Source of the DNA: Eledone cirrhosa
Lineage: Eukaryota; Mollusca; Cephalopoda; Octopoda; Eledonidae
DNA length: 64,000 nucleotides
Reading direction: 5' to 3'
Assembly: GCA_964016885.1 (NCBI GenBank)
Contig: OZ024743.1
Span: 193,456,155 to 193,520,154, forward strand
The notes under the pieces are model-generated. The model had not been told where the DNA came from and did no database searches. It saw nothing but the letters and a program-made list of their open reading frames with translations. This document shows, piece by piece, positions 1-64,000 of this stretch (position 1 is the first letter of the stretch; the number at the start of each line of letters is the position of its first letter). The translations under genes and the position numbers were made by a program.

Positions 1-224
1 AGAAGGGTTACCGTAGTGGAGATTTAATCCCAATATTTCGAGCTCACGCCCATCAACGGGGGAAAATTCCAAAAGAGGGGGAACAGGCCAAGCGGAGAAA
101 GTTGTGATGTCGTTAAGACAGGAATGCCAACCATGCCCCCCCCCCCCCCCTTTTGGAATTTTCCCCCGTTGATGGGCGTGAGCCCGAAATATTGGGATTA
201 AATCTCCACTACGGTAACCCTTCT
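1..224. repeat. Foldback element, 74-bp inverted arms
   Basis: Positions 1-75 and 151-224 are reverse complements with one visible mismatch (position 41). They flank a spacer of about 75 bp that ends in a poly-C run (135-150). The arms begin AGAAGGGTTACC. The left edge coincides with the window edge, so a target-site duplication cannot be judged. This fits a non-autonomous foldback or MITE-like DNA element; no transposase is seen. Confidence 0.75.
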
Positions 225-349
225 ACCTTTGTTTTGTTTTCATCTTTGTCTCTCTCAATTTTCACTTTCACCTGTTTCTCCTATCTATCATTCACTTCCT
301 ACCTCGAGATTTCCCTCTGCATTGTTGTGGCTTTCTTAACTACGTATTT

Positions 350-350
<1 letters not shown>

Positions 351-427
<77 letters not shown>
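351..427. repeat. (TA)n microsatellite
   Basis: Nearly pure TA dinucleotide repeat of about 77 bp. Any open reading frame through it (Ile-Tyr repeats) is spurious. Confidence 0.95.
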
Positions 428-431
<4 letters not shown>

Positions 432-1184
432 TTCTAAATGCTTCCACTTCAGACTAAACTAAAGCTGGCACACTTTAAAATTAACACCCTAGACAAATTA
501 ACCCATTAGCAATGTATACTTCTCCAAGATTCCAGAAACCTCTGACAACTATATAATGCAGACCAAGCAACCACATAGAGATACCCAAATCAGCTAGCCC
601 TGGAGGGCTTCCATGAAGATAATCGGATAAATGGAAGCATTCAGGTGTCAAACTAAATGCTTTACATTCCCCTGAATCTGGAAGTTTCTGCTGAAGATAG
701 AATGGGTATTCCAGTGGCTCTGAACCTCTTTTTGTGGCAAAACTTTCTCCATTCCTCTAAATCTGAAATTTCTGTTAGGGATGGAATTAGTATTTCAATA
801 ACTCTGAATCTTCTTTGTGACAAAAAAAAAAACAAGGTCAATGTTGATGATTTCTTCTAAGAAAATATACCAAGTAGATATTTTCAGAAGTAATTAACCC
901 CTTCAAACCAATCCCAGCTGGAACTTGTATCCACTCCTCAAAGGGTCTCTCACAGCAGTCTGCCAACACAACTATCCCCCCTTCTTCTACCCTCTTCTAC
1001 TACCAGTCACAACCAAGCTATAAGCAGAGAAGGATGGACAGAGAAATGAACTCTCTTCTCTTATTTAATTATTATTATTATCACTATTTTTACAAATATG
1101 CAACTTAACAATATTCTGCATATCCGCAATTGACAATGCATATAATGCTGAAACCGGTATTGTAAATAAATTAATGTTGTGATA
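428..1184. other. No gene seen; diverged local duplication
   Basis: No exon or known repeat is convincing here. Roughly 665-740 and 755-830 look like diverged copies of each other: both run from a CTGAATCTG-like stretch to a TTTGTGGCAAAA-like stretch. This may be an old tandem duplication. The stretch should be intronic if upstream ARMC3 exons lie to the left. Confidence 0.35.
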
Positions 1185-1557
1185 TGGAGGCACATGGCTT
1201 AGTGGTTAGAGCAATCGAAAGGTTGTGAGTTCAATTCTCAGACCGGGTGATGTGTTGTTTCCTTGAGCAGGACACATTATTTCACATTGCTCCAGTTTAC
1301 TCAGCTGTAGAAATGAGATGATAGGACTGGGGTCCCTATCATTCCACTGCAAAGTGGTCATAGAGGTGCCACGGCAAAAAAGCACCCAGCCCACACTGTA
1401 AAGTGGACGTGGAGGAGCCACGGAAAAAAAGCACCCACCACTCACTGTAAATGAGGTTGGTGTTAGGAAGGGCATCCAGATGTAGAAATCAAGCCAGAAT
1501 CAGTTCCCGTCCCACCCATGCAAGCAGGGAAAAGCGGACGTAAAATGATGATGATGA
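1185..1557 (+). repeat. tRNA-derived SINE, type A
   Basis: The head is tRNA-like, with an A-box-like TGGCTTAGTGGTTAGAGC and a B-box-like GTGAGTTCAATTCTC. The body contains CTCAGCTGTAGAAATGAG. The 3' part (GGTTGGTGTTAGGAAGGGC) is shared with the LINE-L 3' tails in this window, and the copy ends in (GATGAT)n. The head has lost about 13 bp between the boxes compared with the copies at 10669 and 57493. It is a retroposon, not a tRNA gene. Confidence 0.85.
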
Positions 1558-1660
1558 TATCTCACTGAAAAAAATCTCTTCAACATTTTCTACTGAAAAA
1601 ATCTTTTTCCTTTCTACTATTTGTTTATATATATCAACCCGTGGGTTACTTTTCTACATT

Positions 1661-1661
<1 letters not shown>

Positions 1662-1702
<41 letters not shown>
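1662..1702. repeat. (TA)n microsatellite next to hairpin
   Basis: Pure TA repeat that directly abuts the inverted repeat starting at 1703. The other hammerhead-bearing hairpins in the window have the same juxtaposition with TA-rich DNA. Confidence 0.9.
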
Positions 1703-1707
<5 letters not shown>

Positions 1708-1821
1708 TAGAAAAGCTTCTACAGGACTAGAACTGTTTCATTCATGAGAAATCATCATGAGCTTCCTGATGATTTCTCATGAATGAAACAGTTCTAGTCC
1801 TGTAGAAGCTTTTCTATATTA
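1703..1821. repeat. Inverted repeat, 55-bp arms, with hammerhead motif
   Basis: Arms 1703-1757 and 1767-1821 are perfect reverse complements with a 9-nt spacer (1758-1766). The right arm plus spacer contains a hammerhead-ribozyme-like sequence on the plus strand. On the minus strand the core is broken because the spacer is asymmetric. Probably a remnant of a Penelope-like or retrozyme-like element. Confidence 0.85.
1760..1810 (+). ncRNA. Candidate type-I hammerhead ribozyme
   Basis: Core CTGATGA is at 1766-1772 and GAA at 1785-1787. Stem I pairs 1760-1765 (AGCTTC) with 1805-1810 (GAAGCT). Stem III pairs 1788-1791 (ACAG) with 1800-1803 (CTGT), and the unpaired residue 17 is A1804, so the predicted cut is after 1804. 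Stem II is weak: a U-U first pair, then TTC/GAA with a TCAT loop. Every invariant core position is met; residue 17 is A rather than the preferred C. Activity is inferred, not shown. Confidence 0.55.
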
Positions 1822-1956
1822 AAACATTTATACTCTGCTATGTATTGAGTACCTTACTTACTGTGGTTACCCCCGATTCAACCCGGAATAACTTATATAT
1901 ATATAACAGTCAATCGACAAGGTCCCAGACCTCATTCACTTAACAAATGAAACAAT

Positions 1957-2093
1957 CTTCCTCTTCTTCTTCTTGCTGCTGCTTTTGCTGCTGTTGCTAC
2001 TACTACTACTACTACTACTACTACTGCTACTGCTGCTGCTGCTACTGCTGCTGCTACTACTATTACTACTGCTACTACTACTACTACTACTAC
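1957..2093. repeat. Trinucleotide repeat (TCT/TGC/TAC)
   Basis: Interrupted triplet array that moves from TCT to TGC to TAC units. It yields poly-Tyr, poly-Cys or poly-Ser frames that are not genes. It ends about 105 bp upstream of the first ARMC3 exon in the window. Confidence 0.9.
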
Positions 2094-2198
2094 CCTCACC
2101 ACTATTACTGTAATGACCTTCTGCTACTTGTGTGTTGTACAATATTTCTGACTTGTTATGTCTTGTTCAGTAGATAACTATGATATTTCTCTTTGTAG

Positions 2199-2273
2199 GA
2201 CTCAGACAAAAGAAGAGGAAAAACGGGAAGAGTGTCACACCTCACAACTGGTTAGGATACTTAAAATAAAAAT
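2199..2273 (+). CDS. ARMC3: ARMC3 exon (charged linker)
   Basis: Acceptor CTTTGTAG precedes 2199 and donor GTAAGC follows 2273. It enters in phase after one base, runs 24 codons rich in Lys/Glu (TKEEEKREE), and leaves two bases that complete an ATG codon with the next exon. It lacks recognisable domain sequence, so it is the least certain of the five. Phase agreement with exon 3433 supports it. Confidence 0.6.
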
Positions 2274-5200
2274 GTAAGCATTCATGATTAAATATTGTGG
2301 AGGTGCGTGGCCAGTGGTAAGGGTGTTGGACTTATGATCATAATGTTGTGGGTTTGATTCCAGGGTTGGGTTGCATGTTGTGTTCTTGAGCAAAACACTT
2401 CATTTCATGTTGCTCCAGTGTACTTAGCTGAAAATGAGTACCAGAAATAGTTGGTGGTTTAACCCTGAGATGGACAGGTGTCCTCTCCAGGGGAGAGTCT
2501 TGTACTCTCAGTTGCTTCACAACATGAAACTGGTATAAGTACCCTCCTAACGAGCCTTCTGACTTAAGACAGACTTTATATGATTAACGCATTAGCATTT
2601 AAACCAGCCGTATCCGGCCATTATTCTCTCACCTCTTTCTGTTCAAACCGGCTGTAACCGGCCACTCATACTTATGTTTAGGTATTGTTCTCAAAATAAA
2701 TAATATCAAAATCTCCTAGATTCAATATTATGTGAGATAATTATGTGAGATAAAGCCTTTACCATGAAAATATAATAGTAAATATAGAGTAATGTAAATG
2801 CTAAAGAGTTAAATATAACAAGGCATTCTGTATGACACACTAATGATTCTGCACTTTCATCATCCTTATTGAGCAATGAATATTGATTTCTAATTTAGGC
2901 ACAGAGCCAGCAAATATTTGGGGAGGGGTAAAGTTGATTAAATCAACCCAGTACTTAACTGGTATTTTATTTTATCAACCTGGAAGAATGATCTTGATAA
3001 CTGACTGTAGAGAGTTCTACATCTCATAATGGTTTTGATAACTAATTGTAGAGTTGTTAATAAGTGAACTGTAAAAATAGATTTTCAAATCTTGTACCAC
3101 AAAAATTTCACACGTCTAGGGTTTATATCAATTTTAAGTAGAATCCCTGTTTTGATTGAAGTGAGAACATTTTAAGTTCTTTTGAGTGGGTGAGAGGGAA
3201 TATGAAAATTCTTTTTGTCATATCTGACACAAATCTAAGGCAGTTTCTAGTGGTTTGGTATGAAAAGGGTGTATTGATTGATAGGTGGAAACAGCTTAAC
3301 CCTTTGACCCTATTATCTCACATAATGAATCATAAATTTGTTTTATAGCCTGTATTCCTTTATTTTTGAGTTATCTCCCTTCTTATTTGTACTTGTTAGT
3401 GGATGTTGAACATTTTGAAAAATTCATTTTAGGCGGGCACGAACTCATAAAGATCGATATGACAAGACTAAAGAGGATGAAGAATCTTCTACAATAACTG
3501 GTGACGAAAAATCCGTGATAGGATCGGAGAGTGAAGAAAAGAATTTTGTCCTACCTGAAGATCCTGAGCTATGTACTTATGTAGAGGAAGTGATTAAAGA
3601 TGTTTCTAATGTGAATAGCATTCAAGAACAAATCATTACATTAGCAAAGTAAGTGGTGGAAATATTATCTTCTTCTTCTTGCTCTTGCTCAACGAAGCCA
3701 AGATCATCAGAAGCATAATGGTGCTTAGAGCTGACCAGAACCACCAGTGCCCTCCATCACTGGTGGTTCTGTGCCAGCTCTTCTGCATCCGCCAAGCTGA
3801 TGTTGAGCCCCCGGAGATCTTCCCTGATGACATCCAGCCATGTGATGCAGGGCCTGCCACAGGGTATCTTCCAACCTGCAGCCACTGTATCAAACGTGAG
3901 TAAGGCCCTGGTAGGATGATCTGATGGAAAGTGGAGGACATGTCCGTACTAGTGCATGTGGTGGATAGCTATGAGACGGGAAGCTGTGGGGTGATGCATG
4001 GGTGCATACAACACCTTCTTGGAAACGTGGTGGTGCATCTGATGTTTTTGATGGTCTTCAGCTCTCTGCTATCAAAGTTGTCGATCCTCTTTGCCAGTGT
4101 CTTTGTGAGGAGGAGAATGGAGATATTATTGATTTCAAATTTAGGCATAAGGCTAGCAGATTTAGGGTGAAGGGCAAGGTTGATTAAATTAACCCCTGTA
4201 CATGACTGGGTCTTTATTTTAACAATCCTGCAAGAATGAAAGACAAATTTGGGGCAAGGTCAGATTCAATGGGGAAAGGGGGTAGGGGTCAATTGTCCTG
4301 GGGCGCCTGCAATGGGGGGGGGGGCTCAGTAGCAACGACCATAGAAATTTATTTGTGCCCTCATACAGTGGAACCTTGGTTCACAAACTTAATCCATTCC
4401 TGAAGGACGTTCATCACCTGAAATATTTGTAAATCGAAACTATTTTTCCCATGTGAAATCTTGAGAGAGAAATACAGTGATAGAGAGAGACTGAGTGTGA
4501 AAGACAGAGATAGATATATTCCCGGCAATATTCCAAGCTTGTTGCCAGCCATTGTTGCCAGCTTGCTTGTTCATTACTCAAGATACCGTTCATGAACCGA
4601 AAAGTTTTATGTTTGGAAAAATTGTTCATGATGAACTGAGGTTCCTCTGTATAAACGATTTGGCCCTTTTGTATTGGAATTGATTCTCTTTCTCCATTCT
4701 GTAGAGAAGGATAGAGAGGATGAAAGAGTGGAAGAGAGAGGATGTGAGAAAAAGAGAAAGAGAGTAAAATAGAGAAAGGTAATATGTTCTAAAATATATT
4801 GTTACTTCCATATTACACCTGGGAATTTCCAGGTACTCCTAATAGTACATATATATAAGATGGAAAAGTGATTAATTGAATGAGAGAATGAAAGTGATAA
4901 TGGAGAAAAGGGAAGATGTTGGGGGGGGGGGGGCGATATTTATGTTATGCATTTTTAAAGCTAGAGGTAGTGCAGTTACACATTTTAAACTTTTGAATTA
5001 AATTTATTTCTTCAGATTTGTTTCAAATAAGATGGGTGGAGCTATTTCTCGAGAACAAGTAAAAAACTTCAGTTGGGAGTTACCTCTTGCCATGCTTCAA
5101 CACGAATATGCCTCAAATATTGTCTCAATTGGGTCAATTAAATTTGGTAACCAATTCCACAGAGCTTTGCTATATAAGGTATTTGATGCAATAAATCCTG

Positions 5201-7666
5201 TTTTGTGATAGTGGTGTGGCAGTGCCACAATAAAATACACCTGGGACCAGGGCTGGATTTAATGGGGAACACATAACAGCTAATGTATTGGCAGCAGTTG
5301 CCTAAATGGTAGAGTTTTCATGAGACAACAGACTTATCAACATCTTCTCTACTTCTAGTTCATGTAATATTTTACGACTCTCAGTTACAAAATAATTCAT
5401 GAAGCATTAATAATTGTGAAGGTGTGTGACTTTGTGGTTAGGGTATTTGGTTTATAATCATAAAGTTGTGAGTTCACTTCCTGGTGGCGTGTTGTGTCCA
5501 TGAGCAAAACTCTTTATTTCACGTTGCTCCACTCCACTCAGCTGATAAAAATGAGTTGTACTTGTAATTTGAATGGCCAGCCTTGTCACATTCTGTGTCA
5601 CGCTGAATCTTACCGCGAACTATGTTAAGGGTATGCATGTATGTGGATTGCTCAGCCACTTACACATTAATTTCATGAGCAGGCTGTTCTGTTGATAAGA
5701 TCAACAGGAACACTCATCATTGTAACCGACTGAGTGCCTTCTTTCTTTAATAGATGTTAGCCTCTCATTGGCTACATGTATTCTTTAGTTATTGAATTAT
5801 CAAAGTGTTGGGAGCCAGGGCTGGATTTAATGGGGGGCAAAGGGGGCCTCCCAAAGTCTAAATCCAACCCTGCCTGGAAGTGTTTGGCATTTGGAAGGGC
5901 ATTCAGCCATAGAAACTATGCCAAAAAATGAAACATATGTGCAAGATGCAGTTGTTTGATATGTCTGGATTCAGAACTCTACATCTTGTCTAACTCCTGC
6001 AATTATGGAAAATAGGTGCAAAATGGCAGCAGCAGCTGATGATGACAATGATGATGGTGACAATGATAACAATTATTAGTGTATAAACTAAATTGTTTAT
6101 GGGATTATATTTCAAGAGTAAGAGTAAGGCGTAAGAAATATGCAAATGTATATTTTCCATATTTCAAAACATAAAATAAAAAATTGTGGTCTAATATTTG
6201 TTTTTCTTTTGTGACTTTAGGTATTAGCTGATCGTGTCCTTATAAGGTGCTCTCTTGTACATGGCGATTTCTTCAAGGCATGGAATATTGTGATGCTTGA
6301 AAATAATGAACAAGAAACTTTACATGAAAAACATACTGAAGAAAAGGTGAGATAGCCAAATTACATAATATGTAATCCTTTAGCATTTACATTACTATAT
6401 GTTTACTATTATATTTTCATGGTAAAGGCTATACCTCACATAATTATCTCACTTAATATCGAATCTATGAGATTTTGATATTATTTATTTTAAGAATAAT
6501 ACATTAACATCAGTATGAGTGGTTAGTTACAGCCAGTTTGAACAGAAAGATAGGATAGAATTCTAGCTGGAAACGGCTGGTTTAGATGCTAAAGGGTTAA
6601 GAGAAAATCTCCAGGTTTATCCAGTTTACCACTGAAGCCTATAAGGAAGCCTCAATGTGGTTACCTAATTTGCTAGAAATAGCAGCCAAATTACACCCTA
6701 ATGTTAAAAAGCACTCAGTCCACTTTATACAGGGGTTGTACTGGTTCCATGACAAAAAGCACCCTGCAAATCGGTCACACTGGCATCATGACAAAAAAGC
6801 ACCTCGTTCACCTTGTTAGGTGGTTGTACAGGTGCCATGATGAAAAGCACCCAGTCCACTCTGTATGGTGGTTGTGCTGGTGCTATGACAAAAAACAATT
6901 GGTCTACCCAGTAAAATGGTTGCACAAGGTGCCATGATGAAAAGCACCCAACCCATTCTGTAAACTGGTAGTGATGGTGCCATGAAAAAAGCAATACATG
7001 CTGTAATGTGGTTGGCATTAGGAAAGGCATCTAACCATAGAAAACAGCCAAAAAACAGTGTATGAGCAAGACATGGTCACCTGACCTGGCTAGCCTCATA
7101 ACATGACATGAATATTAATTAAAATATGGATGAGCTGAGAGGGAGAGAAACTGTGTATAAGAGGAATCAAATGTAGTGTGCAAGAGAGAAAACTGCACTG
7201 GTATGGCCATGTGATGTGTTTGGAAAATGATAGTTGGATGAAGAAATGCCTGGAGTTCCAAGTAGAAGTAAGTTACAGCAGAAAAAGACCAAGGAAAATC
7301 TGGGCAGTGGAGATGAAAGAACACATCATGTGGAGGGATGTTGTGCTGGAAAAGACATGTCCAACTTATTCAAACATGGAAAAGTGTATGTAAAAAGGAG
7401 GGAGGGGTGGAGGGGGAGAAAGAGCATGACGGCAGATTGAGTGTTTTAGGTTTTGGAATAAAAAATGGAATGCAGATATTAAATTTTATTCTGTAGAAAT
7501 ACCGAAGATAGCAGCAATGTCTAAAACATACACTGTCGACATTTTATTTCTTTTTCAGAAGAAGGAAATTTTACCTCTGAAAACCTACATTGTTGATCTC
7601 ATTCACGATCCTGGTCAACTCATTTTAGTTGACACTCCAGAGGCAATACGTTATTGTACGATGTAA
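2199..7666 (+). CDS. ARMC3: ARMC3, C-terminal five exons (partial gene)
   Basis: Five exons (2199-2273, 3433-3648, 5016-5178, 6221-6346, 7559-7666) splice in phase with AG/GT borders. They encode about 229 residues ending in TAA at 7664-7666. The last three exons match the EDR1/CTR1/ARMC3 peptidase-like domain. Hallmarks are FSWEL, FHRALLYK-LADR, RCSLVHGDF-KAWNIVML and YIVDLIHDPGQL, in the order and spacing of animal ARMC3. ARMC3 is an armadillo-repeat protein linked in animals to ciliated cells and sperm; the armadillo repeats themselves would be encoded left of this window. The gene converges with the FAT4-like gene. A plant-type EDR1 kinase is excluded by the animal exon context and the missing kinase domain. 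Confidence 0.85.
2298..2575 (+). repeat. tRNA-derived SINE, type C (in ARMC3 intron)
   Basis: The head has A-box-like GTGGCCAGTGGTAAGGGTG and B-box-like GTGGGTTTGATTCC. The body shows CTCCAGGGGAGAGTCTTGTA and ends near ACTGGTATAAGTACC. Related copies are at 22731, 46858 and 59510. Confidence 0.75.
2584..2812 (+). mobile_element. piggyBac-like MITE
   Basis: About 229 bp bounded by TTAA at both ends, with inverted termini resembling CCC(T/A)TTAGCATTTA. The same unit recurs in both orientations at 6373, 22020, 38671 and 55555. TTAA target duplication with CCC...GGG ends is the piggyBac hallmark. No transposase is present. Confidence 0.65.
2893..2990 (-). repeat. SINE type B remnant
   Basis: Decayed 3' half of the type B SINE in reverse orientation, recognisable by GGCACAGAGCCAGCAA and GGTATTTTATTTTATC. 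Confidence 0.6.
3433..3648 (+). CDS. ARMC3: ARMC3 exon (acidic linker before peptidase-like domain)
   Basis: Acceptor TTTTAG, donor GTAAGT. It encodes about 72 residues: an acidic, low-complexity stretch followed by LPEDPELCTYVEEV and EQIITLAK, which resembles the ARMC3 segment leading into the peptidase-like domain. A LINE fragment lies within about 10 bp of the donor. Confidence 0.8.
3657..4125 (-). pseudogene. Decayed LINE C-terminal fragment
   Basis: In minus-strand frames with breaks, this reads as a LINE reverse-transcriptase tail (GRP..TWLDV-IREDLRGLNISLADAEE-like, then a degenerate C-terminus). It sits just inside the donor of the ARMC3 exon ending at 3648. Confidence 0.55.
4130..4365 (-). 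repeat. SINE B remnant plus hAT-like MITE remnant
   Basis: 4130-4235 is a decayed type B SINE (GGCATAAGGCTAGCA, GGTCTTTATTTTAAC). 4243-4365 resembles one end of the CAGG..GGATTTA MITE family, with a poly-G run and AGCAACGACCATAG...AATTTATTTGTGCCCTC. Confidence 0.55.
5016..5178 (+). CDS. ARMC3: ARMC3 exon (start of EDR1/CTR1/ARMC3 domain)
   Basis: Acceptor TTTCTTCAG, donor GTATTT. It encodes KFVSNKMGG, NFSWELPLAML and FHRALLYK, the conserved first part of the EDR1/CTR1/ARMC3 peptidase-like domain. It ends in phase 0. Confidence 0.88.
5417..5745 (+). repeat. tRNA-derived SINE, type D
   Basis: Head GTGACTTTGTGGTTAGGGTA and B-box-like GTGAGTTCACTTCC. The body contains GTTGCTCCACTCCACTCAGC and the tail GCAGGCTGTTCTGTTGAT-AACAGGAAC. 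It is related to the copy at 44665. Confidence 0.7.
5816..5872. mobile_element. Minimal hAT-like MITE
   Basis: Both termini of the CAGG..GGATTTA family meet with almost no interior: CAGGGCTGGATTTA at the left and TAAATCCAACCCTG at the right, 57 bp in all. CAG...CTG ends fit hAT elements. Confidence 0.55.
5873..6065 (+). repeat. LINE-type 3' tail remnant
   Basis: Diverged copy of the TTTGG-AAGGGCATTCAGCC tail shared by LINE-L and SINE A, ending in GATGATGACAATGATGATGG. Confidence 0.5.
6221..6346 (+). CDS. ARMC3: ARMC3 exon (core of peptidase-like domain)
   Basis: Acceptor GACTTTAG, donor GTGAGA, exactly 42 codons. It encodes VLADRVLIRCSLVHGDF and KAWNIVML, the transglutaminase-like core with its Cys (RCSL) and the Trp of the conserved AWN motif. 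An acidic tail follows. Confidence 0.9.
6373..6600 (-). mobile_element. piggyBac-like MITE
   Basis: Second copy of the 229-bp unit, in the opposite orientation to 2584. The right terminus is intact (GCTAAAGGGTTAA); the left terminus has decayed. It lies 26 bp after the donor of the ARMC3 exon ending at 6346. Confidence 0.6.
6690..7110 (+). repeat. LINE 3' tail with about six tandem sub-units
   Basis: A unit of about 50 bp (CCATGACAAAAAGCACCCAG plus a GTGGTTGT-like half) repeats imperfectly across roughly 6700-6990. The usual tail GGTTGGCATTAGGAAAGGCAT follows. Single copies of the unit occur in SINE A and at 32900 and 63525. Confidence 0.65.
7118..7440 (+). pseudogene. LINE reverse-transcriptase C-terminal fragment
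   Basis: With one or two frame changes this reads ELRER-IRGIKC-VQERKLHWYGHVM and RPRKIWAV, homologous to the C-terminus of LINE-L. It is truncated and broken, in the last ARMC3 intron. Confidence 0.65.
7559..7666 (+). CDS. ARMC3: ARMC3 terminal exon
   Basis: Acceptor TTTTTCAG. It encodes TYIVDLIHDPGQLILVD, the conserved end of the domain, then ten more residues and stop TAA at 7664-7666. Confidence 0.9.
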   Translation, partial: KKEILPLKTYIVDLIHDPGQLILVDTPEAIRYCTM

Positions 7667-7680
7667 TTCTTTGTTTTGGA

Positions 7681-7686
7681 AATAAA
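7681..7686 (+). terminator. ARMC3: ARMC3 polyadenylation signal
   Basis: AATAAA lies 15 nt after the stop codon. It would give a very short 3' UTR; later signals are possible in this AT-rich DNA. Confidence 0.4.
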
Positions 7687-7699
7687 ATACCTACTAAGT

Positions 7700-8421
7700 A
7701 GCATAATTTCATGTATATTTATATATATATTTCAAAAGTAAAAGATGTATATATATATAGAGAGAGAGCTATATATCCAAGAGAATACATAATATATTGT
7801 ATATATACAATGCACATATTTCAAAGAAAAATATGTACTGTAGATGTAGTCAATAGAATTCCCTATAGCTATATTTTGTGTTTAGTAAACTGCAACCTAA
7901 AATCGATCTATGTAATTGATTATCGATCACAAACTATGGATTTTGGTTAAGTTAAGGGAGATGCTAAACAGTACTTTCTTGTGTATAAAAGAGTCACCAC
8001 GTAAAAAATTAGAATTTAGATTTGGTAAGCAAAGGAAAACAGAAATATTTAGAGAACGAGTAACAGTATGAGAATTAGATAATCAAAATACAATTATATA
8101 CATTGACCTGAAGCTACAAAAAGACGAATTCTATAAGGAAGTTACTTCACTATCATAGAAAGGAAAATAAAATTCAATAAAAAGTTTGTCGGTAACAAAA
8201 TAAAAAGCAAGGGAGATAATTAAAACGGGTAAATAAAAGAGTCTTCTCCCCTATTTACATATTTTTTATTTAGTTTTGTTTCTTAAAGAAATAAACGAAT
8301 ACATACATGCTCTCCATACGTAGATTACAGTTAGCGTGTAGATTGGCAGGATTAGTAGACTGTCGAAATAAAGTTTCATTAAATATATAAATAAATAACA
8401 TTACAAATTGAAAATATAAAT
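7700..8421. other. Intergenic AT-rich DNA, no gene seen
   Basis: A short TA and GA microsatellite (7710-7772) is followed by AT-rich sequence without a recognisable exon or repeat family. Confidence 0.4.
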
Positions 8422-8965
8422 GTGGGGGTCATTGCTTCCGCTGCCGAACCGAATAAAATTCGGAAAAACCTGGACTTATCAAATAATTATCTTTTCCAAC
8501 CTGTGCCGTTCGAGACGTTTAGTGGAGTTGGGTTGCTGACAGCGAGGTTCTTGTCATCACTGGCAGCTCACCTTACTGATGTTTCAGCTGATGCACGTGT
8601 GGATGCCCGGTTGTTTCAGTGCCTTAGTCTCGCCATCACCCGTGGTAATACTTGTTTCTACTTTAGGCACAAGGCCAGCAATTACCCAGTGCATTACTGG
8701 TACTTTATTTTATCGACCCCGTAAGGATGAAAGGCAAAGTCAACCTCGGCGGGATTTGAACTCAGATCGTAAAGGGACGTAACTATGCTTGAAAGCATGG
8801 CGTCCGACCCTCTACCGATACCGCCATTCCACCGCCCTCACCCGTGGTAATACTGCGAGCGTGTTGGCTTGCCTGAAAGTGTTAGTTAACCCCAAAGGTG
8901 TGAGGTGCGGCCGATTGTCGCACTTGGTGGTGAATTGTGCCCCCCCCTTTCCTTTATCATTATTG
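8422..8965 (+). pseudogene. LINE polyprotein C-terminal fragment split by a SINE
   Basis: 8422-8652 reads YLFQPVPFETFSGVG...LFQCLSLAITRGNT and continues in frame after the SINE with ASVLACLKVLVN. This resembles the FQPV.VET...RLS.AIQRGNA end found in many animal non-LTR polyproteins. The insertion at 8653-8837 splits it, and the 5' part is missing. Confidence 0.55.
8653..8837 (-). repeat. SINE type B, intact, with 17-bp target duplication
   Basis: In the minus sense it starts GGCGGTGGAATGGCGGTATCGGTAGAGG-like, with B-box-like GAGTTCAAATCCC, and ends GGCCTTGTGCCTAAAGTAG. It is flanked by a perfect 17-bp duplication (8636-8652 and 8838-8854), proving retroposition into the LINE fragment. Confidence 0.92.
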
Positions 8966-9126
8966 TTCAATGATTATATTATATTTTTATACACGGCTTA
9001 GACATTATATTTGTAATGTTTTTCTCAACGAATTGCTATCAATTTATAATGTTATTTACGCATTTGTAATGTTATTCAACTGTAAATTTATACAATTGTA
9101 AATAAAGCCTTTGTTATTATATATAT

Positions 9127-10203
9127 AACTAGCAGCAGGACCCGGCGTTGCACGGGGTAGGAAACGCATATGCAAAGATTGAGGAATGTACTTGCTGTGT
9201 ACTTTTTGAATTCCCTTATTCTCAGGGAATGATTGTTCATCTACTGGAAACGTAGAACACCAGCAGACCGAATCCAGTAGTAGCAGTGTCAGTGGGCTGA
9301 TTGCGGAAATCGTGTATGAGAAAGGAGTAAGTGTTGTGGGGCGATGTATGTCGTAAGTCTGTTCATGAATTACGTCACGGATGGGGAACACACGCCAGTC
9401 TGAAGGAGCGACGTAATTGTGTGAAAACCAAGTAGGGATGTACATTTAAGTAGGGATATTGAGATGACGAAATCAGCATGGCAACGTAGCTGCAGCAGGG
9501 ATCATAGTACAATTAGCACAAACGGTGGGTGGCATTGGGTTTACACAGCAACAAAGGTGCAACAAAAGGGGTCACCGCCGAATTAGCACACCTGCTGTTC
9601 AGTGTACTTGCGCAGGGCGTTCATACTGCGATGTAGGTGCAACAAAAGGGTTCTTAGTAGAAGTAGCACAGACGTGAGTTTTACGGTGTCAATAACGCGG
9701 CAACGTACACAGGGTGCCGACAAAAATTTTAAGGTTCTCCTCATTTCCTCAATCCCCCGAAAATGGTCCTGCTTAAAAGTGAGTAAGTGTTGTGTCCTCT
9801 GTTAAATAAAACAAATTTTTAACGACATATTATACGCTACTTACGATGTTTAAGTAGCGTTTATATTGAAAATGAAAATGGCATGTAATGCCCAATGCTA
9901 ATTCGTAAATTTCTTAGAAACCATTAATGGAATCGGAAATTTTTTACCACAGCAATGCGAGGGGACTAATTAATGTGTGCTGCAAATTTCGAGGAAATTG
10001 GCTGGATTATCTTTAAGTTACGCCTCAAAAAAGCCTAAAAATGCCTAAAAAATGCGGTTTTTCACCTAATGCGAAAATTGTTTTTAGCCCATTTCATTTC
10101 AAGAAATATAAGTAATGCATGTGTAAAGTTTGAAAAAAATCGGTCGGATACTTCTCGAGTTTTAGGGATTTACACAGACAGACACCCTCTGTTTTATATA
10201 TTA
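9127..10203. repeat. Interspersed repeat of the ACTAGCAGCAGGACCCGGCG type
   Basis: It begins with ACTAGCAGCAGGACCCGGCG and TTGCACGGGG and ends near CACAGACAGACACCCTCTGT then TTTATATATTA. Both ends look like a repeat common in invertebrate genomes that starts ACTAGCAG-CCCGGCGTTGC and ends in a CAGACAGACA run. No intact ORF; class unknown. Confidence 0.5.
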
Positions 10204-10280
10204 CGGGGTCGATAAAATAAAATACCAGTAATGCACTGGGATAATTACTGTGCCAAAAGAAGAAACAATTATTATAAGTA
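10204..10280 (+). repeat. SINE type B 3' half
   Basis: GGGGTCGATAAAATAAAATA followed by CCAGTAATGCACTGGG and AGAAACAATTATTATAA: the 3' half of SINE B, joined directly to the preceding repeat. Confidence 0.7.
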
Positions 10281-10321
10281 CTGGGGTTGTTTATATCAAT
10301 TTTACCCCCCACCGCTTGTAT

Positions 10322-10530
10322 TCAACCAACAGGAGACCCAAGGGTAGACACCAAGCAAGATGGTTGGCTAACATCCATGAGCTTCGCTAGTTTCGCTTGG
10401 GGATCCAGCTGGATCAGTTGGAGACGGATGCTTCTGACAGAACTTGCTGGAAGGAATGTTTGAGGAGTCCCCCCCCCCCCCCGACCCTCTCAAGAGTAAG
10501 TGGGAGGAGGAGGAGGAGGAAGGAGAAGAA
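10322..10530 (+). repeat. LINE-E 3' fragment
   Basis: Carries the LINE-E signature TGGTTGGCTAACATCCATGA, GGGGATCCAGCTGGATCAGT and GGAATGTTTGAGGAGTC. A poly-C run and a short GGA/GAA tract follow. In protein sense it reads RWLANIHELR...QLDQLETDASDRTCWKE. Related fragments are at 37470, 50035, 53060 and 60690. Confidence 0.65.
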
Positions 10531-10668
10531 GATATACACATATATGTATGTGCATATATATACATATACAGGGGTGCCTTAAAGTCACTAGACTATTTTA
10601 AAATATAATATTTTTATAATAAATTTTTCCAATTAAAAAAGTTATTTTTGAGCCACCCTGTATATATA

Positions 10669-11013
10669 TCATCATCATCATCATTTAATTTTACGTCCGC
10701 TTTTTCCCTGCTTTCAAGGGTGGGACGGGAACTGATTCTGGCTTGATTTCTACAGCTGGATACCCTTCCTAACACCAACCTCATTTACAGTGAGTGCTGG
10801 GTGCTTTTTTTGCCGTGGCACCTCCACGGCCACTTTGCAGTGGAATGATAGGGACCGCAGTCCCTATCATCTCATTTCTACAGCTGAGTAAACTGGAGCA
10901 ATGTGAAATAAAGTACCTTGCTCAAGGAAACAACACATCATCTGGTCTGAGAATTGAACTCACAACCTTTCGATTGCAAGGCCAATGCTCTAACCACTAA
11001 GCCATGTGCCTCC
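10669..11013 (-). repeat. tRNA-derived SINE, type A
   Basis: Nearly full-length reverse copy. It starts with the (ATC)n tail and TTTTACGTCCGC, contains CAGCTGGATACCCTTCC and GGGACCGCAGTCCC (a small palindrome), and ends with B-box and A-box complements and CATGTGCCTCC. Confidence 0.88.
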
Positions 11014-11261
11014 ATAATATATATAAGCATAGAAAGCTTGACATTCTCCACACCTACTCTCCCAGAGTCCTGTCACCATAACAAAACCTTGTTTCATAAT
11101 GTGACAATTTGTCTAGCCCTTGTAATAGGAAAATAGACGTTAAACTGTGATGATGATGATATATAGGTTTAAACGTTTAACTAATATATTTCTTCCATAT
11201 ACTGTGCTGTTGCTTTTGTTATTTCTATTTACCTTTTACCTATATATATATATATGTGTAT

Positions 11262-11399
11262 ATATTATAAAGAGTCAGGACCTGACGGCTGAGCTCTTGC
11301 AGTATCAACAGCTAGTTCCAGATTGATTCAGTCTGGAACTAGCTGTTGGAATGGAGTGGCAAGAGCTCAGCTGTCGAGTTTCAACTCTTTATAATATAA
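11262..11399. repeat. Imperfect inverted repeat
   Basis: The left arm starts TTATAAAGAGTCAGGACCTG and the right arm ends AACTCTTTATAA. An inner perfect part pairs CAACAGCTAGTTCCAGA with its complement around a 9-nt loop. Related sequence occurs at 19317-19432 and about 61190-61240. No hammerhead core is found. Confidence 0.65.
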
Positions 11400-11504
11400 C
11401 CATACACTACTAGCCCAAGTATCGAGTACTCTGTTAAGTAATGGTCTAACCAGTTTCAAACTGAATCCATCCTGATTTATATATATATATATAGTAATAA
11501 TAAT

Positions 11505-11650
11505 AAATGTGAAGACTAAAATCTGAAGAGGGCTCGATAAGGATAATATATATAAAACCGTAGAGCAAATATTTATTAAAATAACAGATTAAAGTTTAAG
11601 CAAAGAATCACTGCTTTCACCCTTAACGAGATCTTCTGAAACTAAAAAAA
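11505..11650 (-). repeat. Half-copy of the 14921 hairpin element, with degenerate hammerhead
   Basis: Matches the right half of the element at 14921-15160 in opposite orientation, from TAATAATAATAAATGTGAAG to the GATCTTCTG region. On the minus strand, 11643-11593 has hammerhead-like geometry with one core substitution. Confidence 0.65.
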
Positions 11651-11654
11651 TACT

Positions 11655-11990
11655 AATTAATATCTATATAGTTTCCAGAAAAAGCATTTAGAATAAGAAT
11701 TCAAAATAGGGAGCTCACAGGACAAAGCCAATGGAGAAAACAATGCAAAGGCAGACAGTCCCATCTGTCTGTTTTTCTGCCAGGTGTAGTGTTGGCGGAT
11801 TTCAGGAAGCATGGTAGCTTTGAAGGATGCAGTGTCCTGACAGGTAACAACTGATGCAGGTAGTTTCAGCAACTCTGAGTGTGAAAAAATTTCCCAAAGT
11901 AATGAGAGCTATACCGTTTTTCTGATTTTGTAAGCATGTCTATGGGTTTTAGACATGGAATTCAAAAAGGTACTCAGGGTTGTTGTTGGA
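11655..11990 (-). pseudogene. LINE (CR1/Jockey-like) C-terminal fragment
   Basis: In minus frames it gives KLPASVVTCQDTASFKATML, a form of the WNKLPASVV...FK C-terminus of CR1/Jockey-type LINEs. Sister fragments are at 30225, 51515 and 62645. Confidence 0.5.
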
Positions 11991-11999
11991 AAGATGGGT

Positions 12000-12780
12000 G
12001 CCTACAAAGTCAGTTGCCAGATGTCAGAGCTTTAATGTATCATCTCTGAGACATTAGTACATTGACCTGAAATGTGGGTATGCCAATGCAAATGACCACA
12101 ACAATAATAGTTGAACAAATTTTTGGTAAAGAACCCTTGGGAATGGGAAAAATTGGGCAGAGTCATCTGCACGGAGTCGAATCCCACATCTTTCAATGGT
12201 TGTTTAGCATTGTGGTTAATGTACTTGCTTCTGTCCACTTTTTTTCCATTTCCAGGGATACTTTACCCAATTTACCTTGCCTATTATTTATAATGATCAA
12301 TTATTGCTTTGATCATCTGTGTTGAGACACTCACATTTCAGGTTTCAAGTTTTCCCTGCACCCCTTGAGTCAAACAGTTATAAATAAATAAATTTAATTG
12401 AAATTTGCTCTGACATATCTGTATACATACAAGTATGTGAATTTCGTATATCTAAAGATATACAGTATGTTTCATAAATAAAAATTTTGAAAGACCAGCT
12501 ATGAATATTGAAAGGCTGACAGTCAGTGTCGTCTAGTGGATTCCAGCAGAAACAGTGAGGGACAACTGTCAATGTACATTTTGAGCTTCTGGCTCTCACC
12601 AGGATAGTGCTTTCCCTGTTCTCTGCTGGAACTTGAGGCAGGCGAAAGTATATAGTTTTTTCACCTGTATAAGTAGGCTGATTAGCCTCATTTGCATATG
12701 GAGCTGTTGTAATAATATTTTGATAAACCCTTTGTAATTTAAAACTAAAAAGCCCAGCTGAGGGCACAAATAAATTGCAG
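12000..12780. other. Intergenic, unclassified; ends in hAT MITE scrap
   Basis: No gene is recognised. 12480-12640 looks like a diverged repeat (GGACAACTGTCAATGTACAT). 12745-12780 matches the interior of the MITE at 58305 (AAAAAGCCCAGCTGAGGGCA) in reverse. Confidence 0.35.
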
Positions 12781-12782
12781 GG

Positions 12783-13768
12783 TCATCATCATCATCATCA
12801 TCATCAGCGTTTAACGTCCGTGTTCCACGCTTGCATGGGTTTGGATGGAGGTTTTCCCACTTGAGGCAAGAGTGATTATCTTGCTCGCATAGGACTATCT
12901 GGCGGGTTTTCTACAGCTGGATGCCCTTCCTAACACCAACCACATTTACAGTGTGGGGCTGGGAGGTTTTTACCGTGTTGCCTACATGGCCACATTACAG
13001 CGTGAACTGTGTGTTTTTTTGTCGTGACACCTACACGATCTCATTTGTTTCGGCCTGGATGTTGTGGCACCAACATAACTTTACATTGAATGGGGCGGTG
13101 TTGATGGGGTGGGGGTGGTGGGACGGGGGTGTATTTTGTTAGAGATGCCTACTGACTGTAGTAGGTTTTACTTTGTATTTAGGTAAGGCGGGTCATCTCT
13201 ATTACTGAGTACCGCCAAAGGTCTCGGTCCAGTGACATTGTCTTGGTGAGGTGTAAGTGTGTGAGGTCGGAATTTATCAGCTCGTCCCAGGTTTTTCTGG
13301 GTCTGCCTATTCTGTGGCTACCGTCTATCTTTATAGCCCTGCACTTTGTTATACAGCTATCGTCTTTCATGCACATCACGCGACCATACCAACGTAGCCT
13401 TCTCTCGAGTAAACAACATCTGATCCCTCTTATTTCTAATTTTTTCCTTAGTTCGTTTATGCTTTGCCGTTCACGTATATTACTATTACACATCCAGCGG
13501 AGCATGCAAGCTTCGTTCCTCTCTAGTCTGCGTATATCCTCTGCACACAATGCCCAGGTCTCACTGCCATGCAACATTGCTGTTCGTATGCAGGCATCAT
13601 ACAACCTGCCTTTCATTTTTAGGGAGAACCCTTTAGCGGCTAATAGTGGTATAAGCTCTCTGAACTTTTTCCATCCAGTTCTGACTCTAGCTACTGTACT
13701 TTCAGAGCACCCTCCCCCACTGCTGATTTTGTCACCCAGGTAACGGAAGCTGTCCACTATTTCTATAG
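12783..13768 (-). mobile_element. LINE-L, 5'-truncated copy
   Basis: The 3' end carries the (GATGAT)n tail and the GTTTAACGTCCGTGTTCCAC signature. The 3' UTR runs to about 13178 and the ORF fragment covers 13179-13757. Truncated at about 13768, where a hAT-like MITE scrap begins. Confidence 0.85.
13179..13757 (-). pseudogene. LINE-L reverse-transcriptase C-terminal domain fragment
   Basis: 192 codons open to a stop: VDSFRYLGDKISSGGGCSES, KMKGRLYDACIRTAMLHGSE, TWALCAEDIRRLERNEACML, RRLRWYGRVM and GRPRKTWDEL. It is nearly identical to the matching part of 16890-18464. The RT catalytic motifs and zinc finger are missing because of 5' truncation. Confidence 0.85.
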
Positions 13769-13928
13769 GGTGTCTGGGGCAATTGCCCCCTTCCCCTCAT
13801 TACATCCAGCTCTGCCCATAAAGATAAAAGACAAAGCTAACCTTGGTGGGATTTGAACTCAGAACATAAAGGGCCATAACTATGCAACAAAATGTCTGAT
13901 GCTCTACCTATACTACCAATCCACCACC
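13769..13928 (-). repeat. hAT-like MITE scrap and SINE B fragment
   Basis: 13769-13814 carries GGGGCAATTGCCCCCTTCCC and TACATCCAGCTCTG. 13815-13928 is the tRNA-like half of a reverse SINE B (TTTGAACTCAGAACATAAAG, ending CCAATCCACCACC). Confidence 0.6.
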
Positions 13929-14459
13929 ATGTTTACATATCAATAAAAACTGGACCTGACAATATATAACATATTCTGTAATGCAAAATATTATCACTAT
14001 AAAAGTTGTTTTCTACAAGATACAAAACCAAAGAAAAATTGATATGTTTGCTTCAATTACTTATTCGCACAATTCAATATGTAATATGGTTGAAATTATT
14101 TTCTAATTGTAAGGAAACGGTGAGGATGACATTTATAATTGGAGTCAGAGAATTTGACAGGTCACATCATAGAGATAAGATCTTTTTACCTTTTACGCAG
14201 AGAGGCTGTGGCTCTTAAATAAAATATAATTTAATAAAATTCACGTCGTAAATCAAATATATTGAAAAGCTGAAGTATTGAAATAGTTAAAATATTGAAA
14301 ATAAAACAAATGTGAGGTTTAATAAAAATTTATTCTGTACAGATGAATGTGAAATGCCATTAAAAGCTTCAGACTGTTCTGTGGTTGGTATTAGCACTTA
14401 TTTAGAGGAGAACGGCGAGGAGGTTAGCAAAATGACTTCTAGCATATCTCTCTTTTATT

Positions 14460-14700
14460 AACATAGATATACATACATATCTCTCTTTTACTAACATAGA
14501 TATACATATATACACATACATACATATACAAATACATACATATATACACTCATACACACACAAATACATACATACTTACACAAATACACACCCATGCATA
14601 CATATACACACCTACACACACAAATACATACATATATACACCCATACACTCACAAATACATACGTACATCAACTTATACACACAAATACATACACATATG
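14460..14700. repeat. ACAT-rich cryptic microsatellite
   Basis: Loose repeats of TACATACATATA and CACACAAATACATACATA with period near 4 and a weak higher-order period. Confidence 0.7.
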
Positions 14701-14920
14701 ATGAAAACAGTCAGAATAAAATTCTAGCTTTGGAAATGAAATAAATTTTCTCCAATTAAATTTGCATCTAAAAACAAAATGATGAAAATTTCAAAATAGT
14801 ATCTGATATTGTCCACAGAATCTTTAACTATATTTCTCCTAAATGTTTAATTTATAAATCAAAATTCTGCAACAAAAATGGACAAGGAAATCTTTCACAC
14901 CAAAACAATATATATATATA

Positions 14921-15160
14921 TATTTATTAAAATAACAGATTAAAGTTTAAGCAAAGAATGGCTGCTTTCACCCTTAACAGGATCTTCTTAAGATCCTGTT
15001 AAGGGTGAAAGCAGCGATTCTTTGCTTAAACTTTAATCTGTTATTTTAATAAATATTTGCTCTCCGGATTTTATATATTTTTACATATATATTATCCTTA
15101 TTGAGCCCTCTTCGGATTTTAGTTTTCACATTTATTATTATCACTATATAATTAATTACA
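14921..15160. repeat. Inverted-repeat element, about 66-bp arms, with flank
   Basis: Arms 14921-14986 and 14990-15057 are nearly perfect complements around a 3-nt centre. 15058-15160 continues into AGCCCTCTTCGGATTTTAG and a TTATTATTATC tail. The half-copy at 11505-11650 shares both parts. The right arm retains GAAAGCAGCGATTCTTTGCT, the GAA and stem III part of a hammerhead-like motif. Confidence 0.8.
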
Positions 15161-15341
15161 ACAGTGATATATAAAAGTCTGAATGAGTTGGGTTCTATAA
15201 TCCAAGAAACTAAAGTACCTGTATATGTCACTGTTGTAACTAATTATACCTAACTCATCCAATGGACTGAGTGCTCTTAACCTTGGATATTTCTACCAAA
15301 CTTATATGACAGTATATATATATATAGTTTTTGCTATACAC

Positions 15342-15508
15342 ATTGTAAATGTGGTTGGTGTTAGGAAGGGCATCCAACTGTAGAAAACCTGCCAGACAGT
15401 CCTATGCAAGCAAGACAATCACTCTTGCCTCAAGTGGGAATACCCCCGTCCAAACCCATGCAAGCGTGGAACACGGACGTTAAACGTTGATGATGATGAT
15501 GATGATAA
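15342..15508 (+). repeat. Solo LINE-L 3' tail
   Basis: GTGGTTGGTGTTAGGAAGGG, CAAGTGGGAATACCCCCGTC and CGGACGTTAAACGTTGATGA, then (GATGAT)n: the 3' UTR end of LINE-L without any coding part, as expected from strong 5' truncation. Confidence 0.8.
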
Positions 15509-15658
15509 CATATATATACATATACATACATATTTATACACACACACATATATATGTACATAAATACATACTGTTGCCTGAATGTGTGGTTGTAATAGTT
15601 AAATAAAGAACCCTTAATATGTAATCATAGAGGTATATATACTATATTGTATAAAATA

Positions 15659-15775
15659 GATATCAAACTGGCTTGTATCTTCCTAGGTATGCAGAGTTTC
15701 CAAAATCACCTTGCTTCGGGACACTCTGTACAGCTAGGAAGGTATATGCCAGTTTGACATGTATTTTATACAATA
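15659..15775. repeat. Imperfect inverted repeat
   Basis: TATCAAACTGGCTTGTATCT at the left is partly complementary to GGTATATGCCAGTTTGACAT at the right. The inner part CCTAG...CAGAG also pairs. It abuts a TA array. Confidence 0.55.
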
Positions 15776-15928
15776 TATATATATATATATACATAAAATT
15801 AGAATTTTATGTATATATATATATATATATATACATAAAATTAGAATTTTATTTGTCGCCCTAGCATATGTACATGTATATATGTGTGTATATGTATGTG
15901 TATATATATATGTGTGTGTGTGCATACT

Positions 15929-15960
<32 letters not shown>

Positions 15961-16175
15961 TATATATATATATGTGCATACTTATATATATATATATATA
16001 TATATATATACTTATATATAGATATACACACACATATATATATATATATTCATACATATATATATACACATATATATATACATACATATATATATATACA
16101 TACATATATATATACACATATATATATACATACATATATATATACACATATATATATATATATACATACACATCA
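15773..16175. repeat. TA-rich array with CA interruptions
   Basis: Long array of TA with TACATA/TACACA interruptions. It includes a duplicated unit ATAAAATTAGAATTTTAT at about 15793 and 15835. Frames through it give only Tyr-Ile repeats. Confidence 0.95.
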
Positions 16176-16280
16176 TCATCATCATCATCATCATCGTTTA
16201 ACGTCCCTGTTCCACGCTTGCATGGGTTTGGACGGGGGTTTTCCCACTTGAGGCAAGAGTGGTTGTCTTGCTCGCATAGG

Positions 16281-16728
16281 ACTGTCTGGCGGGTTTTCTA
16301 CAGCTGGATGCCCTTCCTAACACCAACCACATTTACAGTGTGGGGCTGGGAGGTTTTTACTGTGTTGCCTACACGGCCTCATTACAGCGTGGACTGTCTG
16401 GCGGGTTTTCTACAGCTGGATGCCCTTCCTAACACCAACCACATTTACAGTGTGGGGCTGGGAGGTTTTTACCATGTTGCCTACACGGCCACATTACAGC
16501 GTGGACTGTCTGGCGTGTTTTCTACAGCTGGATGCCCTTCCTAACACCAACCACATTTACAGTGTGGGACTGGGAGGTTTTTACCATGTTGCCTACACGG
16601 CCACATTACAGCGTGGACTGTCTGGCGTGTTTTCTACAGCTGGATGCCCTTCCTAACACCAACCACATTTACAGTGTGGGACTGGGAGGTTTTTACCGTG
16701 TTGCCTACACGGCCACATTACAGCGTGG
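16281..16728 (-). repeat. Four tandem 112-bp units in LINE-L 3' UTR
   Basis: Units start at 16281, 16393, 16505 and 16617, each beginning ACTGTCTGGCG on the plus strand. The copies at 12783 and 34814 have this segment once. Confidence 0.92.
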
Positions 16729-16889
16729 ACTGTGTGTTTTTTGTCGTGACACCTACACGATCTCATTTGTTTCGGCCTGGATGTTGTGGCACCAACATAA
16801 CTTTGCATTGAAGGGGGCGGTGTGGATGGGGTGGGACGGGGGTGTATTTTGTTAGAGATGCCTACTGACTAGTAGGTTTTACTTTGTAT

Positions 16890-18464
16890 TTAGGTAAGGC
16901 GGGTCTTCTCTGTTACTGAGTACCGCCAAAGGTCTCGGTCCAGTGACATTGTCTTGGAGAGGTGTAAGTGTGTGAGGTCGGAATTTATCAGCTCATCCCA
17001 GGTTTTCCTGGGTCTGCCTACTCCGTGGCTACCGTCTATCTTTATTGCCCTGCACTTTGTTATACAGCTGTCGTCTTTCATGCGCATCACGTGACCATAC
17101 CAACGTAGCCTTCTCTCGAGTAAACAACATCTGATCCCTCTTATTTCTAATTTTTTCCTCAGTTCGTTTATGCTTTGCCGTTCACGTATATTACTATTAC
17201 ACATCCAGCGGAGCATGCAAGCTTCGTTCCTCTCTAGTCTGCGTATATCCTCTGCACACAATGCCCAGGTCTCACTGCCATGCAACATTGCTGTTCGTAT
17301 GCAGGCATCATACAACCTGCCTTTCATTTTTAGGGAGAACCCTTTAGCGGCTAATAGTGGTATAATCTTTCTGAACTTTTTCCATCCAGTTCTGACTCTA
17401 GCTACTGTACTTTCAGAGCACCCTCCCCCACTGCTGATTTTGTCACCCAGGTAACGGAAGCTGTCCACTATTTCTATAGAACCCTCTGCGCAATTGAAAG
17501 AGTTAGTATTTTGTGGGCACTTGCTGCTACTTATTGCACCAGAGCACCGGCCACATGTAAAATCTGTGTTCTTAGTTAGCTTACCTGTGATCCCACTACA
17601 TCTTTTATGCACCCATACTTTGCATTTGGGACATAAAATGGAGTTTCTACCTACGCCTTTCCTACACACTGAGCATGGCCATTTCCCGGAGGGGACCGGC
17701 GCCTTATTTTCTTTCCTACAAACTAGAACTTTAGTCTTAGCCAGGTTAATTTTAAGGCCTTTTGATTCTAGGCCGTGCTTCCATGTTTGGAATTTCTTCT
17801 CTAGCTCGGCCATTGATTCAGCTATGAGCGTTAGATCATCTGCGTATAGGAGTTCCCATGAGCAGCTGGTCTTGAACTCCTCTGTTATAGCCTGAAGGGC
17901 AATAATAAATAGTAGGGGGCTAAGAACAGAGCCCTGATGGACACCAACTTTTATGCTAAACTCTTCACTATATTCGTTGTTAATTCTAACCTTGCTGACT
18001 GTTTCTTTATACATGGCTTGTATGGCTCTCACAAGCCATTCGTCAACACCTAGTTTTCTAAGAGCCCACCAGATAATGGAACGAGGGACTCTGTCGAAGG
18101 CTTTCTCCAAGTCGACAAAAGCTAAGTATAGGGGTTTACTTTTAGCTAGGTACTTCTCCTGTAATTGTCGTACAATGAAAAGAGCGTCTGTGGTACTTTT
18201 GCCTGACACAAACCCGAACTGCATTTCATCTAGATCAATTCTCTCTCTGATTAATTGCGCTATTACTTTTTCTGTGACCTTCATGACCTGGTCGATTAAT
18301 TTAATGCCTCTATAGTTACTCCTATCTAGGGCGTCTCTTTTACCCTTGTAACAGTTAACGATGATGCTGCTACGCCAGTCCTTCGGAACAACCCCATTCT
18401 GTACGACTTGGTTTACTATCCGGGTGACCATGGTGTGTCCCACCGTACCGGAGGCTTTCAGCAT
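16890..18464 (-). pseudogene. LINE-L reverse transcriptase with PHD-like zinc finger
   Basis: 524 open codons. Reverse-transcriptase motifs are LAFVDLEKAFDRVPR (motif A), VGVHQGSVLSPLLF (motif B) and LLYADDLTLIA (motif C, with the catalytic Asp pair). A Cys/His cluster follows: CSVC, CPKC, WVHKRC, CGRC, in the C4-H-C3 order of a PHD-type finger. The C-terminal domain has YLGDKISSGGG, LHGSETWAL, RRLRWYGHVM and GRPRKTWDEL. It catalyses target-primed reverse transcription in intact elements; this copy lacks the endonuclease and has a frameshift near its start. Its clade is probably RTE-like, from the C-terminal domain. Confidence 0.85.
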
Positions 18465-18661
18465 CTCAGCAACTTACCCGTCTTCATATCTTTGATTGCC
18501 TTACTTATTATACTACCTTCGACTAACACTGCTGGTCCCTCTATTGGGTCGATGTGGGGGAGACTGTCTTTCTCCCATTTATTCTCCTCATTTAGTAGCC
18601 TTTCGTAGTGACACTTCCAAGCTACCTTCTTATCAGCGTCAGTGATGGCAAGTACGCCATC

Positions 18662-18731
18662 ATCGTTAAGTACACAACACATATATACACAAATATATAT
18701 ATATTCATATACACATATACATGTATATATA

Positions 18732-18826
<95 letters not shown>

Positions 18827-18867
18827 CATTATATATATATATACATTATATATATATATATATACAT
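18662..18867. repeat. (TA)n array
   Basis: TA/TACA array between the LINE-L 5' break and a SINE B. Confidence 0.95.
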
Positions 18868-19053
18868 TGTGGATTGGCAGTATCGGTAGAGGGTCGGATG
18901 CCATGCTTTCCAGCATAGTTACGTCCCTTTACGATCTGAGTTCAAATCCCGCCGAGGTTGACTTTGCCTTTCATCCTTACGGGGTCGATAAAATAAAGTA
19001 CCAGTAATGCACTGGATAATTGCTGGCCTTGTGCCTAAAGTAGAAACAATTAT
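18868..19053 (+). repeat. SINE type B, nearly full length
   Basis: GTGGATTGGCAGTATCGGTA (A box), CTGAGTTCAAATCCCGCCG (B box), GGGGTCGATAAAATAAAGTA, and the end GCCTAAAGTAGAAACAATTA. It sits in TA-rich DNA. Confidence 0.9.
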
Positions 19054-19316
19054 ATATATATATATACATTATATATATATATTGCTCCTGCTGGACATCA
19101 GCAGAGGGTGTTAGCCCCCCCCCCCCCCCCCCCCCCGGTGTTTACATAGCTACGGCTTCCTAAAACTGTATTTCTTTGGAGATACAAAATATTTATACAT
19201 ATCGTATAAAGCTATGCTTGAAGCGAAATCCTCTTTCTTTTTTATATATATAATTATATCTACATGAAGATTATACGAGTTTAAGCTGGTAAGACCATTA
19301 TTCAGTAGAGTACTCG

Positions 19317-19432
19317 ATAATTGGAATAGCAGATATTAGAGTGAGCCAGGGTCTGATGGCTGAGCTTTTGTTTCGACAGCTAATTCCAGACTCATTCCGG
19401 CTGTCGGGCCCTGACTGTCTTTCTAATATATT
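19317..19432. repeat. Hairpin-family fragment related to 11262
   Basis: Contains GGTCTGATGGCTGAGC and GGGCCCTGACTGTC, partly complementary to each other, and matches the 11262 element at TGAGCT and ATTCCAGACT. It is flanked by TA repeats. Confidence 0.5.
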
Positions 19433-19530
19433 ATATATATATATGTTTATATATATATATATAGTGATCGTATTGCTGGCTGGGGTTGACTATGTATTAA
19501 TATCCTTTGTTTATATTTTGCTCTAGCTCA

Positions 19531-19710
19531 GTAGGGATTACTGAACTAAATTAGGGATTACTGAACTAAATTAGGGATTGCTGAACTAAATTAGGGATTA
19601 CTGAACTAAATTAGGGATTACTGAACTAAATTAGGGATTACTGAACTAAATTAGGGATTGCTGAACTAAATTAGGGATTGCTGAACTAAATTAGGGATTA
19701 CTGAACTAAA
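19531..19710. repeat. 20-bp minisatellite, nine copies
   Basis: Nine uninterrupted units TTAGGGATTACTGAACTAAA. The only changes are A or G at the tenth base (six A, three G) and one first-unit substitution. Confidence 0.97.
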
Positions 19711-19859
19711 TCATTTAAATCTTTTATGTTTATTACACCTGGTGATATCCCCGATTGTCTTGTGATATGGTCTGATAATGTAAGCCGGCCATAGAAATAC
19801 ATATTGTGTAATCGTGCAACATTAAGATATATATTGGAATCCAGCCTTCTGTTTTCATT

Positions 19860-19903
19860 GAAGTACATATAATATATATATATATTTATATACTTGATAT
19901 ACC

Positions 19904-19935
<32 letters not shown>

Positions 19936-19980
19936 TATATACTTGATATACCTGTATATAAATATATATATATATATATA
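19860..19980. repeat. TA-rich duplicated segments
   Basis: Two copies of TTTATATACTTGATATACCT within TA runs, directly left of the 145-bp inverted repeat. Confidence 0.85.
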
Positions 19981-20016
19981 ATATAAGATCAAAAGATGGT
20001 TAAAGGAGTTCCATGT

Positions 20017-20085
20017 ATTTTATTATGCGCATTTCAAAAACAAACATCATCATGCAATAATATTTGTGTTTTCATCAGATAAAAC
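20017..20085 (-). ncRNA. Candidate hammerhead ribozyme (minus strand copy)
   Basis: Mirror image of the motif at 20185-20253, identical because the arms are perfect complements. On the minus strand CTGATGA reads 20078-20072. Confidence 0.6.
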
Positions 20086-20184
20086 AGGAGAACATGATAT
20101 GAAGGCTAAAAAACACTTGTGGATAGTGCAGTTTTAAATCAACATATCCACAAGTGTTTTTTAGCCTTCATATCATGTTCTCCT

Positions 20185-20253
20185 GTTTTATCTGATGAAA
20201 ACACAAATATTATTGCATGATGATGTTTGTTTTTGAAATGCGCATAATAAAAT
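20185..20253 (+). ncRNA. Candidate hammerhead ribozyme, minimal stem III
   Basis: Stem I pairs 20185-20191 (GTTTTAT) with 20247-20253 (ATAAAAT, one G-U). CTGATGA is at 20192-20198. Stem II is 20199-20234: AAA/UUU, a 2x2 internal loop, CAAA/UUUG, then seven pairs including G-U and a GCAT loop. GAA is at 20235-20237. Stem III is ATGCGCAT (20238-20245), and the unpaired residue is A20246, the predicted cut site. Confidence 0.65.
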
Positions 20254-20377
20254 ACATGGAACTCCTTTAACCATCTTTTGATCTTATATTATGTATACTC
20301 CAGTCCTACAAACTGTAGAGTGCTTCTTATCCGATATCTGCATTGCTTTATTGTACTACAATAAAACTCACCTCCTA

Positions 20378-20490
20378 TATATATATATATATATATATAC
20401 ATATTTATATACTTGTATATAAATATATATATATATATATAGTTATATACATATTTATATACTTGTATATAAATATATATATATATATAC
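20378..20490. repeat. TA-rich array
   Basis: TA runs with two copies of ATACATATTTATATACTTGT. Confidence 0.9.
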
Positions 20491-22019
20491 ATACACATAC
20501 ACACACTCTGTGCAATAGTTTTTAAAACTAGCCCAGATAGTTCCATAAAAAAACAAACAACTTAATTCTCAGTTAACAAGGAACACTAAATTATTGTTAA
20601 AACTGAAGAAAAAATTGAACAAAGTTTTTGCTGAACATAGATGACATGATATGTCACTGCTCTATTAACAGTTCACTACAACACTGATGAAGCTGAAGCT
20701 GCTGCTGCTGTAGATATTCATTATCAAGCTACAAGGTATGGATTCATCACATCTAAAAATTGTTTCAATCGTTTCACTTAGCAATTAATATATTTCCATA
20801 AAATACATTTACTTTGGTTTCAAATGTGGAAAAATTAATTAGGAAATTTGAAGAAAAGAATTTGAATTAAAATAGCTGAAATAAAGTGAAAAAAAAAAAA
20901 AATTCAAAACAAAAATTGGATAAAATTTAATGTTTACTGAAGTGAAATATTTTTATAATGAAAATAATAATATTTTATTGTTTTATTCTAGTATTTCAGA
21001 GCCATACCAATAGGACAACATAGCTAAGAAGTCTGTAAGCAGGGAAAACATTTATTTCTTTAACAATTTTAATTTAAATAAAAATTCAAAATACCAAGAG
21101 TCAATTGTCTAGATACATAAGAATCAAAAGAATGATTTGTCAGTTCTTTTACTGATATTGGTAAAAGAAAATTTGTTGAGAACTTCAATTGTTTTTTTAA
21201 AATTTGTTTTGATAGTTCACAATCAATAAGCATGAAGCAAAATTGTGAATTGTTATTTGTGCCTACATGGTAGACAGCTACCATAGTGACAACAGCAATG
21301 CTCTAGTCATTACTGCCAACACTATTTTGTCAGATAGCTAGGATTTGAAGTTAGCATTTCAAGAAAAAAGAGATTTGGAAGACAACATGAGGGACTGTTA
21401 AAAATAATTTTGAGATGTTTTTTTTATTAGATTTAACAAAATGGAATTCAATTGTTTGAAAGTAAATATCTGTATTTGTTAACTCTTGTATTCTTTAAAC
21501 ATTTTTATTTATGAAGTATTAAATTTATTAGAAAACATTTTAATATTTTCGATAATTCCAAAGTAAAAGTTTTTCTTAACTTCTTGCTAGAAAAAAAAAA
21601 TATACTATGATAGAATAATTCATGCAAAATATCTTTTAATTGTTATATCTAAATATATAGCTTCTCTCAATAGAAGTTACATACACAACTTAAATTAATT
21701 GATTTTATTTTAGTTTCAGTAGTATTTTAAAACTTTTTTGATAACAACCCTTCAGAAACAGTTTTTGGCCCTATAATAAAAGAAAACAAAACTGCCCCTG
21801 ACTTCATGATACTAAACTGTCCATTTTAAAGTCTTCATATTACTCAAACCACACAAAGGCATAGATACGTCCTCTTCGACACTCTCCAAGGTTCCCAATG
21901 GATCCATATATAATGGATGGTACATCTGAAATATATTGGGACATTATCTTTAATTCTTGTTTTTCTTCCTATTCTCCACTGAACCCTACCTCTTTCATCC
22001 TTCAACTGATTTTGTTGCC
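20491..22019. other. Intergenic AT-rich DNA, no gene seen
   Basis: No long ORF, exon-like block or recognised repeat. It is low in GC and rich in A/T runs. Confidence 0.4.
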
Positions 22020-22218
22020 TTAACCCATTAGCATTGATATTACTCTAAATTTACTATTCTATATTCATGTTAAATCTAAAGTCTATGAGATTTTGATGAT
22101 GTTATTGTTTATTTTAAGAATGCTATCTTAACGTCAGTGTGAGGTGCTGGTTACAGCAGTTTCAAAAAGGGGAAAGAATTCTGGCCGGATACAGCTGGTT
22201 TAAATGTTAAAGGGTTAA
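22020..22218 (-). mobile_element. piggyBac-like MITE
   Basis: TTAACCCATTAGCATTGATA at the left and TTAAATGTTAAAGGGTTAA at the right, with the shared interior GGCCGGATACAGCTGG. It is shorter than other copies because of an internal deletion. Confidence 0.65.
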
Positions 22219-22404
22219 TATTGGTTAATATTTACAACCCCACTTGCATTGTAACAGCTTCCAAGACATAACCACTACTCATATTTATATTAACACTTTT
22301 CAACAGAAAATTTATGTAAGAATTTTTTTATTAAGTTGGGGTACAAGTATCAGTTTATATATATATATAAAAAAAAATCCTCTAAATTTTTGATTATTTT
22401 CAAA

Positions 22405-22640
22405 ATTGATTTCCAATCTAGGCACTAAACTATATATTAACCCCAGTAATTTGTTGGGAGAAGAAAGTCGAGTATACAACCCCGGTATTTCACTGGTACT
22501 TTATTTTATCTACACCAGAAATGATGAAAGGCAAATTTAACTTTGGTGGGATTTGAACTCAGAATGTAAAGAACCAGAACAAAATACCACAATGGTATTT
22601 TATCCAACGCTCTACCAATTCACCTAATCCACCACAATAT
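22405..22640 (-). repeat. SINE type B, diverged
   Basis: TCACTGGTACTTTATTTTAT, TGGTGGGATTTGAACTCAGA and CTCTACCAATTCACC...CCACCAC in reverse orientation, with an extra segment between AAAGAACCAGAA and the A-box complement. Confidence 0.75.
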
Positions 22641-22730
22641 TATTTTCAAAACAAATTGAAACAAGTTGACAGTGTATTTCATTAGAAATATGGTAAGAAA
22701 AGAGTTACTTATTGATCTATCTAAAGTCTG

Positions 22731-22890
22731 TCTGGAGCTCAGAGGCTCATGAAGCCGGCGCTTATCTCGGTTTTCGTGAAATGAAGTGACTGAGCGTACA
22801 AGATTCCTTCCTGGATAGGATGCCAGTCCATTGCAGGGTTAAACCCGCAGCTATTGCTAGTACTCATTTTCAGCTGAGTATACATGTGTA
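22731..22890 (-). repeat. SINE type C 3' part
   Basis: AGCCGGCGCTTATCTCGGTT, GGATGCCAGTCCATTGCAGG and CTCATTTTCAGCTGAGTATA: reverse orientation, 3' two thirds only. Confidence 0.65.
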
Positions 22891-22904
22891 TATATATATA
22901 TATG

Positions 22905-22975
22905 GTTTTCAGAAAATCCTGTATAAGTATGAAAGCAAAAATTGTTTGCTTAAACTTTTAATCTGTGCTAGTAAT
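22905..22975 (+). repeat. Degenerate third copy of the 14921-type hairpin arm
   Basis: GAAAGCAAAAATTGTTTGCT-TAAAC keeps the GAA, stem III and stem I layout of the 11593-11643 motif. The core is CAGAAAA, so it is decayed. Confidence 0.45.
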
Positions 22976-23334
22976 ATATATATATATATATGTGTTTATG
23001 TGTATGTAAGTATATATATATGCATGAGAAAATGGACGTTAAATGATGATGACGATATATATATATACATATACATGATGATGATGATGATGATATATAT
23101 ATATAAGGTAGATTATATTCATTTATATATATGTATATATATGAAATGCTGCAATAATTGTTTAGCTGCTGAGAGTTGCACAATATGGACATATAAATTT
23201 ATAGAAATTGCGTAAGTTCAACCAATAAACATAACAAAGTATGGAAACAATTGTAGGGAGTCATAAAACAGAACAAAATGTAATTTTCATCATCCATTGT
23301 CATCGCGATATATAAGCATCAGAGATTGTTAATA

Positions 23335-23530
23335 TTATCATCATTATTTAATGTCTGTTTACCTGCTAGTATGGGTTGGACGGGTCGTCACAGACCAAGT
23401 CAGTATTTAATCAGAGCTGCTGGCCTCTTAGATAGGCCAGGGGCCACATCTCTCTCTCACATATGAGCCTGCATTCTACAGAGTGTACTGGGTGCATTAT
23501 ATCTATCTATCTATATATATATGTCTACTC
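23335..23530. repeat. LINE tail remnant and short ATCT/TA microsatellite
   Basis: TCATCATTATTTAATGTCTG then GTTGGACGGGTCGTCACAGA: a diverged LINE tail in reverse. It ends in ATCTATCTATCTATATATAT. Confidence 0.5.
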
Positions 23531-23569
23531 TGACTTTCCCCATGTCTATGCATTTATTCAGGTGGCAAA

Positions 23570-24540
23570 GAGAGAGAGAGCGAGATAGAGGTTGCAGATG
23601 TGGAAACAAAAGTTAGAATTGAAAGACCTTTGAGTAAATTTCGGAAAGACCAAATTCTTGGTAAGTAGGAAAATAGACAGAATCATGCTTCCATCATGGA
23701 AATGACCAGGTTCCATTTAGAGAAAAGGAGGTAGAAACTCCATCCAGTGCATCCAGTGTAAAGTTTGGGTGCACAAGTAAAGTAGTGGGATCACAGACAG
23801 GCTAACAGACAAGAAATGTTGTATGTGGCAGATGCACATGGGTAGCTCATAGTAAGAACACCAGAGAAATAACTTCTTTCTTATCCAAGGAAGGCTCCAT
23901 AGAAAAGCTGATAGCTTCTACTATCTAGGTGACCAAATTAACAGTAAGGGAGGGTGCTCCAAAAACATAATAGCCAGAGTAAGAATGGGAAGAAAAAAGT
24001 TGAGGGAGCTACCACCTCTGCTAGCAATAAACGGATTCTCTCTCCAAGTGAAGGGAAGATTATATGATGCCTGTGTATGAAGAGCAATGTTGCATGGTAG
24101 TGAGACATAATCACTGAATGCAGAGAATGTATGAACATGTGAAAGAAATAAGGCTACCATGCTCTGCTGGATGTGAAATGTTAGTGTTCATAAAGGATAA
24201 AGCACAGATGAATTGAGAAAAAATAATTGGCACAAGAGAAACCAGATGTAGAGTGAAAGAGAGATGATTATTCAGGTACAGACATGTAATGTATAGGGAT
24301 GATGATAGTTGGGTGAAGAACAAATTCCAGAAGTTCCAAGTGGAAGGAAACTGCAGAAGAGGAAGACCAAGAAAAATCTTGGCTGAAGTGGTGAGAGTTG
24401 ATCTCAGATTGCTGAATCTTATACATAGGATGACGAAGGAACATGATGAGTGGAGGAAAGCTGTACTGGAGAAAACTCATCCAATTCATGCAAGTATGAA
24501 AGGTAGATGTAAAATTGATGACGATAACGATGATAGTGGT
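23570..24540 (+). pseudogene. Decayed LINE-L relative
   Basis: Follows LINE-L from the zinc-finger region (GCACAAGTAAAGTAGTGGGA) through DQIN-KGGCSKNIIARVR-GRKKLRELPPLLA, KGRLYDAC, RAMLHGSET and GRPRKILAEV. It carries several stops and frame shifts and ends in GATGACGATAACGATGATAG. An older relative of the intact copies. Confidence 0.75.
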
Positions 24541-25291
24541 GATGGTAAAGAAGATAAATATTCTTAAGAAATGCAAAGACACAAGAATATTTATCCTTTT
24601 CACCACCAAAGACATAGAAAAACCCAGAGTAGTGATGGAGTGAATCATTATTATTAGCTAAAATTTGAGGCAACAAGAGAGCCTCTTGGATTGATGAAAG
24701 AACTTCTTGAGTCAACAAGGAGCTGCTTGAACCAGCATGGTCACTTGACTAGTTAAAAATAGCAGGCAAAAGTTCCTAAAATTGTACTTTAGTGTCTTAA
24801 AAAAGGAAGGGCACATTAAATAATGTAGTGCTAGATATATTATGCTGAAAAAAAAAAGAGGAAAAGATGGGCTGTCCAAGTCTAGAATGCCTGTGATCAT
24901 AGGTCGGCTCACTCAGGGATACCTAGGGCTAAATGATAACATTACTGAATATAAAATTTATTGATTAAAATGAAAATCAAATCAAACAAAAAAAAAATAA
25001 TGAAAAATAATTTTAAAAATATTTATAATTTTTTTATTTTTACTCATTAGGTCTGTAGAAAGGGGAAGTACCAGAGCCTTTACAGGCTCTCAGAGACCAG
25101 GATTTCAAATGTATTACATGTATAACATAATTTGAGCTTATCAAATCTATGGGTTGTATGTTTTTTTGCAAAATGTAATATATCTATGAACTATTATTGT
25201 AGCTTGTGTTTTTACATATTTAAAAAAATGATGTTTCCTCTATTCTAATCCTTCACCTGTAGATTCGGAGTAGTGCCTATTTTCATTTAAA
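24541..25291. other. Intergenic, no gene seen
   Basis: AT-rich, with poly-A/T runs and no recognised exon or repeat. Confidence 0.35.
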
Positions 25292-25506
25292 ATGATTTCT
25301 AATTTAGGCACAAAGCCAGTAAATTTTGGAGGAAGGATAAAGTTGATTAAATTAACCCCGAGTATTTGAGTGGTACTTTATTTTATTGACCCCCAGAAGG
25401 ATGAAAGGCAAAACTGACATTGGCAGGATTTGAACTCAGAGCCAAAACAAATACCACAACGACATGTTAGCCGATGCTCTACCAATTCTGCCAATCCACC
25501 ACCCAT
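25292..25506 (-). repeat. SINE type B, diverged
   Basis: TTTAGGCACAAAGCCAGTAA, GTGGTACTTTATTTTATTGA, GGCAGGATTTGAACTCAGAG and CTCTACCAATTCTGCCAATC. Confidence 0.8.
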
Positions 25507-26046
25507 ATTTTCATGTCAATTAAATGAAACAATCAGATATATAACATTGATAAGATTCACAGCACATGTCTTTGAGCTCATAGTCTTTGGGCTTGGACTG
25601 GCAGTCTAGCACCTTAATAACTTATGTATTCCAACTTTTATTTGGATATTTCTATATGAAACAATACTATAGACTTCCACCCACATTAAGAAAATTAATT
25701 AAATTAAATGTCTTATTTATTATGAGATGAATGTTAATGTGATAAAATGAAGAAAAATTTGGCTGAGAAGTTTACCCAGTGAAATGATTTAGAAATGATT
25801 TAGAAATGATTTAGAAAAAAAAAAAAGTAAAATAATTTAGTCGCATAGAATGCAAAATTTTGTTTGTAAAATAAATTAAAGCTCATTTCATTATGAATCA
25901 AATCAATTTTAGAGAATAATAAAATTTGACAGTCATGGTCTTTTTCCTTATATCAAACAAAATATTAGAGAAAGATATAAAATTAATAAATAGATTTTAA
26001 AAATTAAGTCATACTATAATTTTTTAAACAATCGTGGGCTTAATAA

Positions 26047-26245
26047 TGGTTTCTGATTTAGGTACAAGGTCAACAATTTTAAGGGTAAGTTGATTAAATT
26101 AACCCCAGTGCGTTACTGGTACTTTATTTTATCGACCTTGTTAGGGTGAAAGGCAAAACTAACCTCGGTGGGATTTGAACTCAGAACATAAAGGGGCATA
26201 ACTCTCTGCTGCAAAGCAGGGTGTCCAACGTTCTACAGATACTGT
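26047..26245 (-). repeat. SINE type B
   Basis: TTACTGGTACTTTATTTTAT, CTCGGTGGGATTTGAACTCA and TTCTACAGATACTG, in reverse. Confidence 0.8.
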
Positions 26246-26642
26246 TAATGGGCTTAATAATGAAAACATTTATGAAATAAAGTACTTATAATCAATATTT
26301 AATGAAAATAAAATCAACAGTGCTAGAAATATTCTGCTGTTTCCATCTGAAATTGTTAAAGAGAAGCAGACATTTTCTCTGAATTGATTTTACTCAATCT
26401 ATATTAGGATCCAGAAAACAATAACCAGTTATTTTTAATTGTTATTCTAGAAAAAATACAAACAGCCTTACATGTTCATCAATTTTAAGTGGAGAAGGGA
26501 AGACGGGTCCTTTGTCTGGTAGAATATAAGTAGTAGCCAGCAGTATTTTTCTGAGACAGAAACATTAATGGAATTGGTCAAAAATTTCTTAATGGTTGTA
26601 AGTCATACTAATGACTGCACTAGTATGAATGCTTGAATACAC

Positions 26643-26966
26643 CATATATATATATATATATATATATGGATATAAATGTGTGTGGTGTGTAAATATATAT
26701 ATATGTGTGTGTGTGTGTCTATATATATATTGGTATGCTTAAGATTAGACAGAATTTATTTCATGAATTTTATAGTGTGCTGCAGAAAAAATAATCATTT
26801 GAAACTTTTTCGTGTTTTGATCCCTGTAAGCTCACAGTATAAAAAAATGATGAGACAGATATATATATATATACATATATATATATATTATATATACATA
26901 TATATACACACATATATATATACACATATATATATATATACATATATTTTATATACATATATATAC

Positions 26967-26997
<31 letters not shown>

Positions 26998-27420
26998 CAT
27001 ATACATATATACACATATATATACATATATATATATACATATATATATATATACACATATATATATATACATATATATCATATATATATATACATATATA
27101 CATATATATATATATACATATACATATATATATACATATATATATACCATATATATATACATATATATATATATACACACATATATATATATACACATAT
27201 ATACATATATATATATATATATATACATATATATCATATATACACATATACACATACATATATATACATATATATATATTATATAAATATATACATATAC
27301 ACATATATATATATTATACACACACACATGTATATATAATGTATATATAATATATATATATATATATAGATGTATATACATACACATGTACACACATATA
27401 TATATATATATATATATATT
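26643..27420. repeat. Very long TA/TACA array (about 780 bp)
   Basis: Two TA-rich blocks (26643-26735 and 26861-27420) with a short non-repetitive piece between. The larger is a mosaic of TATATA and TACACATATA. It lies about 540 bp beyond the FAT4 stop codon, possibly within its 3' UTR. Confidence 0.95.
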
Positions 27421-27958
27421 TAAAAAGATGTCACAAATTATCAAATATAGCAATTGTGTTTATCTGTTTACATTATGGTGGGGATTGGAGAGCTTTAGAT
27501 ATAAATAAAATTGCTTGCAATGAGTCTTTTTCATAAACAACATGTCAGTCAAACGTGGAAAATAGAATTTGAGATAGCAGATAAACTGTATGGGTATGAA
27601 AAATGATTATTTAACTGTTGAAAGCACATCAAATCAAGTCACTGCATAAAGAGGACTCAATAACAGTGGTTCAGTGAAAATTAATAAGATAAAATTGAGA
27701 AATATAATATTTATATTGACAATAAACTCCAGTACTTTAAGCATCTTGAGATGATGTTAGTTTTCTTGCCATCTTCCACAGCCAGTGTGTTTTTAGCAGT
27801 GACTAGCTTTTCCTTTCTTCTTGGAAGAAATGAGAACATCAAAGCAGAACTATCTGCAACTATACCCCTTCTATATCAGTTCGGACATTAAAAAAAAAAA
27901 AGCATAAAATATCAAATAAAATACAGTTGAGTTACAAACATGAACTCACTAAATTTTA
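27421..27958 (-). other. Likely FAT4 3' UTR region
   Basis: Directly downstream of the FAT4 stop codon. No AATAAA complement is seen between the stop and the TA array, so the 3' end cannot be placed. Confidence 0.35.
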
Positions 27959-29649
27959 TCATACATACTCTTCGTCTGATTTTGCCCCAACATTTGTAAC
28001 AACTTCAGGCTGCAAATTTTGGCTTTGCTCATTGTCCGGCAATGATGCGATATCTTTAAAAACACCAACTAACTTTTCAAAATTTGGCCCCCATGTAAGC
28101 AGATAATCTAAGTCAAACGAGCCTACTGTACCTCGATTTTTTGATTTGTCTTCATCAGAAGACACAAGGGTACTATATGATTCACCGGCAGAATCTAAGC
28201 CATCGTAATCAAATGTCCTATTGTCCACAGGGCTCTCATCATTTTCATTCTCTACTTCAGTTAGTTTTGAATATATCATTGAACCAGGCTCAAAGTCATT
28301 ACGTACTCGTTCAGTGTCATATTCAAATTCTGAACAAGTAAAAGAGTCATTTGCACTGCCATTTGAGCTAGAATCTTGTGCATCCATGAGACCACTGCTA
28401 TTCAGGTTATCGCTTCCTTTACCCCATCTAGCAATGTTCTCATCACTTGAACTTACTGATTCCCGTATACTTTCAGGATGGGTAGAATCAGGACAAGCAT
28501 TTAGTCTATTTACTTCCTCCACAGAGAATCCTTTCATACGATTCCCTCTACCATTATTAGAGCTACTTCTTGGAGCTGGCTGAGGTTTTAATGCAACTTT
28601 AGGTTTAGATTTGCCAGGTTTTCCTGTACAGTTGTCTGAGGATGCTGAGTGGGAATTCCAATGATTATTTGAGCTAGGAGTCAGTACACAGGGACTTTGA
28701 TGTGCCAGGAGATTCATTGGGCTTTGTCTAATTCCTACAGGTGCAGGGCTGCTGCGAGCTAAATTGTTGAGGTGCATGGGGCTACTGCGAGCTGGTACAG
28801 ATAAAGGTCCATTATAATTTAAAGCATTTGAAGCTGGTACATTACCGGACCACATATTTTGTTGAGGGTTTGCAATATAAGGATGTCGATAACCAATCAG
28901 GTTAGAACTAGGTTTGTATTTATTGATCTTTCCATCTCGAAATCCTTTATAATGAGTAACAATATCAATATCTGAAGGAGCTATACTGCTGGCATTCTCC
29001 AAATCATAGTGTTCTGGCACATCTTCATTGAGGTGAACACTTTGAGAGAGATCTCCATTTTCAATTATTACAGTTCCGTCTTCCATTTCAAGAGGAACTA
29101 CAGGATGACTTTCAGATTCAATAATATCAGGTCTTGCCATACAACTATTGTCATGAGCCTTTTGGGCTAATTCTTCAAGAATGTGATTACGAATAATTAT
29201 TTCATCAGGAATACCGTTTCCTTCCACATATTCAGCTTCGCTGTAAGTTTGACTGTTGTTTTTTAAATTACTATTATTCCTTCTCTGATTGCAAAACTTA
29301 TTTAATACTCCAGATTTGCTGTTCTTATTATGTTGCTGGTTACTGTGCCGCCGGTGGCGCCGCCAGTACACAATAAGACCAACAATAATCAAGATGAGAA
29401 TTAGAAGAATTAATAGAGGAAGTAAAATCTTCAGCAGTAAGGGAAGGTCTATTGAAGAGTAAGGAAGACACTTATATGTTGATGCTTCTACTTCACATGT
29501 CATATCAGTTCCGCAAGGATTTGTAGAACACAAACTGGGGCAATCAGCACTGACATTTCCTACGGCTGTCACATCAAATCTATCTGTAGAGCCACCAAAT
29601 GGCATTTTCTGACCATTGAGAAAGAAGTCTTCTAAGCAGCCTTCAAAAC
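27959..29649 (-). CDS. FAT4: FAT4 terminal exon: laminin G2 end, transmembrane, cytoplasmic tail
   Basis: Acceptor TTATTTTCAG. GFEGCLEDFFLNG closes laminin G2. CSTNPCGTDMTC to TYKC is an EGF-like stub without its last Cys pair. The helix LPLLLKILLPLLILLILILI is followed by WRRHRRH stop-transfer. The tail is rich in Ser, Asn and Pro (ARSSPM, ARSSPA repeats). It has a distal LDYLLTWGPNFEKL box and ends DEEYV. Stop at 27961-27959. Confidence 0.95.
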
Positions 29650-31597
29650 CTGAAAATAAAAAGAGAGAAAAATAAAACAAAAAATGTAAGATAAAGAGAA
29701 AATATATGATATATGGCGGGGATGTATTTGTTTTGCAAGGTTTTTGATACATCACCGCCATAGCACAGGCTTGTGCCAAGCCAGTAGGATATTGAAACAC
29801 AAAATACTAGCGTGGAAGATGGACGTTAAACGAAGATGATGATGATGATGAATTTTATTTATATTGAAAACCAAACCAAACCAAACCAAACAGTGAATGT
29901 GTTTTACTATTTTGGCAATATTAGGATAACATGACCCTCTTCAAATATAATGGTTTCCGATTTACGCACAAGGCCAACAATTTTAGGGAGGGGAAAGTCA
30001 ATTAAATAGACCCAGGGCATTACTGGCGATTTATTTTATTGATCCCTTTAGGATAGGAGGCAAAGCTAACCTCGGTGAGATTTGAACTCAGAACAAAAAG
30101 GACTGTAACTCTATGCTGCAAAGCATGGTGTACCCTCCCCAAATATAACAATAGATGATATATGATGTTACTGAAATAAAATTAAAACAGCTTAACGCTT
30201 TCGTGATGGTATTTCTAATTAAATACACTCATCATTATCAGAAAACAGTACAGCTCCCATGACATTAGGAAACATTTTTTCATGTTCAGAGTTGCTGAAG
30301 CATGGAACAAACTACCTGCATCAGTTGTTAGCTGTCAGGTCACTGCACCCTTCAAAACTTCCATTTGCCAACACTACATCTGATATTCCCCCTCCATACA
30401 CACACACGCATGTATATGTGTCTGTGTATATCATGACTCATACACTGTTCACTTTCCTGACATTTGTACATTATTCTATGTACTATACATGCAATTTGAT
30501 GAGTTGTAGTGCACCTGAGTACTATACACAATAATAATAATTATTATTATTATTGTTTAACATCTGCTTTCCCTGCTAGCAAGGGTTGGATGAGTCGTCA
30601 GCATACTAATGTTGGTACTCAAGCAGAGCTACTGACCCCACAGATGGGCTTGGAGCCTGCATCTTGTTTACATGCATTCCTGCTGTCTATGGAGTGCTCA
30701 GATAAGTCAGCTGCCTGCAACTCATGTACATAAGATTCTGCACACTATCAAGTGCATTTTATCATAATATTAAACTGTGAAACTTCCATGTGTCTCTCTC
30801 TATATATATACCCACCTTTATCCCATACATATTATATATAATGCACAGCTATATAATCCTTTATAATCCTAGAGAACAAATGATTCAAATTCAACAAAAA
30901 TTGTAATTGTGTAAATAATTTCTTGTTTAATTAAAGATTTTAAATTATAGATAAATGAAAAAACAATGTGAGTGTATTTGAATACATATAAAATGAGAAA
31001 ACTCATGGCTTGAACAGCTAAATGCTGTGAAAGACATAAAATCGGCAAAAATGCCACAGAGGACAGAAACCAGTGGCTAGTGGTTTGTTTCTCTGTTGAC
31101 CATTGGCTATTGGTCTCTGTCCTCTGACACATTTTGCCCATTGCTGACTTTGACAGAATTTAGCTGTTTTAAAAGCTGTTCTAACGATGAGTTTTCTCAT
31201 TTTTATATGTATTTAAATTATAGTTTTTACCTGGTATGGTTTCTTTATGAATGGATAATGTATGTTTTGTGTTGGCCAAAAACATCACTTCAACATCCAC
31301 AGAAGAAATATCTAGTGGATTTGAGATAAACACCTGAGTTTTTTCATTTTCACCTTCAACTGTTACACTGTCACCTGCAATAAATGATGATATAATGAGT
31401 TGATAGTCTCTCTATTAAAATACCCAAAATATTCATTTGCACTTTTACTAGTTTTAGTCATTAGACTGGCCATGCTAGGGCACTGCTTTAATTTAGTTGA
31501 CCATATCAAATCCAGTATTTATTTTTTCCAAGCCTTACTATATTGATTTTTTTTTTTTTTTTTTACAAACAAATGTAAACATAAACATGAACTAATA

Positions 31598-31635
<38 letters not shown>

Positions 31636-34600
31636 CCAAAAGTTAAACAAAGTTCATTGATTAATCAATAAATATAGTTTTACAATAGATTAGAAGCACT
31701 CAACAGTTAAAGTTTTCTGGAGTTATTAATATTAATAAATATAGTTATTAATATTAATAAATAAAGTTAGGATTGGCAATGAGTATAGCGAGGAATTTAG
31801 CGTACAGGTTGGGGTCCACCAGGGCTCTGTTCTTAGCCCTCTCCTGTTCATCATAGTCCTGCAGGCAATAACGGAGGAGTTTAAGACCGGATGCCCATGG
31901 GAACTCCTGTATGCTGATGACCTCGCACTCATAGCTGAATCTATGGTAGAACTAGAGAATAAATTCCAAACCTGGAAGCAGGGACTAGAGAGAAAGGGCC
32001 TCAAAGTCAACATGACAAAGACTAAGGTCCTTATAAGTAGACGAGAAAACAGAACCCAGATCCCCTCAGGGAAATGGCCTTGCTCAGTATGTAGGAAAGG
32101 TGTAGGTAGGAACTCCATTCTTTGCCCCAAATGCAAACAATGGGTACACAAGAGATGTAGCGGGATCTCAGGAAGCTTAATTAAGAATGTAGGATTCACA
32201 TGCAGCAGCTGTGCTGAAACAGCAAGCAAACAGCCACAGGAAACAAGTACCACCAATCTCTGGGAGGGCCCTGTAGAAACAGTAGACAGCTTCTGCTACC
32301 TAGGTGACCGAATTAGCAACGGAGGTGGGTGCTCAGAAAGTACAATAACTAGGGTAAGAACGGGATGGAAGAAGTTTAGGGAACTACTACCACTGCTAGC
32401 TGCAAAAGGCTTCTCCCTCAGAATGAAAGGCAGACTGTATGATGCGTGTATCCGAACAGCGATGTTGCATGGTAGTGAGACCTGGGCGCTGAAGGTGGAA
32501 GACTTACGTAGATTAGAGAGAAACGAAGCCTGCATGCTCCGATGGATGTGTAACAGTAATATACGTGAACGACAAAGCATAAATGAATTGAGAGAGAGAC
32601 TGAGCATAAGAGGAATCAAATGCTGCGTGCAGGAGAGGCGGTTACGCTGGTATGGACATGTGATGCGTATGAAGGATGACAGCTGCATAAAAAGGTGCAG
32701 AGCACTAGAAGTTGATGGAAACCGCGGAGTGGGGAGACCCAAGATGACTTGGGATGAGGTGATAAAAGCCGACCTTACCCAACTACACCTCCTAAAGTCA
32801 ATGACACACGACCGTGACTTCTGGCGTCACGCAGTAATACAGGGTACCCGACCTCCCATGGGTACATGCTGAAGCATATAAACAATATGCCCCCCCCCCC
32901 CCACCGCAAGGTGGTCGTGGAGGTGCCACGGCAAAAAAGCACCCAGCCCACACTGTAAAGTGGACGTGTAGGCGCCACGAAAAAGCACCCAGCACTCACT
33001 GTAAATGAGGTTGGTGTTAGGAAGGGCATCCAGCTGTAGAAATCAAGCCAGATCAGTTCCTGTATGAGCAAGGCATGGTCAGCCGACCAGACACTGCCCA
33101 CAACAGGACAACCCGTCTAACCCATGCTAGCGTGGAAGAACGGACGTAAAACGGTGATGATGATGATGATGATGATAGACATTCAACGTAATCAAAATAT
33201 ATTTTATTATATATATTTCGGAGGTACTGTGCTGTTTTTTCAGTACGTCCTCATCAGATAAAATATATAAATTGATGTGTGACATATCTCAACTGTGCTG
33301 ATGGTTCAATGCCAAGACTGGAATTGAACCATCAGCACAGTTGAGGTATGTCACACATCAATTTATATATTTTATCTGATGAGGACGTACTGAAAAAACA
33401 GTACAGTACCTCCGAAATATATATAATAAAATATATTTTGATTACGTTGAATGTCTATATTTATTAATATTTTGAATTAATATATATATATGAAGTATTT
33501 CCATAGGAAGGGTAAAGGAAAGGAGAGTGGTCTATTTTAATTATACCCCCCTTTCATACCTTTAACACACACACACCGACCACTTTCATTCTTTCCACCC
33601 TTCATAACCTATTAGAGACTTTGAGCACTTTTTTATTTTTAACCTTTAACCATACTTTTATCTACAACCCAAAACACTCACATATTCACATTAATCCCAT
33701 ATCCTTTGTCATACCCTTAACACACACACACTGACTACCCTCATTACTCTATCATAGCCTTTTTCTTTCTTCCTAATAGTTATACTCTTTCTACATACAC
33801 CTTTACTTTTCATTATTATAATAACGGGAACCCCAATTCTATATTTCAGATAATATATTCATAGATATATATGGATATATATGCCTGTTTATGTATGTAT
33901 GCATTTATCATCATCATCATCATCATTTCATTTTACGTCCACTTTTCCCTGCTTGCAAGGGTGGGACGGGAACTGATTCTGGCTTGATTTCTACAGCTGG
34001 ATGCCCTTCCTAACACCAACCTCATTTATAGTGAGTGCTGGGTGCTTTTTTGCTGTGGCACCTCCACGACCACTTTGCAGTGGAATGATAGGGACTGGGG
34101 TCCCTATCTTCTCATTTCTACAGCTGAGTAAATTGGAGCAATGTGAAATAAAGTGTCTTGCTCAAGGAAACAACACATCGCCCGGTCTGAGAATTGAACT
34201 CAACCTTTCGATTGCAAGGCCAATGCTCTAACCACTAAGCCATGTGCCTCCACTTATGTATGTGTTTATGTATAATTGTGTGTGTATTCTTGTATTTATA
34301 TGTGTATATGTATAATTATATATGTGTGTATGTATGTGCATGTCTATGTATGTTTATGTATATGTTCTGCATGTACGTATGTGTGCATGAGTGTATAAAT
34401 GTGTGTATATATATTATGTATATCCATATTTGTATATGTGTGTGTGTGCGTGCGTGTATATATTTATGTACGTATGTATATGTGCTGTATATCTTATAGT
34501 GTATATAATTTTATCCTTTTAATTTTTTTAGCTGTGTATATACATACTTTTCCTATCATATGCATTTCCATACTTCTATGTCTGCGTACATGCGTACACG

Positions 34601-35966
34601 CATATGTATATTTATGTATTTTTATATTTTTTCTTTCTTTTCTTTTTTCATATATGTAAATGTATGTGTGTGTGTATATTTATTTATGCATGTGTGTGCG
34701 TATGTATGTACGAATATGTTTTTTTTATATATATATACACATATGTGTGTATGCATGTATATGTGTGTGTATATATATATATACGAATGGAAGTTTAGTA
34801 AAATCTCTCTCTATCATCATCATCAACGTTTAACGTCCGTGTTCCATGCTTGCATGGGTTTGGACGGGGGTTTTCCCACTTGAGGCAAGAGTGATTGTCT
34901 TGCTCGCATAGGACTGTCTGGCGGGTTTTCTACAGCTGGATGCCCTTCCTAACACCAACCACATTTACAGTGTGGGGCTGGGAGGTTTTTACCATGTTGC
35001 CTACACGGCCACATTACAGCGTGGACTGTGTGTTTTTTTGTCGTGACACCTACACGATCTCATTTGTTTCGGCCTGGATGTTGTGGCACCAGCATAACTT
35101 TACATTGAAAGGGGCGGTGTGGATGGGGTGGGGGCGGGGGTGGATGGGGTGGGGGTGGTGTGACGGGGGTGTATTTTGTTAGAGATGCCTACTGACTGTA
35201 GTAGGTTTTACTTTGTATTTAGGTAAGGCGGGTCTTCTCTATTACTGAGTACCGCCAAAGGTCTCGGTCCAGTGACATTGTCTTGGAGAGGTGTAAGTGT
35301 GTGAGGTCGGAATTTATCAGCTCGTCCCAGGTTTTTCTGGGTCTGCCTACTCCGTAGCTACCGTCTATCTTTATTGCCCTGCACTTTGTTATACAGCTGT
35401 CGTCTTTCATGCGCATCACGTGACCATACCAACGTAGCCTTCTCTCAAGTAAACAACATCTGATCCCTCTTATTTCTAATTTTTTCCTTAGTTTGCTTAT
35501 GCTTTGCCGTTCACGTATGTTACTATTACACATCCAGCGGAGCATGCAAGCTTCGTTCCTCTCTAGTCTGCGTATATCCTCTGCACACAATGCCCAGGTC
35601 TCACTGCCATGCAACATTGCTGTTCGTATGCAGGCATCATACAACCTGCCTTTCATTTTTATGGAGAACCCTTTAGTGGCTAATAGTGGTATAAGCTCTC
35701 TGAACTTTTTCCATCCAGTTCTGACTCTAGCTACTGTACTTTCAGAGCACCCTCCCCCACTGCTGATTTTGTCACCCAGGTAACGGAAGCTGTCCACTAT
35801 TTCTATAGAACCCTCTGTGCAATTGAAAGAGCTAGTATTTTGTGGGCACTTGCTGCTACTTATTGCACCAGAGCACCGGCCACATGTAAAATCTATGTTC
35901 TTAGTTAGCTTACCTGTGATCCCACTACATCTTTTATGCACCCATACTTTGGATTTGGGACATATG

Positions 35967-35999
<33 letters not shown>

Positions 36000-38900
36000 G
36001 TTCTGTCTCATGAGGACATATCCACGTAAGTTACTGTTATGTAACAATGGCAAGTGACTCAGAAATGTGCATAACGTTTGATCATTCAATAAATTGAAGT
36101 ATATATAGAAAAGTAGAAACTGCCTTCATGTTATATATATATATAGATATGACAAGCTTATGCAGATTCCTCACCACTAAATTCCACTCACAAAGCATTG
36201 GTCATGTCAAAGTGAAGCCACAGTAAGGGACACTTGCCTAATGCTATGGGAAGGAAACACCTTTATTATATCACCATGCTTGCACCTTGATAATTTTCTA
36301 CTTTTTCTTTTTTTACTTTCATAAAGTAGAAATTCTGACTATTCAGTTGTGATAGAAAAAAAAATGAATAAAACAGAAACCAAAGAAATGCGTATAAACT
36401 AGAATTGTACCTTCCATGTGCACAGTAATTGTATACCAAGAATGGATGGAGACATTCAATGCCAAAGGAGCACTGGAGACAAAACCATTATGATTCTGTC
36501 CAGCTACAAACAGTGGTTGACTATTGTTTACCTGTAAATAAATAAATATAAATAAATAGATAAATATATATATATTTCAGATTGATAGTATCAAAAGTAG
36601 AGATCATTGTAAATATTTACATTATTAGAGTAACAGCTTTAAATTTTTAATGCGATGTAGGCTTAGTGATATTTTGTACTTTTCAAAAATTTCTTGCTAA
36701 TACAACTTTATGTGGTACAGCACTGAGAGTTAAATAATGCAAAAAAAAACAACAACAAAAAAACAAAAAAAAATACAACAACAGAAAAAAAGGGAAAGAA
36801 AATGTCAGAAGTATTTACCATCAGAAGAATGAACTTTTTCTTGTTATCTGCATACCATAAAAGTCCAGATTTCTTTAGAATACGGAATTTGATACTGATT
36901 GTATTAGCTTTTAGAACACTTCGTTTTTTACGGAACTTTGAATTTGATTTTAAAAATTCGTCTCGATAGTAAGTCTCTCGTCTACTAAATTCAACACGAG
37001 CTCCAGGTCCAAATGAAAATGCTTTCCATTCTGAAAAACAGAAGAAACATGTGTTAGTCAGTAATTATTTGGATTGACTGTAAAAAGGTTTCATAACTAC
37101 TTAAAATATGATTTAATAGTGTTGCTGTCTTGTGAAATAATAATGAAATAATAATGTACAGTGCTCAGGTGCACTACAACTCACAATTCTTTCAGAATAA
37201 CATTACAAATATAATTGTTTCTACTTTTGGCACAAGGCCAGCAATCATCACAGTGCATTACTGGTACTTTATTTTATCGACCCCATAGGGAGGAAAAGCA
37301 AATATAATGTTGATAAACTCAAATATAAACACATATAACAAATATGATTAACCATTGGTAGGAACCTCACAAATATAACGCACCAAAATATATGATCTGA
37401 GTGAGAGAAAGAAAGAAAAAAGAAAAAAGTTAAAAGGAGGGGGCGGGAGCAAAAACAAAAACGACCATCAATTAAGGGAGTCACTCCACGCAGAGCTGTT
37501 ACTTCTCCAAATTAAGAGATCACAGCTCCAATGCTGGCATATGGTTAGAATGTCTTAGGGAAGAATCACTGGACAGATTTTACAGGCAAAACCAACAGGT
37601 AGGAGACCAAGGTGTAGACCCTGAGCAAAATGTTGGAGATCAGTTGGAGGCAGTTGCTTCTGACAGGACCCACTGGAAAGAGTGTTTGAGGACTCTGCCC
37701 CATGACCCTCTCAGGAAGAGAAGGAGGAGGAGGAGGAGGAGGAAGAGGAAGAGGAAGAGGAAGAGGAAGAGGAAGAGGAAGAAGAAGAAGAAGAAGAAGA
37801 AGAAGAAGAAGAAGAAGAAGAAGAAGAAGAATTACAATCAGAAAAATTGACTTACTTTCTTCACAAATTTCCCCCATGTACTGAAGGGGACATTTGCACT
37901 TGAAAGTTGTCCACTTATCAAGACAAATGCCACCGTTTTGACAGGGGTTTGTCTTACATGGTCCAGTTGTATTTTCTCGTAGACATTTTTTCTTGATTCC
38001 AGTGGATCTTCGTGGTTTAAGCTGAATCATATCCACTCCATTCACAATAAAACTGCGCATACATCCAATAAAATCGTGTGAATGAACTTGATTGCTACGA
38101 ATTACATATTGTGCAGGAATTCCACCAATGTATAGATTACCACCGTGAAGTTGTAAATTCCTGGAATGGTAGGAATATTTCAAGAATATATGAAAAAAAA
38201 AAAGTGGTTGAATTAAGAAATAAGGGGAAAATTTGGAATTTTAAATGTGTGTGTCCCAACACAAATGAATATAATAATGGTCATCATCATCATCATCATT
38301 ATCGTTTAACATCCATTTTCCATGCTAGCATGGGTCAGACGAGTTGTCCCATTGTGTGATAACCAGGTCGTGGGACCGTGTTTAGCTCACAGAGAACTGA
38401 TTTTGGTTTGCTTTCTACTGCTGGATGCCCTCTTAATGTCATCATCATCAATCAATATAAATAACAACTGAGAAAATTTAGTATGCAAAGGGTTAAACAA
38501 TGATCCACATAGCATATTCTGGTCCTAATTAAATTGATCCAGATTGCAATAGAGAATGTATTTATGAGAAACTTATCAGTTGTGAGCATTTAATAATTCT
38601 TTTGATACTAACTTGGCTAAGACTGGCTTTGGTCTATGAAACAAAACCAGCCATTTCAAAGGGTTCTTATTTAACCCTTTAGCATTTACATTACTCTATA
38701 TTTACTATTGTATTTTCATGGTAAACACATTATTTCACATAATATCGAATCTATGAGATTTTGATATTTATTTTGCGAACAATACTTTAACATCAGTATG
38801 AACGGCTGGTTACAGCTGGTTTGAACAGAAAGAGGTGTGAGAATTCTGGCCGGATATGGCCGGTTTAAGTGATAAAGGATTAAATTAAAATTTTCCAGCA

Positions 38901-41900
38901 TAACCATGTTAAGTTACTATCTTAGTAATGAAATAATTGTTTCTACATTTGGCACAAGGCCAGTGCATTACTGGTACTTTATTTTATCGACCCCGTAAGG
39001 ATGAAAGGCAAAGTTAACCTCGGTGAGATTTGAACTCAGATCATAAAGGGACGCAACTCTATGTTTCAAAGCATGGCGTCCGACCCTCTACCGATACTGC
39101 CAATCCACCTAATGAAATAATCATCATCGTTTAGTATCTGTTTTCCCAGGGCTGGATGTATTGTCACAGACCAGTCAGTATTTAGGAAGAGCTTCTATCC
39201 TCAAGGAGGGATGGAATTCAAACATATGATCCACACTTTACCAAGTGCATTTTATCATGGCACCAGCACTAAGGAAGGTGTCAAGTCTTTGACACAGCTG
39301 AAGAGTCTTCTTAACCCTTTGTATAAGTTTTTTTATGGCTGGATGCCCTTCTTATCGTATAAATCACCAACACTAGGGAGGTTATCATGCCATTGACACA
39401 ACTGAAAAGTACCTCATGACTCTTTATTTGGAAAGTTTTCTATGGCTGGATGCCCTTCATATCACCAACTACTTTACAGAGTGCACTAGGTGCATTTATC
39501 ATGTAGATCAGCAATCATGTAAGTAAATCTCTCAAAATTCTTTACTAATTAATTGAAATAGCATAGAAAATGGACGTTAAACAATGATGATGATGATGAT
39601 AGTGTATTTTGTGAGAAGTACCGTCATGAAACGTTTTACTGGGATCCCTGGACAGAAAAATGAAGCAGAATGTAAAAAATAACGGCAGGTACATATAACT
39701 TACTCATATTTCAGTTCTCCTTGATTTGAGCAGGTTTTGTTTCCATGACAACCACTACATTGGTTATTTGAAGAACATTTGTGAACTGATATATGGACAT
39801 TCTACAATTAAAGCCAGAAACAAAACAGAAATATATTAATCTACAAGTACTTTCACCATCATATTAGTGTCTGTTTTTCTATGCTGACCACTGTTAGCCA
39901 TGTCTGCCAGGATACACATGATTCTATCTCTGTTGTACTTACAGTAATTCTTTTGAAGAACTGATCTCCTGGTAATTGAGATGTCATTTTATTTTATATC
40001 AAAAATAAAAATAAAATAATGTATTAAAAGTCGGAGATCACTTGGGCATGTGGTTAGAATGTCTTAGGAAAGAATTGCTGGACAGATGTTATGGGCAAAA
40101 CCATGTAGAAGTAACACAACTACAAAATGGTTATCTCTGTATTATGGCACTGGATCTATTCCTTCAAATATTGGTTTCTGATTTAGGCACAAAACCAACA
40201 ATCTTTTGGGGAGAGAGGAAAGTTAATTAAATCGACCCCAGTGCATCACTGGTACTTTATTAAACATAGTACATGCTTTCATATACACCCCTATTAAACA
40301 TAGGACATTCTTTCATATACACCCTTATTAAACATAATACATTCTTTCATATACACCCTTATTAAATATAGTATATACTTTAATATACACCCTTATTAAA
40401 CATAGGACATTCTTTCATATACACCCTTATTAAACATAGTATATGGTTTCATAAACACCCCTATTAAACATAGTACATTCTTTCATATATACTCCTATTA
40501 AACATAGTATATGCTTTAATATACACCCCTATTAAATATAGTATATGCTTTCATAAACACCCCTATTAAACATAATAGAAGGAAAATAACTTACTCTGCG
40601 AATTCTCAACACTTCCACTTTAAACCAGTTACCATCATTAATCCTGTATGGAATGTAAAGATTAAGAACAGATGCACTTCCAGTAGAGATAGAAAGTTGA
40701 ACCTGTCCATCAATAATTTCCAAAGCTATGAAACTCTCTACAGTTTGGCTGAGAGATGGATTGACAGGGTTATAAAGTAGCAAAGCATTAGACATTTTTG
40801 TAGCAAGATGTACTGTAATGTTATTGTAGTTCTCAGCTATAGTTGGAAATTCCAGGAATGATAATTCTTCAAATCCATAAGAAGACTTGGAACAATACTG
40901 TCCCCATTTGTTGTATGGGCATTTGCAGATGAATCCATCCACATTATTAATACAGACACTTCCATTTTGGCATGGATTAGGTTGGCAATAGTTGATTCCT
41001 GTTTCACAAAATGTTCCTAAGAAGCCTTTTTGGCAGATACACTTAAAAGAACCTTCTGTATTTTCACAAGTTCCATGTTGACAAGGATTTTGTTCACATT
41101 CATTGATATCTTGCGTACAACTTGGACCGGTCCAGCCTGATAAACACTGACAATATGACTTCTCATTGGATCTGATAACACATGTTCCACCATTATGACA
41201 AAAAACTTCTCCACATTGGGTTTCTTGGATTTCACAAAAAGTACCAGTATAACCGACAGAACATTTGCAGATAAAGTCAGTTATATTAGGTCCACTCATA
41301 ATTTGTTTATTGGTTGCTATAATATTCCAATTACTAGTGATAACTAACTGATTAATACATGACCCTTCATTGTAGCAGGGTTTGACAGCACATAAAGAGT
41401 GACCCAAACTTATATCAGTATATAACCCCTTTTGCAATTTCTTTCTTTTAGCTGTAACTGTTTCTTGCAGCAACTGTTTTGAGATGGGTCTTCCATATTT
41501 ATCTAATGCCATTATAAAGACATCAAGATCATCCCCAGTTTGTTTAATACTAAATATTTTATTATTCCAATCAGATTCTAGATTATTATTTAAATTGTTC
41601 ATAAACTTAGAGTAAAGTTTTGTAAGAAACCTTTTTTCAGTTACATTTACTAACTTCACAGACAAAGAATCCTTTAGTGTTTCATTTGTAAGAAAAGCAA
41701 AGCTAACTGTAATGTTGTACTCTACATTTGAATGAATACCATCATTTCCACTAATGGTAAGCCAATGTTCACTAGTTTCTGGTTGATGAAGTACTTCTAA
41801 GTAACACTGTTTGGTAATTTTGAAAATATCAACACTCATTTGAAGAATACGGCAAGAATAATCTCCAGTTATATCATTGTCTAACGGTTTCACATCTCCA

Positions 41901-44900
41901 ATAAATTGAGATGGTGATTGCTTTTGGAATAAACTCAACTGGATATTAAGTTGTCTTTGTCTTGAAGGACTATCATTGACATCTTGTACTACTACAGTAA
42001 AAGACAAACTTGAAGTCATTGTCAGTATACCATTATCTGTCACAGAGACATGAACAGAGAATGTAGAAATTTTTTCTCGATCTAAAGTTGTATTTGTTGT
42101 AACCAAACCTGTATTAGATATTTTAACATATTCCTTAGAATTTTTATTGTTTTGGAAGAAATAGTAAGGGTCTGTATTTGGTGGTAAGTCACAATCTTCA
42201 GTAAAATCTGCTAACGATATCACACTGGTACCAATGGCAGCATTCTCTTTGACAAAAGCTGTTAATGAACCATTAGAGAAAGTTGGAGAGCAGTCATTCA
42301 CATCAAGGATGCGAATTTTTATGGCTGTTGTTCCTATAAAAGAAATAAAATTTATAAAAGTAAATAAATTGATAAAATAACTCAGAAAATTTTAACAAGA
42401 ACCTTAAAATGATTTCTTTCTTCATTTGGTTTCATCTAGTTCTCCATGAAGTATTTCAAATAATAAATATGAGGTTTGTCCCAAAAGTAAGGGTACTGAT
42501 GTTTTATTTAAATGTATACTAGACATACATGAAATTACATGTTATCTCCTTCATACGACGCTTGAGTAAAGCATGACAGACTTGGGGACGGGTCTAGTAC
42601 TCCTTACAGTTAAGAAACAAAAACAAGACATATAGAGAAATAAAAAAGGGAAGGCCTATGGGAGGCAAAAAAAAAGCATAAATAAGTTTTAAAAATGTGA
42701 AAAACAAGGTATTACTAATAATTTTAGTAAATCCCTCAAATTCTTCATTAATTCAGTGTATTCCATTCGAAATACAGTCATAAAACGGTTAATTAGAAAT
42801 AGAAAATAGATATAAGAATATAGTTACCTGTTTGAGGTGGGACTCCTTTGTCAATGGCGCCTACTTTTAGCTTGTACAAAGCCACTGATTCACGATCAAG
42901 TTTGGAAGAAGTGGAAATTTGGCCGGAGGTTGAATCAATATGGAAAGCATTCTGGAGATTTCCTGATAGGATTGTATAATTGAATTGGTGATCCTTGCGA
43001 TGCAGATCATTGTCAAAAGCTTTTACCTTAATAACAGGTGTATTAAATGGAACGTTTTCAACGATATCTTTAGTATAAAGTGATTTAAGGAACACAGGAG
43101 CATCATTAGCATCAGTTATAGTGATATGGACCTTGCATTGAACGGTATCATTGCCTTTCACACTTCCCCAGTTTTTAGCCATGACATCCAAAGTAATATG
43201 AGGTTGTGACTCATAATCAGGTTTTCCAGATACTGTGATAACTCCAGAGAGAGGGTTTATTTTAAAACCCTTTAAATTACTAGAATCCATTAAAAAATAA
43301 TAGACAACTCCATCTGGCCCTGCGTCTCTGTCTGTAGCAAGTACAGCACCAACAGATGTTCCTTTTTGAACAGATTCACTGATACTGAAATTATATTCAT
43401 TCTGTATGAATATAGGATTGTATTCATTGACACTAACTAAATTGACATTAATGACAGCAACATTTTGTAAATTAGTTCCAGGGTTCTTTGCAAGGATATG
43501 AAGTGAGTAGTTTTCTTCAGATTCATAGTCAAGTGATGAAGTAGAATTTATAGTTTTAGTTTTATGGTCTATCATGAATTTAGATTGGGCTTGGTTATCT
43601 CCAACAATTTGATATTCAATTATAGCGTAACTACCAGAATCTGCATCAGTGGCAGTTAGTTTGAAGATCGATGAACCAATTGGAGAATTTTCCTGGACAT
43701 AAACATCGTAAACATCTTGGTCGAACACTGGAGGGTTATCATTGACATCAATAACAAAGATTGTAAATATAATGGAAGTTTCTTTGAAATATAAGCCATG
43801 GTCTCTTGCAGTAATATTCAGTCGATGTACAGTTGTTGTATCGTAATCAAGTGTTTTACTCACAGATAAGTTTCCATATTTTTCATTAATAGAAAATAAA
43901 TTTTGAGGGTTACCACCAGTTATGTAATAACTGACCTCTTTATTTGGTCCATGATCATAATCTAATGCTTGAACTGTATCAAAAATGCCATTTACGGTAA
44001 AATTCTCAGGAATTTGTTTCTCGAAAACAATTCTCAAGAATAGAGGTGGGTATTTGTTGATGTCTGTGACTTTCAAATGTATTGTTGCTATGTCTGATGA
44101 CTGTGGTGGGCGTCCTTTATCAACTGCTTGAACTTTTAACTGAAACTCTTTAGCCATACTTTGACTCAAACTAACAGAAAGATGCACAGTTCCTAAAAAG
44201 ATAAAGGAGAAATAAAGTTGATTAAATAAAGCTAATTTTTACTAGATTATATGAAAACTTCCATGCTTCCCGAAATTCACCAACACTATACCTGATATTC
44301 CCCCTCCATATGCATGTGTGTGTGTCATGTCTCATACAGTGTTCACTTTCTTGACATTTGTACAGGATTCTGGCAGGTTAACTTTGCCTTTCATAGTACA
44401 TAGAATAACTTTGCCTTCATTCAGTGGCCAGTTACAGGTGGTTTGAACAGAAAGAGGTGAGAGAATTCTGGCCAGATATGGCTGGTTTAAATGTTAAAGG
44501 GTTAATGGTCACATGTCTTTGCAATACTCAACCACTCACATGTTAATGCAGGTTCAATTGATAGAGTGACTCAATGCTCATCATTAAAACTGAGAGAGGA
44601 TCCATCAGGTAATAAAATTGGAAGTATAGTTGTGTGATTATAGGTGTTGCCAATAATCATGTGAAGCCTTCATGTGGCTTTATGGTTAGTTTGTTTGGTT
44701 TATAATTGTAAGGTCATGAGTTCAACTCCTGGCAGTGTATTGTGTCCTTGAGCAAAGTACATTATTTCATGTTGCTCCAGTTCACTCAGCTGTAAAAAAT
44801 GAGTCATATTTGTAATTCAAATGGGCTAGCCTTGTGATATACCCTTTCAGGCTGAATCTCCCTGAGAACTGTTTTAAAGGTACACATGTCTGTGGAATGC

Positions 44901-47900
44901 TCAGCCACTTTCATGTTGATTTATCAAGCAACAATTAATAATGATTTCTAATTTAAGCACAAGGCCAGTAATTTGTGAGGCAGTGAAAGTCAAATAAACC
45001 AACCCCAGTACTTTACTAGTACTTTATTTTATCAACTCTAGAAGGATGAAAAACAAAGTTGACCATTGCAGGATTAGAACTCAGAATGTATAGGACCATA
45101 ATTAAATGTCAGAAAGCATTTTGTTTGATGTTCTAATGATTCTGACAACCCACTACTCTGAACATACAGCTAATAATGATTCCAATAATAAGACAAATTG
45201 TTCATCATCATCATCATCATTGTTATTACATCTGTTTTTCCATGTTTGCATAGGTTGGACAGGTCCTTCTCAACACAGCATCTCTCCACTAGCTATGTTT
45301 CTTCAACACCTCCTCTGTGACTCTCAGTGATTTGAGGTCAGCTCTTGCCACCTCTGCCCAGGTCTTTCTTGGTCTACTTCTACTGTGGCTACCTTCCATT
45401 GGCATTTCATGGCACTTCTTCACCCAGTGATCATCATCCATGCGCATCACATGTCTGTACCAATGCAGTCTTTTCTCCTACACACCACCTCGGATTCTTC
45501 TTAAACCCAGCTTCTCCCTCAGTTATCCAAGCTCTGTCTTTCTCTCACATTTACATTGCATACACACACACACACACAACAACAAGAACAATAACTGAAG
45601 TCATATTATCAATGTAATTTTACATATACGAAAAATATTTTCAATAGCTTGTTATCTTGAAATAAAGAAAGAATAGTAATGTAAAATCCTACCGTCTGCT
45701 TTGTTGACATAGAAATAGTTGGTTCCATTGCCTTCTACAACAATGTATTCAACCTCAGCATTCATTCCATAATCTTTATCATCTCTGAAATATTTAACAA
45801 GAGTTATCAATGTAGACATTCTCTGCTAATTAGGAGACATAACAAAGATATATTATTAAGTACTTCTGTTGGTTTCTATTGCCTAGATTAAGATTGGGGT
45901 CATTAGACTAATATGTATGTATGTATGTATGTATGTATGTTCAAACTGGCTGCTCATGCTTATGTTAAGGTATTGTTCTCAAAATAAATGATATCAAAAT
46001 CTCATAGATTCAATATTATGTGAAATAAATATGTAAGATAAAGACTTCACCACAAAAATAACATAGTATATATAGAGCAATGTAAATGTTAAAAAGTTAA
46101 TCCTTTAGTATTTACATTCATCATTATCATCATCGGTTAACGTCCACTTTCCATGCTAGTATAGCAGTAAAGGCTTTATCTCACATAATATCGAATCTAT
46201 GAATTTTTGATGATGTTATGATTTATTTTGACACCAGTAAACTATTAAAATGAGTGGTTTTGATTCATAGAACCAGAGCCAGTTTTGGCTGGGTTGGTAT
46301 CAAAAGGATTAAATTACTGAGCATATTATAAAAAATGTTGATTGTTTATAAATACAGCAAATTTAAAACAAAACTAATCTTTCAATCACAAAAATAATGT
46401 TATTAAACTATAGTACATGAGTATAAAACATTCATAGCTTAAACATTTAAAATTCTTAAACTCTTTTGTGACTATATTTCTAATAAGAATACACTACCTA
46501 TATTTGTCTAATAATTTTCAAAATAACCTAGGGTTTGGAAAGATTCAGTAATATAACTAACATCATTATTAAATTTGAATTTGGAACATAACTTAACAAA
46601 GGACTCTTACATAAATTATAATCTAAAATATCTAAATAAATATAAACACAACATAAAGCACCATGTACACTCTGCATGATTGTTGGCATTAAGAAAGGCA
46701 TCCACTAATAGAAAACTAAGCTAAAGACAGATTGTATGAGCAAGCTGTAGTCACCTGATCTGTTTGGTCTCATATCATGACAGCCTGTCTAACCCATGCA
46801 AGATTGGGTTAGATGGTGGGGATGATAAATATTTTAAAATAAACTGGTTGGTATCAGAGCCAGGCCTAGTGGTTAGGGTGTTGAACCTATGATTATAATG
46901 TTGTGGGTTCAATTCTTAGACTGGGTTGTGTGTTGTTTTCTTGAGCAAGACACCTCATTTAAAACAATATTCCAGAATATTCAGCTGTAAATGAGTACCA
47001 GCAGCAGTAGATAGGGATTTAACCCTGTGATGGACTAGCATTCTGTCCAGGGGAGAATCTTATACTCTCAGTCACTTAATGCCAAGTAAATCAGAATAAG
47101 CACCAGCTTAATGGTGCAGTTACAGGCAGGTGGTTTAATTATGAAAGACTTAAAATAATTACTCTATGTAAAAGAAAAAAAAAATGCTGATTTAATAAAA
47201 ATAAAAGAAGCAAATTTAATAAAAAAGTGAATTACCTTGCAACCACCTTAATAATAGGATCACCAACTGTCAGATTGTAAGGAACAGCAGAGAAATAGTA
47301 GGTCTTTTCAAATTGTGGTGGATTATCATTATCGTCAATTACATTGATAACAACTAGACTTTCTGAAGAACGTGAAGGTACACCGAGATCAGTTGCTACG
47401 ACTGTTAATTCATGGTGATTGTAAAGACTGCTATTATCATAATGAAGCTGTTGGATTGTAAATAGTTCACCGGTTTTATCAGTAATATTGAACAGTGATG
47501 ATGGCATTTTCAGTGAATAATAAAATTTATTATTTGGTGATGTTTTATCCTGGTCTCTTGCCATGACTTTACCCACATGTATTGGGGGAACTTGAAGTTC
47601 AGATATTTCAAACATAAAAATTGACATAGTGAACTGTGGTTGATTATCATTAATATCTGTAACTTTAATGGTTACATAAGTACTTGTTTCATGAGAGCTA
47701 GCCCGAGCTGCTACTTTTAGTTTGTGGTACTCCTTTTTCTCAACATCCAAAACTGCTCTCACGGATATATTGCCACTAAGAGGATCTAAAGAGAATTTGT
47801 TACCAGAATTTCTTAAAAGTGCATAAGTAACTTCTGCATTTTCACCAATATCTTGGTCTTCAGTGGACAATTGTAGAATAAAGGAACCAATTTCAGCATT

Positions 47901-50900
47901 CTCAGGGATACTGGCTGTAAACAACCGAGTAAATCGAGGGGGGTTGTCATCGATATCTTGGATAGACACATCCACAGTTGTAGTTCCAGTTTTTCTAATA
48001 GAGGCACTCTGTAAGAGAGAAAAGTTTATAAAGAAAATTACCAATAGAATATAAAATGAAATATAAAATATATGTTACTGATTTTTCAAAGAATATAAAC
48101 ATAACTAATAATAAAATGTTGTAGTTTGCTTGAAGCATTGCATATAATATATAATGTGGAAAGTGATATATGGCTAAACATTACAAAATGGACTGTAAGA
48201 TGAAGGTAACGAAAAAGTAAGTTACCTGGTAATCTTTTTTTTTTTTGTTACAACAAAAAAAAACAAAAAGTTTACCAGGTAACTTACTTTTTCGTTATCC
48301 TTATCTTACTGTCCATTTTGCAATGTTTAGCCTTATATCACTTTCCACATTATATATTATAGAATATTAAATGATTAAATTTTAGCCAATTGTTAATGTT
48401 TGTTTCCTTCTAGAACCCGTCTGTGGGTCTTGGGATATGCAACTTTTGTGCCTCCATCCCACACCTCCCTGGACAAACAGTCATAAACCCATTGTTAATC
48501 TTTTCGGCATTAGATGGAGACTACACTATATTTTTTGAAACATGTTCCTTGTTACCCTACAAGAAGGGCAATGTAGTGTGATTGTTTTTATTCATTCTGA
48601 CAATAGTACAATGGATTTGCTGTAAAAGCTAAACAACAAATGTAAGAACTTATTCAGAATACCCCAACCTCATTTTTTCAACAAAGCTCACCAGCACCAT
48701 CACCAACATCACCACTGTTGTCATTTTACATCCATTTTCCAAGATAGTTGATAGAAACAAGACAAAATGTTAAAGTTCATAGAAAATAAATAATAGCTGT
48801 AATATCAGAAATCGTGTCTCGTTTGTCAGTTAGTCTATTATTTAAAACTTCCAGTGTGAAAATGTTTAAGAATTCCTTCTAATGCTAAATAGATATAACA
48901 TTTAAATAAAAAGAAACAACAAACAAAATGTTGAACAGAGGGTCTGGAAATAGATTTCATTGTGAACAAGATACTAAAGAGAGGAAAGAAGGAAAAATAA
49001 CAAAAATATATTTATTTACATAAGTAAATTTTTATTATACACACTAATTCCTGATTTAGGCACAAGGCCAGCAATTTGTGGGGAGGGAAAGAACGATTAT
49101 ATCGACCTCAGTGTATTAACATTATCAATACTTTATTTTATTGACCCCAGAAAGAGGAAAAGTAAAGTTGATATTGACAGGATTTGAACTCAGAATGTCG
49201 TAACTTATACTAAACATTTTGTCCAACACTATGGATACTGCCAACCCCTTTATAAAGGTAGTTAAGTGTAGGACCGGATTTTATGGGGGGCAATTTCCCC
49301 GGTCCCCCAGCAGAGGGGGCCCCACCAGCAACGGCTGTAGCAATTTATTTGTGCCCTCAGATGGGCACAAATAAATTGCTACATGGGTTTTAGAATGGTT
49401 AGAAGTTTTGAATTTAATACCTGTATGTACAACCGTTCAATTCCAATTATTTGCACCAAGCTAACTTTGATATGTAAAATTGGGGGGGTTTGCTGTGTAT
49501 TCTAATTTTTTGTGTATGAGACCCCCGCCCCCATCGCCAAACCTGAAGTGCCCTGGGGCCCCCAAGGTCTAAATCCAATCCTGGTTGAGTGGCAGCAATG
49601 GTAAAGCTTTTAAGTAAATGCCAAATAATATTTAGTTTCAACTTTCTGTGTTCGGAGTTCACATCTCTCTGGGATTGATGTTGCCTCTCCTAAAATGTAG
49701 CATTGTGTCTGTTATTGATAAATAGATATCAATAATAGATACATTGTACAACAGCTGGTAAGTTAAGGAATTGTATTTATCGATAATACAGTGATGCTTC
49801 TAGCTTGTGTTAGCTTTATCAAGGTACATAACTCTTCCTGACACAGCTTGTCTTTTGTAAATATATCCAAATTACTTTTAAAAGTACATTTTACTAAAAA
49901 AAATAATATGTAATTATTAAAAATCCATCCTAGCATAAAAGAAAAAAAAAATGAAGGAATAGCAGAAGAAAATCAAAATCAATGATATTTTTTATTTTAT
50001 TTTAACAGGATTTATTATTTTTTGGGGTGGGCATGTGATTAGAATGTCTCAGGAAAGAATTGCTGGACAGATTTTACAGGCAAAACCAACTAGCCAGAGA
50101 CCCAGGGGTAGACCCTGAGCAAGATGGTTGGGTAAAATCCATGAGCTTGGCTGCTCTCGCTTGGGGATCCAGTCAGATCAGTTGGAGACAATTGCTTCTG
50201 GCAGGAGCCGCTGGAGGGAGTGTTTTAGGACTCTGCCCCCACAACTCTCTCTGGAATAAGTGGGGGGAAGGAGGATGAGGGGGAGAAGAAGAAGAAAATA
50301 CTTACTTGGTCAACAGCTTTGATGGTAAGCTGGTAAAAGTCGATAGCTTCTCGGTCAATTTGGTTTTTTGTAGAAATGCAGCCAGAAGATTTTATTTTGA
50401 AAGCATCTTTACTATTTCCGTTTGTGATCTTATAGGTAACCATACCATTTCTACCAGAATCGTCATCCTTTGCAGATACACACAAGACCGTTTTACCAAT
50501 TTCGTTTGTCTCTTCAATCGAAGTGTAATAATGCATTTCTTTAAAGTAGGGGGCATTATCATTAATGTCAATAATAACAATACGCACTTCCTTATATGTA
50601 GTTAGGGGGTCCCTGCTAGTATCTGTAGCTCCGATCCATAAACTGTAATAATTAGTTTCTTCAAAGTCTAGTTGGTTGGCAATTGTAAGTACATTACGTT
50701 GAGGATCAATACCAAAGGCATTGTTAATATTTCCACCAGCAATAAAGTATTTGAGAGGAACACCTTTAGGAGAGACACCAGACAGATGAGTTATAGTTGT
50801 GTTTATAGAGGAGTTTTCTTGCAGCTTGAATTCAGTTTTGGCAAGTGTGAACCTTGGTTGGCGAGTTTTATTCTTTTGTAAAAGGTGAATTGTTACTTTC

Positions 50901-53370
50901 GCTTTTGAAAAAAATGGGTTTTGGCTCTGTGGACAGAAAAAAAAAGACAAAAGAGAAAGATTTGAAAATTAAATAATATTAAATATTTTACACAGTTTAC
51001 ATTTCTAATTGATGTTTCATAAATTAGGACTAACCACTGTGCTTTATTCTGGTTTTATCCCTCTTGTTACCATATTTCTAATGAAAACACCATCTATGTA
51101 TTTCAAATAATTTTGAAAATAACCAAGAATTTAGGTGGCAAATTTGCAGTCATTAGAACGTTGGATAGAATGCTTTGTGGTATTTGTTCTAGCTCTCTGT
51201 ACTCCGAGTTCAAATAACACAGGTCAACTTTACCTTTCAAGGTTGGTAAAAAAATGTACCACTCATGTACTGGGGTCATTTCTTCCTCTATATCTCTTTC
51301 TCTCCTTCTCTGGAAAAAAATAGCTATTTTCAGACTTAGAGAGGAGATGGGCTCCATCAGGTTTCAAGTGCCCAAAACACACTGTATGTCACAACGGAGC
51401 CCCTATAACTCTACCAGGAGTTTAAATAGAATAGATACCTAACTTTCTCATTATTATACTAGTGTTTCATCCTTTCTCAAATAAAAATGAAATAATAATA
51501 ATCAACAATATTGTGTACAGTGCTCAGGTGCACTACAATTAAACAAAGGTGCATGTATAGTATATAAAATAATGTACAAATGTCAGGAAAGTGAACAGTG
51601 TATGAGTCATGATATACACACAGACATACACACACATGCATGTGTGTGTTGGAAGGGGAATATTAGGTGTAGTGTTGGTGAAGTTTTGAAGCATGCAGTG
51701 ACCCGACAGCTAACAACTGATGCAGGTAGTTTGTTCCATGCTTCAGTTAACATTCAAGCCAGGTTTCCAGTCTGATAATAAATTCCTTATTTAAAAAAAA
51801 AAAAAAAAAAAAAATTATTCAGAATGATTTGAATTACCTGATCTGAAGCTGTAACATATATGGAGAATTTTCTACCAAGTCCCAGATATAAGTTTTGGTT
51901 AGATTTAACAACACCTGTGGTAGAATTTATCTTGAATTTACTTTCATCATCACCAGAAAGAGCATAACTTATCTTTCCATTCAGACCAATATCATAATCA
52001 ACAGCTGTTATCCCAAATACAAATTCACCTGAAAAGATAAAAGAGGGGGTTACATCAATCATCATCATTGTTTAATGTCCATTTTCCACGCCCGCATGGG
52101 ACAAATAATATTGCTCTGCCCCCAAATAAAAATTCTCCTGAACTCTTTAGTATTTAAACTGACCATATCCGGCCAGAATTCTCTCTCTTGTTCTAACCGG
52201 CCGTAACCTGCCACCATACCAATGTTTATGTATTGAGTACTCCTTACAGTTGGTAATCAAAAAGATCTAGTGAGACAAGTAATAAAAAAACCAGGAAAAA
52301 ATGTGTAAATAAATACACTGACATGAAAATATATGCTCTTTTTTTATGTAAATTTCTTAATCTTTCATCCATATAGCTAATGAGAATATACTGCTTTTGT
52401 ATTTTAATTATCAAAGTAATGAAGAATTATGTAAGGTTTAGTGAAATAATTAACTAACCTTTAATTGAATAATAAAAGACAAATATTTATATACTGAAAT
52501 CTAAAATTATCTGTCATACAGTAATGAGGTTTCAGCCAAAGATTTAAATTTAAATTTAAACACTTTAACAGAGGCATTGGTGTAGGTTGAACTGTTTCTG
52601 TATAAATATGCATTTATCATATATATATATGTATATCAGCTGCTTCATACACAAATTAATATTTAAATAAATATTCTTTAAATAGTGCTACAGGAATATA
52701 AATAAACATAATAAAATAGTTGAAGTTTTGCATTGTATGTGAAACAGATATGGAATGGCACTAAGTGAAAATCAATGTTTATTTTTCACAGCTACTATAT
52801 TGTAGAAACAAAATAATTTGCACTCATGTTTTTTTTAGATGTTATTGTCTACAAGAAAAAGTACTGCTGTATGATTTTCAACAATAATTTGCAGAAAAAT
52901 ATGGCCAATTTGAATTGACCTATTTAATATATATTTTAGAAGCAATTCATATTGTCATGAATCTTGGGTAATGATCGAAAGAATATGACTGCAAATACAA
53001 GCAGCCGAAATAGGGTTCCTCCAAAGGATCTTTGGCGAAACGTTAATCAACAGAGTGTGTAGCTCGGAGATCAGAGAGTCACTCCAGGTAGAGCTGCTAC
53101 TTCTCTGAATTGAGAGATCACAGCTCTGATACTATGGGCATGTGATTAGAATGTCTCAAGAAAGAATCATTGGACAGATTTTTGGGCAAAACCAACTGGC
53201 AGGAGACCCAGGGGTAGACCCCGAGCAAATGGTTGGATAACATTCATGAGCTTGGCTGGTCTCGCTTGAGGATCCAGTCAGATCATTTGGAGATGGTTGC
53301 TTCTGAGAGGACCCGTTGGAAGGAGTGTTTGAGGACTCTGCCCCCATGACCCTCTCAGGAATAAGTGGAG

Positions 53371-53402
<32 letters not shown>

Positions 53403-56400
53403 GGAGGAAGAGGAGGAGGAGGAGGAGGAGGAGAAGAAGGAGAAGGAGAAGGAGAAGAAGAAAAAGAAAAAGAAGAAGAAGAAGAAGAAGAAGAAGAAGA
53501 AGAAGAAGAAGAAGAAGAAGAAGAAGAAGAAGAAGAAGAAGAAGAAGAATTCATAACACTGAAGAACAAAAGAAAGTTTTTATCTGTGCCTGACATTTTA
53601 GACCTGATTTTAGATATGTTTAGGCCACTAATTCAGAAAATAGCATGTTTTGTTCTAGCGACTTTAGTTTTTGAGAAGTTGCATATATCATTAACCTACT
53701 TTAAAACCCTTCTGGAAATGTATTATGAGTTGCTCATAAACCTAAATTCATTCCTAGACGCTTACTCCCTCTGTTGCAGACCTGTCCATCAACATGAGAT
53801 ATTTGTCTCCTCAAAGTTTGATCACCAACAACTGAGGTTAAAAAGCAAAGGTCAAGTCCAGTCCATAACTTGGCATTATCAAGCCAACATGTTAGCTGTC
53901 GACCTCTGCTTCTCTTATCAACTAACTTTCCTTCTAGGCATAACTTATTCACAACATGAGTTGATCTTTTGATATGACTGTACAGTTTAAGTACTCTTGA
54001 ATTGATAACTGGTGTGATTGGTTTAAACTTGGTAATGTTGAGTAGCTCACTGATAGAGATATAATTAATTTTCACCTAAAATATGTTCTCCTGGGCCAGC
54101 AAAGTAGGCATACTCAGTAGCCATGCTTTATATGTCTCTAGGACAGTAGAGCTAAAGATGAACAATGAATGAGCAATGTATTTTTAACTCATAATCTTTC
54201 GCCATAACATAATGTAAAGATGTTAATCAAGATTAGAATATAAAAGGAAAAATATGACTGCCTTGAATTAAGAAGAAGATTATATCAAATAGCATAAAAT
54301 AGAAAAATGACTGATTCAAAAGAAACTAAATGTAACATGTAATGATGTTAGATAAATTCAATCCTAATTTCCTCTCCATGTATTTATATGTAAAATATGA
54401 CATCTGCTGACAATCAAAGAGTATAACAATTAAAAATGAAGTTTGGTTTAAGCTCTTTGTAGTCATATTTCTTATATAAACACATTGTTGATGTGTTTCA
54501 ATTAATTTTTATAATAATGAAGAATTTGAAGGGATTTACTAAAATAATTTTGTCATTATTAAGCTGATGTTTATTTCAAACATGACTCAACAAAAAGATT
54601 CTTACATAAAGTTGATATAAGGTTTTAATTTCAATATGAACAATTTAAAAGAGACATTTTAGTATCAGAGAACCTAAAACTGTCTCAGGTAGGTTGGTAC
54701 CAAAGGGATTAACATTTCTGTTAATGTTAACATTTCTAATGAAATACACTAACCATGTGTTACAATGAATTAAAAAAATAATCCAATATTTGGAGGAATT
54801 TGACAAAATAATTAGGTTGTGAATTTAGGTGTAAGTTTTTTGTTTGAAGTTAAGTAAAGAGAGCTAATGAAAAAGAATAGAGAAAGTAAAAAAAAAAGGA
54901 ATAGACATATTTCAGCCAAATTTTTGGTGGTAATATTTGAAGGAATTAGTAGAGTGCCATAGCTAGTCATTAAAACATCAGATACTTTGCAGTATTCATT
55001 CTGTTTCTCTGTGCTCTGAATTCAAAACCTGTGCAAGAAACTGAATTTTCTGTTCAATTTTAGTTTACAATGAAAATCATTTATGTAACTAATGGTCTTA
55101 GAAAAATGAAAACAATACATCCAGCAAACCCTGTAAAGTGATTGTCATTAGAAAGGGCATCCAGATATATAAACTATGCCAAATATGAAATGTAACCCAC
55201 CTGGTCTTGGACTATGACAACTCTTCTCGCTTATGCTCATATGGAAAGGGCCCCCCCCGCCTATAAACATTTATCTCTTTCATTACTGCACTAACCCCCC
55301 TCCACTCACTGCTACACTAACCCCTCCTTCACACACTCCTACACTAACCCCTCCTCCACACACTGCTACACTAACCCCCTCCTCCCCTCACTGCCACATT
55401 ACCCCCACCCCCTACTCACTGCCAAACTAAGCCACCCCCTCCCCGCTACACTAACCCCTCCTACACTTACTGTTATATTATTTCCCACTTTAACCATACA
55501 CTTCCCCACACAAACCCTACATTAAACCCCCACCAAGCTGTATACAGTCTTTAATTAACCCTTTAGCATTTAAACCGGCCATATCCAGCCAGAATTCTTT
55601 CACCTCTTTCTGTTTAAACCAGTCATAACTGGCTGCTCATACTGACGTTAAGGTATTGTTTTAAAAATAAATAACATCAAAATCTCATAGATTCGATATT
55701 ATGTGAAATAATTATGTGAGGTAAAGCCTTTACCACAAAAATACAGTAGTAGATATAGAGTAATGTAAATGTTAAAGGGTTAATACAGGCAGTGAGTTTA
55801 TGATGTAGTATTTCTTACATTCTCCACAATAACTATATTGACCATTATTATGTAGCTGTTGGTGCTGGTCGCCATGTCAACAGAAGTGTCATATGTATAC
55901 ACAGACATAAATCAAACTGACAACATAAATACAGGATTTTATTGGAGTGAGAAACCAATGTATTTCAGATAGGATTCATCATCATCATCATCATCATCAT
56001 TTTACGTTCGCTCTTCCCTGCTTTGCCTTTCGTCCTTACAGGGTCGATAAAATAAAAAGTACCAGTAATACACTGGGGTAATTGCTGGCCTTGTGCCAAA
56101 ATTAGAAACAATTATTATTATTATTATTAGGGCGGTGGATTGGCAGTATCAGTAGAGGGTCGGACGCCATGCTTTGCAGCAAAGAGTTACGGCCCTTTAT
56201 GGTCTGAGTTCAAATCCCGCCGAGGTTAACTTTGCCTTTCATCCTTACGGAGTCAATAAAATAAGGCACCAGTAATACACTGGGGTAATTGCTGGCCTTA
56301 TGCCTAAAGTAGAAACAATTATTATTATTATTATTAGGGCAGTGGATTGGCAGAATTGGTAGAGCGTCGGACAACATGCTTTGCACCAAAGAGTTCTCAG

Positions 56401-59082
56401 TTCAAATCCCGCCAAGGGTAGTTTTGCCTTTCATACTTACAGGGTTGATAAATAAAGCACCAGTAACGTTCTGGGGTCGATTTAATCGACTTCCCCCTCC
56501 CCCAAATTACTGGCCTTGTGCCTATATAAGAAACCATTATTATTATTATTATTATTATATTTGCAGGGCAGTGGATTGGCAGTATCGGTAGAGGGTCGGA
56601 CGCCATGCTTTCCAGCATAGTTACGTCCCTTTACGATCTGAGTTCAAATTCCGCCGAGGTTGACTTTGCCTTTCATCCTTACGGGGTCGATAAAATAAAG
56701 TACCAGTAATGCACTGGGTAATTGCTGGCCTTGTGCCTAAAGTAGAAACAATTATTATATTAGCATGTCAATCAAGTAATATAGAAATTACCATGTAGAA
56801 TGTATCATGTGTAGTGTCCAGAATGGATAGACAATATCAACCATTGAAGGTATTTCTATTTTGTGTTCCAGACAAGGGGCCATGGTGGGGCACCGCCACT
56901 TAATAATTCTTTCTAACATTACGCACAAGGCCAGCAATTTTAGGAAAGAGTGGTCTAAGCCGGATCCACTGCCCTCAAGACACTTAATGATAATTGTTTT
57001 TACTTTAGGCATAAGGCCAGCAATTTTGGTTGGAGGGTAAAATCGATTAAATCGACCTCAGTGCATTACTGGTGCTTTATTTTATCGACCCCATAAGGAT
57101 GAAAGGCTAGGCTAACCTGGCCGGATTTCAACTCAGACAGTAAAGGGCCATAACTCTATGCAGCGAAGCAGGGTGTCCAATGCGCTACCGACACTGCCAT
57201 TAATAATAATAAGTTCTGTCTATTCATTACAGATATAGTAACTATTACAATGTGTGTTTGGTGACAGATCACCAGATAAACACAATAAATAATAATGGAT
57301 TTCCAATTTATGGCCTCATATGCGTCTATGACTTTATTTCTTGAAATATGATCATTATGAATAGATACTTTCACTCATGTATCTAGTGAGAGATAGAGCT
57401 GACTAACTGTTAACATGCTGTAATGACTTAGAAAATATCTAAAAACAGGGTTGTTAATTCAAATGTTTATAGTATCTTTACTAGTGGACAGATCATCATC
57501 ATCATCATTTCATTTTACGTCCGCTTTTTCCCTGCTTGCAAGGGTGGGACGGGAACTGATTCTGGCTTGATTTCTACAGCTGGATGCCCTTCCTAACACC
57601 AACCTCATTTACAGTGAGTGCTAGGTGCTTTTTTGCCGTGGCACTTCCACGACCACTTTGCAGTGGAATGATATGGACCCCAGTCCCTATCATCTCATTT
57701 CTACAGCTGAGTAAACTGGATCAATGTGAAATAAAGTGTCTTGCTCAAGGAAACAACACATCATCCGGTCTGAGAATTGAACTCACAACCTTTCGATTGC
57801 AAGGCCAATGCTCTAACCACTAAGCCATGTGCTTCCAGATCATTGTGAAAACTTGCATTTGTTAATTCAAATGTTTATACTATCTTTACTAGTAGATAGA
57901 TATTGATGAAAATCTTCAGTATTAACTTTTAACAAGCTGTAATGACTTAGCAGAAAATATCTAAAAATCATCATCATCATCACCATCATGGCTGTTAATT
58001 CAAATGTTTATAGTATCTTTACTAGTGGACAGATCATTGTGAAAATCTGCATCATTAGAATAAAGACTTCTATTTTTAATGTGATAGTCATATTGATGTT
58101 TTATACTTTTTTAGCAAGAATATCTTGTTACTATGGTTTCATGTGGTAACCAAATAGCTGTATAGATTTAAGGTGACATATTTTAAGATGACAAATAGAT
58201 CAAGTTTGAAAAGTAAAAATAAATATTGCTAAAAGGTATTCATTGAAACACTTATAAAAAGTAAATAAAAACCTAATAAGGATTTCTAATTTAGGCATAA
58301 GGCCCAGGACCGGATTTAATGGGGGGGGGGGGGGGGGGGGGGGGCAATTGCTTCGGGCCCCCTGCAGTGGGGAGGTCCCATCAGCAACGGCCGTAGCAAT
58401 TTATTTGTGCCCTCAGCTGGGCTTTTTAGTTTTAGGATGGTTAGAAGTTTTGAATTTAATATCTCTATGTATAACTTTTCAATTGCAATTACTTGTGCCA
58501 AGCTAACTTTGATATGTAAAATGAGGAGGAGGAGGGGGGTTTGCTGTGTATTCTAATTTTTTGTGTATGAGGGACCCCCCCCCCCCCCCCCCCCCGGTCT
58601 AAATCCAATCCTGACAAGGCCAACAATTTGTGGGGAAGGGAAAGTCGATTATATTGACTCTAGTACTTCACTGGCAGTTTATTTATCAAATTTCATAAGG
58701 ATGAACTGAAAAGTTGACCGAATGTAAAGAACCGAAATAAATACTGCCAAGTATTTGTCTGGCACCCTAGTGACTCTGCCAATGCACTGCTCTAAACTAA
58801 AACATTATAAAGACATTAACTGTAGAAATACCTTTTATTGTTGGGTTGTATATAAATCTGTTATACGATTTCTGATTGAACATTGGTTTATTATCATTTT
58901 TGTCTTTCACAATAACTGTCACTGCAGCTGTTGCTGTTCTTGGAGTGTAGCCAGCATCTTCAGCCACAACAAAGAAATTATATTCATCTTGTTTTTCTCG
59001 ATCAAATGACGCAGTTGCCAATACTGTCCCTCTTGCTGGATCAATTGTAAACTTGCCATCCAAGTCAGATAACAAAGAATAC
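27959..59082 (-). CDS. FAT4: FAT4-type giant cadherin, 3' 13 exons (partial gene)
   Basis: Thirteen exons splice in phase into 2,533 residues: 59082-58832, 52028-51838, 50926-50306, 48008-47236, 45784-45693, 44192-42828, 42333-40595, 39801-39704, 38160-37856, 37030-36819, 36531-36411, 31374-31231 and 29649-27959. Domains in order: one partial and eleven full cadherin repeats (residues 1-1230), a spacer, four EGF modules, laminin G, EGF, laminin G, a Cys-rich stub, a transmembrane helix (about 2039-2065) and a 468-residue cytoplasmic tail. The junction SSYGFEELSFLEFP and the second-half HSHDFIGCM are typical of vertebrate FAT4 and fly Fat, which act at cell contacts with Dachsous in planar polarity and Hippo signalling. 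FAT1-3 and N-cadherin types fit the module order less well. The 5' half lies beyond the window. Confidence 0.88.
29949..30135 (-). repeat. SINE type B in FAT4 intron
   Basis: TTTACGCACAAGGCCAACAA, TTACTGGCGATTTATTTTAT and CTCGGTGAGATTTGAACTCA; the tRNA-like head is cut short. Confidence 0.75.
30225..30530 (+). pseudogene. LINE (CR1/Jockey-like) C-terminal fragment
   Basis: FSCSELLKHGTNYLHQLL and VRSLHPSKLPFANTT correspond, across frame breaks, to the WNKLPASVV...FK end. It is followed by CACACACGCATGTATATGTG and the shared tail GTTCACTTTCCTGACATTTG. Confidence 0.5.
30540..30765 (-). repeat. LINE tail remnant
   Basis: TTATTATTATTGTTTAACAT then CTGCTTTCCCTGCTAGCAAG and CTGCATCTTGTTTACATGCA: a reverse, diverged LINE 3' tail like 23335. 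Confidence 0.5.
31231..31374 (-). CDS. FAT4: FAT4 exon 12: laminin G2, later strands
   Basis: Acceptor TTTATTGCAG, donor GTAAAA. DSVTVEGENEKTQVFISNPL and VEVMFLANTKHTLS. It joins in frame across a 5-kb intron packed with repeats upstream and a 1.6-kb intron downstream. Confidence 0.85.
31600..31633. repeat. (TA)n microsatellite
   Basis: Pure TA run in the large FAT4 intron. Confidence 0.9.
31766..33174 (+). mobile_element. LINE-L subfamily 2, 5'-truncated copy
   Basis: It starts inside the RT domain and carries an open frame to 32872 and a 3' tail with GGTGCCACGGCAAAAAAGCA, GGTTGGTGTTAGGAAGGGCA and (GATGAT)n. The tail is closer to SINE A than to the other LINE-L copies. It is antisense to nothing but sits on the strand opposite to FAT4 transcription. 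Confidence 0.88.
31769..32872 (+). pseudogene. LINE-L subfamily 2 reverse transcriptase, C-terminal two thirds
   Basis: Open from 31769 to the stop at 32870-32872. RT motif B (VGVHQGSVLSPLLF), motif C (LLYADDLALIA), PHD-like cluster (CSVC, CPKC, WVHKRC, CSSC), then YLGDRISNGGG, LHGSETWAL, RRLRWYGHVM and GRPKMTWDEV. Motif A and everything upstream are missing. About four fifths of residues look identical to 16890-18464. Confidence 0.85.
33197..33268 (-). ncRNA. Candidate hammerhead ribozyme (minus strand, FAT4 sense)
   Basis: Mirror of 33365-33436 with one stem II mismatch (CAGCAC for CAGTAC). It is on the strand of FAT4 transcription, so it would be present in the FAT4 pre-mRNA. Confidence 0.6.
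33365..33436 (+). ncRNA. Candidate hammerhead ribozyme, minimal stem III
   Basis: Stem I has 11 perfect pairs: 33365-33375 (ATATATTTTAT) with 33426-33436. CTGATGA is at 33376-33382. Stem II has GGA/TCC (33383-33385 with 33411-33413), a C-C mismatch, and GTACTG/CAGTAC (33387-33392 with 33404-33409). GAA is at 33414-33416. Stem III is ATATATAT (33417-33424). The unpaired residue is A33425, the predicted cut site. Confidence 0.7.
33907..34253 (-). repeat. tRNA-derived SINE, type A (FAT4 intron)
   Basis: Nearly full-length reverse copy: (ATC)n, TTTTACGTCCACTTTTCCCT, CAGCTGGATGCCCTTCC, GGGACTGGGGTCCC, AAGCCATGTGCCTCC. Confidence 0.88.
34254..34795. repeat. TG/TA-rich low-complexity DNA
   Basis: Loose TGTATGTA and TGTGTG repeats over about 540 bp. 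Cys/Tyr/Val-rich frames here are spurious. Confidence 0.8.
34814..35962 (-). mobile_element. LINE-L, 5'-truncated copy (FAT4 intron, sense)
   Basis: (CATCAT) tail, CAACGTTTAACGTCCGTGTT, one 112-bp 3' UTR unit, ORF 35219-35941, break at about 35962 before a TA run. It is almost identical to the 16168 copy. Confidence 0.88.
35219..35941 (-). pseudogene. LINE-L C-terminal fragment with partial zinc finger
   Basis: 240 open codons: the last half of the PHD-like cluster (HKRC, CGRC) and the complete C-terminal domain through RRLRWYGHVM and GRPRKTWDEL. It differs from 16890-18464 at only a handful of residues. Confidence 0.85.
36411..36531 (-). CDS. FAT4: FAT4 exon 11: laminin G2, middle
   Basis: 121 nt, acceptor ATTTACAG, donor GTACAA. 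PLFVAGQNHNGFVSSAPLAL and HSWYTITVHMEG match the laminin G middle strands. Three N-x-S/T sites (NNS, NVS and the preceding context) are possible glycosylation points. Confidence 0.85.
36819..37030 (-). CDS. FAT4: FAT4 exon 10: laminin G2, first part, with RKKR motif
   Basis: Acceptor GTTTTTCAG, donor GTAAAT. WKAFSFGPGARVEFSRRETY starts the domain; KSNSKFRKKRSVLKAN contains a furin-type RKKR-S; SIKFRILKKSGLLWYADNKK follows the laminin G strand pattern. Confidence 0.9.
37217..37300 (-). repeat. SINE type B 3' part
   Basis: TTGTTTCTACTTTTGGCACA and TTACTGGTACTTTATTTTAT; the head is absent. Confidence 0.7.
37470..37831 (+). repeat. LINE-E 3' end with GGA/GAA tail (FAT4 intron)
   Basis: GAATGTCTTAGGGAAGAATC, ACAGGCAAAACCAACAGGTA, GACAGGACCCACTGGAAAGA, then GGAGGAGGA...GAAGAAGAA from 37710 to 37831. 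Read in protein sense it gives LGMWLEC-like and RTHWKECLRTLPHDP. Poly-Lys/Arg frames across the tail are spurious. Confidence 0.75.
37856..38160 (-). CDS. FAT4: FAT4 exon 9: end of laminin G1 and fifth EGF
   Basis: Acceptor CCATTCCAG, donor GTAAGT. NLYIGGIP and HSHDFIGCMRSFIVNG close the laminin G domain. CKTNPCQNGGICLDKW to CPLQYMGEICEE is an EGF module. A long GGA/GAA tract begins 25 bp beyond the donor. Confidence 0.93.
38281..38450 (-). repeat. LINE tail remnant
   Basis: CATCATCATCATCATTATCG, TCCATTTTCCATGCTAGCAT and TACTGCTGGATGCCCTCTTA. Confidence 0.65.
38671..38884 (-). mobile_element. piggyBac-like MITE
   Basis: Left terminus TTAACCCTTTAGCATTTACA intact; right GATAAAGGATTAA slightly decayed. 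The interior matches 6373-6600 closely. Confidence 0.7.
38935..39113 (-). repeat. SINE type B
   Basis: TTGTTTCTACATTTGGCACA through CTACCGATACTGCCAATCCA; missing about 20 bp after GGCCAG. Confidence 0.85.
39120..39600 (-). repeat. Tandem LINE tail remnants
   Basis: Three loosely repeated TATGGCTGGATGCCCTTC-containing units at about 39330, 39430 and further scraps. A plus-sense GATGATGATGAT ends the region. Confidence 0.5.
39704..39801 (-). CDS. FAT4: FAT4 exon 8: laminin G1 Cys-rich part
   Basis: 98 nt, acceptor TTAATTGTAG, donor GTAAGT. VHISVHKCSSNNQCSGCHGN with five Cys in about 27 residues, an insert of the kind found in FAT4 laminin G1. Confidence 0.88.
40025..40150 (+). repeat. LINE-E scrap
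   Basis: CATGTGGTTAGAATGTCTTA and GCTGGACAGATGTTATGGGC resemble the LINE-E HVxRMS...ERIAGQ coding part. Confidence 0.5.
40165..40257 (-). repeat. SINE type B truncated by minisatellite
   Basis: TTTAGGCACAAAACCAACAA and CATCACTGGTACTTTAT, cut where the 34-bp tandem array begins. Confidence 0.7.
40258..40575. repeat. 34-bp minisatellite, about 9.4 copies
   Basis: Units begin TATTAAACATAG and end TATACACCCC, with 1-6 changes per copy. The array ends about 20 bp inside the intron from the FAT4 exon 7 donor (40594). Confidence 0.95.
40595..42333 (-). CDS. FAT4: FAT4 exon 7: last cadherin repeat, spacer, four EGFs, first laminin G
   Basis: 1,739 nt, acceptor TTTTATAG, donor GTAAGT. The last cadherin repeat runs DVNDCSPTF to DVNDSPSRQ. 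A spacer of about 190 residues follows. EGF1 (CAVKPCYNEGSC to CKCSVGYTGTFC) has a long insert between its third and fourth Cys. EGF2 (CGEVFCHNGGTC), EGF3 (DINECEQNPCQHGTC, calcium-binding type) and EGF4 (CQPNPCQNGSVC) follow. Laminin G starts GFEELSFLEFPTI. Confidence 0.95.
42828..44192 (-). CDS. FAT4: FAT4 exon 6: about four and a half cadherin repeats
   Basis: Acceptor CTTTTTAG, donor GTAACT, 1,365 nt. Boundaries are DINKYPPLF, DVNDNPPVF, SVNEYNPIF and DANDAPVF. DINKY and VNEYN are altered linkers that probably bind calcium poorly. DADSGSYA, DRDAGPDG and LDRESVALYKL are intact motifs. Confidence 0.94.
44255..44350 (+). repeat. CR1/Jockey-like LINE scrap
   Basis: AACACTATACCTGATATTCC then CATGTCTCATACAGTGTTCA matches the 30225 fragment tail. 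Confidence 0.45.
44400..44505 (-). repeat. piggyBac-like MITE fragment
   Basis: GGTGGTTTGAACAGAAAGAG, GAATTCTGGCCAGATATGGC and TGTTAAAGGGTTAA: one end only. Confidence 0.6.
44665..44930 (+). repeat. tRNA-derived SINE, type D
   Basis: TGTGGCTTTATGGTTAG, CATGAGTTCAACTCCTGGCA, CAGTTCACTCAGCTGTAA and GCTCAGCCACTTTCATGTTG. Confidence 0.7.
44940..45165 (-). repeat. SINE type B, diverged
   Basis: TTTAAGCACAAGGCCAGTAA, CTAGTACTTTATTTTATCAA, GCAGGATTAGAACTCAGAAT and TTCTGACAACCCACTAC. Confidence 0.75.
45195..45560 (-). pseudogene. LINE-L relative, C-terminal fragment
   Basis: In minus frames: W-RHVMRMDDDHWVKKCHEM, RSRPRKTWAEVARADLKSL and a (GATGAT)n tail. A decayed cousin of LINE-L in FAT4 intron 5. 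Confidence 0.65.
45693..45784 (-). CDS. FAT4: FAT4 exon 5: short cadherin exon
   Basis: Only 92 nt, acceptor ATATTTCAG, donor GTAGGA. RDDKDYGMNAEVEYIV supplies the DxDxGxNAxVxY strand of the repeat begun in the previous exon. Both joins are in phase. Confidence 0.88.
45945..46311. mobile_element. Two piggyBac-like MITEs back to back
   Basis: A plus-oriented copy (45945-46101) and a minus-oriented copy (46098-46311) share one TTAA. The second is interrupted at about 46121-46167 by a LINE-tail-like piece (TCATTATCATCATCGGTTAA). Confidence 0.6.
46665..46830 (+). repeat. LINE tail remnant
   Basis: GATTGTTGGCATTAAGAAAG, AGACAGATTGTATGAGCAAG and GACAGCCTGTCTAACCCATG. Confidence 0.6.
46858..47125 (+). 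repeat. SINE type C (FAT4 intron)
   Basis: CCAGGCCTAGTGGTTAGGGT, TTGTGGGTTCAATTCTTAG, CCAGGGGAGAATCTTATACT and CAGAATAAGCACCAGCTTAA. Confidence 0.75.
47236..48008 (-). CDS. FAT4: FAT4 exon 4: two and a half cadherin repeats
   Basis: Acceptor CTCTTACAG, donor GTAATT. It contains DIDDNPPRF, DQDIGENAEV, LDVEKKEYHKLKV, DINDNQPQF and DDNDNPPQF, the linker DxNDNxP motifs that mark three repeat boundaries. It ends with two bases of an Arg codon. Confidence 0.93.
48143..48361. repeat. Near-perfect inverted repeat, about 90-bp arms (FAT4 intron)
   Basis: 48143-48232 pairs with 48272-48361 with few mismatches around an A/T-rich loop. It is in the intron between FAT4 exons 3 and 4. No hammerhead core is seen. 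It would fold as long dsRNA in the pre-mRNA. Confidence 0.88.
49044..49250 (-). repeat. SINE type B, diverged
   Basis: TTTAGGCACAAGGCCAGCAA, ATACTTTATTTTATTGACCC, GACAGGATTTGAACTCAGAA and GATACTGCCAACCCC. Confidence 0.75.
49268..49583. mobile_element. hAT-like MITE
   Basis: Ends TAGGACCGGATTT and TCTAAATCCAATCCTG, with the interior GCAACGGCTGTAGCAATTTA shared with 58305-58613. It has an internal repeat of CAAATAAATTGCTAC. Confidence 0.7.
50035..50300 (+). repeat. LINE-E 3' end against FAT4 donor
   Basis: ATGTGATTAGAATGTCTCAG, CAGGCAAAACCAACTAGCCA, GAGCAAGATGGTTGGGTAAA and GGAATAAGTGGGGGGAAGGA, then AGAAGAAGAAG. It ends within a few bases of the FAT4 exon 3 donor (50305). Confidence 0.75.
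50306..50926 (-). CDS. FAT4: FAT4 exon 3: about two cadherin repeats
   Basis: Acceptor TGTCCACAG, donor GTAAGT, 207 codons in phase 0. It completes one repeat, then covers TLAKTEFKLQENSS to DINDNAPYF, and a repeat starting KEMHYYTSIEETNEIG with DDDSGRNG and IDREAIDFYQ. A LINE-E polypurine tail directly follows the donor. Confidence 0.92.
51515..51770 (-). pseudogene. LINE (CR1/Jockey-like) C-terminal fragment
   Basis: Reverse copy of the 30225 family: GTCAGGAAAGTGAACAGTGT, GGGAATATTAGGTGTAGTGT and TGATGCAGGTAGTTTGTTCC (complement of NKLPASV). Confidence 0.5.
51838..52028 (-). CDS. FAT4: FAT4 exon 2: cadherin repeat middle
   Basis: Acceptor TTTTCAG, donor GTAATT. GEFVFGITAVDYDIGLNGKI and YALSGDDESKFKI show the VDxDxGxNG motif. 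The typical DRE is replaced by NLYLGLGRKF, so this repeat has a weak calcium site. It ends in phase 0 after SDQ. Confidence 0.9.
52138..52240 (+). repeat. piggyBac-like MITE fragment
   Basis: GAACTCTTTAGTATTTAAAC, ATCCGGCCAGAATTCTCTC and CTAACCGGCCGTAACC. Left part only. Confidence 0.55.
52241..53029. other. FAT4 intron 1, unclassified
   Basis: AT-rich. About 52370-52570 resembles the AACCTTT...ATGAATATACTGCTTTTG family also seen at 46460, 54450 and 63025. No exon. Confidence 0.35.
53060..53551 (+). repeat. LINE-E 3' end with longest GGA/GAA tail
   Basis: CAGAGAGTCACTCCAGGTAG, GTGATTAGAATGTCTCAAGA, AGGACCCGTTGGAAGGAGTG and CTCAGGAATAAGTGGAGGAG, then 53365-53551 of GGA units grading into pure GAA. 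Poly-Ser and poly-Glu frames here are spurious. Confidence 0.8.
53734..54110 (-). pseudogene. LINE C-terminal fragment, another family
   Basis: 113 open minus codons: RVLKLYSHIKRSTHVVNKLC and GKLVDKRSRGRQLTCWLDN. The GKxxxKRSRGRQxxxWLDN motif is typical of a LINE RT C-terminus. It was the longest coding-like stretch between FAT4 exons 1 and 2 but has no cadherin features. Confidence 0.6.
54450..54713 (+). repeat. TTAA-type MITE, second family (diverged)
   Basis: AGCTCTTTGTAGTCATATTT...GTTGGTACCAAAGGGATTAA. Related pieces at 46463-46630 and 63025-63290 start ATTTCTAAT-AAATACACT. Possibly another piggyBac-like family. Confidence 0.45.
55135..55230 (+). repeat. LINE tail remnant
   Basis: GTGATTGTCATTAGAAAGGG then CATCCAGATATATAAACTAT. 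Confidence 0.45.
55286..55500. repeat. C-rich minisatellite, about 27-bp unit
   Basis: About eight imperfect units of the form CTGCTACACTAACCCCTCC plus CACACA. Strong strand asymmetry: one strand almost lacks G. Confidence 0.8.
55555..55783 (+). mobile_element. piggyBac-like MITE, best-preserved copy
   Basis: TTAACCCTTTAGCATTTAAA at the left and GTAAATGTTAAAGGGTTAA at the right, 229 bp. TTAA lies at both ends, and the inner region has CCGGCCATATCCAGCCAG. Confidence 0.75.
56029..56110 (+). repeat. SINE type B 3' part joined to SINE A tail
   Basis: 55978-56025 is the (ATC)n and TTTTACGTTCGCTCTTCCCT end of a reverse SINE A. It is followed directly by CTTTGCCTTTCGTCCTTACA of SINE B, ending in (ATT)n. 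Confidence 0.7.
56129..56325 (+). repeat. SINE type B (train copy 1)
   Basis: GGGCGGTGGATTGGCAGTAT through GCCTAAAGTAGAAACAATTA, ending in (ATT)n. Intact boxes. Confidence 0.92.
56337..56545 (+). repeat. SINE type B (train copy 2)
   Basis: GGGCAGTGGATTGGCAGAAT head and a body with GATTTAATCGACTTCCCCCT, so a distinct subtype; ends in (ATT)n. Confidence 0.9.
56567..56752 (+). repeat. SINE type B (train copy 3)
   Basis: GGGCAGTGGATTGGCAGTAT, GTCGGACGCCATGCTTTCCA, ending AAACAATTATTAT. Nearly identical to 18868-19053. Confidence 0.92.
56990..57200 (-). repeat. SINE type B
   Basis: TTTACTTTAGGCATAAGGCC, TTTATTTTATCGACCCCATA and GCGCTACCGACACTGCCA. Confidence 0.82.
57493..57836 (-). repeat. tRNA-derived SINE, type A (FAT4 intron)
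   Basis: Full-length reverse copy, (ATC)n to AAGCCATGTGCTTCC, with flanking AGTGGACAGATCAT before and CAGATCAT after it, which looks like a target duplication (about 8-9 bp visible). Confidence 0.88.
58284..58800 (-). repeat. SINE type B split by a MITE
   Basis: 58284-58304 (TTTCTAATTTAGGCATAAGG) and 58614-58800 (ACAAGGCCAACAATTTGTGG to GACTCTGCCAATGCACTGC) are two parts of one reverse SINE B, separated by the hAT-like MITE. Confidence 0.75.
58305..58613. mobile_element. hAT-like MITE with 8-bp target duplication
   Basis: Starts CAGGACCGGATTTA and ends TAAATCCAATCCTG. Flanks ATAAGGCC and ACAAGGCC are 8-bp duplications with one change. It contains poly-G (58321-58344) and poly-C (about 58567-58595) runs that could pair. 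Confidence 0.75.
58832..59082 (-). CDS. FAT4: FAT4 exon 1 in window: end of a cadherin repeat, start of next
   Basis: Enters with one base left of a codon after an acceptor with a weak tract (TTTTCATGAAG). YSLLSDLDGKFTIDP, FDREKQDEYNF and DKNDNKPMF are calcium-binding cadherin motifs (DRE, DxND). It ends NPTIK plus G before donor GTATTT, joining the next exon as K-G-E. Confidence 0.88.
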
Positions 59083-59150
59083 CTTCATGAAAATATAAAA
59101 ATAAATTGTTAATTTAATTTCAAGTGGACATCAAAACAGAATGGACCTAT

Positions 59151-59303
59151 AAAAACAATAACAACATCAGTACAACAACAACAAGAGTACAACAACAACA
59201 ACAGTACATCAACAACAACAACAACACTACAACAACAACTACAGTACAACAACAACAACTACAGTACACCAACAACAACAACAAAAACAGTACAACAACA
59301 TAT
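59151..59303. repeat. (CAA)n microsatellite
   Basis: ACAACAACA array with AGTACAACA interruptions, 50 bp upstream (FAT4 sense) of FAT4 exon 1 in the window. On the FAT4 strand it is (TTG)n. Confidence 0.9.
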
Positions 59304-59509
59304 TACAACCAGTTGTGTAAGTTGTATTGATCAATGCTTTATATAACAACTCATTAAAACCTTTTCAAAGTATAAAATAAGAAATGCAGTGCACTGCTAC
59401 TCAAAAGCAATTCCCTTAACCTATCAATATGTTAATCTCTAAAATCAATATGTATTTGCTCTATATAGCAACCTACAAATGACCTATATATATATATATA
59501 TATATATAT

Positions 59510-60035
59510 GTATACCCTCGTGCACTGCAATGGTTTCATGGCGTGAAGTGACTGAGAGTACAAGACTCTCCCCTGGACAGGGCGCCAGTCTATCGCAGGG
59601 TGAAACCACCAGTTATTGCTGGTACTCATTTTCAGCTGAGTATACTGGAGCAATGTGAAATGAAGTGTTTTGCTCAAGAACACAACATGCAACCCAGCCC
59701 AGGAATCAAACCCATGACATTACGATCATACGTCCAACATTCTTACCACTAGGCCAGTAGCGTGCAGGGAAGTGGGGGTGACGGTGCCTTGGCCCTGGGC
59801 ATCCTTTGGATGGGGGCATCATTTGGGGAAAAGAACTTAATAAATTTGATTGATTTATATTAAAATCGAATAAAGCGTTTATTTCATGTTTCATCTGTGT
59901 TTATATATTCAAAATGTTTTCCTTTCTCATAATATTTCTCAGTATATTAGGCCTTATACTTGAGTCTTTGGGCATACAATCAAGATTTGCCCGGGCATCA
60001 CCAGAGCTCTGCACGCTGCTGCACTAGGTCATGTG
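59510..60035 (-). repeat. SINE type C split by a hAT-like insertion
   Basis: 59510-59755 holds the body (TACAAGACTCTCCCCTGGAC, CTCATTTTCAGCTGAGTATA) and most of the tRNA-like head. The head resumes after the insertion at about 60022-60035 (CACTAGGTCATGTGCC). Confidence 0.8.
59756..60021. mobile_element. hAT-like non-autonomous element, 266 bp
   Basis: Terminal inverted repeats CAGTAGCGTGCAG and CTGCACGCTGCTG (13 bp, one mismatch). Flanking 8-bp duplications CACTAGGC (59748-59755) and CACTAGGT (60022-60029). CAG...CTG ends and 8-bp duplication define hAT-type insertion. No transposase. Confidence 0.82.
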
Positions 60036-60087
60036 CCTTCACAATATATATTGTGTTGCATGTTGTGTTCTTGAGCAAAACACTTCG

Positions 60088-60325
60088 TGAAGGTGCATGG
60101 CTTAGTGGTTAGAGCATTGGGCTTGCAATCAAAAGGTTGTGAGTTCAATTCTCGGACCGGGTGATTTGTTGTTTCCTTGCGCAAGACACTTTATTTCACA
60201 TTGTTCCAGTTTACTCAGCTGTAGAAATGAGAGTCCCTATCATTCCACTGCAAAGTGGTCATGGATGTGCCACGTCAAAAAAGCACCCAGCCTACACTGT
60301 AAAGTGGACGTGTAGGCACCACGGA
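60088..60325 (+). repeat. tRNA-derived SINE, type A, 3'-truncated
   Basis: GGTGCATGGCTTAGTGGTTA, GTGAGTTCAATTCTCGGACC, CTCAGCTGTAGAAATGAG and AAAAAGCACCCAGCCTACAC; the tail is missing. Confidence 0.82.
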
Positions 60326-60689
60326 AATAGAAGATAAATAGAAAGAAAAAAGTGATGAGAGGAAGGAACAGGGGAAAATGAAGAAAAGAAACTTATGAAT
60401 TCAATGAAAATATAGGAATTCCAGATGCATAAAATAAATGTAACAATAGTCGACAATAGCTTAGAAAATTGGAAAAAATGTCCCTAGAGATGGAAAAAAA
60501 GTGGCCAACTATACACAAGATTTTTTATTTTTCAAAAGAGTTTTATTACATGTGTACATGTTGTAATCAATAATATTTGACATATTTGAAACTATTATAC
60601 TACTATATATACTAATTTACAAGTTACACCAATAGATATGTCACACCTTCATTTAATGTACAACATTTACAATGTACCATATATTTTGA

Positions 60690-60930
60690 ACTGAAGCAAG
60701 TAGTTAGAATGTCCCATAAAAGAATTGCTGGACAGATTTTACAGGCAAAACAACTGGCAGGAAACCCAAGGGTAGACCCTGAGCAAGATGGTTGGTTGGT
60801 TTTACTAGGGGATCCAGCCAGATCAGTTGGAGACAGTTGCTTTTGACAGGACCCGCTGGAAAGAGCGTTTGAGGACTCTGCCCTCACAACCCTCTCAGGA
60901 ATACGCGAGCAAAGAAGAAGGTTTTGTAAT
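60690..60930 (+). repeat. LINE-E 3' end
   Basis: TAGTTAGAATGTCCCATAAA, GGTAGACCCTGAGCAAGATG, GACAGGACCCGCTGGAAAGA and CTCTCAGGAATACGCGAGCA; only a short GAAGAAGG tail. Confidence 0.7.
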
Positions 60931-61054
60931 TCTATTAGATAAATGGCTTGCTGCTTTTCCACACTGTATTTCCGTGGAAAAAAAAAAGAAAAAAAAAAGA
61001 TGTGACTTACACAAGAGTACAAGAGTATATATATATATATGCCCAAGTCCATCT

Positions 61055-61269
61055 CAACAGCTGATGACCCTGAAGTTTTGTGTCCTTCATTTGTATTTTT
61101 ATTTTAAAAAAAATTTAAGGTTTCCTCTTGAAATATTATTTTTCGTTTTGTTTCCGTTCATTGTTTTGTCCTCTATTTGTTAATTTTCTAGCTGTCAAAA
61201 CGACTGGAGCTCAGCCGCCAGGGTCCTGAATCTTTTCATATATACATATATACACATAAATATATATAC

Positions 61270-61316
<47 letters not shown>

Positions 61317-61320
61317 GTAC
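61055..61320 (+). repeat. Hairpin-family fragment and TA/CA microsatellite
   Basis: GACTGGAGCTCAGCCGCCAG and GGTCCTGAATCTTTT match the 11262 element in reverse. 61226-61316 is a TATACA/CACACA array. Confidence 0.5.
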
Positions 61321-61689
61321 AGGGAGTTGTTTCTGATTGAAAAATTATTTAGTGCGTCTTCTTTCACCAATAAATAAATCATGTAGTTTAAAATAACCAC
61401 TTCTTTTGTTATCTACTTAATATGTTTACCATTCTTACAAGACAACTGAAAGTCAGAAACATTTCAACATACCAGATGTGATAAAATGAAAGAAATTGAA
61501 TTCTTAATGAAGACTTATTAACGTCAGCATTAATTTTAATCCAAACAAGAAAATTAAAAAAAATTTCTTTGTTTTTTAAACTTAGATTAATGAAGAGCCA
61601 CTAATACATTTGTGACTTAAGATAACATAATCTTATTTAATGTAGTGGTGTGAGAAGATTATCATTAAGTAATGTAGCAGCTACATTTA

Positions 61690-62280
61690 AGTGTAAGGTA
61701 TGTATGGAGGATGTTAAACTGGATCTTGGAAATGGTGTGAAGATGGAAGGTGTGAAAATATTTTGTTACCTAGGAGACATGTTGAATTAAGAAGGTAGAT
61801 CAGACTTGGTGATGGTGGCTAGAATGAGATCTATATGAATATGTATATGGAAGAAGTTCCATGGACTGAGTGGTGTGCTAATGAGGAGGTGATTGCCACT
61901 GAAACTGAAGGGAAAGGTGTATTCTGCATGTTCTGCTATGATTTATAGAATTGAGACCTATGTGATGAATGTGGAACAGAAAGAAGGGAAATGAGAATGG
62001 ATTGGTGGATGAGTGGAGTATGAATTATGGAGGTTGATGGGAATAGAACCAATGATGAATATTTGAAGAGAAATTGAATGAAATGGCTGGGTCATGTGTT
62101 GAAGAATGTTGAAAGTGATATGAGTGAGAGCAATAATAGAAATAATTGTGGAAGGAAATAGAAGAATTTGCAGACGATATAGCAAAATGGAGAAGTTTGT
62201 CATGGGGGCCCAGAAAGCTAAACCCAGCTTTAGTAAGGAAAATGGCCTTAAAACACTTGTTATTAAGGTGGCTTTTGTTT
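61690..62280 (+). pseudogene. Decayed LINE reverse-transcriptase C-terminal region
   Basis: Across several stops: CKVCMEDVKLDLGNGVKMEG, YLGDMLN, WKKFHGLSGVLM and PLKLKGKVYSACSA. This is the YLG...KGKVY pattern of LINE C-terminal domains, of a family different from LINE-L. Confidence 0.6.
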
Positions 62281-62644
62281 CTTTCATTTGTTTAAAAATG
62301 TATTTTCGACATTATTTCAGAATTTAAACTGACAAGTATATTAAATACTAATTATTTCTTAGAATATTTAAATTTGAATTTAATACTCTGTTATCATGGA
62401 GAGATATTTATTGAATTTAGTTACAGTATTCCAACTCAAATGTATAATATATACACAATTCTTGTTCTATTGCTTCTAGGTAAGATAATTAATTCTACAT
62501 GTTCAAACTGTGGAAAATAAGCAACGAGAATTCTTAGAATGTCTGTGACAGGTTGGCATCTTATTAAAATAACTATTTAACCCTTTTCATACAAAATTGC
62601 CTGAAACCACTCATATTTTTATTAAATTTACAATGAAAATTATT
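62281..62644. other. Unclassified AT-rich DNA
   Basis: No exon or repeat recognised. If FAT4 continues right, this is intronic. Confidence 0.3.
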
Positions 62645-63030
62645 GTGTACAGTGTTCAGGTGCACTACAACTCATCAAAGGTGCATGTATAGTACATAAA
62701 ATAATGTACAAATGTCAGGAAAGTGAACAGTGTATGAGTCATGATATACACATAGATACATATGTGCGTGTGTATGGAAGGGGGAATATCAGGTGTAGTG
62801 TTGCTGAATTTCAGGAAGTATGGAAATTTTGAAGGATCCAGTGTCCTGACAGTTAACAACCTATGCCGGTAGTTTGTTCCATGCTTCAGCAACTCTGAGT
62901 GCCAAAAGATGTTTCCAAAAGTCATGGGAGCTGTTCTGTTTTCTGATTTTGTAAGCATGTCCACAGATCTTAGACATATGGAATTCAAAAAGGTGCTCAG
63001 GGTTGTTGTTGGAAAGATGGTTAATAATCT
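62645..63030 (-). pseudogene. LINE (CR1/Jockey-like) C-terminal fragment
   Basis: Most complete copy of this family in the window: minus frames give HAYKIRKQNSS, a VAEAWNKLPA-like motif and VNCQDTGSFKISILPEIQQH, then the tail GTTCACTTTCCTGACATTTG. Confidence 0.6.
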
Positions 63031-63520
63031 TATGATATGTAGCTGTTTATTTTAAAGTGATATTTATTAAAAACCTTCCATCATAATTTTATGTAAGAAC
63101 CTTTATTAAGTTATGCTCCAAACATTGGCTCAATAAGTTAAAGTTATATTACTAAAGATAAATATCATCATCATTGCTGAGAAAGTTAAATTATATTACT
63201 AAACCCCACTAAATTCTTGATTATTTTCAAAATAATTGGAAAATTATAGACAGTGTCTTTCATTAAAATTATGGTAATGAGGGGGTTAATTTGACAAAGC
63301 TCAAAGCTTGGCAGCAAGTTCACATGATTTTATTTAGTACATTAATATACAAAATCCCACAGTTTTACATTGTTTCCAAACTGCATCATTTCAACTTAAT
63401 AAGTGTAAGCACATGAAAGAGAGCATGTCATGTCAACCCAGTGTTGTTTGAATTATTCTCATTACCAGAATATAAACTATCAGCATGAATGGAGTATGTC
63501 GATAACATATTTATCTTGAG
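63031..63520. repeat. Diverged TTAA-type MITE and unclassified DNA
   Basis: 63030-63290 resembles the 54450 family (CTTCCATCATAATTTTATGT, CTTAATAAAG). The rest is unclassified. Confidence 0.35.
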
Positions 63521-63524
63521 TCAC

Positions 63525-63765
63525 GACAAAAAAGCACCCAGTCCACAATGTAAAGTGGTCATGTAGGTGTCACAACAAAAAGCACCCAGCACACACTGAA
63601 ATGCAGTTGGCATTAAGAAGGGCATTCAGCAGTAGAAATCTAGCCAGAAACAGTTCTTTATCAGCAGGACATGGTCACCTAATCTGATTTGCCTCAAATG
63701 GGACAGCCTGTCTAACCCATGCTAGCGTGGAAAGTGGAATTTAAAAAGCAATGATGATGATATTT
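63525..63765 (+). repeat. LINE tail remnant with two sub-units
   Basis: CACGACAAAAAAGCACCCAG and CACAACAAAAAGCACCCAGC are two tandem sub-units. GCAGTTGGCATTAAGAAGGG and ACCCATGCTAGCGTGGAAAG follow, then GATGATGAT. Confidence 0.7.
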
Positions 63766-64000
63766 ATCTTTAGGGACCATATCTATCAATGTTACCAAAA
63801 AAAAAAAAGTTATATTTTATGCTATATTTATCTATTAAAAACACAGGACACAAGGGGAGTAAACCCAAACCAAAACACAAATTATAACATATGCATGTAA
63901 ATCTTAACTAATAATTATTGTTATAAATGGTAATTATATTTTAGTCTAATCCCTAAAACCCTTTAAAACAATGCAGCACATAGAATTTTCTATTTCCTTC

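Follow-up and report, generated by a model that had tools for sequence, protein, structure and literature searches.

Why does a near-perfect foldback, lying between two open reading frames of a FAT4-like gene, spell a hammerhead ribozyme motif on each of its strands, and does that motif belong to the gene or to the foldback itself? The foldback, which we call locus A, lies in a 64-kb stretch of DNA from Eledone cirrhosa, analysed as a whole and referred to here as the window. Positions 33175-33458 form an inverted repeat of 140 + 4 + 140 nt, whose left (33175..33314) and right (33319..33458) palindrome arms are 98% complementary, with three mismatched positions, and a type I hammerhead descriptor is complete on each strand, in the 3' arm of that strand. 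The plus-strand hammerhead (33365..33436) has an 11-bp stem I, ATATATTTTAT/ATAAAATATAT, the core letters CTGATGA at 33376-33382 and GAA at 33414-33416, and the stem III octamer ATATATAT at 33417-33424, with cleavage predicted 3' of A33425 (A17). Its minus-strand counterpart (33197..33268), which has the orientation of the FAT4-like gene, has its predicted cleavage site 3' of A33208 (A17). The features of a type I hammerhead are present, namely CUGANGA, GAA, the A15.1-U16.1 pair and H17, with stems I to III and an open stem I. A preliminary description of this DNA had given stem II as GGA/TCC plus GTACTG/CAGTAC; these elements are there, but the helix is better read with a C.C mismatch after GGA/TCC and with the second CAGTAC as the partner of GTACTG, for a total of 9 bp and an 11-nt loop. 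The palindrome had been delimited as 33175..33458, and it is real; however, 33175 is a truncation point, at which the left arm is shortened, and the element continues to the right. Locus A as a whole (33175..33491, plus strand) is a truncated family A copy that has neither the head nor the outer left arm; its right end is complete, the right arm extending to ~33481 in the element plan and a short AT tail reaching 33491. The arms at the palindrome centre (33286-33332) also contain a tRNA B-box-like GGTTCAATTCC, which may be a piece of a pol III promoter; the window copy has it letter for letter on its minus strand.

The same design recurs in the window. Locus B (19981..20375, minus strand) is a whole family B element, with its head at 20375, its palindrome at 20290-19981 and (TA)n on both sides, and it carries hammerheads at 20184..20254 (plus strand, A17 = 20246) and 20016..20086 (minus strand, A17 = 20024). 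That the 33175 and 19981 loci hold hammerhead folds of one design, as had been proposed, is confirmed by the descriptor on both strands of each, and the block of stem III and A-ATAAAA said to be common to them is present. Locus B has the layout of locus A and a different sequence, its stem II consisting of AAA/TTT, a C.U mismatch and an 11-12 bp helix; the two loci have core and fold in common, and what differs is the sequence of stem II and of the stem III loop. Each has a self-complementary octamer in stem III, ATATATAT in A and ATGCGCAT in B. A third foldback, at 1702-1822, was absent from the preliminary description and surfaced with a relaxed descriptor that allows one stem II mismatch. 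It belongs to locus C (1702..1894, minus strand), a family C element with its head at ~1894, its palindrome at 1822-1702 and (TA)n beyond 1702; in this copy the motif is found on the plus strand only (1759..1811, A17 = 1804), and its helix II has a U.U at the base. When a C copy is intact, its palindrome centre GGAAGCTTCC serves as the stem I 5' strand for the ribozymes of both strands, and helix II likewise opens with a U.U mismatch. Two further foldbacks, one near-perfect at 14920-15056 with (TA)n at its left end and one at 48143-48361 with 90-nt arms and no (TA)n flanks, contain zero hammerhead sites by the descriptor.

Copy searches in the source genome, a 2.98-Gb assembly, returned 1660 first-look candidates (unconfirmed as copies) with locus A as the query, 157 for family B and 2979 for family C, also unconfirmed; 40 candidates were scored in each case, with identities of 88-100% for A, most of them matched on both strands, 95-100% for B and, apart from locus C itself, 93-97% for C. 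The A head alone gave 1177 first-look candidates, 40 of which were scored. The comparison set for family A comprises 39 copies besides locus A. All three families follow a common plan of (TA)n, head, ACTC...GAGT hairpin, palindrome with hammerheads and (TA)n, in which the head, roughly 50-90 nt long, ends in the ACTC...GAGT hairpin and differs between families; loci B and C show this order when read on the minus strand. In A copies, a conserved ~75-nt head follows (TA)n on one side and GAATTAAT(AT)n forms the other end, and palindromes found whole measure about 323-349 nt. Eight A copies with long upstream flanks showed that family-wide homology starts ~100 nt before the palindrome and spans only ~0.5 kb, and no coding part, in particular no open reading frame for a reverse transcriptase with a GIY-YIG nuclease, was found in the A element of these copies. 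The unit length of ~0.45 kb leaves no room for an enzyme, and no autonomous partner element was found. In the copies fetched, the elements are single dispersed units with inverted arms, not direct tandem repeats.

Among readable copies, (TA)4 or longer occurs no more than 30 nt from the left end in 65/72 A, 22/22 B and 8/12 C and equally close to the right end in 50/55 A, 23/23 B and 6/9 C (from an input of 74 A, 24 B and 12 C copies, with no head found in L011, L041 and L128); the corresponding frequency in the window is 4.6% for 32-nt stretches drawn at random. AT-rich insertion sites, a feature of Penelope-like elements, are found in A, B and C. A target-site duplication cannot be delimited since the targets are themselves (TA)n. 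We also observed A copies that adjoin a B-like element (L041, 1-165) and a C-like element (L011, 600-710), as if (TA)n were a target common to the families.

Our working hypothesis, towards which we lean with only modest confidence, is that a short non-coding mobile element, which inserts into (TA)n and whose RNA is processed by the predicted hammerheads, gave rise to locus A as a truncated copy. Each arm of the palindrome spells a minimal type I hammerhead, so the transcript of either strand carries one. Target-primed reverse transcription is the most likely route by which the elements would enter (TA)n, and the machinery for it would presumably come in trans from a Penelope-like or other non-LTR element. 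The predicted hammerheads would then self-cleave the element RNA, trimming or unlinking it. Small hammerheads of Penelope-like elements have been described as cleaving as dimers, and those of family A may do so as well, given that their stem III octamer is self-complementary.

The competing explanation that best survives our results is that the hammerhead is a relic, the hairpin repeats having spread by a DNA or RNA route in which self-cleavage is no longer involved; we hold this to be possible but rather unlikely. The retention of the motif, scanned over whole loci including their flanks, bears on it in both directions. A match to the relaxed descriptor survives on one or both strands of 31/39 A, 24/24 B and 9/12 C copies and on both in 18, 20 and 3 of them, respectively; for A loci found via the head alone, the corresponding numbers are 25/36 and 8. 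The 8/39 A and 3/12 C copies with no intact motif on either strand are what a relic would leave, whereas its retention by every B copy argues against a relic, although family B is young. The preliminary description had proposed selection on the fold, against which copies freely breaking the core would speak; the A and B copies, examined for this, do not break it freely, and substitution counts lend the proposal further support. In family A (39 sequences including the window copy, with L033 dropped, substitutions only), core letters are substituted in 12/934 cases versus 451/11529 for non-CpG letters elsewhere in the arms, i.e., about a third as often, with a Fisher p of 5.6e-6 that assumes independent letters, which those of related copies are not; 45/20000 base-matched random sets were as low, and the true register ranked 5 of 116. 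In family B, the counts are 1/600 versus 72/7096 (p 0.044, under the same assumption), with 1541/20000 matched sets as low and a rank of 17 of 104. Within the right arm of A, substitution is low in CTGATGA (4/273) and on the stem III/stem I 3' side (4/427), but GAA (5/117) and the first three stem II pairs (5/117 and 7/117) are not below background, and we therefore call the core constraint in A present but modest; in B, it is weak. Such levels of constraint would also suit a relic. A stronger argument for selection on the fold than any of these within-family counts is the likeness between families, as all three have the same core, pairings and layout with different stems, and this weighs against a relic.

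In RNA folding, the full A palindrome reaches -228.2 kcal/mol, compared to -10.7 kcal/mol for the one-arm hammerhead fold, and in all four cases tested (A+, A-, B+ and C+) the minimum free energy (MFE) structure of the monomer is more stable than the hammerhead. The antisense arm is transcribed first on either strand and the hairpin is very stable, so the two arms would pair in read-through transcripts and the ribozyme is expected to be silent there; it would be free only in single-arm RNA. A hairpin of this stability should block the hammerhead fold, a point in favor of a relic, as is the finding that a Penelope-like element (PLE) of Anolis inserts in vitro with a dead hammerhead (PMC11167929). 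When two molecules are folded together without constraint, the MFE structure is a double hammerhead joined through an intermolecular stem III for 22/36 distinct A sequences, 0/8 B and 0/10 C, and the monomer MFE leaves CUG free in 34/36, 2/8 and 4/10 of them, respectively.

The arms of the palindrome change together. In 40 A sequences (6401 pair cells), we counted 114 double complementary, 273 single and 5 double non-complementary changes, where independent change would predict, by our estimate, about one such double complementary change; many of the 114 are common to related copies and are therefore not independent events. Either conversion between arms or a single RNA template for both of them would account for this co-change. 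The centre of the A palindrome varies and is often made of two near-complete 5' ends that meet (L077, L022, L009), and the spacer between the head and the left arm is hypervariable, with 31 different versions among the 34 readable in 39 copies (L007-L045). This spacer sits inside an ACTC-CAG/CTG-GAGT hairpin (e.g., at ~200-220 of L022), and the rest of the repeat is ~95% identical. Among the 36 head loci, 10 have only the head-bearing arm according to blastn (L065, L066, L069, L070, L071, L074, L076, L078, L120 and L127, with a short piece of a second arm visible by eye in L066 and L078), 21 have a second arm that ends at R171-178, the GAATTAAT end (R being the reference for arm ends, a real copy, L077), and 5 are irregular. 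Rebuilding of the palindrome at each insertion, from two cDNAs joined 5' to 5', would suit the variable centre and the one-armed copies of family A; we do not claim it, as family B keeps one centre in 20/25 copies (one with a substitution), and its spacer is the same in 21/25. Of note, L062 contains, at ~2037-2191, a head and an outer arm only, which start a few nucleotides from the predicted cleavage site and have (TA)n on both sides. This copy is possibly the insertion of a cleaved RNA, and AT microhomology could yield the same structure.

Short, non-coding palindromes in AT-rich targets also bring to mind a classical MITE, i.e., a derivative of a DNA transposon with terminal inverted repeats, in which the hammerhead motif would be incidental. 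The spread of family B as one unit with a constant centre fits this scenario, but the extreme ends of the A, B and C elements are not mutual inverted repeats, a head being found on one side and a bare arm on the other, and we judge a MITE origin improbable.

A role for locus A in the gene that surrounds it is less probable still. The gene, on the minus strand, is FAT4-like, its named relatives including the molluscan proteins of Mya and Dreissena as well as a krill and a bee protein, and locus A lies between its open reading frames at 27959-29806 and 37566-38240. Fragments of a LINE-type reverse transcriptase with a PHD finger occur in the window at 16893-18473 and 31745-32869, and the interval from the latter fragment to locus A contains a SINE-like repeat that has a (GAT)n tail. 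The minus-strand motif at 33268-33197 runs in the direction of the gene, and it had been suggested that it could cut the pre-mRNA intron, as a regulatory ribozyme would do. A function tied to the FAT4-like intron finds no support and is set aside because locus A is one of the many copies of a repeat, and a truncated one; cutting of the pre-mRNA by this motif is in itself unlikely, since the sense ribozyme is located 3' of its own complement within the -228.2 kcal/mol hairpin. We consider such a ribozyme very improbable.

The strict descriptor finds 4 sites in the 64 kb, corresponding to two foldbacks (A and B) on two strands each, compared to 3 matches in 100 dinucleotide shuffles of the window, and the relaxed descriptor finds 5 sites in three foldbacks, compared to 6 matches in 200 shuffles. 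The bare core, CTGATGA-N(8-38)-GAAA, is matched 6 times in the window with 1.73 matches expected, which is weak evidence. Even with the bare core expected this often, a hammerhead-like motif arising by chance in AT-rich sequence is hardly credible, because the descriptor sites, 4-5 against ~0.03 per shuffled window, far exceed the shuffles and the descriptor is retained across repeat copies. The energy of the hammerhead fold is unusual for A (z -4.55 and -3.17) and ordinary for B (-0.44) and C (-0.73). Rfam detected no hammerhead in the whole window at the gathering score, and with the limit relaxed to E values of 10 it still detected none in the regions of A and B or in two C copies; scans of viral contigs for the pattern gave 0 matches. 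The Rfam matches to microRNA, AfaR and snoRNA families were rejected, being all below gathering scores and as expected from long hairpins. Palindromes of this kind score as microRNA precursors in permissive Rfam searches and could mislead annotation.

Returning to the hypothesis of a (TA)n-inserted element with RNA-processing hammerheads, we tentatively suggest a wider interpretation, less likely than not, in which families A, B and C would represent a distinct class of mobile units in a cephalopod genome, targeted to (TA)n, inverted, with a hammerhead on both strands and present in thousands of copies. Such units would arise, or be homogenised, through two ribozyme-bearing RNA copies joined 5' end to 5' end, and their ribozyme would be active only on single-arm RNA. 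Together with the young family B, inverted units with a motif on both strands would offer a natural system in which to study the benefit of a ribozyme to a mobile RNA. One could also ask there how such a ribozyme is silenced by its complementary arm and how genomic palindromes that are nearly perfect originate and remain homogeneous.

Hammerheads in animal genomes have been described mainly from direct tandem retrozymes and from Penelope-like elements. Minimal type I hammerheads are thus already known, and what is new, in the literature searched, is the inverted, (TA)n-flanked architecture with a motif on both strands; an inverted-repeat hammerhead element was not found in the titles, abstracts and passages of that literature, which includes few subscription papers. 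Nor are hammerheads new to cephalopods, as the excerpted giant squid genome report lists 235 Hammerhead_1 loci (PMC6962438), for which the excerpts describe neither a structure nor an element; those loci were annotated by Rfam, whereas the loci described here fall below its threshold. Like the animal retrozymes, as portrayed in the excerpts of the report on them (PMC7229834), families A, B and C consist of short repeats that are non-coding and low in GC and carry a type I hammerhead, and details also agree, the palindromic helix III tetraloop of the axolotl Amex1 being matched by A and B and the U.U at the base of helix II of HHR_Amex2 by C. The same excerpts describe metazoan retrozymes as direct tandem repeats with circular RNA, unlike the dispersed single inverted-repeat units found here. 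A self-cleaving motif on both strands and a highly self-paired RNA are shared with viroids and viroid-like RNAs, as characterized in parts of the corresponding article (PMC9608096), except that the motif is predicted here and that our elements are dispersed genomic repeats. Terminons, which the retrozyme excerpts group with Penelope-like elements, also have minimal type I hammerheads (PMC7229834). The closest known mechanism, by analogy, would be the insertion of the Anolis Penelope-like element Poseidon PAc. Its protein nicks both strands of AT-rich DNA, extends them and initiates reverse transcription at two internal positions, which accounts for ends with and without a tail; as the PAc hammerhead is dispensable for insertion in vitro, this precedent also supports a relic (PMC11167929). 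PAc and the elements described here have in common a small hammerhead, AT-rich targets and an optional tail at one end of genomic copies (PMC11167929), but PAc encodes a reverse transcriptase and a GIY-YIG nuclease and is arranged in direct tandem, whereas the units of families A, B and C have no open reading frame, inverted arms and a hammerhead motif on both strands.
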